Source of the DNA: Calditrichia bacterium | GTDB taxonomy: Bacteria; Calditrichota; Calditrichia; RBG-13-44-9; J075 | Direction of reading: 5' to 3' | Length of the DNA: 64,000 nucleotides | Assembly: GCA_028284905.1 (NCBI GenBank) | Contig: JANQQU010000093.1 | Location: forward strand, 310,001-374,000 | Part shown: in pieces, positions 1 to 64,000 of the stretch | Layout of the letters: each line of letters starts with the position of its first letter | Numbering within the stretch: position 1 is the first letter of the stretch | Position numbers and translations under genes: made by a program | The notes under the pieces: generated by a model | Databases searched by the model: none | Told to the model about the DNA's origin: nothing | Seen by the model: the letters and a program-made list of their open reading frames with translations, nothing else

Positions 1-2024
1 GCTTGCAGATAGGCCCCGATGGCATTGCTGTAATCGGATACTCGTCGATAGGAACGGCCAAGATTACGCCAGCTGAAATCATCGGAAGGGTTAATCTCCA
101 ATGCTTTGCGATAAGCTTTTATCGCATTTGTGTTATCATCATTTCCGGCATAGACGCTGCCGAGATAATCGACTGCCAGCGCCCAACGGAGCCGCAGGGC
201 ATTTTCGCGTGCACCCATTTCTTTCAAGGATTTTACAATGTATTCGTGGATCTCCGGATCATAATCCATGCTAAGATGCAGCGCCATCAGGGACAATGCC
301 TTCAGGTCAATGTCATCACTTTCTGAGAGCCGCACTAAGCGCTCTACTATCGTCTTGCTCAGATCGCGCATATCCGGCCGCAGGAAACGTTTAATAAATG
401 CCGCCAATCCACTGACCTGACCAATTGGATGATCTATTTCCGGGCGCAATAATAATTTTGCCGCAGCAGTAATGTCGTAGACGTTCTCTGCTTCAAAGAT
501 TGCAGCAGTCATCGGATTATGAGGTTTACTGCTGCCATACCAGTCATCGACTTTTTGTTGCAGCCAGGCGACGGTTTTATCCTGATGACATTTTATACAG
601 GCATTTTCGATTCCGATGCTCGCATCAAACGCCGGGCGGGGAATTGGGATGACGTGGTCGGATCGGGCAAAAATGAGATCGTCCCCGAGTCCCTGATGTT
701 GAAGAAAAGGCATATGGCAGGAGGTACAGAGGCTGCCTTCCGAGCCGGGTTTATGAAAGGTGTGGGCTTCCGGTTCGATCGCCTTACTGGCGTGGCATCC
801 GGTGCATTGACCATCATCGAATCGCCCAACCAGTGCTTTGCCGGTAACGTCGCGATATTCCTGGGAATGCGGCGAATGGCAATCCACGCAGGTCATCGAC
901 CCATTGATGTAACAGTCGCTAAATAAATGATTTTGCTGATATGCAAACGAACGCACCCGTCCATCTGCTAAATAAGGTTCCGTGGCTAGCAGCGGGAGTT
1001 TCATGGAATAAAATTCCACGAGGTCATCTCCGGGAAGGTAATCATCCCGTAAGACATCTTTCACCGCATGGCACTGAAAGCAGACATCCAGGGAAGCATC
1101 TTTGCTGTAGGTTGCCAGTGCATCCATACCGATATCGGTTGTTGTGGCAAGGTCGGCAGTCTGCACAATCTCGATATGGCGCTTCCCGGGGCCGTGGCAG
1201 GATTCACAATTAATCTGCAAGGTGGTGAATTGGGTTTTATACTGGCGTTCTGCCGGATTGTAAGTAAGTAGAATCTGACTGCCATGGCAGTTCTGACAAT
1301 TGGAAGTACCAGCGATATTTCCCAGCATTCGGTGTGGATACCATTGGGCCAGATCGTCCAGGGCGATTTCCCGGGTAATTGGCACCCAATGCTCATTTTC
1401 CCGCAATTGCACAAACCAGATGTTCTCTTTACGAATAAAATCAAAAGGGAGAAAGCGTAGGGTGCCGTCGGGCAGTTCGGTAAAAAAGCTTTGCGTGCCG
1501 CCACCAATCATATGGCCGCCGCCCACCACCGCATCAACAGTGACGATGCGTTCCGGCTGACCCTCCTGGGTAACAACGAAGACGTATTTACCATCACTTT
1601 GCCGTTTTGGGATAACCACCGCATCTTTGAAACGTAGCGGCTTTCCGTCAAACTTCGCAATGATTTCCATCTTGTCCGGGTCCCCGCCGGCTTTCCCATG
1701 GGCCGATTCTTTCCAGGCAGCATATTCCTGGGCATGGCAGGACTGACAGGCTTCCGAACCGACAAAATCACTGAACTGCGTTTTCGGATAATTCGCTGGC
1801 AGGTCGGTAGAATGAATGGGACGCAGGCTGCTTCGTTCGATAATAGCCGGGCGGGCAGGTCTGCGGGAATTGCTGTCGAACCAATCGATAGTGGTGTAAA
1901 CTAACGCCAGGGCCGCAAGTATTGCTATCCCCGCCCAAATGAACTTCTTTCGGGACGATTTCCGCGCTGGTTGAGTGACAGGCTTCTCGGCCTTTTTGAT
2001 GTTTTTACGTTTTTTTTTACCCAT
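1..2024 (-). CDS. Octaheme cytochrome c with C-terminal TPRs (3' end outside window)
   Basis: A continuous reading frame runs leftward from ATG at 2024 to the window edge (about 674 codons, no stop), so the C-terminus is missing. The N-terminus is very basic, then has one hydrophobic segment (about residues 28-46) without a clear cleavage site, suggesting an inner-membrane anchor with a periplasmic body. Eight CXXCH heme sites are readable: CQSCH (C93), CQNCH, CESCH, CFQCH, CVDCH, CTGCH, CTSCH and CIKCH. The first is followed by a W-x-x-S-x-H-G type segment seen in cytochrome c554-like multiheme proteins. After the hemes comes an alpha-helical region, and the last visible part (SWRNLGRSYRR, then NAIGAYLQ) is TPR-like. 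It lies downstream of a tetraheme cytochrome and a TPR protein on the same strand. Role: electron transfer in the periplasm; the electron donor or acceptor cannot be read from sequence. Confidence 0.88.
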   Translation of the reverse strand, partial: MGKKKRKNIKKAEKPVTQPARKSSRKKFIWAGIAILAALALVYTTIDWFDSNSRRPARPAIIERSSLRPIHSTDLPANYPKTQFSDFVGSEACQSCHAQEYAAWKESAHGKAGGDPDKMEIIAKFDGKPLRFKDAVVIPKRQSDGKYVFVVTQEGQPERIVTVDAVVGGGHMIGGGTQSFFTELPDGTLRFLPFDFIRKENIWFVQLRENEHWVPITREIALDDLAQWYPHRMLGNIAGTSNCQNCHGSQILLTYNPAERQYKTQFTTLQINCESCHGPGKRHIEIVQTADLATTTDIGMDALATYSKDASLDVCFQCHAVKDVLRDDYLPGDDLVEFYSMKLPLLATEPYLADGRVRSFAYQQNHLFSDCYINGSMTCVDCHSPHSQEYRDVTGKALVGRFDDGQCTGCHASKAIEPEAHTFHKPGSEGSLCTSCHMPFLQHQGLGDDLIFARSDHVIPIPRPAFDASIGIENACIKCHQDKTVAWLQQKVDDWYGSSKPHNPMTAAIFEAENVYDITAAAKLLLRPEIDHPIGQVSGLAAFIKRFLRPDMRDLSKTIVERLVRLSESDDIDLKALSLMALHLSMDYDPEIHEYIVKSLKEMGARENALRLRWALAVDYLGSVYAGNDDNTNAIKAYRKALEINPSDDFSWRNLGRSYRRVSDYSNAIGAYLQ

Positions 2025-2064
2025 TGGAATATTTGAATTTAGGGTGGTTTTCGCTTTCTTGAAT

Positions 2065-2153
2065 TTAGCCACTGATGAACACAGATACACACTGATTAAA
2101 ACTCTTTTTTAAGATAAACTTATCCGTGTTCAACCGTGTAAATCCGTGGCTAA
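2065..2153. repeat. Imperfect inverted repeat between cytochrome genes
   Basis: The left arm starts TTAGCCACTGATGAACACAG and the right arm ends AAATCCGTGGCTAA. The right arm read backwards (TTAGCCACGGATTTACACGG...) matches the left over roughly 30 bases with mismatches, so a long imperfect hairpin can form. It fills most of the 140-base gap between the tetraheme and octaheme cytochrome genes. Repeats of this wording are common dispersed intergenic repeats in environmental bacteria (recollection, not searched). Confidence 0.7.
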
Positions 2154-2164
2154 TAAATAAAGTA

Positions 2165-3496
2165 CTAACGATCATCCCGAGACCAGCCCGGTCCTTCGCA
2201 ATCGCATAATGTTCGCATATATTTGACTAAATTAGTAATTTCCTGGTTACTTAGGCTGCCTCCCCAGGCCGGCATAGTATGGCTCTTATTAAGGATGTAA
2301 CCTCCGGCGTATACGCCATCCCAAAGGGTGTCATCCGGGCGTTGCTGCATGTATTCACTATCCGCGTGCCGGGTTGGCGAAACCGGCAAATGTGAAGCAT
2401 TAAAACCATCCCCATTGCCATCGCTGCCGTGGCAGGAAGCGCAATACCTGGCATAATTGCTTGCAGCTGTTTTTTCCAGATAAGCCGCTTCCGGCAAGGA
2501 GGTCGGCAAAGCAGTATACGATTGTTTCTTCGAATCCGTTCTTTGCTGTAATAAATAATTACTAATCAATGTGATCGTCTTTTCCGGCATCACAATTTTC
2601 GGCATCACCGAGCCGGGGGCATGATTTGCCGGATCTTTGATAATACCATAGACAAAAGATGGCTGTAACCGTTCATTTAACCCGGAAAGGTCCGGGCCAA
2701 TTATGCCCCCTTCTCCTTCCAAACGATGACAACCCACACAGGCAAGTTTTTCCCGTAAGAGTTTCTCGGCTTTGGCAAAGGAAAAAGCGCTGAGGGGAGT
2801 TGGCGTGAATACTGCCGTGTTTGATAGCGGGCTGGTATTTTTTATCAGGAAATCACTGAGTGTATCAACTTCATTTTCACTAAGGCGAAAGTCTGGATGG
2901 CGGCTGCCGCTACCGGGTAGAAAGCCATGACTGCGAATTGGTTGCGGACCTCTCAGAAATGCTTTCAGCCAGCCTGCTTTTACCCTTGCGCCTTCCCTTG
3001 CTAAATTCGGCGCTAAAGCAATCTCTGTTGCATCCACAGCATCAAGACGATGGCAAGCCTGGCAATTCAGGCTGCGGAAAATCATCGCGCCATCGTCGGC
3101 GCTCGTTTCCGAATATTTGCTGCGGGCAGCATTTGTCAACGGCATATTGAACGCTGGTGCAGCACTATCTCCGGGCAATTGTTTTCCCAAAAATAAGGTT
3201 AATGCCAGCGCTTCCTGCTCACTGAGATAAAAATCCGGCATCCGCGCATTGCCGATATCTTTTCGTACCTGGTAAGGGGTTTGTAAAAATTGCAGGAGAT
3301 AATCGGGGGGATAGCGGCGACCGGCATCGCTTAAATCCGGGGCTTTCTCATAAATAAGTTTGCTTTCCGGAATACCGTTATGGCAGTTACCACAGGCGAG
3401 ATCAGCCAGTAGCATTGAGGCTGGTGGCGCTGGTTGTCCATAACAGATGATACAGTTCAGTAAAATAAACAACAGGGAGGTTAAATACCTTCTCAA
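2165..3496 (-). CDS. Secreted tetraheme cytochrome c (tandem class I-like domains)
   Basis: A 443-residue protein with an N-terminal signal peptide (hydrophobic residues 5-19, cleavage likely near Gln21). Four CXXCH heme attachment sites lie at C35 (CGNCH), C145 (CQACH), C253 (CVGCH) and C352 (CASCH), each starting a separate mono-heme domain. The last two resemble cbb3-CcoP or class I domains (GEGGIIGPDLSGL after the third; GSDGNGDGFNASHLP after the fourth). MP motifs such as ARMPDF and SVMPK may supply the distal Met ligands. The start codon is TTG at 3496. The nearby ATG is out of frame and the next in-frame Met would remove the signal peptide. It lies 17 bases after the TPR gene stop and upstream of the octaheme gene, so the three are probably one transcript. 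Likely a periplasmic electron carrier; the partner is unknown. Confidence 0.87.
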   Translation of the reverse strand: MRRYLTSLLFILLNCIICYGQPAPPASMLLADLACGNCHNGIPESKLIYEKAPDLSDAGRRYPPDYLLQFLQTPYQVRKDIGNARMPDFYLSEQEALALTLFLGKQLPGDSAAPAFNMPLTNAARSKYSETSADDGAMIFRSLNCQACHRLDAVDATEIALAPNLAREGARVKAGWLKAFLRGPQPIRSHGFLPGSGSRHPDFRLSENEVDTLSDFLIKNTSPLSNTAVFTPTPLSAFSFAKAEKLLREKLACVGCHRLEGEGGIIGPDLSGLNERLQPSFVYGIIKDPANHAPGSVMPKIVMPEKTITLISNYLLQQRTDSKKQSYTALPTSLPEAAYLEKTAASNYARYCASCHGSDGNGDGFNASHLPVSPTRHADSEYMQQRPDDTLWDGVYAGGYILNKSHTMPAWGGSLSNQEITNLVKYMRTLCDCEGPGWSRDDR

Positions 3497-3513
3497 ATCA
3501 TAATGTCCTGATA

Positions 3514-4788
3514 TTATTGCGTTTGGGTCAATTGCTTGATCCGTTTTTCAGCGTGCGTTTTATGCTTAAAGTATTTGTCGGGAGCATTCTGTATAAATTT
3601 ACTGTAACTCTCAATAGCGTTGTGAAAATTGCCCATTTCTTCGAAGGTATGTGCCTTTTGATAATAAATCCAGAAATTTTTTGGGTCTAGAGAAAGTGCC
3701 TTGTCGAAGTTGACGATGGATATTTCGAAATCCCGGTTTTTTCGATACGCTTCTGCCCGTTGGTAATAAGCTTTTCCGAAATCCGGTTTAAGCGCAATTG
3801 CCCGGGTATAATCTTTGATTGCTTCCAGCGGCTGGTCCATATCATAGTAGGCCTGGCCGCGTTGATAAAATATTTGCACGGAATCTGCAGATAGTATCGC
3901 CTTCGTTATCGCCAGACTGTAATCCTCAATGGCAGCCTGGTAAGATTTCATATCCTTGTAAATTCTTCCGCGATTCCAGTATGCCCGATAAGATTTGTCG
4001 TTCAAAGAAATGATCGCATTAAAATCTGCGAGGGCTTCTTCAAATTTTTTCTCCTTCCGCCGGGCGATTCCTCTCATTTCGTAAGCGTCCAGGACATGGG
4101 AAGAATACTGGTAGTTTGAATCTGTTTTTGCAACCTCTTCGTGAATTTCAAGCGCTTTCTGGTAATTGTCCTGTAAAACCAGGGCGCGGATTGACTCCGT
4201 AAAAGAAGGTGAAAAGTCTGGTGCCAATTCTATCGCGCGGTTCAAGTCTGCCAATGCTCGATCAAGCTCCCTGGTAAATATTAAGCAATGGCCGCGATAA
4301 AAATAGGGCAGAAAACTATCTGGAGAAAGTTCTACGGCTTTATCAAAGTCTGCCATTGCGAGCGAATAATTGCTGAGCGCTTCCTGAACTTTGCCGCGAA
4401 ATAGATACAATGGCATATAATTCGGATTACCGAGAATTAAATTCCCATAAGATGGTAGTGCTTCCTCCAATCCTTTTTTGGCAACAATAGTTAATTTTAT
4501 CCAAAATATGGTTCTTGCCAATCTGGGCGATATTTGTTTACGGTTGGCATCTTCCGCTATCACGCTTAAAAGATGGCGTTCCGATGAATTGGCCAGGTAA
4601 GGATGATGGGCCGCTGCATTAAATAACGAGATCGCCTCAGCGAAATCTCCCTTAGCCCCCTTTTCTTGCCCTTCCTTGTAGATGTCTATATGTTTTGCAA
4701 ATTCATCTGGATAAATTTCCTTTTGTGCAAGCCCATAAAGGGAAAATAGAAAAATAGAGAGTAATATTAACAGCGATAGCCGGTTCAT
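3514..4788 (-). CDS. Secreted tetratricopeptide-repeat protein
   Basis: The preferred start is ATG 4788, which gives a clean signal peptide (MNRLSLLILLSIFLFSLYG, then LAQ) and a Shine-Dalgarno sequence TTTAGGAGTA just upstream. A longer frame from 4869 adds 27 residues with no RBS. The mature protein (about 400 residues) is almost entirely TPRs, for example ALADLNRAIELAPDFSP, AIEDYSLAITKA, AIKDYTRAIALKPDFGKAY and SIVNFDKALSLDPKNFW, so it is probably a periplasmic scaffold. It is the first gene of the leftward cluster with two multiheme cytochromes, and the octaheme protein also carries TPRs. A role in assembling or docking cytochromes is inference from context only. Confidence 0.85.
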   Translation of the reverse strand: MNRLSLLILLSIFLFSLYGLAQKEIYPDEFAKHIDIYKEGQEKGAKGDFAEAISLFNAAAHHPYLANSSERHLLSVIAEDANRKQISPRLARTIFWIKLTIVAKKGLEEALPSYGNLILGNPNYMPLYLFRGKVQEALSNYSLAMADFDKAVELSPDSFLPYFYRGHCLIFTRELDRALADLNRAIELAPDFSPSFTESIRALVLQDNYQKALEIHEEVAKTDSNYQYSSHVLDAYEMRGIARRKEKKFEEALADFNAIISLNDKSYRAYWNRGRIYKDMKSYQAAIEDYSLAITKAILSADSVQIFYQRGQAYYDMDQPLEAIKDYTRAIALKPDFGKAYYQRAEAYRKNRDFEISIVNFDKALSLDPKNFWIYYQKAHTFEEMGNFHNAIESYSKFIQNAPDKYFKHKTHAEKRIKQLTQTQ

Positions 4789-4909
4789 AATACTCCTAAA
4801 GTTTATGGAAAGTTTGTTTTTCCAAGGTAATAGAAACCAGGGGAATAAGTCAAACCGAAAATCGCCCAAGCGAATTTGAAGATGTCATGTGCAAGAAATC
4901 ACATTCCGG

Positions 4910-4939
4910 TTGCAATTGATCACTTCCCTTTTATATAAT
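4910..4939 (+). promoter_or_regulatory. Predicted sigma70-type promoter for icmF
   Basis: TTGCAA (4910-4915) and TATAAT (4934-4939) are separated by 18 bases, 86 bases upstream of the icmF start. The -10 is a perfect consensus. The site lies in the gap between divergent genes (TPR gene leftward, icmF rightward). Confidence 0.55.
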
Positions 4940-5024
4940 GAGAATTAAGGTGGTGGATCAGTTTCATAAGCGAGGCGTTCAGTAGCCTCCGGCAAAATAT
5001 TGGTTTTAATAACGGGGTAGTTTT

Positions 5025-8000
5025 ATGGCGACAGTTCATTATGCAGTTGAAGAAAAAATTCGAATTGTAACGGCAGCATCGCTTTTTGACGGGCATGATG
5101 CCAGCATTAACATCATGCGGAGAATTTTACAAAGCTCCGGCGCGGAAGTAATTCATCTCGGGCACAATCGCTCCGTGCACGAAATCGTCGAATGTGCCAT
5201 CCAGGAAGATGTGCAGGCAGTGGCGATTACCAGCTACCAGGGCGGGCATATCGAATATTTCAAGTATATGTACGATCTCCTGAATGAGCGTGGCGCCGGG
5301 CACATCAAAATTTTCGGTGGGGGAGGGGGCACTATTCTGCCTTCGGAAATCGAAGAATTGCATGCATATGGCATCGCCCGCATCTATTCCCCGGAAGACG
5401 GTCGTTCTCTCGGTTTGCAGGGAATGATAGACGATTTGCTGAAAAAAGCAGACGAACGTCCCAAGATACCGCTGCCGGAAGAACTGGAGAAAATAAAATC
5501 CCGTGATACCCTGGCGATTTCCCAGGGCATCTCCTTTATCGAAAATTACCCGGAAGCGTCGGAAAGTTTTGTAAAAGAACTGGCGGACAGCGCTGCTGTC
5601 TCCGGCGTGCCGGTTCTGGGAATCACCGGAACTGGCGGGGCGGGAAAATCTTCTTTGACCGATGAATTGGTCCGCCGCTTTATCACTGATTTTACTGATA
5701 AAACCATCGCGATAATCTCCGTCGATCCATCGAAGCGGAAGACCGGTGGTGCTTTGCTCGGTGATCGTATTCGCATGAATGCCATCTACAATCCTCGGGT
5801 ATACATGCGCTCTTTTGCTACCCGTCAAGCGCACCTGGCCCTGAATACTACCATTGTTCCTGCCGTTAATCTACTGAAGACTGCCGGGTTTGATCTGGTG
5901 ATTGTCGAAACCGCCGGCATTGGGCAGAGCGACTCGGAGATTACCGAGATCGCCGATGTTTCGGTTTATGTAATGACCCCGGAATATGGTGCTGCCACCC
6001 AGCTGGAAAAAATTGACATGATCGATTTTGCCGATTTGGTAGCCTTAAATAAATTCGATAAGCGCGGCGCGCTTGATGCGTTGCGGGATGTCCAGAAACA
6101 ATATCAGCGCGGTCATGGTTTTTGGGAGAAAGATCCGAAAACCATGCCGGTATATGGCACCATTGCTTCCCAGTTTAATGATCCCGGCACCAACACTTTT
6201 TATCGTCACATCATCGATTGCCTGGTAGAAAAGCAAGGGCTGGATTGGGAGTCGCAATATTCCGTTGATGGCAAGATGAGCGAGAAAGTCTACATAATTC
6301 CGCCGGACCGGGTGCGCTACCTGGCCGAGATTGCCGAGATTAGTGACCGCTATAATACTTATGTGGAGAAGCAGGTTGTTTTGGCCCGGCAAGCCTATCA
6401 GCTGCAGGGCACCATCGATCTGCTGAAATCCCGGAATGCGGATACCAGCGAGTTGGATGCGACACTGTCAGAAGTGCAGCGGTCCCTCGATAAAGATGCG
6501 CAGGAAATTCTCGATAGCTGGGCGGATACGAAGAAGCGCTATCAGGAAAAAGAATTCGTTTACAAAGTGCGCGACAAGGAAATTCGCGTGGAAAATTTCA
6601 GCGAATCACTCAGTCATTTGCAGATCCCCAAGATCAGTCTGCCGAAGTATCATGACTGGGGCGATATCGTTAAATGGGTGCTGACAGAGAATGTGCCTGG
6701 TGAATTTCCTTTTACTGCCGGGGTATATCCGTTTAAGCGAACCGGTGAGGATCCCACCCGGATGTTTGCCGGCGAAGGAGGCCCGGAACGCACCAATCGC
6801 CGCTTCCACTACCTGAGCCATGGCATGCCGGCGGCGCGTTTGAGCACTGCTTTCGATTCCGTGACGCTCTACGGAGAAGATCCTGCTTATCGACCGGACA
6901 TCTACGGGAAAGTGGGAAACTCCGGTGTAAGCATCGCTACTTTGGATGATGCCAAGAAACTGTATTCCGGCTTCGATCTTTGCCAGCCAACGACCTCGGT
7001 GTCGATGACCATCAACGGCCCGGCGCCAATGCTGCTGGGATTTTTCATGAATGCCGCAATTGATCAACAATGTGAAATTTACATTCGCGAAAACGGACTT
7101 ACGGAAAAAGTAAATAAGCAGATTGATAAAATATTTAAAAACAAAGGGATGGCACGGCCGGTTTACAACGGAGATTTGCCGGATGGCAATGATGGCCTTG
7201 GCCTGATGTTGCTTGGCATTACCGGCGATAAGGTGCTGCCGGCAGATGTTTACGAGAAGATTAAAGCTGATACCATTTCGCGGGTGCGCGGGACGGTGCA
7301 GGCAGACATTCTCAAGGAAGACCAGGCACAGAATACCTGTATTTTTTCCACGGAATTCGCGCTGCGCATGATGGGCGATATTCAATCCTATTTCTCGGAA
7401 AACAAGGTGCGTAATTTTTACTCGGTTTCGATTTCCGGTTATCATATCGCCGAAGCCGGTGCAAACCCGATTAGCCAGTTGGCCTTTACCCTGGCGAATG
7501 GTTTTACTTTCGTGGAGTATTATCTCAGTCGCGGACTGCATATCGATAGCTTTGCCCCGAATCTTTCCTTCTTCTTCAGTAACGGTATCGATCCGGAATA
7601 CGCGGTAATTGGCCGGGTGGCGCGACGCATCTGGTCGAAGGCGATCAAATACAAATATGGCGGAAACAAGCGTTCGCAGATGCTGAAATATCATATCCAG
7701 ACCTCAGGGCGTTCTCTACACGCGCAGGAAATTGACTTCAATGATATCCGCACTACCTTGCAGGCGCTTTATGCTATTTATGATAATTGTAATTCCCTGC
7801 ACACCAACGCTTACGACGAAGCGATTACCACCCCGACGGAAGAATCGGTGCGCCGCGCCGTGGCAATTCAGCTGATCATCAACAAAGAGTTGGGACTGGC
7901 GAAAAATGAGAATCCGATCCAGGGCGCGTTTATCATCGAGGAATTGACTGATCTCGTCGAAGAAGCGGTATTGGCGGAGTTTCGTCGTATTACCGATCGT

Positions 8001-8387
8001 GGTGGCGTGCTCGGCGCCATGGAAACGATGTATCAGCGTAATAAAATTCAGGAAGAATCGTTGCATTATGAATCGCTGAAACATAATGGGAAATTACCGA
8101 TAATCGGGGTAAATACCTTCCTGAACAAAAATGGTTCACCGCAGCAATTGCCGAATGAAGTGATCCGTTCTACCGAGGATGAAAAACGTTTCCAGATTGC
8201 TGCCGTGGAGGCGTTTCGGGAGAGCAATGCCGCTGAATCCGAATCAGGCTTACAAGAATTGAGAACCGCCGCCCTGCAGCATGAAAATGTTTTTACGGCA
8301 CTCATGGAAGTTTGTAAAGTCGCTTCGCTGGGAGAAATCTCCGCGGCGCTCTATGAGGTTGGTGGACAGTATCGCCGGAATATGTAG
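5025..8387 (+). CDS. icmF: Fused isobutyryl-CoA mutase (IcmF)
   Basis: An 1120-residue adenosylcobalamin-dependent mutase interconverting isobutyryl-CoA and n-butyryl-CoA, with a built-in G-protein chaperone. Domains: N-terminal B12-binding domain with the DGHDAS motif (H24 is the expected cobalt ligand) to about residue 145; MeaB-type GTPase with P-loop GTGGAGKS near residues 202-209; linker of about 150 residues; and the TIM-barrel substrate domain from about residue 560, recognisable by [20 protein letters not shown] and [12 protein letters not shown], then [11 protein letters not shown]. This order and length are those of IcmF rather than methylmalonyl-CoA mutase, whose subunits and chaperone are separate genes. 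It is cytosolic, involved in valine and branched-chain acyl-CoA metabolism. It appears monocistronic, and no acyl-CoA partner gene is adjacent. Family assignment is firm; exact substrate preference (isobutyryl or related) is inferred from the family. Confidence 0.96.
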
Positions 8388-8413
8388 GACGAGTAGCAGT
8401 GGCAGTTAGCAAT

Positions 8414-8432
8414 AAAAAAGTCGCAGCCGACT
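8414..8432 (-). terminator. Intrinsic terminator of the TPR histidine kinase gene
   Basis: Read on the minus strand, AGTCG-GCTG-CGACT is followed by a run of six T residues, 20 bases beyond the kinase stop codon. A larger surrounding imperfect inverted repeat (GGCAGT/ACTGCC) may also help end icmF transcription from the other side. Confidence 0.6.
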
Positions 8433-8451
8433 GCCATTGCCCCTATCATTA

Positions 8452-10374
8452 TCAATGCTTGCCATCATCCATCGCATCCGGCAGTAGCTCCTGCAAATTC
8501 TCTGGAATGCTGATGGTGAATGTGCTGCCCATGCCAACGGTACTAGCGACATCGATTTTCCCCTGGTGTTTATTGATGATATTCAGAGAAGTATAGAGCC
8601 CGGTGGTCATTTTAACCCGGGCATGATCCCGGTTAAAGCCCGGTTCAAAAAGAGTGGCCAGGCGTTCTGCCGGAATTCCTTTCCCGCTATCGGAAACTTC
8701 AATACAGATATTTCCATCAGCTAAATACGTCCTAATCGCGATGCTGCCCTCGCCGGGCGTCGCCTGAATGGCGTTGAGCAATAAATTCATAAATACCTGG
8801 TTCATCTCGTTGGAATAAACGTAGATCTCCGGAATTTCTCCATATTCCTTTCGAACGGTAATGGCCTCCGGAATTTCGTGGCCAATCAGTGTTAAGGTGC
8901 TATCAATACCGGCATGGAGATCTGCTTTTTGAAATGGGGCTTCATCCAGACGGGTGAAATTTTTCAGACTGTCGATAATTCTGATAATGCGATCTGCCGC
9001 AGTGTTGTTGTTTTCACTATTTTGCTGCAATATTTTTATCGATTTCTGAAATTGCTTCGCAACAGCTTCCGGGGGATCAAAGCTCTCCAAAACGCCGGAT
9101 AACTTGTCTGCAATACGATTGGAGATATCATTCCCGCTCTTGATTGCCCCGATGGGCGTGTTGATTTCGTGAGCGATACCTGCGGCTAAATTACCCAATG
9201 CGACCATCTTGCCCGATTGTACGATTTGCGCCTGGGTGGCATGCAGCTTTGCGAGTGTCTCCTTCAGCTCCACATTTCTTAAGCGGTAAATTTCCGCCTC
9301 TTTCCGGGAAGCTTCCAACTCGTAAACAGTCTGCATATTTTTCAGCCTTTGATCGACACTTTCCCGAAAAATGGTGTTTTCCACCTTGTGTAGCGCTTTG
9401 TGATGATGCAGCGCTTTGTCAAAATTCTCCAGCTGTTCATGAAGCGCTGCCAGGGCAGCATGAGCCTGTGCAACTTTTGGCCAGGCTTTAATTTCCTCAG
9501 AAAGGGCCAGCGCTCTTTCGTTCATCTCCAATGCCTTGTCGAGTTTTGCTGTATGGCTAAAGAGCTCCCCTAAATCCAGAAGTGTCGTTGCGGCTGCGGC
9601 GCTGTAGGAAAGTTCTTCCCGGATTGCCAGGCTTTCCTGATGATATGCTAAAGCCTCGTCATACTGCGCAAGCTTTTGATAAGTCCGTCCAATACTGTTT
9701 AAACTGCGAGATTCGCCTCTTTTATATTTCATAGAGCGATGTATTGCCAACGCTTGCTGCTGATAATCCAGCGCTTTCTCATAATTTCCCATAAAGTGAT
9801 GGGCATTGCCTAATCCGTTTAAACTGCGCGATTTCCCCAGGGGATAATCGATATCTTTGAGCTTTTCAAAGCCTTGCCGGTAACTTTCTAATGACTTCTC
9901 ATATTCTTTCAGATCACGATAAAAGCTGCCGAGAAAAGTATATGTCATGCCTTCCCATTTCCCGTCCTGAAGCTCCTGGTAAATCTGTAACGCCCGGTTT
10001 GCTGATGCCAATGCCCGGTCAAAATCACCAAATCCCCAGACGATTGGCGCGATGATAATATTGGCATGCCCTTCCCCATGGCGATCATTGTTTTCTTCAC
10101 ACCATGCTAAGGCCTCGCTTAAATACGGCAATGCTTTTTCAACTTCATTGGGAAAATGTAAGGCACCACGGTTGAGCAGCGCTCGTATTTTTCCTTTTTC
10201 ATATTGTAGATTTTCAGCCATGGCACTGCCTTGTTCAACTAGCTTCTGGGCTTTTTTTCGGTCAGTAATCCAGAGTTCCCAGACCAGTTCGTTAATGATA
10301 TCTACTTTTTCCGGAGTCTCTTCTTTGATCGTATGCAACCGTGCTTCAAGCTGGGCAATGGTGTTTTTTTTCAT
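8452..10374 (-). CDS. Soluble TPR-containing sensor histidine kinase
   Basis: 640 residues from ATG 10374. An upstream in-frame extension to 10560 would overlap the preceding gene and adds unrelated residues. Layout: helical TPRs (about residues 1-340) with LGNAHHFMGNYEKALDYQQQALAIHRSM-type units also seen in LGN/Rapsyn-like proteins; a coiled-coil stretch; HisKA H-box AHEINTPIGA with phospho-acceptor H402; and HATPase with N-box (MNLLLNAIQATPGEG) and G1 box (DSGKGIP). No membrane segment or signal peptide was seen, so it senses a cytoplasmic or protein-borne signal through its TPRs. No receiver domain is encoded next to it, so the response regulator is elsewhere. It lies 131 bases downstream of the large hybrid sensor on the same strand and may be co-transcribed. 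Confidence 0.92.
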   Translation of the reverse strand: MKKNTIAQLEARLHTIKEETPEKVDIINELVWELWITDRKKAQKLVEQGSAMAENLQYEKGKIRALLNRGALHFPNEVEKALPYLSEALAWCEENNDRHGEGHANIIIAPIVWGFGDFDRALASANRALQIYQELQDGKWEGMTYTFLGSFYRDLKEYEKSLESYRQGFEKLKDIDYPLGKSRSLNGLGNAHHFMGNYEKALDYQQQALAIHRSMKYKRGESRSLNSIGRTYQKLAQYDEALAYHQESLAIREELSYSAAAATTLLDLGELFSHTAKLDKALEMNERALALSEEIKAWPKVAQAHAALAALHEQLENFDKALHHHKALHKVENTIFRESVDQRLKNMQTVYELEASRKEAEIYRLRNVELKETLAKLHATQAQIVQSGKMVALGNLAAGIAHEINTPIGAIKSGNDISNRIADKLSGVLESFDPPEAVAKQFQKSIKILQQNSENNNTAADRIIRIIDSLKNFTRLDEAPFQKADLHAGIDSTLTLIGHEIPEAITVRKEYGEIPEIYVYSNEMNQVFMNLLLNAIQATPGEGSIAIRTYLADGNICIEVSDSGKGIPAERLATLFEPGFNRDHARVKMTTGLYTSLNIINKHQGKIDVASTVGMGSTFTISIPENLQELLPDAMDDGKH

Positions 10375-10505
10375 GAAGTATGTGTACTTTCTTCTTTGAT
10401 CGTATTGCAAGAGTATTGCTTGCTTTTCTAAGCTGTCATTGGCCCAGAGGGATCCTTCGGAGTAATGACGGATATTCCTAAATCTATAGTTATAAAAGTA
10501 GTGTT

Positions 10506-13500
10506 TTAATCTTTTTCTACAGCATCCCGATGCGCACGACGATATTCTGTGGGCGAGCATTGAAAGGCATCTTGGAAACAGCGGGTAAAGTAGGCCTGGC
10601 TGTTAAAACCGACCATATAGGTAATTTCTGCCATGTTACCGGCATTCTGGCGAATTAACGATGCTGCCCGCTCCAGGCGGAAACGTCGAATAAAATCCCG
10701 CGGCGATTGATCGCTGATTGCCTGCAATTTGCGGTAGAGCTGAGAGCGACTTAACCCGACGGCTGCTCCCAACTCCTCGACGCCAAAATTTTCATTGTCA
10801 ATATTCGTTTCGATGGCGGAGGTAAGTTGCTCGATAAACTGCTGTTCCATTGATGGCATCGCTATTTCCGAAGGCTTTAAAAGCATTTCGGTGCTGAATT
10901 TCTCGCGCATCTGGCGGCGCTGGTTTACCAGATTTGTCACCCGAATTTTCAATTCCTCGGCGTCGAAGGGTTTTACGAGATAATCATCTGCACCGGTCTC
11001 CAGCCCGGTCATTTTGTCCTGGCGGGAGGCACGGGCCGTTAAGAGAATAACCGGAATATGACTGGTTTTTCGATCATTTTTTACCTTGTTGCAAAGTTCA
11101 TAACCATCCATTTCCGGCATCATTACATCACTGATGATAACATCCGGCAATACTTCCGTGGCTTTCTCCCAGCCCAGTTTCCCATTTTCCGCTTCAATTA
11201 CAGTATATTTGCCCGCTAGTTGATCCCGGATAAACGTCCGTAAATCTTGATGGTCTTCCACTACTAATAAGAGTGGTTTCTCCATATTATTACTATTCGT
11301 AGCTGCAGAATCTCCATGAGAAGCAGCGGTGGTGGACTGTGTTTCATCATCGTCAATAATTGCTGTAGTTTGCTCTGCGAGAGACTTTTCATCACTCTCT
11401 TTAGTTTTTTCCTCAACAATATCTTTTGCACTTAAGTGACTGCGTCCCATGGGAAGGCAAACTGTAAAGGTGGTTAGTTCATGCTCACTGCTTTCAACAG
11501 AGATGTCGCCATGGTGCATTTCCACTAATTCTTTTGCTAACGCCAGTCCAATCCCGGTACCTTCGTAATTGCGCGTCTCGCTTTCGTCCGCCTGAAAAAA
11601 ACGGTCAAATACATGGGGAAGTGCCGCTGCCGGAATGCCCGGCCCGGTATTCGCAAAAATAATTTCCACAAACCCGGCGGAGATGTTGGGTAATTTCTTC
11701 TCATCGCCATCATGAACTGAGACCGCCACAGAAATTTCGCCACTGGCAGGGGTAAATTTGAAAGCATTGGAAAGAATATTAACGAACACTTTTTCCAGCT
11801 TATCCGCATCATGGTAAATGTGAATGGCAGTGTGACCGGCTTCCGAGATCAACGGGGCATCATTGAACATCATGCGGATATTCTTCTGATCGCCCGCTGT
11901 GGCAAAAGAGGTAAATATTCGCCGCAGTAAACCGATGACATCCGCGCGGCTTGTCTGTAGTCTTTCCCCACCGGCCTCCAGTTTGGCGAGATCGAGGAGC
12001 TGGTTAATTAGTTGCAGTAAACGCGCACCATTGCGATGCATCATCTGAAACTGTTTGCGCTGCCCGCCTTCCAACTGACGGTCCTTTAGCCAGCTCTCAA
12101 GTGGGGCCAATATCAACGTTAACGGGGTGCGGAATTCGTGGGAGATGTTGGCAAAGAATCGGGAGCGCATTTGGTCGATTTCCTTCAACTTGCGAGTCTC
12201 TACTTTTTCAATCTCTACCTGATGCCGCAGTTGCTGTCGATTCAGTTCGTAGCGTCGCAATCCAAAAAGCAGTGCAGCAAAAGCAAAGGCATATAGCAAA
12301 TAGGCCCAAATCGTCCGCCACCAGGGGGGAGAGATGGTGATTCGTACCGAAGCTTCCGCCGCTTTAGCAATGCCGTTATTGAAGCAGGCGCGTGCGCGAA
12401 AAACATACTCGCCAGGATCAAGATTGGTGTAATACGCAGTTCTCTCCTTACTGACTGTGCGCCATTCCGTTTCGTAATTCTCCAGCATGAAAGTATAAAG
12501 ATTACTGCCGGTCGACTGGTAATCCAATTCTGCAAAAGTCAGGGTAATATCGTTCTGGTTATAGGCGAGGGAAATTTCACTGGCGACAGATATATGTTGC
12601 TGCAGCGTCTCGTTTTTTCCAACAGCAGCAGCACGATTGTTAATTTTAATGTCCGTCAGAACAATGGGGGCGTCATAACTTTGTTCTTTCAGACTATCCG
12701 GAAAAAAGGCGTTAAACCCGTACGCCCCGCCGAAAAACAGCTCCCCGTTTCGACTTTTAAAATGCGCCCCGAATCCAAATACATTGTCCTGCAGCCCATC
12801 GTTCTTCGAATAGTGCCGAAAGGTATTTTCTTCTGGATTATAGCAAGTCAGGCCTCGTAAAGAACTGATCCAAAGATTGCCATTATTATCTTCTTCCAGC
12901 CCCATCACCGAATTGTGCAGCAGTCCTTTGGCTTCGGAAATTTGCACTTCGCTGTGATTTTCCCGGTCAAACCTGATTAACCCATCTTCAAGCGTACCAT
13001 ACCATAATACGCCATTTCGGTCGATTAACAATGATGATACCGTACGATGATCGCCAGGGCTTTTTTTGAAACCTTTTAACAGGCCACTGGCACGATCGAA
13101 ACGCAGCAGCCCTGCTTGACTGGCTCCCAGCCACAAATAGCCTTTTTCATCTTCAATGATATCGTTAATTTCGCCTTCGCGATACCAATCTGCATTTTCT
13201 TCGAATTTGGAATAAACTTCCCAGTGATCTGAAGAAGACGGATCCATTACATTGGGCTTCGGGCTAATTAGAGGTGGATCGAGGCGTAGTAATGTCAAAG
13301 CATTCGCCCCAATCCAAAAATAACCCTGGCGATCCTCATAGATTCCACCCATATCAATGTTGGATATCTTATTGTTCGCATTGTAGAAATAATAGCTAAA
13401 CTGTTTCCGTTCAGGGTCGAGGCAGTTGAGACCGCTTTCCGTAGAAATCCAGATAGAACCATTTCGAGCTTCATAAATGCTGTAGATGGTTGCATCATTT

Positions 13501-14906
13501 AAAGTACCGGATGTTAGATTTGAATTATTTACTGTGACACCAGCCCAATCCTGGTAAAATTTCTGTTCGCCGGCTTTACGATTGATACGATATAAGCCAT
13601 TCAGATTGCCCCCCAGCCAGATATTGCCATTGTGATCTTCACAAATTGAACGAATATTTTTACCATAAAAATCAGCGGGTTTTCCGGAATTGCCGATGTA
13701 ATGGGGAAATTTGAGTGCCTGATGGTCTAGTCTATATAAGCCCTTCGTCCGGGAACCGACCCAGATAATATCCGAACGATCCAGAAAGAGATGCAGTGGC
13801 GGGTCTTCAGTAAGCATATATCGTTTTACTTTGCCGCTGTTTCGCTTAATTTTCTTGATGAATTGTTTACTTGAATACCACCAATAATGATCAACCATCA
13901 TTCCTGCCCAAATAGTGCCATCCTTGGTTTCTGTAAAAATTGGCGACTGGTCCCGAATCTTAAATCGATAATCATCGTCCCACGATAAAGGGAAGATGTT
14001 ACCGCGGAGATGAAGCGTGTCGCCAGGGGACAGTGGGGGAGAAAGGTTTTCGGTGTCGACACTGAATTCAACGACAGTTTGGAGTTGCTGATTTTTACGG
14101 GAAATTTTTTTGAGCGTCATGGCGGCGGTTGATGGATGCGCTTCCGAATCGAAACTAACGGTTGATAATGTAATTTCTCCGCCCTCCAGGTGCAGGGAGC
14201 GATTACCGTAGGTCATCAGCGCTTCACGATCGGGGAGTGGCTCCCATTGAATGGTGCCATCCGCGCGGTTGATTACATATTTATACTGAAGCGTATCAGC
14301 AAATGTCCAGTCCGGAAAGGTAATCCGGGTTTTATAAATACCATTGCCCTGATGGCGCATATTATGACCATCCATTCGCTGCATGGTTTCCCGGAAGAAA
14401 TTTCTTGCGACTAAGGTATCATTCCGGGCATCTAACTGAAAGAGATGCTGCCCGGGGAAAAGCACGTGTAAAGTGCTGTCTTTATTTTCAAAAATTCGAT
14501 AAACAGCTGAGAATTTTGCATACGGATCTGCAATTGGGAGTTCATAATTCCGAAAGCTGTTGCGCTCTCGCAAATAACGACTCAGCCCCTGACTGGTACC
14601 GATCCAGAGCCTTTTGCGATGATCCTCGTACATCATATAAATGATATTATCTGGAATGCTGCTACTGTCTCGGGAATTATGCTTATAAACGACAAATGTA
14701 TATCCATCATATTTGTGCAGACCGCCAGCAGTGCCTACCCAGAGGAACCCCTGGTAATCCTGGAAAATACAGTAGACGGAATTGTTCGCCAGGCCATCGG
14801 ATACGGTATAATTGTCCACTTTGAAATCTGCCTGTTGCGTCAGGAGGGGGCTATTCAAAAAGGTCAATAAGGAAAGAAAAAGACATGTCAGGAATGGCCG
14901 TTTCAT
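10506..14906 (-). CDS. Hybrid two-component sensor/regulator (propeller-HK-REC-AraC)
   Basis: A 1466-residue one-protein signalling system. Order: signal peptide (residues 1-24); periplasmic two-component-regulator propeller repeats (VSDGLANNSVYCIFQDYQG, LWVGTAGGLHKYDG and similar) to about residue 760; Y_Y_Y domain (LYTFMLENYETEWR); one transmembrane helix (IWAYLLYAFAFAALLFGL); HisKA with H923 (ISHEFRTPLTLIL); HATPase; receiver with phospho-acceptor D1260 (ISDVMMPEMDGYE) and VKPF; AraC-type HTH at the C-terminus (LSRSQLYRKLQAISDQSP). Such proteins usually sense a sugar or glycan breakdown product outside the inner membrane and activate nearby genes. Unusually, residues about 187-320 hold carbohydrate-module-like strands inserted in the propeller (see findings). 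No polysaccharide-utilisation locus is visible beside it. RBS AGGAGA precedes ATG 14906. Confidence 0.94.
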   Translation of the reverse strand: MKRPFLTCLFLSLLTFLNSPLLTQQADFKVDNYTVSDGLANNSVYCIFQDYQGFLWVGTAGGLHKYDGYTFVVYKHNSRDSSSIPDNIIYMMYEDHRKRLWIGTSQGLSRYLRERNSFRNYELPIADPYAKFSAVYRIFENKDSTLHVLFPGQHLFQLDARNDTLVARNFFRETMQRMDGHNMRHQGNGIYKTRITFPDWTFADTLQYKYVINRADGTIQWEPLPDREALMTYGNRSLHLEGGEITLSTVSFDSEAHPSTAAMTLKKISRKNQQLQTVVEFSVDTENLSPPLSPGDTLHLRGNIFPLSWDDDYRFKIRDQSPIFTETKDGTIWAGMMVDHYWWYSSKQFIKKIKRNSGKVKRYMLTEDPPLHLFLDRSDIIWVGSRTKGLYRLDHQALKFPHYIGNSGKPADFYGKNIRSICEDHNGNIWLGGNLNGLYRINRKAGEQKFYQDWAGVTVNNSNLTSGTLNDATIYSIYEARNGSIWISTESGLNCLDPERKQFSYYFYNANNKISNIDMGGIYEDRQGYFWIGANALTLLRLDPPLISPKPNVMDPSSSDHWEVYSKFEENADWYREGEINDIIEDEKGYLWLGASQAGLLRFDRASGLLKGFKKSPGDHRTVSSLLIDRNGVLWYGTLEDGLIRFDRENHSEVQISEAKGLLHNSVMGLEEDNNGNLWISSLRGLTCYNPEENTFRHYSKNDGLQDNVFGFGAHFKSRNGELFFGGAYGFNAFFPDSLKEQSYDAPIVLTDIKINNRAAAVGKNETLQQHISVASEISLAYNQNDITLTFAELDYQSTGSNLYTFMLENYETEWRTVSKERTAYYTNLDPGEYVFRARACFNNGIAKAAEASVRITISPPWWRTIWAYLLYAFAFAALLFGLRRYELNRQQLRHQVEIEKVETRKLKEIDQMRSRFFANISHEFRTPLTLILAPLESWLKDRQLEGGQRKQFQMMHRNGARLLQLINQLLDLAKLEAGGERLQTSRADVIGLLRRIFTSFATAGDQKNIRMMFNDAPLISEAGHTAIHIYHDADKLEKVFVNILSNAFKFTPASGEISVAVSVHDGDEKKLPNISAGFVEIIFANTGPGIPAAALPHVFDRFFQADESETRNYEGTGIGLALAKELVEMHHGDISVESSEHELTTFTVCLPMGRSHLSAKDIVEEKTKESDEKSLAEQTTAIIDDDETQSTTAASHGDSAATNSNNMEKPLLLVVEDHQDLRTFIRDQLAGKYTVIEAENGKLGWEKATEVLPDVIISDVMMPEMDGYELCNKVKNDRKTSHIPVILLTARASRQDKMTGLETGADDYLVKPFDAEELKIRVTNLVNQRRQMREKFSTEMLLKPSEIAMPSMEQQFIEQLTSAIETNIDNENFGVEELGAAVGLSRSQLYRKLQAISDQSPRDFIRRFRLERAASLIRQNAGNMAEITYMVGFNSQAYFTRCFQDAFQCSPTEYRRAHRDAVEKD

Positions 14907-15304
14907 CAGGTCTTTATTCTCCTGAATGAGACTGTATCAAGTGTTTTAATTGTATCCATAATACACAGGTTTGATTATTAATGCAATACCCGTGCTGCTA
15001 GCGCAAATAGCCATTAAAGGCTGTTTTAATATATTATATATTCAAATTTGATAAATTTTTAGCCATGCAACGTAATTTATAAGAATTGCAACCGGAGTTC
15101 AAATCTCCCCTGCCTGGCCCTGCTTATCCTGCCCTGCAGATTTTTCGCCGGAATTTCGACGCGTCCCGATTAGTAACATTTGCATCCCCGCTGAAAGATT
15201 TCCCGCCCTGATTTTTATATCCTGATAACAGTTCAATCATGCATGAACAAAATGTGTAAGGCGCCTTACCCCATCGTGTTAAATCCAGACATAAGGGGTA
15301 AATT
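14907..15304. other. Divergent intergenic region, no gene seen
   Basis: 398 bases separating the hybrid sensor (leftward) from the subtilase (rightward). The middle is AT-rich (around 15030-15075). No open frame with a ribosome site, tRNA fold or known RNA was found. It must contain both promoters. A 14-bp perfect palindrome lies near the subtilase end. Confidence 0.6.
15256..15269. promoter_or_regulatory. Perfect 14-bp palindrome upstream of subtilase (possible operator)
   Basis: GTAAGGCGCCTTAC is a perfect palindrome ending 35 bases before the subtilase start. There is no T-run, so it is not a terminator. A protein-binding operator is plausible but unproven. Confidence 0.35.
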
Positions 15305-16963
15305 ATGTTTCAGCGTAAATTATTTGCAATCAATGCTTTATTGTTGTTAAGTATCGCGTTTTTAAATCTACAAGTGTTCGCTCAATCTACTTCAGCACAT
15401 ATCAAAAAAGGGGAATGGCGAGGACAGTCGGTTGAATATCTCGCCAATCGCTTGATCGTCAAATATGCCGCAGGAAGTGCTGCGGAAGCGATGCAGTTTT
15501 TAAGCGAGAACTACAGTAATATTGAATTTGAAATTCTAAATGCAGACCATCGTTGGTGTCGCATAGACCTGCCGGCGCAATATGAAAGCTTAACGGTGAT
15601 AGATGAATTGAGCAACCACCCGGCATTAGAAGAAGTTTTACCGGATATCGTCATCCGCCCATTTGCTCAACCGAACGATGCAGATTTCCAGTTGCAATGG
15701 GCACTGGAGAATGTCGGTCAACTGCCGGCAAGTGGTACTGCCGGCGCCGATATTTCCGCATTGAATGCCTGGGACATCTCCACCGGCAATTCTCAGGCAT
15801 TGATTTCCGTGCTGGATTCCGGCATCCCCCTGAATGATGCAGGAAAATTATCCCATCCGGATTTAAACGATGCCAATCGTTTCATCCTTGGGCCAGATTT
15901 CCTTTCGCCTGGTGCGAATAACGCCAGCGGTGTGAAGGATGAATTAGGGCATGGTACGCACGTTACCGGCATCCTCGGTGCGCAGGCGAACAATGGAGTA
16001 GGCATTGCCGGTGTCGCCTGGAACAGTCCGATTCTGGTAATGCAGACGCTGGGCACTGGCTGGGGAAGTTTATCTTTACTGGCGCTGGGGATTTGGGCCT
16101 CGATCGATTCCGGGGCAACGGTGATAAATGTTAGTGCCGGTGCACTCATCGACAGCTATCCGGTAGTAGAGGAAGCAGTTGCCGCTGCTTTAGCCAATAA
16201 CATTATTATCTGTGCTGCCGCCGGAAATGACGGTGCAAATTGGGTCGGTTTTCCGGCAAATCTGAATATGCGCTACGAAAATGTCATCGCGGTTGCCGCG
16301 ACGGATCACCATGGTCAGCGGGCGCCTTTTTCCAACTATGGTGGTGGTTGGTCGGAATGGGTGATAAATATCGGCGCACCGGGAGGATTCGGCGGCCCCT
16401 TAAATGGTGATGATATTTGGTCGACATTACCGGGCTATCCGACGGTTTACAGCCCGGCGGGAGAATCTTATGGCTACCTGTATGGCACTTCGATGGCGAC
16501 GCCACATGTAACCGGCGCAGTTGCTTTGTTGCAATCAATAAATCCGGATATGCCGGCCGCTGAGATTCGGGAATTGCTGCAGGCGACCGCCGATCCGGTC
16601 GCTGGGCAAACCTGGGGAAATTTAAATATTCTCCGGGCATTAGAGAATCCTATGACGGGTATCGCGAGAAACGAAGCTGCTGCGGAAGAATTTGCATTAC
16701 TACCGAATTACCCAAATCCGTTTAATCCGGAAACAACGATTCGTTATGAATTACCCGGTAGAACAGAGGTAACCATCACGGTCTATGATATTCTCGGCAG
16801 GGAAGTTCGCACATTGGTTGATGGCTGGCAAAACGCCGGTGAGAATATGGTGATCTGGGATGGATTGAATTACCAGGGGCAACAAGCCAGTTCCGGGGTG
16901 TATATCTATACCATTCAGGCTGGCAGTTTTATGAAAAGCAGGAAGATGACTTTACTGCGCTAA
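15305..16963 (+). CDS. Secreted S8 subtilisin-like serine protease with sorting domain
   Basis: 552 residues: signal peptide (to about residue 27, ...LQVFAQS), an inhibitor-like propeptide, then an S8 catalytic domain with Asp171 (ISVLDSGIP), His216 (GHGTHVTGI) and Ser396 (GTSMATPHVTG), so the triad is intact. The C-terminal about 85 residues form the secretion/sorting module: NYPNPFNPETTIRYELP, a VYDILGREVRTLV strand and the final basic K-M-T-L-L-R. The protein is therefore expected to be exported, carried across the outer membrane and cell-attached or released. AAGGGG precedes the ATG by 6 bases. It is convergent with lycopene cyclase, leaving only 14 bases between the stops. Confidence 0.93.
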   Translation: MFQRKLFAINALLLLSIAFLNLQVFAQSTSAHIKKGEWRGQSVEYLANRLIVKYAAGSAAEAMQFLSENYSNIEFEILNADHRWCRIDLPAQYESLTVIDELSNHPALEEVLPDIVIRPFAQPNDADFQLQWALENVGQLPASGTAGADISALNAWDISTGNSQALISVLDSGIPLNDAGKLSHPDLNDANRFILGPDFLSPGANNASGVKDELGHGTHVTGILGAQANNGVGIAGVAWNSPILVMQTLGTGWGSLSLLALGIWASIDSGATVINVSAGALIDSYPVVEEAVAAALANNIIICAAAGNDGANWVGFPANLNMRYENVIAVAATDHHGQRAPFSNYGGGWSEWVINIGAPGGFGGPLNGDDIWSTLPGYPTVYSPAGESYGYLYGTSMATPHVTGAVALLQSINPDMPAAEIRELLQATADPVAGQTWGNLNILRALENPMTGIARNEAAAEEFALLPNYPNPFNPETTIRYELPGRTEVTITVYDILGREVRTLVDGWQNAGENMVIWDGLNYQGQQASSGVYIYTIQAGSFMKSRKMTLLR

Positions 16964-16977
16964 CCAATCATTCGGTC

Positions 16978-18204
16978 TTAGCGCTCAACAGTTTCCCGTG
17001 GATGGGCGTAAGGCGCTTCCCCCTGCCAGGTGCGTGCAGATGTTCTTCCGGAACGGCGCGGTAATCGCGTCTGGTAAACGGCCCGAAGGAAGGGCAACCA
17101 GGGAAGCCGGGAAAAAATTAATATTTCCTGAAAAAGGGAAGTGCGTTCATCGAGAAATGCCAGCACCCGGCTAAGCGGATTATGCCGGAATAACCAACGG
17201 AAAATTTTTCGAATCGAATAATGTTGCCCGGCCATAATATGTAGTAAAAGGGTATCATAGAAGTGAAAGCGGGGTGCCCGGCGAATTGGCGCAAAAGGGT
17301 GCGCTTCCTGAAGCAATGTCTCGACAATATTTTTTACATCCCGCTGAATTTGCAGAAAGGCGTAGCCGGTAGATGGTTTGCAGCGACCTCCGGCAATTCC
17401 GATGTTAATGATATGTTTACCGGGGGCCCGGGGGAAACTTTGGTTTGTCATAGGGATTGCATTTTGCTCGACAGAGTGAATGCGGTAATTCTCGATGTTT
17501 AGCTGCCGGGAGATATAGTCTTTCAGGTGAAGATCGTATTCTTCTTCGGGCAGTAATTGCGGAGAGAAAATAGTATATTCCACTAATGCTTTGCGGGAAC
17601 TAAAGGGTAATATGTAAAAGAACTTAACGTCGCCATCTTGTTCCGTGCGAAAATCCATCATTCGAACGGTGCTGGTATCAAAAACATCCCGGTCAGCTTC
17701 GATTTCCCACCCTTTAAAGTGCTGAAGCAAATAATAACTGCGGCGCTGATCCGCCTGGAAGAGTGCGGGCAGGTAAATGCTGTTAAATACCCAACGGGCA
17801 GAATACTCCACACCATTGACAGTAACAGCAGCGCCATCCGAAAAATCCCGAATGTCTTCGATCTTTCCTTGCAGCCAGTGAATATTCGGATTTTTTGAAA
17901 GCGACTCGCGAGTGTGTTCGTAGAAGTCTATTCCCCGGATCATATGATACTTTAAGTCGGATAGCTTAGCGGTCTGTTGAAATTTGGGATCGACGAATTC
18001 GATTTGCGACCACTGCCGATAAACGATCTCAGCAAAAGGAGGTGTTTCTGCCGTCCAGAAGCACCAGGTACGATCGTTCAATACCTTTTCTTCCGCATCG
18101 ACAATTAATACGGATTTATCCCGCAATACCGTTTGGTTCAATCGATAAGCAAGACTTAAACCTGCACAGCCGCCACCGGAAATGATGTAATCATAATGTC
18201 TCAT
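16978..18204 (-). CDS. crtY: Lycopene cyclase (CrtY type)
   Basis: A 408-residue FAD-dependent cyclase converting the linear psi ends of lycopene into beta rings. Evidence: N-terminal dinucleotide-binding motif (IISGGGCAGLSLAYRL), the family signature NDRTWCFW, and the conserved IPMTNQ and GIAGGRCKPSTGYAF segments. About 20 residues at the C-terminus are Arg-rich and extend past the usual end. The flanking genes are not carotenoid genes, so it is an orphan member of the pathway here (crtB, crtI and others must be elsewhere). It would act at the membrane, where its substrate is dissolved. The start at ATG 18204 is preceded by GAGAAT, a weak RBS. Confidence 0.9.
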   Translation of the reverse strand: MRHYDYIISGGGCAGLSLAYRLNQTVLRDKSVLIVDAEEKVLNDRTWCFWTAETPPFAEIVYRQWSQIEFVDPKFQQTAKLSDLKYHMIRGIDFYEHTRESLSKNPNIHWLQGKIEDIRDFSDGAAVTVNGVEYSARWVFNSIYLPALFQADQRRSYYLLQHFKGWEIEADRDVFDTSTVRMMDFRTEQDGDVKFFYILPFSSRKALVEYTIFSPQLLPEEEYDLHLKDYISRQLNIENYRIHSVEQNAIPMTNQSFPRAPGKHIINIGIAGGRCKPSTGYAFLQIQRDVKNIVETLLQEAHPFAPIRRAPRFHFYDTLLLHIMAGQHYSIRKIFRWLFRHNPLSRVLAFLDERTSLFQEILIFSRLPWLPFLRAVYQTRLPRRSGRTSARTWQGEAPYAHPRETVER

Positions 18205-18487
18205 TAAATTCTCAAAATTAACCTACGATAAAGCGCAGGAATATTTTACCGCGACTTTCGGAAACAATATAGAATGTTACCCAATTCAGGTCAAGGGGAA
18301 TAGCAGTCGCCTCTGCACGGAAAATTCTGGTTTTACAACACTTTATTTCAGAGAGTTTCCTGTAGGATTTACATAAATTTATATGTATGATTTTATAGTT
18401 TGAAAGACGTCGGATTGACGCTGAAATTAAGTTTTTTATTGTTGATATATGATTGAATTATCGGCTTACCAGGCAGGAGGCTTTTTG

Positions 18488-19873
18488 ATGTTAAGTAAAT
18501 GTTTTGGCTGGATATTATTACTCTCTGCAATCGCTTTTTCTCAAAACTTTTCCGGTACATATGTGATTCAAACGCAAACCGGCAATCATTCGATCCGGCT
18601 CGTCCAGAATGGACTACAGGTATCAGGCACACTGCTAATTAGCGGTAGTGGTGAATTTCGTATTGATGCACAGATTGTTGACGGTGATGAAGCAATCGGG
18701 TTCCTCAGCAGTGGCAATAGTCGTGAATATTTCGAAGCAATGGTAGAGGACAATGAGCTGGAAGTGACGATTGCGCAATGGGATGCGCAGGCGAATGATA
18801 TCGTCTGGGGCAGCGAGCAGGAATTTATTTTTACCCGGCAAGGTAGTAGCGGTGCTGCGGCAGGGCGACTCGGTCAGCAGCTCTCCGGGAATGACCGGGA
18901 TGAGCAAAACTCCGGCGCCGGAAATACCTATACAGATCCCACCCGGCAAAATCGTGATGCCAATGCCTCCGCTGGAAGCAGCCGGGAATCTGGTGAGTGG
19001 GGACGCAATGCCAGCGATGTTAACAATGCCAGTGGTAATCGAATTGCTGTTGGGCAGCAATACCAGGCAGGGGCTAGAGTTTTATCCGCCAGTGATGGTG
19101 TCTCGTTTGTAATTCCCGGGGAGTGGCTCGGCGCTTTACCGCCAAATAGCCCTGCGTTTATTCTGGGTTCCAATACCAAGCCCGGCGTGGGAATGGTAAT
19201 TATGAAAGCGAAGGCGACACTCAATGACGCAATCGCCTTATTAAATACCCCGCAGGATTTAGGCGAAGGGGTCGTTTTATACCCGGAAGGCATGCCGGAG
19301 CAGGCGGGTAACCGGGTAAGAATCCGTTACAATGCCGGTCAGTATACCGGACGGGCAACAGCGGTTGTCGGCAAGAAAGGCAATGGTGCGATCTTTTTCT
19401 TCGGCGGGCCGGCGAACCAGGCCGGGTATTACGAGAAGATGATTCGCGACTTGGTCGCCTCCTGCCAGTTTAGCAGTCCGGAAGCCAGTGGCGAAGCGCA
19501 GCGTTGGCGTCAATTGCTTTCCGGTATGATGCTGAAGCGTATGAGCAGTTATTACAGCAGTGGTGTCGATGGTGCATATGTTGGCGGCAGTTCTTCACAA
19601 ACGCTCCATCTTTGCAGCGATGGCAGCTATGCCTATTCAAGCAATTCCTCGCTGGGGGTTGATGCCGGCGGTGGAGGCAGCAGTGGTTATAGCGGCGGTA
19701 ATAATGCTGAATATGGCCGCTGGGAGCTGGAAACGACCGGCGCATCGGTAAGCCTGGTGCTTCGAGCGCAAAACGGCGAAATCACTTACAATACCATTCA
19801 TATGAACCAGGAAGGCCATACCATTCTTAATGGCGAACGCGCCTATCGGGTGCAAAGCGAACGTTGTAGATGA
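18488..19873 (+). CDS. Secreted protein of unknown function, Gly/Ser-rich
   Basis: 461 residues from ATG 18488, chosen because AGGAGG (18475-18480) lies 7 bases upstream and the protein then begins with a signal peptide (MLSKCFGWILLLSAIAFSQ). Three parts are visible: an N-terminal beta-rich domain (FSGTYVIQTQTGNHSIRLVQ, lipocalin-like in flavour); a low-complexity Asn/Ser/Gly linker; then a middle domain (VSFVIPGEWLGALPP) and a C-terminal domain with LHLCSDGSYAYSSNSSL, GYSGG, GRWELE, LNGERAYRV and a final SERC. Two Cys in the last domain could form a disulfide. I have seen the C-terminal pattern in other environmental secreted proteins but know no name for it. No enzyme motif was found. A heptad repeat begins directly after the stop. 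Confidence 0.8.
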   Translation: MLSKCFGWILLLSAIAFSQNFSGTYVIQTQTGNHSIRLVQNGLQVSGTLLISGSGEFRIDAQIVDGDEAIGFLSSGNSREYFEAMVEDNELEVTIAQWDAQANDIVWGSEQEFIFTRQGSSGAAAGRLGQQLSGNDRDEQNSGAGNTYTDPTRQNRDANASAGSSRESGEWGRNASDVNNASGNRIAVGQQYQAGARVLSASDGVSFVIPGEWLGALPPNSPAFILGSNTKPGVGMVIMKAKATLNDAIALLNTPQDLGEGVVLYPEGMPEQAGNRVRIRYNAGQYTGRATAVVGKKGNGAIFFFGGPANQAGYYEKMIRDLVASCQFSSPEASGEAQRWRQLLSGMMLKRMSSYYSSGVDGAYVGGSSSQTLHLCSDGSYAYSSNSSLGVDAGGGGSSGYSGGNNAEYGRWELETTGASVSLVLRAQNGEITYNTIHMNQEGHTILNGERAYRVQSERCR

Positions 19874-19875
19874 TG

Positions 19876-19912
19876 CCGTTGATCGTTGTAAGTTGATCGT
19901 AATTCGTTACTA
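19876..19912. repeat. Heptanucleotide tract after stop codon
   Basis: Degenerate 7-base units (CGTTGAT, CGTTGTA, AGTTGAT, CGTAATT, CGTTACT) begin two bases after the stop of the upstream secreted protein gene. It is one of several period-7 tracts in the window. Confidence 0.75.
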
Positions 19913-19928
19913 ACATCACGGAATTTTC

Positions 19929-20001
19929 GTTGGCTTAAACTACTTACGCCAACGGCGTTACACATCACCGCCCAATCCTGCCGCTCGCGGCTGCATTGGG
20001 C
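19929..20001. repeat. 73-nt palindromic dispersed repeat, copy A
   Basis: Begins GTTGGCTTA and ends CATTGGGC. It contains two nested inverted repeats: GTTGGC...GCCAAC and GCCCAAT...ATTGGGC, with CGCTCGCG at the tip of the second. A second copy of identical length lies at 21383-21455, differing at a handful of positions, several of which preserve pairing. Both copies follow a heptad tract. Confidence 0.8.
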
Positions 20002-20007
20002 GAAAAA

Positions 20008-20502
20008 TCAATCCGTGAAAAACAATTCCGCCGTCAATTTCCGGGCAAAATCATCAATCTTTTTCGATGAAAGCGTTGAGACATTTTTGTTCACCCGGGC
20101 AATTTTCCGAACAAAATATTTTTCGATAAAATTCATTTTCGAAAAATCAAATTCACCTCCGAAAATATCAACAGTCATTGCGTGCTGCCGGAGCACTTCC
20201 GGGAAAGCGTTCCGCAGCTGTTCCTCTGCCTTTTCCCCGGTTTCCATGCAACAAAGGAAGAGCGCAAGCTTTTTGTGGAGGAGCATCTCCAGATGATCCT
20301 CACAAAAATGGCAGACCTGATTTTGGATTTTTCCGGCATGGATGGAACCACCAATAATGATTAGATCATACATGGCTAAGTTGGGTTGGGAGATAGATTT
20401 GATGTTGTGCAGATCGACAATGCCCGGTAAGCGTTGCCGGAGCGCTTTTGCGGATTTCTTCGCACAGCCATGGCGGCTCATATAAGCGATGAGTGTTTGC
20501 AT
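20008..20502 (-). CDS. Flavodoxin-domain protein (HemG-like)
   Basis: A 164-residue flavodoxin fold. The FMN phosphate loop is YMSRHGCAKKSA at the N-terminus, followed by IIIGGSIHAGKIQ and LALFLCCMETGEKAEEQ, the pattern of the flavodoxin_5 family that includes menaquinone-dependent protoporphyrinogen IX dehydrogenase HemG. No membrane segment. Conversion of protoporphyrinogen IX to protoporphyrin IX is possible, but no heme-biosynthesis neighbour supports it; general redox use of FMN is as likely. RBS AAGGAGA is upstream. The 3' end abuts repeat copy A. Confidence 0.75.
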   Translation of the reverse strand: MQTLIAYMSRHGCAKKSAKALRQRLPGIVDLHNIKSISQPNLAMYDLIIIGGSIHAGKIQNQVCHFCEDHLEMLLHKKLALFLCCMETGEKAEEQLRNAFPEVLRQHAMTVDIFGGEFDFSKMNFIEKYFVRKIARVNKNVSTLSSKKIDDFARKLTAELFFTD

Positions 20503-20604
20503 ATTCTCTCCTTCGACGGTAAAGAATACTCACCGGAAATTTACATCGAAAAAAATTGTGTCTCAACATTTTGCTAAAAATCTTGAATCAGGAAGGTGCT
20601 CAAA

Positions 20605-21330
20605 ATGAAATCATTTGAGAAGCAGGACAGCTATCAAATTCGCTGCGAGTGGGGGGCAGAAGGAATGAACTACCTCTCTCCCTGCTGTGATGTTTGCATT
20701 ATTGTAGATGTGCTTTCCTTTACAACCAGTGTCGATATCGCCGTTAGCCAGGGCGCCCGCATCTATCCTTATCGCTGGCAGGATGAATCTATTCGGGATT
20801 TTGCAAAACGGATTGGTGTCGATATTGCCGGTAAAGACCATCCTCGTCAGTTTTCCCTGAAGCCTTCCACGCTGACAGATATTCCTCCGGAAACTGAACT
20901 GATTTTAGCATCTCCCAATGGCGCTACTCTTTCCACATTAAGCAAAAGTCCGATTACAATTGCGGGATCGCTTCGCAACGCAAGCGCTGTCGGTGCCTAT
21001 GCTCGTAAACGCGGAAAAGTAATTTGTGTTATCCCCGCCGGGGAAAGATGGGAAGATGGCAGCATTCGTTTCGCTCTGGAAGATTACCTCGGTGCTGGCG
21101 CGATTCTGAACGAATTATCCGGAAATTTTTCCCCGGAAGCACAAGCTGCCAAAGCTCTTTTTCATAAACATCAAGATCAAATATTTCACACGATTTATGC
21201 GTCGATTTCCGGAAAAGAAAAACAAGAGAAACAGTTAGATGAGGATGTGAAGCTGGCCACTGAATGGAATGTAAGCAATGCCGTGCCAGTCTTAAGGGGA
21301 AGTTGTTATGAAAATGTGGGGAAAGGATAA
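20605..21330 (+). CDS. 2-phosphosulfolactate phosphatase family protein (ComB-like)
   Basis: 241 residues from ATG 20605. RBS AGGAAGG lies 8 bases upstream, so the earlier GTG at 20596 (inside the RBS) is not used. ComB-family signatures are present: IIVDVLSFTTSVDIAV, LASPNGATLS, VIPAGERWEDGSIRFALED and GAGAIL. ComB is Mg-dependent and hydrolyses 2-phospho-3-sulfolactate in archaeal coenzyme M synthesis. Bacterial homologues are common without the rest of that pathway, and none of comA, comC, comD or comE is present here, so the physiological substrate is uncertain. Cytosolic. It is divergent from the flavodoxin gene (102 bases between starts) and followed immediately by a heptad tract. Confidence 0.85.
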   Translation: MKSFEKQDSYQIRCEWGAEGMNYLSPCCDVCIIVDVLSFTTSVDIAVSQGARIYPYRWQDESIRDFAKRIGVDIAGKDHPRQFSLKPSTLTDIPPETELILASPNGATLSTLSKSPITIAGSLRNASAVGAYARKRGKVICVIPAGERWEDGSIRFALEDYLGAGAILNELSGNFSPEAQAAKALFHKHQDQIFHTIYASISGKEKQEKQLDEDVKLATEWNVSNAVPVLRGSCYENVGKG

Positions 21331-21360
21331 TCGTTGTTCGTTGATCGTCGTTCGTTCTTA
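21331..21360. repeat. Heptanucleotide tract immediately after comB-like stop
   Basis: Units TCGTTGT, TCGTTGA, TCGTCGT, TCGTTCT start at the first base after the TAA stop of the ComB-like gene. Same consensus family as 19876-19912 and 30125-30183. Confidence 0.8.
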
Positions 21361-21382
21361 ATTATCCATCTACAGTATCTTA

Positions 21383-21455
21383 GTTGGCTTACATTACTTA
21401 CGCCAACGGCGTTACAGACCAACGCCCAATCCTGTCGCTCGCGACTGTATTGGGC
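21383..21455. repeat. 73-nt palindromic dispersed repeat, copy B
   Basis: Same start (GTTGGCTTA), same length and same two inverted repeats as copy A at 19929-20001. In both copies the repeat lies about 20-25 bases after a CGTT-type heptad tract, so the two appear to travel or arise together. Confidence 0.8.
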
Positions 21456-21506
21456 ATGGATATCCGTGAAATCACAAAGGCTCCACCAAACTATAATATT
21501 GCGATT

Positions 21507-21547
21507 AAAAAAAGTAGCCGCACCCGCCACAAAATGACGGATGCAGC
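21507..21547 (-). terminator. Intrinsic terminator of the ABC exporter operon
   Basis: On the minus strand GCTGCATCCGTC pairs with GGCGGGTGCGGC (12 pairs, three of them G-U), with a short loop and a run of T residues after TA. It lies directly after the membrane fusion protein stop at 21558. Confidence 0.8.
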
Positions 21548-21557
21548 CCTCGGAGAT

Positions 21558-22637
21558 TTAAATCTTCTTAATCTTTTCTTCTTCTGCCAGCCCGGAAACC
21601 ACTTCGATGTTGATGCCATCGGAAATACCGGTCTGGATTTGCCGGCGTTCAAAATTCTGTTTTTCATCCACGGCCACTTCCACAAAAGTCTTTTCATCTT
21701 CGAAGATGACATTCCCTTCCCGGACGGCCAGTACGCTTTTCTTCTGCTGTAAAACGATGTCCGCATTGGCGCTGTAGCCGGCCCGCAGAAATGTGTTCTT
21801 CGGTATCTGGATCGCCGCGCGAATCTCGAACTTGATCGCGCCTTCGTCCACGATGCCTTTCGGAGAAATATATTCCAGCCGGGCCAAGAACGTTTCTTCA
21901 TCCAATGCGCCGATCTTTAGATGCAAATCCATCCCGATCTTTAACTTGCCCACCTCGGTTTCATCGACCATACCTTCGAAGATCATTTCCTGCATATTGG
22001 CAATGGTTGCGATAGTCGTGCCATCATTGAAGGTGTTGGTTTCGATAACAAAACTGCCTTCCTTCACTGGCACATCGAGCACCATCCCGGCAACCGTCGC
22101 CCGCACCTGGTTGGAAACTGTGCCGGATTTTTTTGAAGCGCCTTCACGGATCAAATCCAGGTTGTTCTCTGCCGATGCCAGGGATTCCTTATAGAGATTA
22201 TGGGATAGTTGCGCCTGGTTGTATTCATATTCGGAAATAAGATTCTCTTCAAAGAGTGCTTTCTGGCGCTTTAGTTCTTTTTCCGCATTCTTGAGGTTGA
22301 TGCGCGCTGTTTTCACACTCGCTTCCGCATTGTTCAAAGCGACGACGTCCGGTATAATTTTGATCCGGGCAACCAGCTGGCCGGCAGTGGTTTTTTCTCC
22401 CGCTTCCACGTATAGCTTTTCTACAACGCCGGATACCTGGGATTTAATCTCCACCTCTTTTCGCGGTTTAATTGAGCCGGTGGCAACCGTTTTCCGGATA
22501 ATATCGGTAACAAACGGCGTTTCCGTTTCATAAACAACCGGCGGCGCTTCGGATTTTTGATAAAGGAAATACCCGGTGCCTAAAAATAAACCAACCACTA
22601 AAAATAATCCGATCCCTAATAATATCTTTTTAAACAT
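21558..22637 (-). CDS. Periplasmic membrane-fusion protein of MacAB-type exporter
   Basis: A 359-residue HlyD/MacA-family adaptor linking the inner-membrane ABC transporter to an outer-membrane channel. An N-terminal membrane anchor (ILLGIGLFLVVGLFLGTGYF) is followed by the lipoyl half (TGSIKPRKEVEIKSQVSGVV), a helical hairpin about residues 95-165 (LNNAEASVKTARINLKNAEK and on), the second lipoyl half (VRATVAGMVLDVPVKEGSFV) and the beta-barrel domain. It is the last gene of a leftward operon after an ATPase and two permeases. A 205-base gap with a hairpin separates it from the permease. RBS AGGAGTG. No outer-membrane TolC-like gene is in the operon. Confidence 0.92.
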   Translation of the reverse strand: MFKKILLGIGLFLVVGLFLGTGYFLYQKSEAPPVVYETETPFVTDIIRKTVATGSIKPRKEVEIKSQVSGVVEKLYVEAGEKTTAGQLVARIKIIPDVVALNNAEASVKTARINLKNAEKELKRQKALFEENLISEYEYNQAQLSHNLYKESLASAENNLDLIREGASKKSGTVSNQVRATVAGMVLDVPVKEGSFVIETNTFNDGTTIATIANMQEMIFEGMVDETEVGKLKIGMDLHLKIGALDEETFLARLEYISPKGIVDEGAIKFEIRAAIQIPKNTFLRAGYSANADIVLQQKKSVLAVREGNVIFEDEKTFVEVAVDEKQNFERRQIQTGISDGINIEVVSGLAEEEKIKKI

Positions 22638-22739
22638 GACAACACTCCTGAATTGGCATTTAAGTAATTCTACTTTCTGAGTAAGCGGACAAAAATATTT
22701 GGGTGATAATCAGATAGTCTGTATTTCTCCGGAATATTT

Positions 22740-22773
22740 GCCCATTTGTAGATTTGCAAATTTGCAAATGGGC
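22740..22773. repeat. Hairpin between ABC permease and membrane-fusion genes
   Basis: GCCCATTTG (22740-22748) pairs with CAAATGGGC (22765-22773). The loop contains ATTTGCAAATTTGCAAAT, itself a 7-base repeat. It lacks a T-run on the coding strand, so it may act as an mRNA processing or stability element inside the operon. Confidence 0.5.
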
Positions 22774-22842
22774 AACAATGCCGAATTGTTCAGTGCTGTT
22801 AACATTTTTGTCTCATTACATACATTGGATATTGAAAATTTA

Positions 22843-24093
22843 TTACTCGTCTCTTAAAGCAATCACCGGATTTACCCGGGCGGCCTTTGCACCGGGAATC
22901 ACCCCGGCAATTGTGCCAACGATAGCCAGCACCACCATGGCCGTAACAGCCACGTTGAAGTTGATTTCCGGCTGGGCGAAGAAGCTGGATTCCAGATTAA
23001 ATTCCGACATCGCGAAACTGATTAACTCGATCAGAGCGACACCGAGGAACAGGCCCAAATAGCCGGCGACGCCGGTAATAATCAATGATTCCTGAACGAC
23101 CATCATAATCAGGGAGAAAGGCTTGGCGCCGACGGATTTGCGGATGCCAATTTCCCGGGTACGCTCTTTCACGATGATCATCATAATGTTTCCGACACCG
23201 ACCATACCAGCGATGATTGTTCCGATCGCCACCAGCCAGCTAAATCCGCGGATGCCGCTAAACAACGCCTGCATACTTTTGAATTGCTCTTCGACATTTG
23301 CACTGCCAAAAGCCTGCCGGTCGTCGGGATGAATTTTATGGCGCTTGGCCAGTAGCGTTTTTACTTTTTCCTCTACCGTAATCGCGGGCACACCATCCTG
23401 TGGAATAAACGCAAACCAACCAATAGTATTCCCCTGGTTAAACACCTGCTGCATGGTGGTGTTGGGAATGAATACGGTTTGCACATCATTGATGGCATTT
23501 TCCCCTTTTTGTTGACTGTCGAAAACCCCGACGACTTTGTAGTGAACCCCGCTGATGCGGATATAATCGCCAATCGGATTTTCATCTGCTTCAAAAAGAA
23601 CTTCCACGACTCGCCGGCCAATAACAGCAACTTTCCGTTTCTGCCGGATATCGAGCGAGTTGATATATCGCCCTTCGCTGATTTGCATCGCTTTTACTTC
23701 CCGAAATTGGGGATAATCGCCGAATATTCGAAAAGAGGCACTTTCGCTGTCATGGCTAATAGTGATGCCCACACCCATTGCATTTCTTGGAGAGACAATG
23801 GCAATTTCCGGAATTCGCTCCTGAATTGCAGCAAAGTCGTCATTGGTAAGATGAACCGCCCGACCCGGCTTAAAGCCCTGGTAGGGGATACTGGTGCGCT
23901 GCGTCCAGACAAATACGGCGTTCTTGGCGATGTCAAAATCGCGCATCGCACCATTCTCCAGGCCAGTGCCGGCACCGAGAAGAATGACCAGCATAAATAT
24001 GCCCCAGAAAACCCCAAAGGCCGTTAACGCGGTGCGCAGCTTATGCTTGCGGATGGTGAGAAATATTTCCTGCCATTTATCATAATCGAACAT
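22843..24093 (-). CDS. ABC transporter permease, MacB/FtsX type (second permease)
   Basis: 416 residues in the MacB layout: a short cytosolic N-terminus, TM1 (LRTALTAFGVFWGIFMLVIL), a large periplasmic MacB-PCD domain (about residues 45-280), then three C-terminal TM helices (FtsX domain, with VGVGNIMMIIVKERTREIGIRKSVGA) and the PGAKAARVNPVIALRDE ending typical of the family. Starts 11 bases after the first permease; the two share close motifs and probably form a heterodimer. Works with the ATPase and fusion protein to export a peptide, lipid or drug-like substrate; the substrate is unknown. Confidence 0.92.
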   Translation of the reverse strand: MFDYDKWQEIFLTIRKHKLRTALTAFGVFWGIFMLVILLGAGTGLENGAMRDFDIAKNAVFVWTQRTSIPYQGFKPGRAVHLTNDDFAAIQERIPEIAIVSPRNAMGVGITISHDSESASFRIFGDYPQFREVKAMQISEGRYINSLDIRQKRKVAVIGRRVVEVLFEADENPIGDYIRISGVHYKVVGVFDSQQKGENAINDVQTVFIPNTTMQQVFNQGNTIGWFAFIPQDGVPAITVEEKVKTLLAKRHKIHPDDRQAFGSANVEEQFKSMQALFSGIRGFSWLVAIGTIIAGMVGVGNIMMIIVKERTREIGIRKSVGAKPFSLIMMVVQESLIITGVAGYLGLFLGVALIELISFAMSEFNLESSFFAQPEINFNVAVTAMVVLAIVGTIAGVIPGAKAARVNPVIALRDE

Positions 24094-24104
24094 TGCAATC
24101 TTCC

Positions 24105-25352
24105 TTATTCATTTCTTAAAGCAACCACCGGGTTTACTTTGGCAGCACGTAAGGCCGGGACCAGACCGGCAATGGCTCCGGCAATTATCAGAACAATCGT
24201 CGCACTGATCGCTGTCGTAAAATCGATCTCCGGGCGATTGAAAAACTCCACATTGGCGCCAGCCATTTCCATGATGTAGTTCAGGCCTTCCAATAACGCA
24301 ACGCCGACCACCAGCCCACTGTAACCGGCAACCGCAGTAATCAAAACCGATTCCTGCAGGATCAGGCTGACAATCGAGCGCGGTGTTGCACCGACTGCTT
24401 TGCGAATGCCAATTTCCCGGGTGCGTTCCTTGACGACAATAATCATAATATTGCTGATCCCAACAATGCCGGCCAGCAGTGTACCGAGCCCGACAAACCA
24501 TACAAAAGATTTGATCCCGATAAACAGGTTTAAAATAGAGCGATGTTGGTCTTCCTGGTTATGGGTCCAGAACGCCCGGTTATCCTCCGGGTGAACCAAA
24601 TGGCGTTGTCGGAGTAATTTGATTATCCGGTTTTCCAGGGCTTTACCAGGAACACCGTCGGCGGTGGTTACTGCAAAGAGGTTGACACTTTTGTCTGTAT
24701 TGAAACTGCGTTGAAAGGTGCTGAAGGGGATGTAAATTCGCTGGGATTGTTGAATATCAAAGCCTTCGAAGCGATAAACACCAACCACCCGAAAATGGCT
24801 GCCGCGAATATCGATGTATTTGCCGACCGGATCTTCATCCGGCTCAAAAAGTACCTCAGCGACGCGATCGCCAATCACACAAATCTTTCGCGCGGAAACG
24901 TCATCCATCCAGTTCAGCTTACGACCGGCGATATACTTTTGCGTAACCTTAATGACGAAATAATCCTGCTCCGCACCAAAAATACCAAACGATGCCCCCT
25001 TCTTGCCATGGCGTACCATAAAGTTGCCAAAGAGAAAATTTTCCGGGGACATTACTTCGATACCGTCAATATTCTCTTCTATTGCTTTCAGGTCTGCTTC
25101 GCTGAACTGTAGCGGGCGGCCGGGTGGCATCCCTTTGTAAGGCATCGTCGTGCTGCCGGTAAAAAACCAGATGCTATTGGTTGCATCAAGCAACATGCGT
25201 TGCTGCACGCCATTTTGTAATCCCTGGCCGGCCCCCAGCAACGTTACCAGCATCAGGATACCCCAAAAGACACTAAAAGCAGTTGCGGCAGTGCGCAGTT
25301 TATTCTTGCGAATAGTGCTGAAAATTTCCTGCCATTTATCCAAATCAAACAT
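24105..25352 (-). CDS. ABC transporter permease, MacB/FtsX type (first permease)
   Basis: 415 residues, a paralogue of the next gene: TM1 (LRTAATAFSVFWGILMLVTL), periplasmic MacB-PCD domain, three C-terminal TM helices including VGISNIMIIVVKERTREIGI, and the ending RAAKVNPVVALRNE. The two permeases keep near-identical first 40 residues, consistent with gene duplication within the operon. ATG 25352 is preceded by GGAAAAA. Located 198 bases downstream of the ATPase gene. Confidence 0.92.
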   Translation of the reverse strand: MFDLDKWQEIFSTIRKNKLRTAATAFSVFWGILMLVTLLGAGQGLQNGVQQRMLLDATNSIWFFTGSTTMPYKGMPPGRPLQFSEADLKAIEENIDGIEVMSPENFLFGNFMVRHGKKGASFGIFGAEQDYFVIKVTQKYIAGRKLNWMDDVSARKICVIGDRVAEVLFEPDEDPVGKYIDIRGSHFRVVGVYRFEGFDIQQSQRIYIPFSTFQRSFNTDKSVNLFAVTTADGVPGKALENRIIKLLRQRHLVHPEDNRAFWTHNQEDQHRSILNLFIGIKSFVWFVGLGTLLAGIVGISNIMIIVVKERTREIGIRKAVGATPRSIVSLILQESVLITAVAGYSGLVVGVALLEGLNYIMEMAGANVEFFNRPEIDFTTAISATIVLIIAGAIAGLVPALRAAKVNPVVALRNE

Positions 25353-25482
25353 AGTTTTTCCGTAAAAAATTTTCCGTTAAAAAAAGTCAAAATGTTATTG
25401 ATAAAGCCTGGTAGTTTGTCGAACATAATTTGATGAATTCAATCGAAGTAAATCCATAAGAAGCAAGTGAATACTTTTGCAG

Positions 25483-25514
25483 ATTTGCTCATTTGCTCAT
25501 CAGCTCATCTGCAC
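25483..25514. repeat. Octanucleotide tandem repeat in ABC operon
   Basis: Four 8-base units ATTTGCTC, ATTTGCTC, ATCAGCTC, ATCTGCAC lie between the ATPase and first permease genes. Period 8 rather than the 7 seen elsewhere. Confidence 0.7.
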
Positions 25515-25550
25515 TAATCCCGCCAAATATCAATGGACAAACTACTGGTC

Positions 25551-26237
25551 TTACGCCGCAGGCAGTTGATAATTCTTATCGAGGATCAATCCGTCTTTCA
25601 GGTAAATGACCCGCTCTGTGCTGCGGGCGATATCATTTTCGTGGGTAACGATAACGACGGTTTTACCGCTGTGATTTACTTCCTGGAAAATCTTCATCAC
25701 TTCGGCGGAGGTGGTACTGTCCAGGGCGCCAGTCGGTTCATCGGCGAGAATGATTTTCGGATTGCTGATCAGCGCACGGGCGATGGCGATTCGCTGCTTT
25801 TGCCCACCGGAAAGCTCCGCAGGCAGATGATCCGCCCATTCCAGTAAACCCATTTTTTCCAGATATTCCAGGGCCATCTGGTTGCGCTTCTTGCGGCTGA
25901 TCTTTTCGTAGTAAAGCGGGAGGGCGACATTTTCCATGGCGTTTTTGAATGGAATCAGGTTAAAAGACTGAAACACAAAACCTATCGATTGATTGCGATA
26001 AACTGCCGCTTTGCTTTCGCTGATGTTTCCGATTAATTCTCCCCCGAGGTGATACTCTCCTTTATCGAGTGTATCGAGAATACCGAGGAGATTTAAAAGC
26101 GTAGATTTACCCGAGCCGGAAGAGCCCATGATCGAGACCAATTCGCCCTCGCGGATCTCCATGTCGATGCCTTTTAATACATGCAGGGATTGCTTGCCCA
26201 TCGGGTAGGATTTGTGAACATCTTTTAATGAAATCAT
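25551..26237 (-). CDS. ABC transporter ATPase, MacB/LolD family
   Basis: 228 residues from ATG 26237 ([16 protein letters not shown]). A longer frame to 26297 adds 20 residues that do not look like the family. Walker [10 protein letters not shown] (residues 38-46), Q-loop region QSFNLIPF, signature [15 protein letters not shown], Walker [14 protein letters not shown] and H-loop VTHE are all intact. First gene of the leftward exporter operon. The 296-base gap to the divergent CRTAC1 gene must hold promoters for both. Confidence 0.93.
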
Positions 26238-26533
26238 CGTCAGTTTCCGATTTTTTGCTGTTACCGTTCGCGTCTGAAAATTACTTTCCGCAAACATACA
26301 AAAAAATTTCAGGAAAGTTTGAAATAGAGGCGTTTTTTGACAACTGGTGACATTTTTTTACAAATACCCGGACATTTTTTACGGCCGGCAAATAATAATT
26401 TTTGTGTCATAAGTTGCTCAATTTTAAACGGATAGCACCCTTGTCCGTGCTGCGTTAATTTTTTTCGAATTTTTCCTTGGATAATTGCTCTGTCATTCGG
26501 TCTTTTTAGCTGGAAAAATTCGGAGAGATCTTA

Positions 26534-29500
26534 ATGAATTGTTTGAAAATATTCTTTGGCTTGATGTTGGTGGTTTTAGCGTTTTTCCTCGGTTGCGATG
26601 AAAGTATTGATATCGATCCCCGAACTTCCCAGTTGATGATCGTTCATCGAAACGTCGGATTGGCCTACCTGGAAGAAAACAAGTTGGACGAGGCTGCGGA
26701 AGAGTTCCGTAAATTAAGCGAAATTGCCCCCTGGGAGCCATTGGGCTTTACCAACCTCGGGCTAACCTATCTCCGGCGCGGAGAGCTGGATGAGGCTGCC
26801 TGGTGGTTTAATCAATCGCTTAGCCTGGTCTCCCGCCATCCGGAAACAACCCTTTTGCTGGCGATGGCCTATGAAGGTGTCGATCGGAAGGCCGATGCAA
26901 TTAGCAGTCTGGAAGATGTTTTGACAAGATTCCCCGATAACGTCCGGGTATTATATCAACTGGGGCGTTATTACATTACTGATGAATCTGCAGATAACCT
27001 GAAAAAAGCGGAAATCCATCTTGGAAAAGTGGTGAATAGCCTGCCGGGAAATATCGCTGCTCGACTGGATTATATCGAGCTGTTGCTGCGGAATGGCAAT
27101 CATGAAGAAGCCTTACAACAAATGGAAATGCTTCGTCAGGTGTTACCGGAGATACCGGAAGGTGCGCTGACTGTCTTCGAACAAAGTCTGACGCTGTTGC
27201 GCGATGCCAGGGCGACAGAAGCCTTTGCGCCAATGCGCAGTTTCCATAACCTGATGCGCTCGACGGCGTTTTACCAGGCCGCGATTGCTCAGTTAAAAGG
27301 CATTGACGGCAGCGTTACCGGTATGCCCGTCGATCGCTTCTATCATCCGGTTTCAGCGTTTATGCCCGGTAAATCCCGACTGCCCGGCACGCTTCAATTT
27401 ACCGATGTTACCAGCGGGCTCGGCTTCGAAGCACTAAACCAAACCAGCGATGCCGCCAATAATACCAATGAAGCAAATATGATTTTTGCCGCCGAAGATT
27501 TTGATGGCGATGATGATCCGGATATCTTTCTCTCGCGCTGGAATGAAGCGGAAAATCGTTCCCGGCAATATTTCTATCGAAACGATAACGGTGTTTTTAG
27601 TGATGTGGCAAAGGACCTCGGAATTGCCCATGGCGGGAGGGATTTCCATGCGACATTCGCAGATTATGATAATGATGGCTATCTCGATCTCTTCGTTACC
27701 AATGCTGCTGCTCATCGCCTTTACAAGGGATCGGCTTCCGGTGTATTTACAGATGTTAGTAAGTCCGCTAATATCGTCACCGATTTTCCCACCCGTTCGG
27801 CATTTTTTGCTGATTTGGATCTGGAAGGTGATCTCGATTTATTGATTGCCGGTGAATCCGGTGTGCGCTTCTTTCGCAATAACCTTGATGGCAGTTTCGA
27901 AGATATTACCGTTGCCTCCGGTATTGGCAGTAGCGCAATGTCCGGCAGCCGCGATGCCGCTTTTGGCGATTTTGATGATGATGGTGATGTCGACATTGTT
28001 GTTGCTAATGAAAATTCCCCCAACCGGATGTTTGACAATTTACGGCAAAGTTACTTCCGCGATATCAGTGAGAAAAGTGCTGTCTTAAGCGAGAACAGCG
28101 CGGGCGCAATTACAGTTGGCGATTATAACAATGATGGCTATCTGGATTTCTTTCTCGCCAGTTGCAACGGTAGTGCACATAGATTGATGAAAAACCAGCA
28201 GGATGGCAGTTTCGCGGTGGACAGCGAATCCGATAGCGTGTTCGCTGTTGTTGCCGGCAAAGCGCTGCTGGATGCCCGGTTCTTTGATATGGATAACGAT
28301 GGTTATCTGGATCTGCTCACTGCAGGCATACCGGGAACGGAGAATGAGGAAAACGGGTTGTGGCTCTTCTATAACGACGGCAAAGGTAAATTCCTCGATG
28401 CCACTTCACTGTTACCACCCACAGCCGGCCCAACCGGTGCAATCGCTATTGCCGATTATGACAATGATGGCGATATGGACATTTTGCGGGCGGGATCAAA
28501 CAATGGCTTTCAGGTATTTCGAAATGATGGCGGCAATGTAAATAATTTTCTGAAGATACGCCTCGCCGGCGTGCGAACCGGCAGTGGCAAAAATAATTTT
28601 TTCGGCCTCGGCGCTAAAGTGGAAATGAAAGCCGGCGCACTCTACCAAATGAAGGTAATGGATGAGGCTATTGCTCACTTCGGGCTCGGCCCCCGGGAAG
28701 CTGCCGACGTCGTCCGGATTGTCTGGAGTAATGGCGTGCCGCAAAATCGCTTTAGCCCGGAGCGCAACCAAACCATCGTGGAAGAGCAGATACTGAAAGG
28801 CTCCTGCCCCTGGCTCTATGCCTGGAATGGCGAGAAGTTTGACTTTGTTACTGATGTTCTCTGGGCCAGTGCTTTGGGGATGCCGTTGGGGATTATGAGC
28901 GGGGAAATGGGCTATGCTTTCTCCGAATCCGCCGCCGAGCATATGAAGATTCCCGGTGATAAACTCGCACCCCGGGATGGCAAATACGAATTGCGCTTTA
29001 CCACCGAACTTTGGGAAACGCCCTATCTGGATGAAGTGAAACTGCTCGTTGTTGATCATCCTGATAGCGTTGAAATTTTTGTCGATGAAACATTCTACGT
29101 ACCCCCTTTTCCGAAACTACGAGTATACTCCGTTGCTAACCAACAAGCGCCGCTCAGTGCGACAGATGACCGCGGTAATGATTTACGGGAGAAAATCGCC
29201 CGGCGCGATGGCGATTATGTGTCCCATCTTACCCCGGACCGTTTCCAGGGTGTTACCCGTCTGCACGATCTCGTTCTCGATCTCGGCGATCTTGCCAGTG
29301 CCGATAGCATCTTCCTTTTCCTCGATGGCTGGCTGTTTCCCACCGATGCGAGTATCAATGTGAACATGACCCACAATGATCAGTATCGCACCATTATGCC
29401 CTATTTGCAGGTGATCAACGCGCGTGGGGAATGGGAGACTGTCATCTCGAATATTGGTTTTCCAAAAGGCAAATTTAAAACGATGATTATCGATCTCAGC

Positions 29501-30118
29501 GAGAGATTTCTGGCGGCAGATTATCGGGTGCGCATTCGCACCAATATGCAAATCTACTGGGATCATGTATTCTTTGCTACCCGGGTGAGTGGTGTGCCTG
29601 CGACGATTACGACCCTGGCGGCCAGCAGCGCCGATCTCCGCTATCGGGGATTTTCGAAGGTCTCGCAGAAAAATTTCTCCAGCCCGCATCTGCCCGATTA
29701 TTATGATGTCGATAAAGAGACCCGCTGGCGCGACCTTCTCGGCACTTATACTCGTCATGGCGATATTCTCCCCTTGCTGGAAAAAGCCGATAATAAATAT
29801 GCAATTATGAACGCCGGCGATGAAGTCGCTCTCACCTTCGATGTCGCAACGGTGCCGGATCTCCCGGAAGGCTGGAAACGCGATTTCCTCTTCTTTAACG
29901 ACGGCTGGTTGAAAGATGGCGATTTGAATACTTTCCATGGGCAGACTGCTGCGCCCTTGCCTTTTCATGGTATGAGTAAATTTCCGTATCGGGAAAACGA
30001 GTCTTATCCCACTGCGGAAGAATACCAACGTTATCAGGAAACCTATAACACCCGGGAAGTAACCGCGGAGCCGTTTAAGAGACAGCTTTATAATGCTGCG
30101 CAAAACGAGGGAAAATGA
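26534..30118 (+). CDS. CRTAC1-type lipoprotein with TPR, FG-GAP/VCBS and UnbV domains
   Basis: A 1194-residue lipoprotein: signal sequence ending at a lipobox (VVLAFFLGC, Cys20 lipidated). About residues 35-230 are TPRs (AYLEENKLDEAAEEFRKLSE). Then come FG-GAP/VCBS propeller repeats with Ca-binding loops (DFDGDDDPDIF, DYDNDGYLDLF, DFDDDGDVDIV, DMDNDGYLDLL, DYDNDGDMDIL), an ASPIC/UnbV domain (FGLGAKVEMKAG... WSNGVPQNRF), and a roughly 440-residue C-terminal region beginning CPWLYAWNGEKFDFVTD of unknown fold. Such proteins are surface or periplasmic; the biochemical role is unknown and adhesion or cell-surface processing are guesses. Followed by a heptad tract and then a symporter on the same strand, possibly one transcript. 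Confidence 0.9.
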   Translation: MNCLKIFFGLMLVVLAFFLGCDESIDIDPRTSQLMIVHRNVGLAYLEENKLDEAAEEFRKLSEIAPWEPLGFTNLGLTYLRRGELDEAAWWFNQSLSLVSRHPETTLLLAMAYEGVDRKADAISSLEDVLTRFPDNVRVLYQLGRYYITDESADNLKKAEIHLGKVVNSLPGNIAARLDYIELLLRNGNHEEALQQMEMLRQVLPEIPEGALTVFEQSLTLLRDARATEAFAPMRSFHNLMRSTAFYQAAIAQLKGIDGSVTGMPVDRFYHPVSAFMPGKSRLPGTLQFTDVTSGLGFEALNQTSDAANNTNEANMIFAAEDFDGDDDPDIFLSRWNEAENRSRQYFYRNDNGVFSDVAKDLGIAHGGRDFHATFADYDNDGYLDLFVTNAAAHRLYKGSASGVFTDVSKSANIVTDFPTRSAFFADLDLEGDLDLLIAGESGVRFFRNNLDGSFEDITVASGIGSSAMSGSRDAAFGDFDDDGDVDIVVANENSPNRMFDNLRQSYFRDISEKSAVLSENSAGAITVGDYNNDGYLDFFLASCNGSAHRLMKNQQDGSFAVDSESDSVFAVVAGKALLDARFFDMDNDGYLDLLTAGIPGTENEENGLWLFYNDGKGKFLDATSLLPPTAGPTGAIAIADYDNDGDMDILRAGSNNGFQVFRNDGGNVNNFLKIRLAGVRTGSGKNNFFGLGAKVEMKAGALYQMKVMDEAIAHFGLGPREAADVVRIVWSNGVPQNRFSPERNQTIVEEQILKGSCPWLYAWNGEKFDFVTDVLWASALGMPLGIMSGEMGYAFSESAAEHMKIPGDKLAPRDGKYELRFTTELWETPYLDEVKLLVVDHPDSVEIFVDETFYVPPFPKLRVYSVANQQAPLSATDDRGNDLREKIARRDGDYVSHLTPDRFQGVTRLHDLVLDLGDLASADSIFLFLDGWLFPTDASINVNMTHNDQYRTIMPYLQVINARGEWETVISNIGFPKGKFKTMIIDLSERFLAADYRVRIRTNMQIYWDHVFFATRVSGVPATITTLAASSADLRYRGFSKVSQKNFSSPHLPDYYDVDKETRWRDLLGTYTRHGDILPLLEKADNKYAIMNAGDEVALTFDVATVPDLPEGWKRDFLFFNDGWLKDGDLNTFHGQTAAPLPFHGMSKFPYRENESYPTAEEYQRYQETYNTREVTAEPFKRQLYNAAQNEGK

Positions 30119-30124
30119 TAAGGA

Positions 30125-30183
30125 CCGTTGATCGAAAAACGTTGTCCGTTGATCGTTCATCGTTGACCGAACAACGAACAACG
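30125..30183. repeat. Heptanucleotide tract, inverted pair, after CRTAC1 gene stop
   Basis: Period-7 units: CCGTTGA, TCGAAAA, ACGTTGT, CCGTTGA, TCGTTCA, TCGTTGA, then CCGAACA, ACGAACA, ACG. The second half is the reverse-complement type (AACAACG), so the tract can fold back on itself. Begins six bases after the stop. Confidence 0.8.
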
Positions 30184-30245
30184 CATTCAGCAGGAATACG
30201 AGAATTCAATGATGTCCGCGATGACATCAAAACCAAGGAGTTGTT

Positions 30246-31832
30246 ATGAATACCGATTTTAGTTTGCATACGATCGATCTGGTGATCATTGGCGTTTACA
30301 TCGTATTCGTCATTGGGGTAGGGCTTCGACTCGGTAAGAAGCATCAATCCGCGGAAGATTATTTCCTCGCCGGTCGCTCGATGATCTGGCCGTTTATCGG
30401 GATATCCCTTTTCGCTTCGAATATCTCCAGTACAACCCTGATCGGCCTCGCCGGCGATGCGTACAGCACCGGCATATCGGTTTATAACTACGAATGGTTC
30501 GCGGTCATAATCCTGGTATTTTTTGTGATCTTTTTCCTGCCATTTGTGCTCCGGGCAAAAATCTATACCATGCCGGAATATCTGGAACATCGTTACGATG
30601 TCCGGGCTCGCACCTACTTTTCTGTGCTCACGCTCTTCCTCAATATTGTGGTTGACACTGCATCTTGTCTTTATGCCGGGGGATTAATCCTCAAGCTGAT
30701 ATTCCCGGAAATTCCCATGTGGGAAACGATTACAGTGCTGGCGATTGTTGCCGGTATTTATACTATTGCCGGTGGCCTGGCGGCAGTGATTTATACCGAT
30801 GCCATTCAAACGGTTTTGCTATTGATCGGGGCTATTGTTATTACCGGTGCTGCTTTCACGCAGGTGGGCGGCTGGGATGCGATCATCACCCAGGTTTCTC
30901 CGGATAAACTCAGCCTGATCCGCCCATTGGATGATCCCGGCGTTCCCTGGCTGGGATTGTTTACCGGGGTCCCTTTGCTGGGCTTTTATTACTGGTGTAC
31001 AAACCAGTTTATGATGCAGCGGGTGCTCAGCGCCAAAGACCTGCAGCATGGCCGTCTGGGCAGTCTTTTCGCCGCTTTCCTGAAATTGCCGGTGCTCTTC
31101 ATTATGGTTTTACCGGGAACGATGGCAATTTTACTCTATCCGGAATTGCCGAAAGCCGATCTGGTTTATCCGACCCTGATGTTCGATCTGCTGCCCACCG
31201 GTCTGCTTGGCCTGGTAATGGCCGGATTTATCGCCGCCCTGATGTCCCAAATCGACTCTACCCTGAATTCTGCCTCGACGCTGGTAACCATGGACTTTAT
31301 CACGAAGGCACGTCCAGAGTTGAGCAACAAGCAACTAATGGTTGCCGGCCGTTGGGTGACATTTATCTTTATGCTGTTGGCTGCACTGTGGGCGCCGCAA
31401 ATCGAAAACTTTGGATCCTTATTCAAATATTTGCAAAGCGTGCTCTCGTATACAGTACCGCCGGTAGTCGCAATGTTCCTGGTCGGTATCTTTTGGAAAC
31501 GCGCCAATGCCCAGGGCGCGTTTTATTCTCTGACTATCGGAGTATTACTTGGCGCCATTTTTTTCTATATGAATGAAATCGCTGCAACCACATCCGTGCA
31601 TTTTCTCTATATCGCTCCGATCCTTTTTGTTGTCTGCGTAATTATCCTGGTCGTGGGCAGCCTGATGACCGCCGCACCGAAAGAAGCCGATGTTGCCCCC
31701 TACACCTGGACAAAGGCTTATTTTGATGCAGAAACCGAGGAACTGAAAGCCTTGCCCTGGTATCAAAATTACCGGGTTATTTCCGTGGGATTATCGATTC
31801 TCACTGTAATCATCGTTGTAATGTTCTGGTAA
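30246..31832 (+). CDS. Sodium:solute symporter (SSS/SLC5 family)
   Basis: 528 residues with about 13-14 hydrophobic helices. Family features: YFLAGRSMIWPFIGISLFAS and NISSTTLIGLAG in TM1-2 region, YTIAGGLAAVIYTDAIQTVLL and the core helix LMAGFIAALMSQIDSTLNSAS-like segment (VMAGFIAALMSQIDSTLNS). It most resembles the SGLT/sodium-sugar and inositol branch. It would use the sodium gradient to import a small solute; the substrate cannot be told. AAGGAG lies 6 bases before ATG 30246. It follows the CRTAC1-type gene by 127 bases. A terminator-like hairpin lies about 150 bases after the stop. Confidence 0.92.
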   Translation: MNTDFSLHTIDLVIIGVYIVFVIGVGLRLGKKHQSAEDYFLAGRSMIWPFIGISLFASNISSTTLIGLAGDAYSTGISVYNYEWFAVIILVFFVIFFLPFVLRAKIYTMPEYLEHRYDVRARTYFSVLTLFLNIVVDTASCLYAGGLILKLIFPEIPMWETITVLAIVAGIYTIAGGLAAVIYTDAIQTVLLLIGAIVITGAAFTQVGGWDAIITQVSPDKLSLIRPLDDPGVPWLGLFTGVPLLGFYYWCTNQFMMQRVLSAKDLQHGRLGSLFAAFLKLPVLFIMVLPGTMAILLYPELPKADLVYPTLMFDLLPTGLLGLVMAGFIAALMSQIDSTLNSASTLVTMDFITKARPELSNKQLMVAGRWVTFIFMLLAALWAPQIENFGSLFKYLQSVLSYTVPPVVAMFLVGIFWKRANAQGAFYSLTIGVLLGAIFFYMNEIAATTSVHFLYIAPILFVVCVIILVVGSLMTAAPKEADVAPYTWTKAYFDAETEELKALPWYQNYRVISVGLSILTVIIVVMFW

Positions 31833-31909
31833 TCGTGGGCGTGGGAACCGATGTTGCGATATGATGTTTCTTTATCTAGTTCTGGAATTCCTGGAAACTT
31901 CGTGTGTAA

Positions 31910-31950
31910 TCACCCTTCGATAAACTAGGGATGTACTTGTCGAAGGGTGA
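31910..31950. repeat. Palindromic dispersed repeat (TCGAAGGGTGA type)
   Basis: TCACCCTTCGA (31910-31920) and TCGAAGGGTGA (31940-31950) form a perfect 11-bp inverted repeat with a 19-base centre. The same core recurs at 39111-39220. This wording is a very common dispersed intergenic repeat in environmental genomes (recollection). Confidence 0.7.
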
Positions 31951-31972
31951 TTCAAGTAACCAATAGAATTCA

Positions 31973-32025
31973 CAGCCCAATAAAAAAGGCGGATCAATAA
32001 AAGTTGATCCGCCTTTAATGTTTTC
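31973..32025. terminator. Bidirectional intrinsic terminator, duplicated unit copy 1
   Basis: Hairpin AAAGGCGGATCAA / TTGATCCGCCTTT (31985-32016) with a run of A residues before it (a T-run for leftward transcripts). The whole 53-nt unit starting CAGCCCAATAAAAAAGG and ending AATGTTTTC is repeated at 32345-32397. It lies beyond the symporter stop. Confidence 0.75.
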
Positions 32026-32322
32026 GGGTCTCTGACATCTTTCGTGAAAAAAATATTCACTGGGAACATTTAAAATGAAAAATTCTGTAACCCCATCAGG
32101 GTTTGTAAAGGGGTTATTTCAACCGGGGGCGCGAAAAGCAACGCCACCGGTTGAGATCTGTAACGCCTTCGGCGTATTATTACCGCAAGGCGGTTACAGG
32201 TTTTAACCCTGGGCTGAGGTATTTTCCAGCCCAGGGTTAAAACCCCATAAAAGATTTTACCCTGAAAGGGTTGCATAAAAGGTGCGACAATTATACTTAA
32301 TCACAAAATATGTCAGAGACCT
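32026..32322. mobile_element. MITE-like element, 297 bp, with 22-bp terminal inverted repeats
   Basis: The left end GGGTCTCTGACATCTTTC matches the reverse complement of the right end (AGGTCTCTGACATATTTT) at 19 of 22 positions when both ends are taken to GTGA. ATGTTTTC occurs directly on both sides (32018-32025 and 32323-32330), as expected for an 8-bp target duplication. No coding frame is inside. The interior is packed with hairpins: AACCC...GGGTT pairs, GTAACGCCTT.../...AAGGCGGTTAC, and AACCCTGGGCTG with CAGCCCAGGGTT. It lies between two copies of a terminator unit, evidently having inserted into one of them. Confidence 0.75.
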
Positions 32323-32344
32323 ATGTTTTCACATCTAAAATCCG

Positions 32345-32397
32345 CAGCCCAATAAAAAAGGCGGATCAACAAAAGTCGATCCGCCTTTAATGTTTTC
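32345..32397 (-). terminator. Intrinsic terminator of PKD subtilase gene (duplicated unit copy 2)
   Basis: Stem AAAGGCGGATC / GATCCGCCTTT (32357-32388); on the minus strand it is followed by TTTTTTATTGG. It lies 18 bases beyond the stop at 32415. Copy 1 of the same 53-nt unit is at 31973-32025. Confidence 0.85.
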
Positions 32398-32414
32398 ACC
32401 ACATCAGGTATTTT

Positions 32415-35400
32415 TTACTTCAATAATACCATCCGCTTGGTTTGCACAAACTTACCGGCAACCATGTGATAAATGTAGATACCACTACTAACCTTCAAAC
32501 CATTTTCGTTACGGCCATTCCAAATGCGGGTATAATTACCTGCAGCCTGATTGGTGTTCACGAGAGTTTTCACCAAGCGACCGGAGATGTCATAAATCTT
32601 AATAGAGACATCACTCTGCTCCGGCAATGCGTAACGGATTTGAGTAGTCGGGTTGAACGGATTCGGATAGTTCTGACCGAGGTCATATTTTTCCGGAATT
32701 GCCACTAATGACATACCGCCACCCATGCTGGCGCTGCTGCTGATGGTGCGACCTTCTACATGCACTTCGTCGATGTAAACCCAGTCACTATTTCCACTAG
32801 CGTCGCAAACGAAGCGAATCCGCATATTGTTCGGGAAAGTATATTGGCTACTGGTAATGACAATGTCATCCACTTCGTAGAAATTATTGTTCTGGAAATC
32901 TGTATTCAGGGCATAAGTGGCAATTGTATTCCAGGAAGAACCATCATGATACTGTACCCAGAAGTCTTCATTGGAATTATCCATACTACGTGGATAATAC
33001 CAGAAAGAAATCCGAATTTGATCGTAGCCGGTTACATTATGAGTGCTGCCATGGGTGAAATTTGAAGTGCTTGTGTTGTCCCGAATACGCGCACAAAAAG
33101 TACCTTGATGCGCATAGGCTGCATCTCTAGAACTACGACGACAGTCGCTACCGCCATCCACATAGCTACCCCAGCCATTTTCGAAGTCATCATATGTAAT
33201 TGTTTCCCAGGTACCGCCACCACCACTGGTAACCGTTGCGGTAGTGTTATCGGTGTCGTCAGCACCATCATTATCCGTGACGGTGAGACTGACATTATAG
33301 GTTCCTGCACTTGCATATGAATGTGAGGGATTGGCAGCAGTGCTGCTGTTACCATCACCAAAATCCCAGAGATAGCCGGTAATCGAGCCATCCGGGTCGG
33401 TTGAGCCGGCGCTGCTAAAGGAAATGGCATTTCCTGCCGTGCCATTGTAAGGTCCGTTTGCATCGGCTGTTGGTGGCGTATTCGCCGGATTGGTAACTGT
33501 TGCTACCGCGCCATCGGAATCCTGCGCGCCATTATTGTCGGTCACTGTCAGGTTGACGTTATAGCTACCGGCTGCTGTATAGGTATGAGAAGGATTGGCA
33601 GCAGTGCTGCTGTTACCATCGCCAAAATCCCAGAGATAACCGGTAATCGAGCCATCCGGGTCATTCGAACCGGCGCTGCTGAAGCTGATCGACTGTCCGG
33701 TCGTTCCACTATATGGACCATTGGCTTCCGCGGTGGGCGGCGTGTTGCTGCCACCGCCGGTGACGCTGATCGCGTCGTAGGCATGGCCGTCAGTGGTAAT
33801 AGCATAATTGTCGTACTGCTGGAATTTGATCACGAATGTGCTGCTGAGGCTCAAGCCGTTAGATGCAGCCAACTGGTCTACATCCAGACTAAAGCTGTTC
33901 CAACTGTTGTTGGTGTAGGATTGACCATTAAGGTTCTGCACTTTTACGAAGGAAACCCCGGCGTTATCGGAGAGATAAACCCCGTCCTGAGAATGGTTCT
34001 CATCACTGAAATCTTTCCACTGGAAGTCCAGGGTAACCTGGGATTGTCCGGAAAGATTCAGATGGAGCCAGGCTTCATTCTGGGCAAAATTTCCATTGGT
34101 TGTAACGTCCATTGTAAGATGGTAGCTACCAGCATAAGGGCTATTCGACGAAGTCACCTGCACGCGACCAAAGCCGTTCGAGGAATAAGTGCGCCAGTAT
34201 TGATCGACATTACCGCTCTCAAATCCCGTGGAGTAGGGGAGAGAAGCATAAGTTGCCGGAGGATTCGCTACTGAAGCAGTAGTGAAATCGGTATCCTGAG
34301 CACCGCCGTCATCGGTAACGGTCAAGCTTACATTATAGTTGCCAGCTGCGGCATAGGTATGGCTCGGGTTGGCTTGGCTGCTGCTGTTGCCATCACCGAA
34401 GTTCCACTGATAGCCAACGATTGAACCATCCGGATCGTTGGACCCAGCGCTGCTAAAGCTGATTGCTACACCGGCAGTACCGCTGTAAGTGCCATTTGCA
34501 TTGGCATTCGGCGGAGTATTAGAAGAACCACCGGCAGTGGCTGCATTTGCATCAACCATTCCATAACCGGAATAGCGGTCCCAGCCAGAGCCGGATTCTA
34601 CATTCTGAATATCGATGGCAGTACTAACCAGTTGCTGACGTACCTGAGCAGGCGTCCAACCGGGATTCTGCGATAAGATCAACGCTGCAACACCAGCGGC
34701 ATACGGCGTGGCACAGGAAGTACCATTGAACCATAAGGAATAGTCGCTGGGATCATATCCGCCGGAACCACCGATATCGGTCGTCGGCATAATCGTCGGT
34801 GCAATAATATCTACTGCAGATGCAGCATCCTGGCTATTGGAACCATAGCTGGATCCCCACCAACGCTCACCGTCACAAGTGTAGCCGTTCGGGTCGGCAT
34901 TTACACCAGGGTTCAGCTCGGAAGAGCTGCTGCTACTTCTTTTACGATCGCCACAGGGGGAAGCGGCACCAACGGCGATAACGTATTGATTGATTGCCGG
35001 ATAGCTGATCTGGCTGGCGTTCTCGTTACCAGTCGCTGCCAAAATTGTAACGCCGGCATTATAGGCATATTGCAATGCGGTATTTGTCGCCGGATCGCTG
35101 GTAATTGCAGCGCCAAGGCTCATACTGGCGATATCTGCACCATTGTCCGCGGCATGATACAATGCATTCTGGATAGAGGAGAAAAACATCTGTCCAGCAT
35201 TATTCGCGACTTTCAGCGGCATAACGCTACAGCCACCGGCAATACCGGCAACACCAAGGGCGTTATTTGCACGGGCTGCTGCGACACCGGCACAAGCGGT
35301 ACCATGGCCAGGATCGCCGCTATCGTCATCCGGGTTACTATCGTTGCTACCATAGTCATAGCCGGGCACCAACAATAAATCCGGGTGGTCAATATCAACT

Positions 35401-36035
35401 CCACTATCGATGATACCGATAACGATACTGGAACTACCGAAGCCCTGAGAATTGTTCCAGGCAGCCTCAGCATTGGCATCAAAACCAACGGTGCCTACCG
35501 GAGAACCAGCGGGGTGGCCGCCGCAGCTCCAGCAATAGTCGAGCATTTGACCGGTGTTGTTATGACCCCACTGACTGGCATAAATCGGATCGTTGGGCAC
35601 CTGGGCCGGATATGCCCGCCAGTCTGGCGTTGCGTGCTCAACATTCGGATCATTTTCATAGCGTTTCGCCAATTGGATCATATCCATGCTACTGGATACC
35701 TGAACCATATACCAGCGATCGATACCAAGATCTTGTTCCTGGGCAAAATTCTTCACTTTAATGTAAGGATGATACATCTCTGTCGCACCGGCGGAACGGT
35801 TCAACGCATCCAAAGATGCCAGTCCGCTGGTGATGTGTTTGTTATTACGGCTGCTAATTTCGGAATATTCCGCTGCATCCTGGGTCAGTTGAATAAGTAA
35901 TCTACCCGGGGCATAAGGAAGTTCGTCTTTGGCTTTACTGTCTGGTTTAACGCGGGGCGCGTTTGCAAAAGCGGTTGAAACTACTAAGGAAAGCATAATT
36001 AAGATGGTTAGAAAAGCGATTACTCTCTGTCTCAT
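32415..36035 (-). CDS. Secreted S8 subtilase with three PKD domains and sorting domain
   Basis: 1206 residues. Signal peptide (MRQRVIAFLTILIMLSLVV, then STAFANA); propeptide; S8 domain with Asp210 (IIDSGVDIDHPD), His244 (GHGTACAGVA) and Ser440 (NGTSCATPYAAG); PKD domain 1 (about 505-588); a beta-sandwich domain (about 595-760); PKD domains 2 and 3 (about 765-848 and 853-933), nearly identical in the stretch around YLWDFGDGNSSTAANPSH; a second beta-sandwich; and the sorting module from about 1122 (LGQNYPNPFNPTTQIRYALP, ending in K-R-M-V-L-L-K). The triad is complete, so it should be an active extracellular protease, with PKD modules as spacers or polymer binders. RBS AGGAGA upstream; a strong terminator follows. 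Confidence 0.94.
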   Translation of the reverse strand: MRQRVIAFLTILIMLSLVVSTAFANAPRVKPDSKAKDELPYAPGRLLIQLTQDAAEYSEISSRNNKHITSGLASLDALNRSAGATEMYHPYIKVKNFAQEQDLGIDRWYMVQVSSSMDMIQLAKRYENDPNVEHATPDWRAYPAQVPNDPIYASQWGHNNTGQMLDYCWSCGGHPAGSPVGTVGFDANAEAAWNNSQGFGSSSIVIGIIDSGVDIDHPDLLLVPGYDYGSNDSNPDDDSGDPGHGTACAGVAAARANNALGVAGIAGGCSVMPLKVANNAGQMFFSSIQNALYHAADNGADIASMSLGAAITSDPATNTALQYAYNAGVTILAATGNENASQISYPAINQYVIAVGAASPCGDRKRSSSSSSELNPGVNADPNGYTCDGERWWGSSYGSNSQDAASAVDIIAPTIMPTTDIGGSGGYDPSDYSLWFNGTSCATPYAAGVAALILSQNPGWTPAQVRQQLVSTAIDIQNVESGSGWDRYSGYGMVDANAATAGGSSNTPPNANANGTYSGTAGVAISFSSAGSNDPDGSIVGYQWNFGDGNSSSQANPSHTYAAAGNYNVSLTVTDDGGAQDTDFTTASVANPPATYASLPYSTGFESGNVDQYWRTYSSNGFGRVQVTSSNSPYAGSYHLTMDVTTNGNFAQNEAWLHLNLSGQSQVTLDFQWKDFSDENHSQDGVYLSDNAGVSFVKVQNLNGQSYTNNSWNSFSLDVDQLAASNGLSLSSTFVIKFQQYDNYAITTDGHAYDAISVTGGGSNTPPTAEANGPYSGTTGQSISFSSAGSNDPDGSITGYLWDFGDGNSSTAANPSHTYTAAGSYNVNLTVTDNNGAQDSDGAVATVTNPANTPPTADANGPYNGTAGNAISFSSAGSTDPDGSITGYLWDFGDGNSSTAANPSHSYASAGTYNVSLTVTDNDGADDTDNTTATVTSGGGGTWETITYDDFENGWGSYVDGGSDCRRSSRDAAYAHQGTFCARIRDNTSTSNFTHGSTHNVTGYDQIRISFWYYPRSMDNSNEDFWVQYHDGSSWNTIATYALNTDFQNNNFYEVDDIVITSSQYTFPNNMRIRFVCDASGNSDWVYIDEVHVEGRTISSSASMGGGMSLVAIPEKYDLGQNYPNPFNPTTQIRYALPEQSDVSIKIYDISGRLVKTLVNTNQAAGNYTRIWNGRNENGLKVSSGIYIYHMVAGKFVQTKRMVLLK

Positions 36036-36739
36036 ACGGTATGTCTCCTGCTTGGATGCCTCTTAAATAGTTTAGTAAGTATGCGTCACAATCCGGATGA
36101 GTTATGTAAAAGGATAGTACATACCTATCATCGAATCTCCTTTCTCTTTTTGGTGAGCATGCAAAATATTATTAAGAATCCAACCCTATAGAACTAATTG
36201 TGGTGGAGAAAGAATCGAATATAATTGGCAGAAACAGTCTGCAGACATTGAAAAGTTTATGTTAATAGATGATTAACCCCGCATACCTAATATATTGCGA
36301 CTCTGGTGTTTTGCAAGGAAAAATTACCCGGGGTAAAAAAAAATCTGAGGCGTGCTTGAAATTCTATTGCTTTTCTAACGGTTCAGCCTAAAGATGCAGG
36401 CTATGGAAAGAGCGAGTCTGTTTCCATAAGGACTGGTTCTATTGATATCTTGATTTAAAAGCAGAACCGTTGTCGGATAAGAAAATGAATCAATTGAAGA
36501 AGAAAACGGGATTTTTAAGAAAAGTAATTTATATTACCCGATTATAAGATTTCTCTGCATCAACGGCTGGAGCCTTGATACTTATCGGAAAAATTGCCCG
36601 AAGAGATCCCTAAACCTTTTATCTCTCAGCCCGGTATTGAAATTTTAGTGCCCGCTAATTAATGGCATAGTTGAGCTTGAAATTAGTATCTCTTTATTTC
36701 GGGACATTATTAATGAATCTTTCAAAGAAGGATGGAGTG
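36036..36739. other. Long divergent intergenic region, no gene recognised
   Basis: About 700 bases between the PKD subtilase (leftward) and the DUF5916 gene (rightward). AT-rich with several short A/T runs. I found no frame with an RBS and no convincing RNA fold. A region near 36370-36450 (GGTTCAGCC... with GTTTCC/GGAAAC pairing) could form a modest hairpin but matches no riboswitch I know. It must contain promoters for both flanking genes. Confidence 0.5.
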
Positions 36740-39001
36740 ATGATAACTTCTGTAAATCGTCAATTTATGTTGATCCTGTTACTAATTGGAGTATACTGTT
36801 TCCAGTTTATATCCGCGCAAAGTTCTCAACTCGCTGATACCACCGAATCGGAAAATTTCATAATTACTGCCATCGCGGCTACAGAAAAACCAGTTATCGA
36901 CGGTGACGTCCTGAATGATCCCGCCTGGAAAAATATTTCTGCAACCCGGCATTTTTGGCAAACTTCACCGTACGAAGGTCAACCGGCCTCGGAAAAAACA
37001 GAAGTGCGAATCGTGTATTCCTCCAAGGTGCTTTATATTGGCGTGATTTGTTATGATAGCGATCCTTCCGGGATTGTTGTTGCTCATAGCCGCCGTGATG
37101 GATCGTTATCGGAAACCGACTGTTTCCAAATTCTTCTCGATACATTTCATGACGGCCAAAACGGATTCCTTTTTGGCACAAACCCCGCCGGCATTGAATA
37201 TGATGCCCAAATTACCAATGAAGGACAGGGACAATTTGGTGGCAGCGGTGCCGGTAGCTTCAATATAAACTGGGATGCCTCCTGGCAGGTAGAGACCGAG
37301 ATCTCCGATATTGGTTGGTGTGCGGAGTTTGCCATTCCTTTTCGCTCTATTCGCTTTGCCCGGGGCAGTGATACTCAAACCTGGGGAATCAACTTCCAGC
37401 GCAATATTCGCCGCCGGAATGAAAATGCCTACTGGACAAAGCTGCCCCGCCAGTTCAACATCCAAAATGTTTCCCGGGCCGGGATTATGACCGGCCTGAA
37501 GGGCATTGGCCAAAAAAACTTGAAATTGATGCCCTACACACTTAGTGAAGCGGACCGAAATTATCGTTACCAAGATGAGATGGACTGGCAGGGCGAATTC
37601 GGTGCCGATGCCAAGTATAGTTTGTCTCCGAGTATGACGCTGGATTTAACCTACAACACTGATTTTGCCCAGGTTGAGGTGGACGAGCAACAGATTAACC
37701 TTGATCGTTTCAATTTGTTCTTTCCGGAAAAACGGCCATTTTTTCTGGAAAATGCCGGGTATTTCTCCGTGGGAAAACCGGGCGATGTGGAGCTTTTCTT
37801 TAGCCGCAGAATTGGTATTCAGCAGGGTCGAAATATTCCGATTGCCGGAGGTGCCCGCTTGTCCGGTAAAGCCGGTGCCTGGAATGTCGGTGTCCTGAAT
37901 ATGCAAACCCAAAGCACTCGTTTCGAGAGTTTGGAGGATGCAACTTCTCTGGCAGATACTGTTTCCGCTAATAATTATACTGTCGCCCGTGTAAACAGGG
38001 AATTCCCCAATCGGTCCGCTATTGGCGCTATTTTTGTAAACCGCCTTGGCACTGGCGACTATTCACCTGATGACGATTATAACCGCACTGTGGGCGTAGA
38101 TGCCCGCTGGGGCATTGGGAAATATCTTAATCTTACGGGATATGCTGCCCAGTCATTTACACCGGGACTTGACGGCAAAGAACATTCTTTTAATTTCGAA
38201 GCCGACTACAACTCTGAAAAATGGTTGCTCTCCGCCACTTATACCGAAGTTGGGGGAAATTTCAATCCGGAGGTTGGGTTTTTAAGCCGGAGCAATTATC
38301 GGAATCCCACTCTGGTGGTTTTTCATCGCTATCGTCCGAAAGATTGGCTGGGCTTTCTGGAATTGCGTCCTCACGTTGTTTATCGCGGATACTGGAATTT
38401 TGACGGTTTTCAGGAGACTGGCTATCTGCATGTGGATAATCACTGGGAGTGGCGGAATGGCTATGAAATCCACACTGGTGTCAATTTTCGCAAGGAGGGT
38501 GTTCGCCAGGCATTTGAGATACATCCCGGCATCAATATAAATGCGGATACTTATAATACCACGGAAGCGCAGCTGGTTTTTAACACCAATCGTGCTGCCT
38601 GGTGGAGCTTTGATGCCCGTAGTTTTATCGGCGGCTTTTTTAGTGGAAACCGGGTTAATTTTAGCGGGGGCCTCAATTTTCGGGCGGGCGATTTTTTACT
38701 TACCGAATTTAATCTCGCCCATAACAACATCAATTTGCCGCAAGGGGATTTTAATACCAATCTTTTTCAGGCGCGGGTGAATTATTCCTTTACCCCGAAG
38801 CTCTTTATTTCTGCGCTTTTGCAATACAACGATCGCGCTGATGTGCTGGCTGCCAATGTGCGTTTTGGCTGGCAAAGATCTGCCAATACCGGTTTGTTTG
38901 TGGTTTTTAATAGCTCCGAAGTAGAAGAAACCGGTCGCTTTAATCCGCTTTATCGCAGCATTATTATTAAATACAGCCATCTTTTCGATTTGTTGAATTA
39001 G
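36740..39001 (+). CDS. CBM9-like / DUF5916 outer-membrane beta-barrel protein
   Basis: 753 residues from ATG 36740. AAGGA lies 7 bases upstream and a signal peptide follows (MLILLLIGVYCFQFISAQS). An upstream TTG frame would add 23 residues ahead of the signal. Residues about 40-230 form a CBM9-like domain (PVIDGDVLNDPAWKNISATR, EVRIVYSSKVLYIGVICYDS). The rest matches DUF5916, including EKRPFFLENAGYF, ELFFSRRIG and alternating beta strands to the C-terminus, where FTPKLFISALLQYNDRAD and FVVFN are typical. Predicted outer-membrane barrel with a periplasmic or surface carbohydrate-like domain. Role unknown in general; often found near proteases or polymer-processing genes. A terminator follows the stop. 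Confidence 0.9.
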   Translation: MITSVNRQFMLILLLIGVYCFQFISAQSSQLADTTESENFIITAIAATEKPVIDGDVLNDPAWKNISATRHFWQTSPYEGQPASEKTEVRIVYSSKVLYIGVICYDSDPSGIVVAHSRRDGSLSETDCFQILLDTFHDGQNGFLFGTNPAGIEYDAQITNEGQGQFGGSGAGSFNINWDASWQVETEISDIGWCAEFAIPFRSIRFARGSDTQTWGINFQRNIRRRNENAYWTKLPRQFNIQNVSRAGIMTGLKGIGQKNLKLMPYTLSEADRNYRYQDEMDWQGEFGADAKYSLSPSMTLDLTYNTDFAQVEVDEQQINLDRFNLFFPEKRPFFLENAGYFSVGKPGDVELFFSRRIGIQQGRNIPIAGGARLSGKAGAWNVGVLNMQTQSTRFESLEDATSLADTVSANNYTVARVNREFPNRSAIGAIFVNRLGTGDYSPDDDYNRTVGVDARWGIGKYLNLTGYAAQSFTPGLDGKEHSFNFEADYNSEKWLLSATYTEVGGNFNPEVGFLSRSNYRNPTLVVFHRYRPKDWLGFLELRPHVVYRGYWNFDGFQETGYLHVDNHWEWRNGYEIHTGVNFRKEGVRQAFEIHPGININADTYNTTEAQLVFNTNRAAWWSFDARSFIGGFFSGNRVNFSGGLNFRAGDFLLTEFNLAHNNINLPQGDFNTNLFQARVNYSFTPKLFISALLQYNDRADVLAANVRFGWQRSANTGLFVVFNSSEVEETGRFNPLYRSIIIKYSHLFDLLN

Positions 39002-39005
39002 CTTG

Positions 39006-39040
39006 TGATGACAATTAAGAATGTTTACTAATTGTCATCA
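39006..39040 (+). terminator. Intrinsic terminator after DUF5916 gene
   Basis: TGATGACAATTA and TAATTGTCATCA form a perfect 12-bp stem around an 11-base loop, followed by TCTATTTTTC, five bases beyond the stop codon. Confidence 0.85.
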
Positions 39041-39110
39041 TCTATTTTTCATCGCATTTTATATTTAGAAAATAAATCAAAATCCAATAATAACAGGCAT
39101 CGCAATCTCC

Positions 39111-39220
39111 ATTCATCCTGAGCCCTTCGATATACTCAGGATGTACCTGTCGAAGGGTGAAATTTCCCTCTGAGACGCGTTGATTATCGTTCATTCTTCG
39201 GCAGGCTCAGAATGAATGTG
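39111..39220. repeat. Composite palindromic intergenic repeat
   Basis: Contains CATCCTGAG/CTCAGGATG, CCCTTCGA/TCGAAGGG and a second part ATTCATTC-like (TCATTCTTCGGCAGGCTCAGAATGA). Shares the TCGAAGGGTGA core with 31910-31950. Fills most of the gap between converging genes at 39001 and 39426. Confidence 0.7.
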
Positions 39221-39364
39221 TATTTTTTAATCGAATATCCTGATAACAATCAGTTCATAAAAATACTCCGGAGCCTATTGTTTATCCTAATTGCCGATAC
39301 GAACTAGCTTGTGTGGAAATCGCTTCCCGATATGATGTTTCCCTGGCAATTGATTGCTAACAAT

Positions 39365-39400
39365 AAAAAAACGCGCCACTTCCCAGGAAGCGGCGCGTTT
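39365..39400 (-). terminator. Intrinsic terminator of the recombinase-like operon
   Basis: Minus-strand stem AAACGCGCC/GGCGCGTTT extended by CTTCC/GGAAG, followed by seven T residues. It lies 25 bases after the stop at 39426. Confidence 0.85.
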
Positions 39401-39425
39401 TGAGGATGAGTGATTTATGAGGAGG

Positions 39426-40364
39426 TTAATTTTTTGAGAACTTTTTCAATAATGCCTGACGACGTTCTTCACTGGATTGACGGTTTTCATCAGATTGTAA
39501 GGATATGATTCGTCGGGTACGGGATGCTGCTTTATTACCAAGACCATTTGCCCATGCTGTTTGACGCAATATCTCTACACCAAGACCTTTTTTCGTTTCA
39601 ATCTCCGCTTTCCTTAGCACCTTTTCGACCATCCGTTCTGCTGCTGCTTCCGATAGCCGAACCGGCGAATGTTTTTTTGCACTGTTCAGAAACATAATCG
39701 AATTGCGATGAACCCGGTTTTCCAGATAAAAATTGATTAATACTGCGGTTCCATAGGGGATTTCTGTTTGCCACTCAGGATTATCAATACCACCAAAATA
39801 AACATTGATTTTTTCATCCTCCACTTTGAAATCGCCGGAAACGATATCTTCCGTTTCCAGGTCAATCACGCCGCTTGGGTGTACCATTAAAGAAAGTGCT
39901 TCCGTTATACTGCAGCCGGTCGATAATATTAATGAGACCAGGGCCGTTTCTTTCCGTTGCGTATCGTTGCCGACATGATAGGGGAGAAAGGTATTTAACC
40001 TTTGATACTCCGCCTTGTTTAATCCCCGCAATTTTTCCGGCGTTTTTTCCGGAATGCGAATGATTTCCGAGATGACTTCATTACCGAGATAGCCGCGGTC
40101 TTCGATATATCGGAGAAATTCCTTAAAAGCGGTCAGATACCCATTTTCTGCATTTTCAGAGACTTCGATACCCTGGTCGATGTTCTGCCAGCGTGTCGTT
40201 CGCCATGCTGTTGAGACTTTATAAGAATCGATATCGCCCAGGGACTGAATCTGTAAATTATCAAACATCACTGTCAGATTCCCAAGATAATTGACGACTG
40301 TATCCTGCGTATAACGGCAATTCTTTTCCAGATATGATTTATATTCTCTCATCAGATTAAACAT
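39426..40364 (-). CDS. Tyrosine-recombinase-fold protein lacking catalytic residues
   Basis: 312 residues resembling a XerC/D or phage integrase. It has an N-terminal SAM-like core-binding domain (YKSYLEKNCRYTQDTVVNYL... AFKEFLRYIEDRGY) and a C-terminal catalytic-fold domain with the usual order: LILSTGCSITEALSL where integrases have TGLRISE, a beta hairpin with a basic loop, YLENRVHR-SIMFLN, and GVEILRQTAWANGLG where integrases have H-x-L-R-H-T. The box I Arg is Ser, the box II His is Glu and the following His is Gln (one Arg is kept). No Tyr exists in the last 85 residues, so the nucleophile is absent. It should bind DNA but not cleave it. Last gene of a three-gene operon; RBS AAAGGAGAA; 11 bases after the preceding gene. 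Confidence 0.75.
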   Translation of the reverse strand: MFNLMREYKSYLEKNCRYTQDTVVNYLGNLTVMFDNLQIQSLGDIDSYKVSTAWRTTRWQNIDQGIEVSENAENGYLTAFKEFLRYIEDRGYLGNEVISEIIRIPEKTPEKLRGLNKAEYQRLNTFLPYHVGNDTQRKETALVSLILSTGCSITEALSLMVHPSGVIDLETEDIVSGDFKVEDEKINVYFGGIDNPEWQTEIPYGTAVLINFYLENRVHRNSIMFLNSAKKHSPVRLSEAAAERMVEKVLRKAEIETKKGLGVEILRQTAWANGLGNKAASRTRRIISLQSDENRQSSEERRQALLKKFSKN

Positions 40365-40375
40365 GGCTTTCTCCT

Positions 40376-41107
40376 TTAGTTTGCGCTGAAGTTTCGGCCC
40401 TGACGACCCATTTCCTGCAAATACTTACGAACGGTTTCCCGGGAGGATACCCCAACTGCTGTTGCCATTTCCGTAAGGGAAGCATCCGGATATTCATCCA
40501 GGAAATCTTCCAGCATTTGCATTCTTTCCTGCTTGTTTCGGCGGATCTGCGCATTGGCTGCACTGAGATCCCCGGAAGCCGGTTTACTGCGCGGCGCTTT
40601 CAGCTCCGGACGCGGCGAGGTAACACTGCGCGGATTCGCGCGCTGGGAACGACCCTGTGTCTTTTTATATTCCACCAGGTTGCGGGTGCCGATCGTATCG
40701 CACATGACATAAGCAAGGATCGGAAAGACAATGGTGCCGGCCAGCCACTGCGTCCAGGTTAAAGGATCAAGATTGACTAAATTGGCATAGGTAAGTTCGA
40801 TACCGTAGGCAGAGCTAAAACCTTCCGCCATGTTAGCGATACCGGAAGCGAATAAGACCAGTGTGGTAACTACTCGGACCATCCAGGCCAATTCACCATC
40901 CTTGATGAGTTCATCCTTGAAAATCGACATTGCCACAACCCCAGCGTCAATCGCGAAGGCGGCAACGGCTCCAAGAAGGAGACTATCATAAAAAAACTGG
41001 CTCATGAACGTTGTGGTGTGCATGAAGGTCGCAGTGAGAATACCGACCAGACACAACGCCCCGGCGCGATACTTGACAAGCTCTCTAAATTTTGACCTCA
41101 TTTCCAT
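40376..41107 (-). CDS. Four-TM membrane protein with C-terminal HTH domain
   Basis: 243 residues. N-terminal half: four predicted membrane helices (ALCLVGILTATFMHTTTF; LLLGAVAAFAIDAGVVAMSI; VRVVTTLVLFASGIANMA; WLAGTIVFPILAYVMCDTI). Then a basic, Ser/Pro-rich linker (about 160-195) and a C-terminal helix-turn-helix (DASLTEMATAVGVSSRETVRKYLQEMG). A membrane-tethered DNA-binding protein is the simplest reading. The topology recalls DUF2637/SpdB-type proteins of actinobacterial plasmids, but I cannot confirm homology. The start overlaps the end of the upstream gene by 23 bases (translational coupling), with AGGAGA 9 bases before the ATG. Downstream is the recombinase-like gene. Confidence 0.72.
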   Translation of the reverse strand: MEMRSKFRELVKYRAGALCLVGILTATFMHTTTFMSQFFYDSLLLGAVAAFAIDAGVVAMSIFKDELIKDGELAWMVRVVTTLVLFASGIANMAEGFSSAYGIELTYANLVNLDPLTWTQWLAGTIVFPILAYVMCDTIGTRNLVEYKKTQGRSQRANPRSVTSPRPELKAPRSKPASGDLSAANAQIRRNKQERMQMLEDFLDEYPDASLTEMATAVGVSSRETVRKYLQEMGRQGRNFSAN

Positions 41108-41477
41108 TGTTCTGGTCTCCTTTCTTTTTGTTGTTTAACAGTCTGCGTTGAATTGTCTGATCTTCATCGGTGCGGTTTTCCCGTTGCGCCGTCGGCAGGC
41201 GATTATTGCCGTCGGCATGCTGCTCGCCGAAAGCACCCGGAAAAAATCCGTACTTGCGCCCACTCTGATATTGAAGAAATTGTCCGGCATTAAACATCAA
41301 TACCGTTTCGCTGTTTGCTGTTACTGCCTGATCGGTCGCTGCGGTTTGCTCCAGAAAAGCACGAGCCATGCTCGCAGTGTCCTGCATAATAATTCCGTCC
41401 ATAGAAGTACTCCTTGCGTTTTGGGTAGGGGTTTTGTTAATTGATACACTTTCAGATTTGTCCGAAAATCGGCTCAT
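41085..41477 (-). CDS. Small hydrophilic protein of unknown function, first gene of operon
   Basis: 130 residues from ATG 41477; GGAAGGA lies 8 bases upstream. The longer frame to 41567 would start inside the promoter. No membrane segment, and rich in Ser, Asn, Gln and Thr. It has a short motif-like centre (SETVLMFNAGQFLQYQSGRKYGFF spans about residues 56-79) and a charged, probably disordered C-terminus. I do not recognise a family. It is the first gene of an operon with a membrane-HTH protein and a catalytically dead recombinase, so a DNA-associated or regulatory role is possible, but this is context only. Confidence 0.65.
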   Translation of the reverse strand: MSRFSDKSESVSINKTPTQNARSTSMDGIIMQDTASMARAFLEQTAATDQAVTANSETVLMFNAGQFLQYQSGRKYGFFPGAFGEQHADGNNRLPTAQRENRTDEDQTIQRRLLNNKKKGDQNNGNEVKI

Positions 41478-41495
41478 TTTTTTCCTTCCGGATAT

Positions 41496-41616
41496 AGTGA
41501 ACAGAGAAATTAAAAGTAGTGAACAAACATTCACTTGTATGATACGGCGAGATTTCCGCTTTGTCAAGTTATTTTCTCATTAAAATATACTTTTGTTCAC
41601 TAGTGATTTTTGTCAA
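41496..41616 (-). promoter_or_regulatory. Near-consensus promoter overlapped by AGTGAAC/GTTCACT operators
   Basis: On the minus strand TTGACA (41567-41562) and TATCAT (41544-41539) are 17 bases apart, an almost ideal sigma70 promoter 62 bases before the first gene. Over the expected start site lies the inverted repeat AGTGAACAAACATTCACT (41518-41535). A further AGTGAACA is at 41496-41503 and the perfect palindrome TCACTAGTGA at 41597-41606, next to a second TTGACA (41616-41611). Repeated half-sites placed on a strong promoter indicate tight repression. The half-site recalls GAAC/GTTC LexA boxes, but with other spacing or mismatch, so the repressor is unknown. Confidence 0.7.
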
Positions 41617-41809
41617 GTTTTTCATTTGAAAAACATGTGAAAAAATACGCGTAAGTGTTTGTTCGTTTTTGTCTTATGGCGTTTTGTGAAGTATTGTTGA
41701 GAATCAAAGAAAGTGATGGATGTGCGGACGAAAAAGAGGCGGTAAAGCCTTTTCTGAGAGGGTTTTAGCCCGGATTTTAATGGGAGGAAATAGCGCTAAA
41801 AACAGGTGC
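41617..41809. other. Spacer between STAND gene stop and operon control region
   Basis: About 190 bases, AT-rich toward the promoter. Downstream of the STAND gene stop, the minus strand has a small GGC/GCC hairpin followed by TCTTTTT near 41735, a weak terminator candidate. No gene seen. Confidence 0.4.
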
Positions 41810-44800
41810 TCATTTTAGTGAACGATAGTGGTCCATGAAAGTCTTACGGTCATTGAGTATACGGGTCAATTCAACGTCCCGCAGAATGACATTAATCTTG
41901 ATCGCCTCGTTTAGATAGCGTTTCGCTACTAGGGGTTCGTGGACACGCGTATCGAGATAAAAGTTGGCAAGGTCGATATACTTCAGCGCTTCCAGGCGAC
42001 GCTCATGGAGATCATGGCTGATCTGAATACTTTCATTGAGATAATGTGCTGCCCGTTCGAGATCGCCAATTGAATAAACTGTTAAGGCGAGCAGATGGAG
42101 CGTTCTGGCAATGCCAGGGCGGTAATTGGTTTCCCGACTGAGGCGCAAACTTTCATTCAGATAACGAATGGCACTATTACGATCCTTCCGCTCCCGCATG
42201 ATGACGCCAAAATGATAAAGAACGACGGACTTGATAATATCGAAGCGCAGCTCTGTGCAAATGCGAAACGCTTCTTGTAAATAGCGCTGGGCATCATCAA
42301 GCCGTTTACGGGCAATTTCCTGTTCGGCGATTTTAGTAAGGGCGTTACTTTCAATCTGTCGATCGCCGATTTCCCGGCTGATCTGCAAGTTATCGTGCAG
42401 CAATGGCAGGGCCTGATCCTGGGGGAGATGATTGCCCATTATCTCCACGATGTTCTTCAAGATGTCGTTTTCGATGTATTTGTCACCAATTTGCCGGGAT
42501 ACTTTCAGGCTGGCCAACAGGTAACGCAAAGCAGTGTGGTTCTCATGCTTATCGCGATAAATGTCCGCAATAGCGTTAAGATTGGTGCATTCCCCACGCT
42601 TATCATCCTGCTGGCGACAGATTTTAACACAGTCGGCAAGTAGGCGAGCCGCTTCATCCGGCTCTTCCCGCATCAGCATAATCGTACTCATTTGCATCAG
42701 CAGTTCCCGACGGGCAGGCAGATCTCCAAGCGCTTCCTGAAGCGACAAGGCTTCCTGCACTAATGGTAAAGCGGTGGGGTGATCGCCCCGGCCATAATAT
42801 AGCTGACTCATTGTGCTGAGAATATCCGCCTCGATATGCCGATGCCCTAGTTGACGGGAAATATCCAGGCTTTGCTCAAGGTAGAGCAGGGCGGTATCGT
42901 GAACGCCCATTACCCGGTAAATATCTCCCAGATAGCCAAGGGTTTTACAGAGTTTGATGTAATCCTTGCCGGACTGAAAATTGGTGAGCATATTTTTGTA
43001 GATGGTAATTGCATCATCATATTTGCCGAAGATACCGAGAATTTCCGCGATACGATACCAGATGGATATCGGCGTTTTTTGATTCAGGGATTTGTGGATC
43101 TGCCAGGCAAAATAAAAGGAGACATTCATCATGGACAGCGCATAGTAGAAATCGGAAAGGATCTCTCCGGTTTTTAATACGGACTTTGCATCATCGGTTA
43201 AAGTGTAATGGAAGAAGGCTTCTTTTAGCTCGGTTAAAGAACCACCCAGTTTGTTATAGCAATCATGATGATAACGGCCGGCAGCGAGGTGATTGAAGCT
43301 GTCGGTTGCACGCTCCCGGTCGATTTTTTCCAGGGAGGTGCGAATCGGCGGCGTTACGTAATAATAAGCATCATGGGTTTTCTGATCGATGTTGATTTCA
43401 ATCAGGTTTAATTCAAAAAGGCGATCAAGCATTTCCGCGGTAACTGTTTCCAGCGCGTCGGCATCCTCCGTGCCGGGAATTTGGGCCAGCACTGCGCCGA
43501 TTTGTACTGGAATGCGAAAGCGGGAAAGGATGCGTAGAATTAGCTGCTGGCGGGTGTCCAGTAAATTGATCATATGGGGCAGAATGAAGCCGATGCCGGC
43601 GCGGGCGGGAATTCGTCCATTCTCCAGTTCGCTCGCTTCGTACACCTTCTCCAGCCAGATCAATACTTTCGCGGCCAGGTCGATGTTTTCTTCTACCAGC
43701 ACGGCAAAGAGCGCCAGTGCCTGATAATTGCCACCGATATTTTTGTAAATCATTTTAACCAGATCGCCAAATGCAATCGGCTGATGGTGAAAAAGGCGGT
43801 GGCAAATTGCCGATTGCTCCGGCTGGCAGAGATATATCGCCAGATCGGTAATGTTCAGGTAATAGCAGCGTTTCCAGAAATCGGCCAGTCCCGGGGCGTC
43901 GATCTCAAAAACTGCTACTTCCGGAAAATCCGGCATGACGTGGCGATTGGTAAGGATGACGTGGAAACGCTGGATGTGGCAAAGAAAGTGAATGATTTCC
44001 GCCAGTCCCTGGTAGCGATCGTCAAAATTCTCTCCCGGGGCAGACTGAAATTCTTCCAGGTTATCGAAGACAAAAATCGGTTGCCAGTGTTTGGCAATTT
44101 CATAGAGAAGATAGGTGAAAATCTCCTTGGCCGTCTCAAAGCTTTTGATTTTGACAATTACTTCCATGTCGCCATTGGCGAGAAGGAAATTTTGCATGGT
44201 ATCGAGCAATTCGTGTACGGCGCGAATTTTTTCTCCGAACACGAAGGGAATGATATTTTCTTCATCTTCAATCACCCGCGATACCAATTGCTGCGCCAGG
44301 GCGGTTTTACCAATGCCGGAAGGTCCTTTCAGGAGCACTGGCGCTTTTTTCGCAAAATGAGGACGAACGGCAACAAGATCTTCCCGCCGGCCAATAAAAA
44401 GGTGATCCGAGGAACGCTGTTTAATCGCCCGGCTGAGTTCCGCCGGAAAACGAAAAGAGTGGTAAGCCAGACGAGAAGGGGGGATGGACCAATCACCCAG
44501 CGTGCCGATTTTTCCACTGGAATAAAGGTTAGGTAAAATCCATTGCAAGGGATTGGGGTTTTCCCGGCCGGCTTGTTCCAGGTCAGCTTGTTCCAGCTGG
44601 TAAATATGTTTTGTTGAGGCATTGAAGGCGATAAAAAAGGGCCATTTCTGCGCGGAACGCATAATGAAATGGCGGGCGAATGCCACTGCATAGCGCAACT
44701 TAACCGCGCCACCCAATGCAACCACCGCGGAAGTGCCGCCTTTGATCAGCTCCCGGGAAATATCCCGCAGGGCAGTCTCGGTGCCTTTGTCGGTCATTTG

Positions 44801-45544
44801 GCAGAGAGAGAGGAATATCGCGGGTATTTGATAATCAGGGTTACTCCGCAGGGCATCGGCAAGGGCGCTGCCGTGAACAAGCTCGGTATCCCGCGTCTCA
44901 GCATCTTCGAGGATAATATGGCCTTCGCCACCCTGCAAAATGCCCTGTCCGGCAAAATAGAGGAGATGAAACTGATGCTGTTTGATTGCTTCCCGAATTG
45001 CCTTTAATGAACTGCCCGGGGCAAAATAAACTTCCACTTCCTTGCTTTGCACCAAAGAATGAAAGGCTTCCAGGAGTAAAAACTCCTGCTGCTGAAAAAT
45101 ACGCTGAATATCGGATTTGGTGTCCAGGGGGCAGGAAATAACCACCAGAACCTTTAGAGGCGCAGGTGCCTTTAAAGCCGGGGGCTCGTGCCGTTCAGTG
45201 GAATGCACCGGCAGCAATTTGTTGATGAAAAGATTGGGAATATCCCCGAGCTTTTTGCCGCTCCGCTGATCGATTGCCGCGGACCAGGGCAGGCTAAGAA
45301 TCTCACTGTCGGGGTGAATCAGGATGATAGAATGGTTTTCCTCGGAATCCAGCACGGTATCAATTTCCCGGCGGAGATCAGGGATGTTGTTGACCAGATA
45401 AGTTAACATTCCTATTAACGAATCCAGGATTTCCGATTGCAGCGGGAAGTTCGCTTCCAGATGTTGCTGCAATCTGGCATTGTCCGTTTTCAGTCGTTCG
45501 ATTTCTTCATCGCTCAGGACAAGCCGAACCGGTTTCCAGATCAC
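41810..45544 (-). CDS. CHAT-like domain / STAND NTPase / TPR protein
   Basis: 1244 residues from GTG 45544, supported by CGGAG 8 bases upstream. N-terminal CHAT (caspase-like) domain about 65-320: ILIHPDSEILSLPW, HLLYFAGQG and FLSLCQ. The Cys is kept (C248) but the catalytic His of the usual HFxGHG motif is Gln200, and the first His is Tyr. Middle STAND/NB-ARC-like ATPase with P-loop GPSGIGKT (407-414) and Walker B-like FVFDNLEEF. C-terminal half: at least ten TPRs (LGYLGDIYRVMGVHDTALLY and so on). No signal peptide. Proteins of this plan are signalling NTPases that oligomerise on a trigger sensed by the repeats, and many act in anti-phage or cell-death systems; that role is inference. Neighbours are the operator-controlled recombinase-like operon. 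Confidence 0.85.
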   Translation of the reverse strand: MIWKPVRLVLSDEEIERLKTDNARLQQHLEANFPLQSEILDSLIGMLTYLVNNIPDLRREIDTVLDSEENHSIILIHPDSEILSLPWSAAIDQRSGKKLGDIPNLFINKLLPVHSTERHEPPALKAPAPLKVLVVISCPLDTKSDIQRIFQQQEFLLLEAFHSLVQSKEVEVYFAPGSSLKAIREAIKQHQFHLLYFAGQGILQGGEGHIILEDAETRDTELVHGSALADALRSNPDYQIPAIFLSLCQMTDKGTETALRDISRELIKGGTSAVVALGGAVKLRYAVAFARHFIMRSAQKWPFFIAFNASTKHIYQLEQADLEQAGRENPNPLQWILPNLYSSGKIGTLGDWSIPPSRLAYHSFRFPAELSRAIKQRSSDHLFIGRREDLVAVRPHFAKKAPVLLKGPSGIGKTALAQQLVSRVIEDEENIIPFVFGEKIRAVHELLDTMQNFLLANGDMEVIVKIKSFETAKEIFTYLLYEIAKHWQPIFVFDNLEEFQSAPGENFDDRYQGLAEIIHFLCHIQRFHVILTNRHVMPDFPEVAVFEIDAPGLADFWKRCYYLNITDLAIYLCQPEQSAICHRLFHHQPIAFGDLVKMIYKNIGGNYQALALFAVLVEENIDLAAKVLIWLEKVYEASELENGRIPARAGIGFILPHMINLLDTRQQLILRILSRFRIPVQIGAVLAQIPGTEDADALETVTAEMLDRLFELNLIEINIDQKTHDAYYYVTPPIRTSLEKIDRERATDSFNHLAAGRYHHDCYNKLGGSLTELKEAFFHYTLTDDAKSVLKTGEILSDFYYALSMMNVSFYFAWQIHKSLNQKTPISIWYRIAEILGIFGKYDDAITIYKNMLTNFQSGKDYIKLCKTLGYLGDIYRVMGVHDTALLYLEQSLDISRQLGHRHIEADILSTMSQLYYGRGDHPTALPLVQEALSLQEALGDLPARRELLMQMSTIMLMREEPDEAARLLADCVKICRQQDDKRGECTNLNAIADIYRDKHENHTALRYLLASLKVSRQIGDKYIENDILKNIVEIMGNHLPQDQALPLLHDNLQISREIGDRQIESNALTKIAEQEIARKRLDDAQRYLQEAFRICTELRFDIIKSVVLYHFGVIMRERKDRNSAIRYLNESLRLSRETNYRPGIARTLHLLALTVYSIGDLERAAHYLNESIQISHDLHERRLEALKYIDLANFYLDTRVHEPLVAKRYLNEAIKINVILRDVELTRILNDRKTFMDHYRSLK

Positions 45545-45872
45545 TACAGAACTCCGAAGTTAAGCATCATCAGTTAATGGGCCTATTATCTGGTAGATGA
45601 GTCAATTATTTCAACCAGACCTGCGGGAATAATAACACGCTGAGCTTTTTCGGGAATGATGGCGTTCACAAATTCGATGATTGTTGTTCGGATAACGGTG
45701 ATCGTGGTTCGTTGTTCGTTGTTCGTTAACCGTTGTTCGTTAATCGTTATTGGTTAGGTATAATCACCCGGTAGAGACGGATCACGATCCGTCTCATAAT
45801 GACATGACAGGAAAAATTGAAATTAAAGGGATAGCGAAGAACGGTCAACGATCAACGAACAACGGCCAACGG
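45545..45872. repeat. Intergenic repeat block: two inverted heptad tracts around a palindrome
   Basis: A GTTCGTT-type period-7 tract (about 45681-45757: GTTCGTT repeated, then AACCGTT, GTTCGTT, AATCGTT, ATTGGTT) is followed by a palindrome with 10-bp arms GAGACGGATC/GATCCGTCTC (45774-45795). The complementary tract AACGGTC, AACGATC, AACGAAC, AACGGCC, AACGGTC (45839-45872) then ends exactly at the stop codon of the BNR gene. No gene seen in the block. Confidence 0.75.
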
Positions 45873-48428
45873 TCATTTCACAAACGTCACGCGGCGGGAG
45901 AGGCGGTGCGGACCGGCGGAAAGGCGAATCAGGTAAACCCCGGAGGAAACCAGCTGCTGCTGATCGTCCCGGCCATCCCAGCGGAGCAGGTAAGTGCCGC
46001 CGGCAAGGGTTTCGTTACTGAGCGTGCGGATCTTTCGCCCGAGCATATCAAAAACACTCACATCCACAGTCTGGCGGCGATGGAGCACAAATTCGATATT
46101 GGTTACCGGATTAAAGGGATTGGGATAAATGCCTTTCAGAGTAAACTGCTCGGCAATCGATTGATTCGGACCGGATATTGCTGTTAAATTGGAAACATCA
46201 ATATTAAACATACTGCGCCCATGAGTCGCGGCAGTTAAGGTGCGGGTCGGGGCATGCAGGGTTAAGTCCATTACACCGGCAGGGGGTAAATTGTCGCCAA
46301 GCATGGACCAGCTCGCCCCGGCATTGGTAGTGAGGTAGACACTAAGGTCGCTGCCCACATAATAAACCTCAGGATAGGCGGGATCGAAGCGCATGACCTG
46401 GATCGGCGCTTCGGGCAGATTGCTGCTGATGTCTGTCCAGCTTTTCCCTAAATTGGAACTACGGAAAATGTGCCCGACATATTCCCCGTCCCGAAAACCG
46501 GAAAAAGTGACAATAACCGTCGTCGCATTACTGGGATGGGCAACGACGCGGGTGACCCAGCGTTCCGGCAGATTTTGAGAAATTAGCGACCAGCTATTGC
46601 CACCGTTAATACTGACCCAAACATTGCCGTCATCGGTACCGGCGTATATGGTGTTGCTATTCACTGGTGAAACATCGATGGTGGTAATTGTGCCGAAATT
46701 GCTGTTCGGATAGGGACCATTGCTTAAGTCGTCACTAATCGGCTGCCAGCTGCTGGCGGCGTTTGTTGTGCGATAGATCCGCTGGGTGCCATAGTAAAGT
46801 ATGTCGCTGTCCGCCGGATCAATGACAAAAGGGGTCATCCAGTTATTACGGTCCGATCCGGAAATGCCGCTGGTAGCGTTGAAAAAATTATTCCCGCCAT
46901 TGGTCGATTTCGCAAGGTTCCCCCATTGTGACTCCGCATAAATAATATCCGAATTGTTCGGATCGACGATCACATAAAATCCATCCCCGCCGAGAATGCG
47001 TTGCCAGTTGTTATCGGAGCCGTCAAACGTGCGCAGGGTGCCGTTATCCTGGGTGCCGCCATAGAGTCGATGCGGATTGTTGAAATCGACAGTAGCCGCA
47101 TAAAACTGGCTGATCGGCAGTGTTTCGCTGTGCAGGGAGGTATTCGCGCCATTTTGGGACGAATAAAAGCCCCCGTCGTTACCAACATATACTTGCAGCG
47201 GATTTGCTGGATTGATCCAGATGGCGTGGTGGTCGACGTGCATGTCAGTGGCCCGCACGGTCCAGCTATCCCCGCCGTTAGTGGTCCGAAACATTTCCAG
47301 GCCAAGAACATAAGCGACATCGGCATTGGTGGGATCGACGTAAATATTACCGAAATACCAGCCAAAACTGCTGTAGACGCCGCTGAGCGCACCATCATTG
47401 ACTTGCTGCCAGTTGTCGCCTCCATTGGTGGTTTTATAAACGCCATAGAAAAAGCCTGGATGGTCCGCATAAATTGCGTAAATGGTTTGCGGATCGCTGG
47501 GGGCCAGTCCCAGTCCGATTCTGCCGATCGTTGATATCTGCGGTGGCAGACCATTCGTTAGCAGATCCCAATTATCGCCGCTATCGGTAGATCGGTAGAT
47601 GCCACTGGTAACGCCGCCGGCGACCCGTCGTTGGGGATAACGGATGCGTTCCCACATCGCAGCGTAAACATTGTTGGGATTTAGCGGATCAACGACCACA
47701 TCAATCGCGGCAGTGGAGTCCGATATAAAAAGTGATTGCGTCCAGCTTGCGCCGCCATCGCTGGAGCGATAAATGCCCCGTTCATTATTTTTCCCAAATA
47801 ATACCCCGGAAACTGCTGCAAAAATATTCAGCGGATTTTGTGGATCGATGGAAATCCGACCAATATGATGGGAATTGGGTAAGCCGCTATATTCCCAGGA
47901 AAAACCACCGTTGGTGGATTTATAAATGCCGGTACCGGGATAGGAGTCCGCATTGATATTCGCCTCGCCGGTGCCGACATAGATGATGTTGCGATTGGTT
48001 GGATCGATTGCCAGGGCACCGATTGACTGAGTGCCGACGTCATCAAAAAGCGGGGTCCAGCTTGTGCCACCGTTCTCCGTCACCCAGACACCGCCATTAG
48101 CGGCGCCGATATAAACCTGGTTGGGCGCTTCAGGATGGGCCGCCATGGCGGTTATACGCCCGCCGATATTTAGTGGACCCATCTGTTGCCATTGGCTGGT
48201 TTTCAGCGCGTTGTCCCGGCGCATTTTTGCCGCTTGCACCTGCGCTTCCTGCCAGGCCGTTATATTGATGCTGCTACCGGGAAAGCTGCGTTGCGTATAA
48301 AACCAGTCGTTCGGCTGTTTCGGTAGCGGAGTTTCTGGAGGAGATGAAAATGTCTGAAACAAATAAACGCCCCCTGCCAATGAAAGCAGTACTAATATAC
48401 CAATAATTCCCCGCCATTTTTTCTGCAT
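45873..48428 (-). CDS. Secreted Asp-box (BNR/sortilin-like) propeller protein with sorting domain
   Basis: 851 residues from ATG 48428; GGAG lies upstream, whereas the ATG 21 bases earlier has none. An N-terminal hydrophobic segment (WRGIIGILVLLSLAGGVYLF) exports or anchors it. The body consists of many Asp-box repeats of the form STNGGFSWEYSG, SSDGGASWTQS, TTNGGDNWQQV and STNGGNNFF, predicting one or two beta-propellers, similar to the VPS10/sialidase-like and YCF48-like proteins of this kind of bacterium. No sialidase catalytic Arg triad is evident. The C-terminal 80 residues are the sorting module (GIYPNPFNPVTNIEF, VFDMLGRKIRTL, ending V-T-F-V-K). Likely a surface or released binding protein or glycosidase-like protein; substrate unknown. 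Confidence 0.88.
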   Translation of the reverse strand: MQKKWRGIIGILVLLSLAGGVYLFQTFSSPPETPLPKQPNDWFYTQRSFPGSSINITAWQEAQVQAAKMRRDNALKTSQWQQMGPLNIGGRITAMAAHPEAPNQVYIGAANGGVWVTENGGTSWTPLFDDVGTQSIGALAIDPTNRNIIYVGTGEANINADSYPGTGIYKSTNGGFSWEYSGLPNSHHIGRISIDPQNPLNIFAAVSGVLFGKNNERGIYRSSDGGASWTQSLFISDSTAAIDVVVDPLNPNNVYAAMWERIRYPQRRVAGGVTSGIYRSTDSGDNWDLLTNGLPPQISTIGRIGLGLAPSDPQTIYAIYADHPGFFYGVYKTTNGGDNWQQVNDGALSGVYSSFGWYFGNIYVDPTNADVAYVLGLEMFRTTNGGDSWTVRATDMHVDHHAIWINPANPLQVYVGNDGGFYSSQNGANTSLHSETLPISQFYAATVDFNNPHRLYGGTQDNGTLRTFDGSDNNWQRILGGDGFYVIVDPNNSDIIYAESQWGNLAKSTNGGNNFFNATSGISGSDRNNWMTPFVIDPADSDILYYGTQRIYRTTNAASSWQPISDDLSNGPYPNSNFGTITTIDVSPVNSNTIYAGTDDGNVWVSINGGNSWSLISQNLPERWVTRVVAHPSNATTVIVTFSGFRDGEYVGHIFRSSNLGKSWTDISSNLPEAPIQVMRFDPAYPEVYYVGSDLSVYLTTNAGASWSMLGDNLPPAGVMDLTLHAPTRTLTAATHGRSMFNIDVSNLTAISGPNQSIAEQFTLKGIYPNPFNPVTNIEFVLHRRQTVDVSVFDMLGRKIRTLSNETLAGGTYLLRWDGRDDQQQLVSSGVYLIRLSAGPHRLSRRVTFVK

Positions 48429-48841
48429 CGCGATATTTGCTCCATACATTTTTAAATAGTCTATTTTTATAGATAATTAATGATATGAAAAAAATCAATA
48501 ACGAAATCAGGGATTAGACGGTTACTAACCTAAGAAAATTCTGAATACCCTGCTGCCCTATCTTAAACACCCCTGTACACTTTCCTCCAATATTAATAAA
48601 AAACCATAAACGGTTTTAGTTTTCTTAATCCATAATTAATATATGTTTAAGTCCCTAAAATATAATCTGGTATACCATTTGTCTATTAACACACTAAAAC
48701 TAATAACTGATAACTGATAACTGTCCACTGATAACTGATAACTGAAAACTGCCAGCATTCACCGGGATGTAAAACAACCGCACCAAAACTGTAACATCAC
48801 CGGAATAATATTGAGCGAACCTAAAACTGATTGGGAGAAAA
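48429..48841. other. Divergent intergenic region with AACTGAT heptad tract
   Basis: About 410 AT-rich bases between the BNR gene (leftward) and the LacI-type fragment (rightward). 48701-48751 is a period-7 tract of the AACTGAT/ATAACTG type (TAATAACTGATAACTGATAA and on), unlike the CGTTGAT tracts elsewhere. No gene, terminator or known RNA was found. Promoters for both flanks are expected. Confidence 0.65.
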
Positions 48842-49447
48842 ATGAGAAACAACAAGCGAGTAACCATCAAACATATAGCCCAGGTAATGGATGTATCTCC
48901 GGCAACTGTCTCGAAAGCCTTGCGGGGCAGCAAAGAAATATCCCGGGAAGTGCAGGGTAAAATTCGCGATTATGCCCGCAGAATCGGCTACCGCCCGGAT
49001 CTAATCGCGCGAGCCCTTTCCAGCCGACAAAGCGGCATGCTTGGTGTATTAGTGCCGAATATGCAGGATAACCTTTATGCAAAATTAACGATCGGCATCA
49101 ACGAACAGGCGCGCCGGCGCGGTTTTTTCCCAATGCTGACGCTCAGTGAAAACAGCCTGGAAAATGAGCGCAGCAGCCTGGAACTCTTTTTTGATCTGCG
49201 GGTAGACGGTGTCATTCTTACTCCGTCAGCAAATATTGCCAGCCTGGATATTTACCGCCCCTATGAAGAAATGGGATTGCCGATTGTCTATACCGGAATG
49301 AATATAAACGCACCACAAAACGATCGCCTGGTCGTGGATGTAAACATTGCCCTGGAAGCAGCGAAAGATGGCGCCAATGCCGCCAATCTGCTGATCGATA
49401 CCATCCAACGCCGTAACCGCATCACCCAACGCCGGGACGCCGTCTAA
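48842..49447 (+). pseudogene. Truncated LacI-family transcription regulator
   Basis: 201 residues, whereas LacI-family repressors have about 330-350. The N-terminus is a complete LacI HTH and hinge (VTIKHIAQVMDVSPATVSKALRGS... RPDLIARALSSRQSGMLGVLVPN). The first half of the periplasmic-binding-protein-like sensor follows (FFPMLTLSENSLENERSSLE, VDGVILTPSA, GLPIVYTGMN). Homology fades around residue 185 (LLIDTIQRRNRITQRR) and the frame stops, so the second sensor subdomain is missing, and repeat-rich DNA follows. It could still bind DNA but not an effector in the normal way. RBS GGGAGA is good. Either a decayed gene or a deliberately short form. Confidence 0.65.
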
Positions 49448-49751
49448 AAAATCGTTGCCTTTTATGCCGAAGGCATTACATAGCTCTAGCCAGACACCGC
49501 CAACGGCGGCGTCCGGCGGAAAAAAGCCACCATCCCAAACGCAACAAGCCCGCGAAACACGCAAAAGATGCTGAACTTCAACACCAGCAAATTTCGTGTG
49601 CCTCGCGGGCAAGAGTGTTCTGCCTTTTCTGGTCGCGAAGCACGCAAAAGATGCTAAAAGAAATGCCTAGCAAATTTCGTGTGCTTCGCGAACCGGCAAC
49701 TTTGTGTTACCAGATTGTTGCTGTCAGTTACCTGACATGGTTTTAAAAAAC
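49448..49751. repeat. Repeat-rich spacer with two 57-nt palindromic units
   Basis: Units at 49551-49607 and 49634-49690 have the same length and the same ends (CGCGAAACACGCAAAAGATG... TTTCGTGTGCCTCGCG, and CGCGAAGCACGCAAAAGATG... TTTCGTGTGCTTCGCG), with the ends of each unit complementary. Before them lie ATGCCGAAGGCAT and CCGCCAACGGCGG palindromes (about 49463-49520). No gene seen. Confidence 0.8.
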
Positions 49752-51098
49752 TTACTCAGTGACTGCTTTGCTGCTACGTAATGCCAACCAACCGGCGATA
49801 CCGGAGATCAACGATGCGGCCAGAATCCCAACCTTGGAAACATCCAACAATGCCGACTCTCCAAAACCAAGCATCGCAATAAAAAGAGACATTGTGAAAC
49901 CAATACCTGCAAGGCAGCTGGCGCCGTAAATCTGCCGCCAGGAGATTGAAGCGGGCAACTCTGCCAAACCGCTTCTTACTGCCACCCAGGAGAATAAGGT
50001 GATACCGATTTGCTTACCGAAAAAGAGACCGAAAATAATACCCAGGCTGACCGGATGACTTAAGGCGGCAAAGAAATCGTTTTGCAGCGCCACCCCGGCA
50101 TTGGCAATCACAAATACCGGCACGATAAAGAAGATTACCCAGGGATGAAGCGCGTGCTCCAAACGATGCATGGGGGTCTCGGCCCGCTCGCAGGAAACCG
50201 CCATGGCATGAATCGCTGCCTGCTGATCCTCGGTTAATTGATTTCCGGAATGCTCCTTGCCGAATTTCCGAAAGGCATTGAGGATATTTTCTCCGGCGCT
50301 GATAAACTGCTCACCGCTAATCCGTGGCCGGCCGGGAATGGTCATCGCCAGTAGAATACCAGCGATGGTCGCATGCACACCGGATTTCAGGAAGGCTACC
50401 CACAAGGCAATGCCGGGGATGAGATAAACCAGGGTATGGCGAACGCCGAGTCGATTTAACATTACCAATACTGCGAAAATAGCTCCTCCGATACCAAGCG
50501 CCGTCCAGGAGAGTTCAGCGGTGTAGAAAAAGGCGATTACCAGCACTGCGCCGATATCGTCGATGATTGCCAGGGCAGTCAGGAATATTTTTAAGGCCAG
50601 CGGGACACGCTTGCCCAGCATGGAAAGTACCCCAAGCGCAAAAGCGATGTCGGTTGCCATGGGAATACCCCATCCGCCGGCACCGTCACCACCGGCATTA
50701 AATGCGACATAAATTAATGCCGGCACGACCATGCCACCGATCGCCGCGGCAATTGGTAGAGCGGCTTTTCGCATGGAGGAGAGCTCCCCCATCATAATTT
50801 CCCGCTTAATCTCCAGACCGACCAGAAAGAAGAAAATTGCCATCAGTCCGTCGTTAATCCAGAGCACTAGTGGTTTATTCAGTACAAACTCACCAAATCC
50901 CACGGTAAAGGGCGTTTTAAACAGATCTGAATGGGCGGCTGCCCAGGGAGAATTTGCCCAGGCCAGGGCTATGATGGTACAGGCCATCAGTAAAATGCCC
51001 CCGGATGTTTCCAGCTTAATGAAAGACTGGATAGGCTGCAGTATCTTCTCCGCTGGTGTCGGGGGAAGTTTTCCGGTTAATTTTGTTGTGTCTTTCAT
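49752..51098 (-). CDS. nhaA: Na+/H+ antiporter NhaA
   Basis: 448 residues from ATG 51098, directly after TTTGGAGGAGAC (strong RBS). A frame to 51182 would run into the attenuator hairpin and is not used. About 12 membrane helices. NhaA signatures: WINDGLMAIFFFLVGLEIKRE, the paired aspartates in LAIIDDIGAVLVIAFFY (ion-binding site), GIPMATDIAFALG and the C-terminal GIGFTMSLFIAMLGF. It exchanges internal Na+ or Li+ for external protons at the inner membrane. Regulation: the gene is preceded by a structured leader with a terminator and its own promoter (see separate entries). Confidence 0.96.
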   Translation of the reverse strand: MKDTTKLTGKLPPTPAEKILQPIQSFIKLETSGGILLMACTIIALAWANSPWAAAHSDLFKTPFTVGFGEFVLNKPLVLWINDGLMAIFFFLVGLEIKREIMMGELSSMRKAALPIAAAIGGMVVPALIYVAFNAGGDGAGGWGIPMATDIAFALGVLSMLGKRVPLALKIFLTALAIIDDIGAVLVIAFFYTAELSWTALGIGGAIFAVLVMLNRLGVRHTLVYLIPGIALWVAFLKSGVHATIAGILLAMTIPGRPRISGEQFISAGENILNAFRKFGKEHSGNQLTEDQQAAIHAMAVSCERAETPMHRLEHALHPWVIFFIVPVFVIANAGVALQNDFFAALSHPVSLGIIFGLFFGKQIGITLFSWVAVRSGLAELPASISWRQIYGASCLAGIGFTMSLFIAMLGFGESALLDVSKVGILAASLISGIAGWLALRSSKAVTE

Positions 51099-51161
51099 TG
51101 TCTCCTCCAAATGTGTCTCTGGTATATACGCCGCTTTTCTTTTCCAGACAAATTCGTACGC

Positions 51162-51207
51162 AAAAAAGCCAGCACGGTTCACCCTGGTTGGGGTATCATG
51201 CTGGCTT
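51162..51207 (-). terminator. Attenuator hairpin in the nhaA leader
   Basis: On the minus strand AAGCCAGCA pairs with TGCTGGCTT, enclosing an inner ACCCC/GGGT helix, followed by six T residues. It lies between the promoter and the nhaA start (64 bases before the ATG), so it must be bypassed for nhaA expression. Confidence 0.8.
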
Positions 51208-51320
51208 ACACTTTAGCTGGCCAGGGCCCTCTAAATCGTCACCCAGATTTAAAATCGAAATTGCTCATTCAGATGCCTGCTTTGCCAGGGTGGCACATCA
51301 ATCATCTCGATCAGCAGTGA
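51208..51320 (-). ncRNA. Candidate cation-sensing riboswitch / structured leader of nhaA
   Basis: About 110 transcribed bases precede the attenuator. CACCCTGG (minus strand of 51285-51292) is perfectly complementary to CCAGGGTG inside the attenuator (minus strand of 51180-51187), and GGGCCCTGGCC (near 51219-51229) can compete for the same bases. Mutually exclusive pairing of this sort is the hallmark of a transcriptional riboswitch. The nhaA-I and nhaA-II RNA motifs, reported to sense Li+, precede such genes, and a sodium class is also known. I cannot match the consensus from memory, so class and ligand are open. Confidence 0.55.
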
Positions 51321-51325
51321 AAGCA

Positions 51326-51355
51326 AATATACGCATTTTGAGAAAAAAGTTGCAA
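51326..51355 (-). promoter_or_regulatory. Predicted promoter of the nhaA leader transcript
   Basis: Minus strand: TTGCAA (51355-51350), 18-base spacer, TATATT (51331-51326). The start site would fall near 51319, just ahead of the structured leader and after the DUF2294 gene stop. Confidence 0.55.
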
Positions 51356-51362
51356 AGTTTTT

Positions 51363-51734
51363 TTAACTTTTTCCAATAAGGGTATTTTCCAGATTCTTTT
51401 CCAAAACAAAAATGAATACCCGTTCGCCGGATTTCGCGCTAATGTCCGTATGAAGCGCAACAACCTTCAGTCCGGTCTTTTCTGCAACCAGGCTTTCAAG
51501 GAGTGGGCGGGAGCTTTCGATCAGGCGCATGCGCATTTCCTTGATCAAACGGGCACCATCCGACTGTTTGGCGAGGGTTTCTTCTGCCGGGGTTAGGATA
51601 CCTTTCAGACGAATTAATACCATGTCCTGGATAATAAACGTGCGGGACTCCCGGGGGCCACGACCGAGGTAATCTTTTTCAAATTGGGTAATGGCATTGC
51701 TGATGTCTGCTTCTAGTTGACCTTTGGTTTTCAT
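51363..51734 (-). CDS. DUF2294 family protein
   Basis: 123 residues matching the DUF2294 pattern closely: KGQLEADISNAITQFEKDYLGRGPRE, IQDMVLIRLKGILTPAEETLAK, IESSRPLLESLVAEKTGLKV and LHTDISAKSGERVFIFVL. Small, soluble, full length for the family. Function is unknown; it has been annotated as related to Na+-translocating decarboxylase subunits, which I would not rely on. It lies just upstream of the nhaA promoter on the same strand, with its own weak RBS (GAGA). Confidence 0.82.
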   Translation of the reverse strand: MKTKGQLEADISNAITQFEKDYLGRGPRESRTFIIQDMVLIRLKGILTPAEETLAKQSDGARLIKEMRMRLIESSRPLLESLVAEKTGLKVVALHTDISAKSGERVFIFVLEKNLENTLIGKS

Positions 51735-51935
51735 ATGTCTCGTGGTTCGTTATTTGTTGATCGCCTGCCCCTACAGGGTTGTTAATTTTTTCTTCGGAAA
51801 TTAAAATGGGGTAAGAAATTGGCTGTTGCAATTCAATTGATTTTTTTTCCAATGGTTTTTGCCGCCTGAGGCCGCCGTTGGCAGGCTCTCTTTTGTGTAA
51901 TGCCTTTGGCATAAAAAACGAAGAACGAAGAACGA
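51735..51935. repeat. Heptad tracts flanking palindromes
   Basis: The left tract (about 51740-51765: CGTGGTT, CGTTATT, TGTTGAT) and the right tract (51917-51935: AACGAAG, AACGAAG, AACGATT) are in opposite orientation. The right one touches the stop codon of the second hybrid sensor. Between them lie GCCTGAGGC and CCGCCGTTGGCAGGC palindromes and AATGCCTTTGGCAT. No gene seen. Confidence 0.7.
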
Positions 51936-54900
51936 TTATTTTCCCATTTTTTTTTCGTATTCCTTTGGTAACATACCAAACTGTTCGCGAAAAGCTTTCG
52001 CAAAATAGGAAAGATTGTTAAACCCGACATCGTATGCGACTTCCGATATGTTGCCGCTATGTTGCTGAAGCAATTGGGCTGCACGTTTCAAGCGGAGCGT
52101 GCGAATAAACATACTTGGGGATTGATCGGTGAGCGCTTTCAGTTTACGATGCAGCTGCATGCGGCTCATGCCGATTTCTCGGGAAAGTAACTCGACGCTG
52201 AATTCTTCATCAGCCATTCGTTCTTCGACAATCTCGATGGCTTTTTTCAGGAATCGTTCATCGACCGGCGTAACGGTAATTTCGCTTGGCGCTACCTGGA
52301 TAATTTCTTTGCTGAAACGCTGACGGAGCAGCTGGCGCTGTTCGATCAGATTCTTCACCCGGGCAAGCAGCTCTTTTGCCACAAACGGTTTGACGAGGTA
52401 ATCGTCCGCGCCCAGTTCCAATCCTTCGATCTTGCTGCCGCTGCTGGATTTCGCGGTCAGGAGAATCACCGGCACATGACTGGTGCGGGCATCTTTCTTA
52501 AGGGCATCGCAGAGTTGATAGCCATCCATTCGGGGCATCATAACGTCACTGATAATCAGGTCCGGCATCATTGCTAATGCTTTTTCCAGACCTTCCCGGC
52601 CGTCTTCTGCTTCACTGATTTGGTAAAGATTACTGAGATGATTATGAATGTAATTGCGCATATCAGCATTATCCTCGACGATGAGCAGGGTCGGTGCATC
52701 CTTGTCTGCTATCGGGGATGATGTTTCTATCGGTTCATCTTCAGCAACATCCGGGGCGATTTCCGCGATGTCTACGGCAACCATTTCATCCGGGGACATG
52801 TAATCGACAATTTCTTCATCGTTAAGATGAGCTTTACCCAGTGGTAAAGAGACGATAAAGGTGGTGCCTTTACCAACGGTGCTTTCTGCAGTAATTTCTC
52901 CATGATGTAAATCGAGGAATTCCTTCGCCAAAGCCAGACCGATGCCGGTGCCCCGTTGCTTTTTAGTGTAGGATTGATCTACTGTATAAAACCGCTCGAA
53001 GATCAATGATAATCGCTCTGCCTCGATGCCGGGACCGGTATCGCTGATGCGCACTATCACTGTGTCGGCTTCTTCGCCGGGTGACGTCTTCGCCGAACTT
53101 AAATCTACTGCAACGCTGATTTTTCCATCAGCGGGTGTAAATTTAAAGGCATTAGAGAGGATGTTAACAAACACTTTATCAAGCTTGTCCGGGTCAAAAT
53201 ACATTTCCAACGCATCATTTTCTGCTTTATCGGAATGATACTCCAGGGCAATCCCTTTTTGCCGGGCCAGCGATTCGAAGGAGAAAACCTGCCCGCGCAG
53301 AAAGGCCAGGAAATCGTCGGGACGTGCTTCCAGAATCATTTTGCCATCTTCCAGCCGGGAAAGGTCGAGAAGCTGATTGATCAGGTTTAGCAGTCGCCGC
53401 CCGTTCCTTTGCATCATGCCCAGTTCGTGCTGATCATCCTGCCCGGTGAAACGCTGGCGGAGATTGTCGATCGGTCCGAGAATCAGGGTTAGTGGCGTGC
53501 GGAATTCGTGAGAGATGTTGGCAAAAAAACGCGACTTTAGTTTATCTAATTCCTTCAGTTGCTCCGCCTGTTCCGCCAGCTGATTTTTCTGCTCGCGAAT
53601 TTGTGCAGTGCGCTCAACGATGATTCCTTCCAGCTCCTTTGCCTTCTCTTCCAGGTAACGAATGCGATATTTGAACACGCTGCCGATCGCTGTAAAAGCG
53701 AGGATGCCGTATAGCAAATAGGCCCACCAGCTGCGATACCAGGGTGGGAAAATTTTGAAAGCAAATACGGCTTCTTCCCCCAAGTGCCCGTAAACATTCT
53801 TCGCCCGCACCCGAAAACGGTAATCGCCCTCGGAAAGATTGGTGAAGTTGACCTTGTTTTCCGAAGACCAGCCGGACCAATCCTCGGCAAATCCTTCGAG
53901 TAAATGCTGGAATTTATTCGCTGATTCGTTGTCAAAGTAGGGGGCAGCATATTCAAACGTGAGAGCATTGAGTGCATAGGGAAATTGAAATGCCCGGGGG
54001 AGATGCAACCAATTGCTACCCTTTAGCAAACTGGAATCATTACCGATGGTTACGGCGTTGATCAGGGTAGGAAAATCGTTTTGATAATTGCGCTTGACCT
54101 CTGGATCGTAGCGTATAAGACCGTTATCGCCGCCGAACCAGACAGTCCCATCTTCATCCGGATAAATCGCATTTATCTGCGAAAAGGGAATGCGGCGAAA
54201 CGGGGTTGCATCCAATTGATATCGTCCGTTTTTTCCCGGATAAGCTGCGATGATTTCGTATTTCTGGTTTTGCAACCACAGGTTGTTGTCGGCATCCTTC
54301 GCCATCCGGAAAATCTGGCGCTGTTCTTTATTGAAATCCGGATGAAGCGTGGAGTCGTGATGAAAATGATTGCCGGCGTTATCGTAAGTAAAAATCCCCG
54401 ATTGTGAATTTAAAAAGATTTTTTCATTAATCGCATAAGGGGAAATTTCTATACCTCCCGGCAGGCCATTCGCTTCGCCAAATCTGCTGATTTGTATTGA
54501 ATCAACCCCCGATTGTGCCGACGAAATGTTTTGAGGAAATGATAATCGGATGACCCCATTTTTACTGGTACCCAACCATAAATCACCGGCAGGATCTTCG
54601 GTGATGGCGGTAATTTGTTCGTCGATTTCCGGAAAGCGTCGTTCAAATACCCATTGTTGATTGTTGTTAAGGTAAAGTGAAATGAGGCCGTTGATGAGTC
54701 CCGCATAAATCCTTTTACTGTTACTGGCCGGCCGATACAGGCTATATGCGCTACCTGAATAGAGACGTCTGCCAATATTGTTGTGCAGAACATATACTCC
54801 TCTGGCGGAGGACGCAGCAATCAACCCTTTCTGAGTAGAGAGCAAATCCTGACATAGCGCCGGTAGGGCAGAGATTTCTTCAAAACGCTCCGTACCGGCT

Positions 54901-56045
54901 AAGCGGCCTCCGCTATCCAGCGATCGATAAACGCCCTGGTTGGTAGCGACGTACATCCGATTGCGATAATTTTCTATGGATAGAACAGAACCGGAGAAGC
55001 CATTGGCTTCGCTGAATATCGATACAGGCCAGGGTGATTCAATATGAGAGATCCCCTTTTCCATAGCAACCCAAAATCCACCCTGTCGGTCCGGGTAGAC
55101 AAAATAGGCCCGGTCATCGATCAAGCCGCTGGATTTATTCAGATGATAAAGTAAATTGCCATCACTATCGATTACCGCGACGCCGTTGTTCAGGGTTGCA
55201 AATGCGTAATTGCCATCGCTTAACAAGGTGCCGTGATAGCCGAGATCGTCCCGGAGAAAAGTATCAATCGTTGAAGGTAGTTTTTCTGGAGCGGATTGGC
55301 TATCATAAATAAACAGCCCTTTTTCCCGGGTGGCGATAAGCAACTTACCATCGGGATAGGGAAGTATCGCGATGATGCGGATGTTCTCGAAAAACTTTCC
55401 TCCGGTTACAAAAACCAGTGAATCGCCTGAGAGTGTCTGCAGGCCGCTTTTCTGTTTTACAAAAAGCTGCTTGTTCGGGGCAAAAATATTGTGAATCGAT
55501 TTTTCCGTCCGCCAGGACTTAATGTTGTTGCCATCCCAGCGAAACAAGCGATAGTAACTTTGGAAGTAGATGCCTTCCGGAGTCGCAAGCGTTGCCCAGA
55601 TATCCCGAAAATTTTCCGTTTCAACAGAGAGGTGGTCAGTGAGAGAGGCATATTGCATCACTCCATGGTCATCGGCAGCGAGATAACCAAATTCATTGAC
55701 ACCACCAACGAAAACAGTGCCTGCTTCGTCAATGGCCAGGGAGCGTACCAGCTTATTGGGGATCTCTGTTTTTTGCCAGGTATTACCATCATAGGAGATT
55801 AGGCCAATCAGGTAACCGAAGTAATAGACACCTCGTTGGTCACGAACGATGCTCCAGGTTTGCGATTGGGTAAAATTGTCATCCCCTTTAAAATCTGCCT
55901 GGGAATAATTGCGAATGTACGGGAAGCCGACTTGAGCAGTGCGGGAAGGAAGGGGAGCGGTTTGGCCAAAAATATAGCTTACCCATATGCTGCAGAACAG
56001 CAAAATAACTGCGGTTCGCCTAATGGGGTGAAAATGCTTGAGCAA
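51936..56045 (-). CDS. Second hybrid two-component sensor/regulator (propeller-HK-REC-AraC)
   Basis: 1369 residues from a TTG start at 56045 (AAAAGGAATG upstream; the nearby ATG is out of frame), beginning with a signal peptide (TAVILLFCSIWVSYIFGQ). Then come periplasmic propeller repeats (WSIVRDQRGVYYFGYLIGL, LWLGTSKNGVIRL, VWFGGDNGLIRYD), a Y_Y_Y domain (KFQHLLEGFAEDWSGWS), a TM helix (WWAYLLYGILAFTAIGSVF), a coiled coil, HisKA with H846 (ISHEFRTPLTLIL), HATPase, a receiver with D1167 (ISDVMMPRMDGYQ), and a C-terminal AraC HTH (MSRMQLHRKLKALTDQSP). Complete signalling protein. The gene begins 6 bases after the metalloprotease stop, so it is in an operon with that protein and a small upstream gene, suggesting it controls or reads them. 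Confidence 0.94.
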   Translation of the reverse strand: MLKHFHPIRRTAVILLFCSIWVSYIFGQTAPLPSRTAQVGFPYIRNYSQADFKGDDNFTQSQTWSIVRDQRGVYYFGYLIGLISYDGNTWQKTEIPNKLVRSLAIDEAGTVFVGGVNEFGYLAADDHGVMQYASLTDHLSVETENFRDIWATLATPEGIYFQSYYRLFRWDGNNIKSWRTEKSIHNIFAPNKQLFVKQKSGLQTLSGDSLVFVTGGKFFENIRIIAILPYPDGKLLIATREKGLFIYDSQSAPEKLPSTIDTFLRDDLGYHGTLLSDGNYAFATLNNGVAVIDSDGNLLYHLNKSSGLIDDRAYFVYPDRQGGFWVAMEKGISHIESPWPVSIFSEANGFSGSVLSIENYRNRMYVATNQGVYRSLDSGGRLAGTERFEEISALPALCQDLLSTQKGLIAASSARGVYVLHNNIGRRLYSGSAYSLYRPASNSKRIYAGLINGLISLYLNNNQQWVFERRFPEIDEQITAITEDPAGDLWLGTSKNGVIRLSFPQNISSAQSGVDSIQISRFGEANGLPGGIEISPYAINEKIFLNSQSGIFTYDNAGNHFHHDSTLHPDFNKEQRQIFRMAKDADNNLWLQNQKYEIIAAYPGKNGRYQLDATPFRRIPFSQINAIYPDEDGTVWFGGDNGLIRYDPEVKRNYQNDFPTLINAVTIGNDSSLLKGSNWLHLPRAFQFPYALNALTFEYAAPYFDNESANKFQHLLEGFAEDWSGWSSENKVNFTNLSEGDYRFRVRAKNVYGHLGEEAVFAFKIFPPWYRSWWAYLLYGILAFTAIGSVFKYRIRYLEEKAKELEGIIVERTAQIREQKNQLAEQAEQLKELDKLKSRFFANISHEFRTPLTLILGPIDNLRQRFTGQDDQHELGMMQRNGRRLLNLINQLLDLSRLEDGKMILEARPDDFLAFLRGQVFSFESLARQKGIALEYHSDKAENDALEMYFDPDKLDKVFVNILSNAFKFTPADGKISVAVDLSSAKTSPGEEADTVIVRISDTGPGIEAERLSLIFERFYTVDQSYTKKQRGTGIGLALAKEFLDLHHGEITAESTVGKGTTFIVSLPLGKAHLNDEEIVDYMSPDEMVAVDIAEIAPDVAEDEPIETSSPIADKDAPTLLIVEDNADMRNYIHNHLSNLYQISEAEDGREGLEKALAMMPDLIISDVMMPRMDGYQLCDALKKDARTSHVPVILLTAKSSSGSKIEGLELGADDYLVKPFVAKELLARVKNLIEQRQLLRQRFSKEIIQVAPSEITVTPVDERFLKKAIEIVEERMADEEFSVELLSREIGMSRMQLHRKLKALTDQSPSMFIRTLRLKRAAQLLQQHSGNISEVAYDVGFNNLSYFAKAFREQFGMLPKEYEKKMGK

Positions 56046-56051
56046 TGGCGG

Positions 56052-58247
56052 TCATTCCTTTTGAATGTATGGATTTATAAGCGTTTTTACCGCCTCCCGG
56101 GTCCTTTCATTACAGAATCCGTTATCACATTGCCGGCTGGTGTAAGAATGCAATAGCTGGGAAATTTCCCGAACCAATGCTTGCTTTTCCTCGGAATTAT
56201 AATCCGGACTATCCGCCGCTCTACGGACAATTTTAGCCGCCTGAATTATTTCGGATTCATTTAAGACAATATAATCATATTTTTTTAAATATGCACAAGC
56301 CGTATCCATATCCGCTGGTGTGTCAAAAAAACGCCGGCTGTAGCATTTCGATAAAGTAATCGCATAATGCGCACCGAATAACAAGCCGAGATTGGGGTGA
56401 GTGGTGGCAAGGTCGAGAATGTTGAAACCGTTCTCCAGGTGCCAGCCGCCAAAAATGATCATTTGGGTGACTTCCGGCTGCTGAAGTATTTGATCCGCTA
56501 ATTCACGATGTTCCTCGGAAACCGGTTGCGCGATAGTGATCCTGGTTTCTCCGGAGATACTCGCTTCCCGGCCACTGCTGTTCGGCCATTGTAAGGTGAC
56601 ACGAACATTGTAGTTACCCGGCACCGGGAAAAGCGCGCCATTTTTGTTGTGCAGCAGGGTATAAGCATGGGAAATATCACTTTTATCATCCAGCTTTATC
56701 AAACCGGTTTCCGCACCCTCGAAGTATATGACCGATTGCAGGGACTGCGGATTCCCTTCGAGACCGAGTTGTTTCACTTCGATCTTGATAAAACCGGTTT
56801 TTAAACTGAGGCTTGCCGGTACTTCGATGGGAGCCGCTCCCTCCGCTAGCTTTAAGCGAACGCTTATCCGGACCGGCATCCCGAATGGCAAGTCTTTGAG
56901 CGATCTTTGCTGTCCATCTTTCTCCGGAACTATGGAAAGATGCTCTACTGCCAGGGTTAGTGCTGCCAAGCTGCTGCCACTATCCGCCGAGGTTTTATCG
57001 GTAGTTATTTCCGTCTCTTCCCGATCATTCAGGATCGCAGTGTTTTTATTGAAATCGACATTCCAGCCAATGCCGCCCGGGCGCACCCAGATATCCGGCA
57101 TATGCTTCAGGCAAATTTCATCTTTCGGGGCAAAAACCCAGGAGATGTTTTCCGGAAAAGCAGGCGCGTCCTCAGTGCTCTGAAAGTTAATCACATTGGT
57201 TTGATTCATCAGGCGGGTATTCGGCAATGGTTCGTGAATGAGGCCCATCATATGGCCTAATTCATGCAGGGCGGTGCGGAAATAGGCCGGGGGGATTTCA
57301 CTGAGTGTTTTTCCGGCAATCGGCGCCGGCCATCCCTGTGCACTGTCCAGCACTTTCCGGGCACAGATGGCCGCTCCTTCCCGGGCAATCTTGTTATTAT
57401 CGAATGTCGGATCATCAAACATGATGCCAAGGTGCCCATCTTCATGAGTATGGATGCACAGCAGGTAGTACCACCATTCCTCAGCGCTGTTTTCCTGATG
57501 GCGATTGCGCCATTCCAACATGCGGGCATGTAGTTCGCCATTATTCCAGGACTGGCCCGTCGGGGCAATCCGGTCATTTTCATCGGCAACTACATTAACC
57601 GACCAGCCAATGCTCTTGAAAATATCTTCCCAGTCTAACGAGGTTGCACCCAATGCCGGCATATCGGTATTCTGCAAGGCATCGATTTCCAGGTTAAAAC
57701 GGCGAAAAAACGGCGAGACCCAATCTAAAGTATATGTCCCGATCTCGTTCTGCTGGTCATCGAGCACTACTCCCTGGAATGATGGCGTCGCTGCCTTGTT
57801 ACCTTCATCGGCAACCAATTCTAATTGAATAACATCGAATTGCGGTAAACCATTGCTGGCAATGTCGAACTGCTTGAGGGGATGACCGTTTGCGCTGGTA
57901 TGAAAATAGACATATTGATGAAAGCGGCAGTGATTGCCATTAATACCAACCAGTTTGAGATAGCTGTCATAGAGATGCACTGGAAATAAAGGGACTTGCT
58001 GCTGGGAAATCCGTGTTTCATCCGGCAGGGGAATTGCTGTGCCGTCCGGATTTTCCGCCCGGTATAAATCACCACTGACAGCGATTTTTCCGCCAACTGT
58101 TTCTACCCGCAGCGAGCCGTGCAGATGCAGCTTGAAATCAGGCTGATTGATATCAAGGCCGATATAATAACAACCCGCCTGCAGCGATTGCAACTCGGAA
58201 GGGCGATCGTGATGCGGAAACAATTTGAGTTTTTCCGGTTCAAGCAT
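56052..58247 (-). CDS. Zinc metalloprotease of metzincin type (HExxHxxGxxH)
   Basis: 731 residues; ATG 58247 follows GAGGAAAG. The zinc site HELGHMMGLIHE has ligands H328, H332, H338 and the base E329, followed after 8 residues by an LMN segment that could be the Met-turn. N-terminal part (1-190): beta-rich, with FRRFNLEIDALQ. After the catalytic domain (about 200-385) come a beta-sandwich region with VPASLSLKTGFIKIEVKQL and YNVRVTLQWPNS, and a helical C-terminal domain (YIVLNESEIIQAAKIVRRA). No signal peptide or membrane segment is visible, unusual for a metzincin, so it is cytosolic or exported by another route. In an operon between a small Asn/Pro-rich protein and the second hybrid sensor. 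Substrate unknown. Confidence 0.82.
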   Translation of the reverse strand: MLEPEKLKLFPHHDRPSELQSLQAGCYYIGLDINQPDFKLHLHGSLRVETVGGKIAVSGDLYRAENPDGTAIPLPDETRISQQQVPLFPVHLYDSYLKLVGINGNHCRFHQYVYFHTSANGHPLKQFDIASNGLPQFDVIQLELVADEGNKAATPSFQGVVLDDQQNEIGTYTLDWVSPFFRRFNLEIDALQNTDMPALGATSLDWEDIFKSIGWSVNVVADENDRIAPTGQSWNNGELHARMLEWRNRHQENSAEEWWYYLLCIHTHEDGHLGIMFDDPTFDNNKIAREGAAICARKVLDSAQGWPAPIAGKTLSEIPPAYFRTALHELGHMMGLIHEPLPNTRLMNQTNVINFQSTEDAPAFPENISWVFAPKDEICLKHMPDIWVRPGGIGWNVDFNKNTAILNDREETEITTDKTSADSGSSLAALTLAVEHLSIVPEKDGQQRSLKDLPFGMPVRISVRLKLAEGAAPIEVPASLSLKTGFIKIEVKQLGLEGNPQSLQSVIYFEGAETGLIKLDDKSDISHAYTLLHNKNGALFPVPGNYNVRVTLQWPNSSGREASISGETRITIAQPVSEEHRELADQILQQPEVTQMIIFGGWHLENGFNILDLATTHPNLGLLFGAHYAITLSKCYSRRFFDTPADMDTACAYLKKYDYIVLNESEIIQAAKIVRRAADSPDYNSEEKQALVREISQLLHSYTSRQCDNGFCNERTREAVKTLINPYIQKE

Positions 58248-58308
58248 CTGCTTTCCTCAAAGATTAATGATATCATCGAAAATTACCGGACGATTCCTTT
58301 TGGGGAGA

Positions 58309-58689
58309 TCAGGGAGTATCCGGGGGATTGTTCGGGTCTGCACGTCTTTGGGCATCGCCGTCTCCCGGGTCGCCTTTGGCATCGAAGGTGCATTTGAAAG
58401 GTGAGAGGCCTTCGCTGAACTGGATCATTATCGTACCGTTCGAAACTCCGGTGTCAGTTTGTTCGATCGTAATCTGGCTGTCTTTTTCGACCGATGACGC
58501 TGGCAGCACTGCATTATCCAGGCTATCGATAATAATAACTTCCGGAGGTTGCCGTCTGTTGCTATTCGGTGTTTTAAATGTGAGACTCACTTTCGTATCA
58601 GAAAAATTAAAGATCCGATATTCGGCTGGTTTCCGGTCGGTTGCGTTCGTTTCGCCGGCTTGCTGGCTTTTAACGACAGGATCGTTCAT
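58309..58689 (-). CDS. Small protein of unknown function upstream of metalloprotease
   Basis: 126 residues; GAGAGGAGC lies ahead of ATG 58689, so it is very likely translated. Predicted beta-rich core (EYRIFNFSDTKVSLTF, PEVIIIDSLDNAVLPAS, SQITIEQTDTGVSNGTIMIQ) with a charged, Pro/Asp-rich tail (DPGDGDAQRRADPNNPPDTP). No signal peptide, Cys or recognised domain. First gene of an operon with the metalloprotease and the hybrid sensor. It could be the substrate, an inhibitor or a chaperone of the protease, but this is context only. Confidence 0.7.
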   Translation of the reverse strand: MNDPVVKSQQAGETNATDRKPAEYRIFNFSDTKVSLTFKTPNSNRRQPPEVIIIDSLDNAVLPASSVEKDSQITIEQTDTGVSNGTIMIQFSEGLSPFKCTFDAKGDPGDGDAQRRADPNNPPDTP

Positions 58690-58818
58690 TATTTGCTCCT
58701 CTCAATTTTGTTGTCAGTATCCCGGGAATTGTTTGCTGCTTTACCGGTGTTAGCTGATTGTGGATATTAGTGTGATGTTATCGATTTTTATGTTATTACG
58801 CAAATTTCACTATTCATC

Positions 58819-59127
58819 CTATATCACCCGGGAAGCACTTTTTTGTTGAAATATTCTTACCAGGCCAAGCAGAAGAATCGCCGGTAATAGTGGTGATATT
58901 GGATGTGCAATACCAAAAAGTGTAATACAAACAGCCGCGATGGCATTGAAGGTAACAATGGCAACAAAGGCAACCAGCAGCAACGCCAACGGAAATAACA
59001 GAATTGCCAGAAAAGCCAGGAAACTTTTAGTTAACAGGCCAGCCTGCTTAAATCTGGACTTAATTATGTTTACAAAGTTCTCAGACGGTTCGTCTGTCAG
59101 GTAATTATTTTCAGAAAAAGTCTTCAT
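58819..59127 (-). CDS. Small membrane protein, two TM helices
   Basis: 102 residues; CGCAGGAGT precedes ATG 59127. A hydrophilic N-terminus (about 33 residues) is followed by two hydrophobic helices (FLAFLAILLFPLALLLVAFVA and ITLFGIAHPISPLLPAILLL regions) and a short basic tail. No family recognised. It lies 129 bases upstream of the small protein/metalloprotease operon on the same strand. Confidence 0.7.
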   Translation of the reverse strand: MKTFSENNYLTDEPSENFVNIIKSRFKQAGLLTKSFLAFLAILLFPLALLLVAFVAIVTFNAIAAVCITLFGIAHPISPLLPAILLLGLVRIFQQKSASRVI

Positions 59128-59260
59128 TTTTACTCCTGCGAATTTTTATTACTTAGCGCTTATCAAATCATCTACAATCAAGCTAGCAAAAATAAGCAGG
59201 ACGTTCTAACGGCTATGTAACAAAAGGTACGCAGGATGTAACATTTAGGGTGAGAATAAT

Positions 59261-59406
59261 GGGGAATGGGGAATGGGGAATGCGGAATGAGAAATAATAA
59301 TTCGGAATGTGGAATTCGGAAGTCGGAATGAAAAATTGGAATTTGTAAGTTGATTTTTTAATTCCACATTCGTCATTCCGCATTCCGCATTCGCCATTCC
59401 GCATTC
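59261..59406. repeat. Inverted GGGGAAT-type heptad tracts
   Basis: Left part (59261-59289) repeats GGGGAAT, then TGCGGAA-type units; right part (59361-59406) repeats ATTCCGC-type units (ATTCCAC, ATTCGTC, ATTCCGC, ATTCCGC, ATTCGCC, ATTCCGC, ATTCC). The two are reverse complements, so a long hairpin is possible. The right tract ends exactly at the stop codon of the DUF58 gene. Confidence 0.8.
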
Positions 59407-60324
59407 CTAATAAAGCTGCTTCCGCTTAAACAAATACCGCATCATTGCTTTATCAAACGGATCGGTCGTAAAAATATTCTGAAAATCGATCTGCATATTA
59501 TGGCATTCATTTTTTAATTCTTCATAAAAGCCATCGATCATTTCCCGATATTGATTTTTGATCAAATGCGGCTGGGTTTTCAATTCTTCCCCGGTTTCCA
59601 TATCGACAAAAGTAGCTTCGTCTGTAAAATCAAAATTGCGGTCTTTCGGGTCAAGAATGTTGAAGACAATAACTTCGTGATTGTAATAGCGAAAATGTCG
59701 TAAACCCTCAAGAATTTTTTCAATATCTTCGTAGAGGAATTCCGAGATAAGAATGATTAACCCCGGCCGTTTCATTTTTTCCGCCATTTCATGAAGGGTC
59801 TGACTAACCACCGTCTCATTTTTCTGTGGCTCGGCCTTTTCAAGTTCTTTCAGTAAATATTTGATATAGGAATTGGTCGATTTCGGTGGCAGGTAGCGAT
59901 GAATCTGGTCAGAAAAAAGGGTGACACCTACCGCATCACGTTGCTTTAGTAGAAGATAGGAAAGTGCGGCAGCAAGATAACGGGCATACTGGAATTTGGT
60001 GATGCCATGACTGCTGTATCCCATCGAACCGGACATGTCGACAAGAATGTTCGCCTTCATGTTGGTTTCTTCTTCATATTGTTTGATGTAGTAACGATCA
60101 GTGCGGCCGTAAACTTTCCAGTCGATGTCGCGAATATTATCGCCCGGCATATATTGACGGTGCTCGGAAAATTCCACGCTAAATCCATGAAAAGGGCTCT
60201 TGTGCAGGCCAACCAAAAATCCTTCCACGATGAAGCGGGCGATCATGTCCAGATTCTTAATTTTTGCCACCACTTCCGGCATAAGGTATTTTTGGTTGTT
60301 CTGTTGCTTCTTTTTACCAAGCAT
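59407..60324 (-). CDS. DUF58 domain protein (MoxR-associated, vWA-like)
   Basis: 305 residues. DUF58 signatures: GFSVEFSEHRQYMPGDNIRDIDWKVYGRTD region and the metal-binding-like DMSGSMG (MIDAS) within a vWA-like fold, followed by LLKQRDAVGVTLFSD and RPGLIILISEFLYED. Soluble. In many bacteria DUF58 genes stand beside a MoxR AAA ATPase and Bat/aerotolerance genes; none of these is next to it here (the neighbour is divergent trxB), so partners must be elsewhere. GGAGTG lies 7 bases before ATG 60324. Divergent from trxB with 211 bases between, which must hold both promoters. Confidence 0.9.
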   Translation of the reverse strand: MLGKKKQQNNQKYLMPEVVAKIKNLDMIARFIVEGFLVGLHKSPFHGFSVEFSEHRQYMPGDNIRDIDWKVYGRTDRYYIKQYEEETNMKANILVDMSGSMGYSSHGITKFQYARYLAAALSYLLLKQRDAVGVTLFSDQIHRYLPPKSTNSYIKYLLKELEKAEPQKNETVVSQTLHEMAEKMKRPGLIILISEFLYEDIEKILEGLRHFRYYNHEVIVFNILDPKDRNFDFTDEATFVDMETGEELKTQPHLIKNQYREMIDGFYEELKNECHNMQIDFQNIFTTDPFDKAMMRYLFKRKQLY

Positions 60325-60535
60325 GTCTGCACTCCGCTGATTATCGGGAAAAACTGCTGAATATCGTTTTCTTATCTATGCCGGATTTAAAATTAAGTTT
60401 CTTCTCCGGGAAAAATAGGATAGCATATTTTCGCCACAAAACGAATTTTATATTTTCTGTATCCCGTATTATATTGGCACATCTAAAAAAAGCATTGACC
60501 GAACGCATACGAAAGAAAATGAAAAGGAGATACCT

Positions 60536-61486
60536 ATGGACCTGCCTGCACATCATAAAGTGATCATTATTGGATCGGGCCCTGCCGGAGATACCGCTGC
60601 CCTCTATGCCGCCCGTGCGGAACTGCAACCGTTGGTGATTGCCGGAATGCAACCGGGAGGACAATTAACAATTACAACAGACGTCGAAAATTTTCCGGGA
60701 TTCCCCGATGGCATTATGGGCCCGGAGATGATGGAGCTCTTCCGGAAACAGGCGGAGCGCTTCGGCAGCAAGTTCCTTTACAAAACCGTTACAGCTGTGG
60801 ATTTCTCGGAAAGACCGTATAAAGTGACTGCGGAAGATCGCGAGTTTACCGCTGATGCGGTGATTATTGCTACCGGTGCGACTGCCAAACTGCTTGGGCT
60901 GGAGTCGGAGAGCAATTTAATGGGATATGGCGTATCCGCCTGCGCCACTTGCGATGGGTTCTTTTTCCGGGGCAAAGAAGTGGTTGTTGTTGGTGGTGGT
61001 GATTCCGCAATGGAAGAAGCGACCTTCCTGACCAAGTTTGCTTCGAAGGTGACAATTGTGCATCGTCGTGAGGAGCTGCGCGCGTCGAAAATTATGCAGC
61101 AGCGCGCCTTGCAAAACGAAAAAATTGAGTTCGTCTGGAATAAAACCGTTTTGGAAGTATTGGGTGATAAAGAAAACGGTGGCGTTACCGGCGCCCGCCT
61201 GAAAGATACAAAAACCGGCGAAGAAAGCGTCATCTCCTGCGATGGCTTCTTTCTGGCAATTGGCCACACGCCGAACTCTTCTCTATTTACCAAGACGCTG
61301 GAAATGGATGATGTCGGCTACATCATCACCAAACCGGATAGCAGCAAAACTTCCATTCCCGGCGTGTTTGCCTGTGGTGATGTGCAGGATTCGGTTTATC
61401 GTCAGGCTGTGACGGCGGCTGGCTCCGGTTGTATGGCGGCCATCGACGCCGAGCATTATTTGTCGGAATTAGACTTCGAAAGATAA
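60536..61486 (+). CDS. trxB: Thioredoxin reductase
   Basis: A 316-residue FAD/NADPH flavoenzyme that reduces thioredoxin in the cytosol. FAD motif [14 protein letters not shown] at the N-terminus; redox-active disulfide CATC (C136 and C139) in [16 protein letters not shown]-binding [13 protein letters not shown]; and the closing FAD segment [19 protein letters not shown]. Length and order are those of the low-Mr bacterial enzyme. RBS AAAAGGAGA precedes the ATG. No thioredoxin gene adjoins it. Confidence 0.96.
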
Positions 61487-61524
61487 TTCGTTAACTATCT
61501 CTGCAAATATTTTTCAGATGATGC

Positions 61525-61567
61525 TTTAAAAAATACCAACCCCCGGTGGTACTGCTGCCGGGGGTTG
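61525..61567. terminator. Bidirectional terminator between trxB and beta-helix gene
   Basis: CAACCCCCGG (61537-61546) pairs with CCGGGGGTTG (61558-61567). Read leftward it is followed by TATTTTTTAAAG, a good T-run, so it ends the beta-helix transcript. Rightward it has only a weak T stretch. Confidence 0.7.
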
Positions 61568-61607
61568 ATTTATCTGGGGGTATGAAGGAAATTTGTTCGG
61601 GAACAGA

Positions 61608-63269
61608 CTAGCGAATCAGGTGCATCTTGCGAGTGCGGCTGATATTGCCAGTTTCCAGCTGATAAATATAAATACCACTAACGACATCCTGCCCAAAATC
61701 GTTTTTCCCATTCCACTCGAAAGTGTGTAGTCCGCTGGCCAGGGAAGCATTTGCCAACGTGCGGATTTTTTGACCGATAACGTTATATATGCTTAAACGG
61801 ATATCTGCGGATTCCGGCAAACGGAAGGAGATCGTTGTGCTCGGGTTGAACGGATTGGGGAAGTTCGGGTAAAGTTGATATTCATCGACGATATTCGGCT
61901 GATCAGGATCGAGGATCCCGGTGGATGTATCAGACTCGTAAGCGCCAACATCGTAGCTGCCGCTGTAGCGGGGATTACCCTCGAAATCGCTGGTGACCAT
62001 AGAAATGTCATCACCACTGTTGATTGCCGGGCTGTTGCTGCTTAAATGAAAATCCCGGCCGCCGAGGTCGACAAAAAACGAACTGCTTGCCAGCAGATTT
62101 GAGGAATGCGTTGCACCTTCATCGGGCATTTCCCCGGTGAAAAGGCAGTTCCGTACATCAAGCCCATCCTCATCGTAGCCACCGGAGGAATTCTGAAAAT
62201 AATCGTCACCACTGTCTTTGTCGAAAGTGCTGTTATAGATTTTTAGAACTTCCAGGTCTTCTTCCGTACGAAAGGTTTTGATGTTGTCGAAGGCGATGCA
62301 GTTAATCAAGGTTATGTGCGCACCACCGCGACCATTGGGGCCACGCAGGCGAAAGGCGATTTCATTGTTGTAAACCTTTACGTTGATCATTTCGCAATCA
62401 ACTTTTTCCTTGATGTTAAAAGCCGCACGGTTGTTGATGTATCCGGGGACGAATCCATAAGCCGTCACATTGCGAATCGTAATTTTCGCCCGATAGGAAG
62501 TGTTCACTGCATCTTCATTGATTTTTGTGTCAATAGCGTTTTCGCCGGGAATTTCACCCGCTTCCCAGTCAGCAGCATCGGCCGGTAGGGGGCCGGTCCA
62601 TAAAACGCAATCTTCAATCAAAACATTGTCCCAGAGGGGGTAATCGCGATTCGGATCGGTTTGAAAGCAATCGCCGGTTACGTAGTAGATATTACACCCG
62701 CGAATGGTAAGATTCTTCTCGCCAGTAGCTACGATGCCGTGGGCATCTACCTGGTTGGAGAAAGTACCTCCCAGCATGTGGTGAATTTCGCAATTTTCGA
62801 TGAGCACGTCATCCGCTTCGTTCATATCGATGCCATCTTTCCGGCCATTTTTGATTTCGCAATTTCGGATGATCGCATTGTCACCACCGCTGGAAATTTT
62901 TACAACATCGCTGCTCTCGAACTGACCGTCGAGAATAAGGTCTTCGACAGTCACGAAACTGTCGTCAATCGTTAATTCCGTTTCCAGTGCGCTAATTACC
63001 GGACGATTTTTCGGATCGGTGCCACGAATGGTTAATCGTTTATCCGCAGTGCCGCCATTGGTCACCTGAATTTTTTCATTGTATTTTCCCGGCAGCACGT
63101 TGATGACATCGCCGGGCTGGGCGACGGCTAATGCCTCACTAAAACTGTTAAATGGTGATGATTCTGTGCCGTTGCCGTTTACCTCGGAAACACCGACATA
63201 ATAATCTTCTGCAAAAATGCTGCTGCCCATAACCAGCAACAAAATAAGTGCGATAAAGTTTCTCTTCAT
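61608..63269 (-). CDS. Secreted right-handed parallel beta-helix protein with sorting domain
   Basis: 553 residues. Signal peptide (MKRNFIALILLLVMGSSIFA); then an N-terminal cap (SPFNSFSEALAVAQPGDVIN) and many parallel beta-helix coils (DNAIIRNCEIKNGRKDGIDM, VLIENCEIHHM, LTIRGCNIYYVTGDCFQ, ITLINCIAFDNI), as in pectate lyase-like proteins and polysaccharide lyase families 6 and 9. No catalytic Lys/Arg or calcium site can be assigned from sequence alone. The C-terminus (FPNPFNPSTTISFRLPES, ending R-K-M-H-L-I-R) is the sorting module. Probably an extracellular polysaccharide-binding or -cleaving protein. RBS GAGGGA. Confidence 0.88.
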   Translation of the reverse strand: MKRNFIALILLLVMGSSIFAEDYYVGVSEVNGNGTESSPFNSFSEALAVAQPGDVINVLPGKYNEKIQVTNGGTADKRLTIRGTDPKNRPVISALETELTIDDSFVTVEDLILDGQFESSDVVKISSGGDNAIIRNCEIKNGRKDGIDMNEADDVLIENCEIHHMLGGTFSNQVDAHGIVATGEKNLTIRGCNIYYVTGDCFQTDPNRDYPLWDNVLIEDCVLWTGPLPADAADWEAGEIPGENAIDTKINEDAVNTSYRAKITIRNVTAYGFVPGYINNRAAFNIKEKVDCEMINVKVYNNEIAFRLRGPNGRGGAHITLINCIAFDNIKTFRTEEDLEVLKIYNSTFDKDSGDDYFQNSSGGYDEDGLDVRNCLFTGEMPDEGATHSSNLLASSSFFVDLGGRDFHLSSNSPAINSGDDISMVTSDFEGNPRYSGSYDVGAYESDTSTGILDPDQPNIVDEYQLYPNFPNPFNPSTTISFRLPESADIRLSIYNVIGQKIRTLANASLASGLHTFEWNGKNDFGQDVVSGIYIYQLETGNISRTRKMHLIR

Positions 63270-63568
63270 GATTTCCCTCTTTTGTATTTATGCCAATTTC
63301 ATTTCGAAAATTGTAGAAACATTCTCAGCGAATTTTCTCCGCTATTCGTTTCTCTTCAAAACAAAAGCCATACCAGAAATACATTTTCGCAGATTTGCAG
63401 GGAAATAAATTTAGAGTGGAGCGTTAAGATGTTGTTTTATAGAATATTAGCGGTTGGGTAAAATTGAGGAGGAGGATGACAAAAAAATTAAGTTTTCTTT
63501 CATCATCCTATGAATATGCATTCTCACTAAAAATTATGTAAAAAGTTTACACAACTGTAACAGACCTT
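63270..63568. other. Spacer between two leftward genes, nothing recognised
   Basis: 299 AT-rich bases that probably hold the promoter of the beta-helix gene. No open frame with RBS, hairpin terminator or repeat tract was noticed. Confidence 0.45.
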
Positions 63569-64000
63569 TTATTGCTGCGTTTCCGAAGCGGCCATTACCT
63601 GATAACTGCGGCGGGCGAAGAGCTGATTGTCTTTATTGTAGAGCCTTATTTCGTTATTTCCAATTGTTGCAGCACTGTGGGTTTTGGAAAAATAGATGCG
63701 ATATCCGCTAGCGCCAGCGGGAATCGTTGCCGAGTTGCTGTAAAGCTCACGCCCGTTCACCATCCACTTAGCAGTAATAGTTTCATCGCGGGGCGTTTTG
63801 ATGCGGGCCCACATCCATACTTTCCCCGGGGAAAATATCGCCGTGGTATCATCCGGCATGCGGGTTTCCCGATTAACATTGCTGCAGGTCAGAAATGCGC
63901 CCGGTGCAGAGATTTGTGCAGAGCTTTTCAATGCTTGCGTCAGGCGCTCAATTTCCTGCGCTGTATACGTCTGTGCGATTGCGGTTAACTCCGGGCTTAT
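63569..64000 (-). CDS. 3' end of a protein with a C-terminal DUF2914-like domain (partial)
   Basis: The reading frame enters from the right edge and ends at 63569; 143 codons are visible. TTG at 63931 is an internal codon, because the frame stays open to 64000. The visible part has a short helical segment (TAQEIERLTQALKSS) and then a beta-rich domain: FLTCSNVNRETRMPDD, FSPGKVWMWARIKTP, TITAKWMVNGREL, IGNNEIRLYNKDNQLFARRSYQV. The pattern of a Trp-containing central strand and an ending in a paired V is reminiscent of DUF2914, but I am not sure. Start and full domain layout lie outside the window. Confidence 0.7.
   Translation of the reverse strand: MSPELTAIAQTYTAQEIERLTQALKSSAQISAPGAFLTCSNVNRETRMPDDTTAIFSPGKVWMWARIKTPRDETITAKWMVNGRELYSNSATIPAGASGYRIYFSKTHSAATIGNNEIRLYNKDNQLFARRSYQVMAASETQQ

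Follow-up and report, generated by a model that had tools for sequence, protein, structure and literature searches.

The window analysed here is a 64-kb stretch of DNA from a bacterium of the phylum Calditrichota. On its minus strand, within 39426-41616, lie three co-directional genes in the order S, TM-HTH, REC, and the features of the locus, from the upstream end of the promoter to the last gene, are as follows.

41583-41603, minus strand: predicted LexA (SOS) box upstream of the -35 hexamer, AGTGAACAAAAGTATAT, 23.3 bits
41562-41567, minus strand: -35 hexamer TTGACA, 17 bp from the -10 hexamer
41539-41544, minus strand: -10 hexamer TATCAT, from the promoter reading
41516-41536, plus strand: predicted LexA (SOS) box at the predicted transcription start, core AGTGAACAAACATTCACT at 41518-41535, 18.6 bits
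41496-41502, plus strand: single AGTGAAC word in the leader, not a full box (less than 7 bits), which may be chance
41085-41402, minus strand: S, small protein of 105 aa (open reading frame; N-terminal motif in relatives)
40376-41107, minus strand: TM-HTH, predicted four-helix membrane protein with a cytoplasmic C-terminal helix-turn-helix (HTH), 243 aa (open reading frame, alignment, model, hydrophobicity)
39426-40364, minus strand: REC, predicted Xer-fold tyrosine recombinase without catalytic residues, 312 aa (open reading frame, profiles, alignment, structure model, dN/dS)

S and TM-HTH overlap by 23 nt and a gap of 11 nt separates TM-HTH from REC; these distances, the reading frames and the TTGACA-17-TATCAT spacing agree with the original prediction of a tight three-gene set behind a near-consensus promoter carrying AGTGAAC/GTTCACT repeats. 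The start of S was placed at the ATG at 41402 by its fit to relatives. An alternative ATG lies at 41477, and a TTG at 41567 was rejected as a start because it falls inside the promoter. The downstream neighbour encodes a DUF5916 protein. Upstream, 41810-45544 encodes a 1244-aa protein with CHAT protease-like, NACHT/STAND and TPR domains, possibly a defence or signalling protein. Scans of the 64-kb window for tRNA and Rfam RNA genes were empty.

Two predicted LexA boxes, 67 bp apart, bracket the operon promoter. The matrix used to score them drew solely on lexA and recA promoters from the Calditrichota family to which the window belongs (13 lexA and 3 recA sites in 6 genomes, lexA having been located in six genomes and recA in five). 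These promoters carry AGTGAAC-N4-GTATAC or close forms, and the recA promoter of one genome (G002) showed no box in the stretch read. Across the 64 kb, only 41516-41536 and 41583-41603 exceed 10.2 bits, and in 217 kb of relatives' loci every site of at least 15 bits belongs to the promoter of an orthologous operon or of a solo TM-HTH copy; random sequence of the same dinucleotide make-up yields 2 sites of at least 18 bits per 4 Mb. The orthologous operons are preceded by the same arrangement, TTGACA/TAxxxT hexamers accompanied by two boxes, one of them upstream and the other, AGTGAA-N6-TTCACT-like, at the start site (G002, G003, G004, G005 and G006, the upstream box of G004 being weak at 10.9 bits), and the distance between boxes is 60-67 bp in the operon relatives against 63-68 bp in lexA promoters. 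Because both sites match the LexA boxes of the family's own lexA and recA promoters, we place the operon in the SOS regulon and regard its control by LexA as very probable. What had seemed an odd operator becomes a clear prediction, namely that the operon should respond to DNA damage, and the Calditrichota gain a defined, if predicted, SOS box; a search of open-licence papers returned no description of a LexA box from this phylum. The GAAC-N4-GTTC-like core resembles the SOS box of Staphylococcus, CGAAC-N4-GTTCG (PMC9578287).

On the scale of the genome, good boxes also stand before a few small genes, lexA, recA and the gene for a radical-SAM protein with a weak match to spore-photoproduct lyase (L110). 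Elsewhere in the same genome, a two-box SOS promoter (L108:1432-1886 on contig C40; 23.7 and 19.5 bits, 67 bp apart) stands before a 104-aa open reading frame with no Pfam match. A second LexA/UmuD-like S24 peptidase gene follows lexA at five loci (L061, L062, L063, L064 and L065); the copy in the window's genome encodes 146 aa and matches PF00717.

The product of the second gene, TM-HTH, has four hydrophobic regions (residues about 10-35, 44-62, 73-91 and 122-140), which agree with four long helices in its structure model, and a C-terminal HTH at residues 180-232 modelled with a pLDDT of about 80. The membrane part of the model is of low confidence, and both structure predictions in this analysis were made from shallow alignments of 5 and 9 sequences. 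These segments bear out the earlier pairing of a recombinase-like gene with a protein of four transmembrane helices and a C-terminal HTH. Basic residues that precede helix 1 and follow helix 4 suggest that both ends are cytoplasmic. Eight copies agree at about two thirds of positions 1-144, an unusual constraint, and for this membrane domain no Pfam or PDB relative was found. Foldseek returned nothing significant for the protein, its weak matches for the HTH being to FapR-, Lrp- and MarR-type winged helices, and the 243 residues contain no ATPase domain. Membrane proteins of the DUF2637/SpdB type, from actinobacterial mobile elements, have several transmembrane helices as TM-HTH does. Assignment of TM-HTH to DUF2637 was set aside, as it gave no match to PF10935 at E ≤1; SpdB of pIJ101 likewise has no Pfam match. 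In S, an N-terminal motif (M-x2-F-x-M-L-D-S-x2-V-A) is common to five relatives, with a sum-of-pairs score reached in 0 of 2000 shuffles, and the remainder of the protein is poorly conserved. A 488-aa protein with several hydrophobic segments, encoded near a phage-tail-like stretch in another genome of the family (L037:7975-9441, contig C79 of G003), has a C-terminal HTH very like that of TM-HTH (51% over 47 aa).

For REC, three lines of analysis agree in predicting a two-domain Xer-type recombinase fold: profile matches to XerA and XerC, a structure model (pLDDT 76, pTM 0.65) that is Xer-like with good confidence to about residue 275, and Foldseek, which ranked XerH and XerA best (E about 1e-5 for these and XerD) and also retrieved lambda Int and Cre. 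Whole-chain TM-scores fell between 0.3 and 0.44, low values that a different arrangement of the domains would account for. Only one of six catalytic positions is kept in the window's copy, the box II Arg (ILRQT). Ser stands in place of the box I Arg (TGCSITEAL) and Glu in place of the box II His, the catalytic Lys is gone, and beyond about residue 275 the chain runs into a low-confidence tail, so that the box III His and the Tyr have no counterpart. Alignment of eight REC members from six genomes revealed the same pattern, with the box I Arg kept only in G005 and G006, an acidic residue at the box II His position in seven members, and the box III His and Tyr absent from all eight. The active site, judged from these residues, is almost certainly dead. 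The original prediction had described an integrase layout without the box I Arg, the box II His or a Tyr nucleophile, and the alignment confirms each of these losses. Both grounds on which that prediction was to be refuted fall away: an intact active site occurs nowhere among the family's members, and the predicted fold is that of Xer. In a distant homologue from another family of the class (L035 in G033; 28% identity) the site is intact (HILRH, GH, Tyr), and the ancestor of REC was therefore probably active. A search with a canonical Xer protein found two other Xer-type genes in every genome of the family, and their persistence speaks against REC as a housekeeping Xer gone bad.

By its distribution, the operon appears specific to one family of Calditrichota. 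TM-HTH and REC are each found in six of the family's seven genomes and together account for all seven; in the two genomes that lack one of them (G001 and G002) the contig ends at the site, and in all five whose contig spans it (G000, G003, G004, G005 and G006) the two genes are adjacent. The family is represented by few genomes, most of them metagenome assemblies in fragments. Neither gene occurs in the remaining 33 genomes of the phylum, except for the distant intact homologue of REC in G033, and a scan of 84,980 species found TM-HTH in this family only, a record named Deltaproteobacteria being a contig of G006. The gene lon lies upstream of the operon and divergent from it in three of the seven genomes (G002, G003 and G005) and is not adjacent to it in the window. 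Maintenance of a plasmid or ICE, one of the roles first envisaged, was discarded: plasmid and INPHARED phage records gave no matches, and the copies with a dead REC sit among chromosomal genes, beside lon in those three genomes. A second TM-HTH copy in the same genome (L029:9116-9745, contig C52) has its own SOS box and promoter, a truncated C-terminus without the HTH, and no REC beside it.

The best mechanistic reading remains that of a membrane-tethered DNA-binding system. We propose that LexA would occupy the two boxes bracketing the promoter and that, upon DNA damage, RecA would trigger LexA cleavage, allowing S, TM-HTH and REC to be made. TM-HTH would be anchored in the inner membrane with its HTH facing the cytoplasm, and REC, unable to cut DNA, would serve, probably alongside TM-HTH, as a DNA-binding subunit for structure or recognition. 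Gene order and co-conservation point to this partnership, and we consider a joint membrane-plus-DNA complex reasonably likely. The two proteins may, however, not always act together: the L029 copy lacks both the HTH and a REC partner, and two REC paralogues (L030 and L031) stand at contig ends with no TM-HTH visible. Such a complex might tether a damaged or unsegregated chromosome to the membrane, holding back division or segregation until repair is finished, and this checkpoint role is put forward tentatively. The proteins of the complex may later be cleared through proteolysis by Lon, whose gene is a neighbour in several relatives: the upstream, divergent lon in three of seven genomes recalls SulA and Lon, the precedent in E. 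coli. The chain as a whole, an SOS-induced, membrane-anchored DNA-binding complex that would most likely serve as a damage checkpoint on division or segregation, is offered with similar reserve. That it amounts to a new class of SOS checkpoint, in which a phage-derived pseudo-recombinase would be the DNA-recognition subunit of a membrane complex delaying division or segregation, we hold to be somewhat less likely still. A recombinase fold kept without its chemistry, apparently under damage control and beside a membrane anchor, nevertheless offers a testable case of reuse as a DNA-binding part.

To our knowledge, the operon has no counterpart among members of the SOS regulon, and we know of no SOS operon that unites a dead recombinase with a membrane-HTH protein; our search of open-licence papers likewise found no comparable trio. 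Each part has relatives in known systems. Streptococci possess conserved XerD-like relatives of Xer that, as REC, have no active site, and we know of no membrane-HTH partner or SOS control for these proteins. YneA, SidA and SosA are small inner-membrane proteins without a DNA-binding domain. They are the SOS-induced membrane division inhibitors of Bacillus, Caulobacter and Staphylococcus, respectively (PMC9578287), and TM-HTH resembles them as a membrane protein predicted to come under LexA control after DNA damage. Unlike these inhibitors, the operon described here provides four helices, an HTH and a Xer-fold partner, and for it we infer the effect on division. LexA-controlled integrases include the integron integrases and a XerD-type phage integrase (PMC3998124), with which REC has in common a tyrosine recombinase fold under a LexA box; those enzymes are presumed active, whereas REC is devoid of a nucleophile and is encoded beside a membrane-HTH protein. 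With XerH and XerA (PDB 5jk0 and 5hxy) REC shares its fold, domain order and sequence profile, but not the catalytic Arg I, Lys, His II, His III and Tyr.

A different role, one of the two main alternatives beside a phage-facing one, is suggested by FtsK and its partners XerC/XerD, which TM-HTH recalls in its four-helix membrane domain, its DNA-binding winged helix and its link to a Xer-type protein. TM-HTH could then be an FtsK without a motor, and REC, as a Xer partner without catalysis, could modulate the action of the other Xer recombinases on dif once chromosome dimers have arisen through recombinational repair. The nearness of the REC fold to XerH/XerA, the two further Xer-type genes in every family genome and the phage versions that join TM-HTH to an active-site-intact recombinase are consistent with such a helper, and ftsK of E. 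coli is itself transcribed from an SOS promoter, dinH (PMC4080785). However, TM-HTH lacks the ATPase motor of FtsK and its Xer-like partner is inactive. The HTH weakly matches winged helices of the Lrp/FapR/MarR type, FtsK-gamma not being among its Foldseek matches; no dif-like site was identified, and a distribution confined to one family sits poorly with dimer resolution, which is universal. We therefore judge a helper role in dimer resolution improbable.

The origin of the pair bears on another reading. TM-HTH, at 63-76% identity to the window's copy, occurs in two IMG/VR contigs (L044 and L045) and, as two copies, in an element of G003 (L028); L045 encodes a tape-measure protein, and L044 and L028 encode an integrase and a phage-type primase. 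In L044 (10001-11502) and with one of the L028 copies (11044-12446), TM-HTH is followed directly by an intact tyrosine recombinase of 232-245 aa, distinct from the element's own integrase. Neither REC nor its distant homologue with an intact site gave a match in viral scans. As prophages of the clade carry TM-HTH, twice with an intact mini-recombinase, the TM-HTH/recombinase pair was probably taken over from prophages; these prophage versions, together with SOS control, are what the present analysis adds to the original prediction. The captured pair might still act on phages, binding att or control sites of SOS-induced prophages and blocking excision or superinfection. SOS is the usual inducer of prophages, and the phage contigs and the integrase/primase element, two of them with the recombinase behind TM-HTH, would fit such a tamed module. 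The phage copies, however, lack the SOS promoter, their active-site-intact recombinase is of another subtype than the inactive chromosomal one, and the operon in the chromosome, with no phage genes around it, is stably kept across the family. A role directed at phages is accordingly unlikely in our estimation, and the SOS-induced membrane complex is preferred.

The operator had originally been read as private to the HTH or REC protein. Indeed, AGTGAA-N6-TTCACT at 41518-41535 is the sole such palindrome in the 64 kb (0 in 100 shuffles), although lone AGTGAAC words are not rare there (6 against 4 expected). Its 6-bp centre, as in recombinase core sites, and a palindrome more perfect here than in lexA or recA promoters would suit an autoregulated operon bound by the HTH domain or REC instead of LexA. 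Against this, the same boxes and spacing occur at lexA and recA in relatives, the site also precedes the L029 copy that has neither HTH nor REC, and the site is missing from phage copies in which the HTH is retained. A private operator is thus very improbable, and the earlier reading gives way to one based on the LexA box of lexA and recA in the host, which both sites match. It is possible that the LexA box is also bound by the HTH or REC, in dual use.

From the substitution ratios, the dead REC is under purifying selection: between G005 and G006, dN/dS is 0.11 for REC, 0.08 for TM-HTH and 0.22 for S (0.08 and 0.18 for two neighbouring genes), and it is 0.12 between REC paralogues, figures that derive from one species pair and one paralogue pair. 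That REC is on its way out and its conservation incidental, as the lost active site and its greater divergence between genera (29-44% identity to the window, against 67-73% for TM-HTH) might suggest, is scarcely credible beside these ratios, a frame open in all six genomes carrying REC, a conserved gene order and promoter and a fold predicted with good confidence over most of its length; isolated decay is rejected because of this family-wide conservation and the low dN/dS. The REC paralogues in the same genome (L030:10893-11768 on contig C73 and L031:10669-11541 on contig C2) are 93% identical and each reach to within about 30 bases of a contig end, the gene upstream of them being probably a repeat lost in assembly. 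The window's REC ends in -KN; the last residues of the other seven members (L024, L025, L026, L027, L030, L031 and L034) are -VA, -IA or -AA, a possible protease degron.
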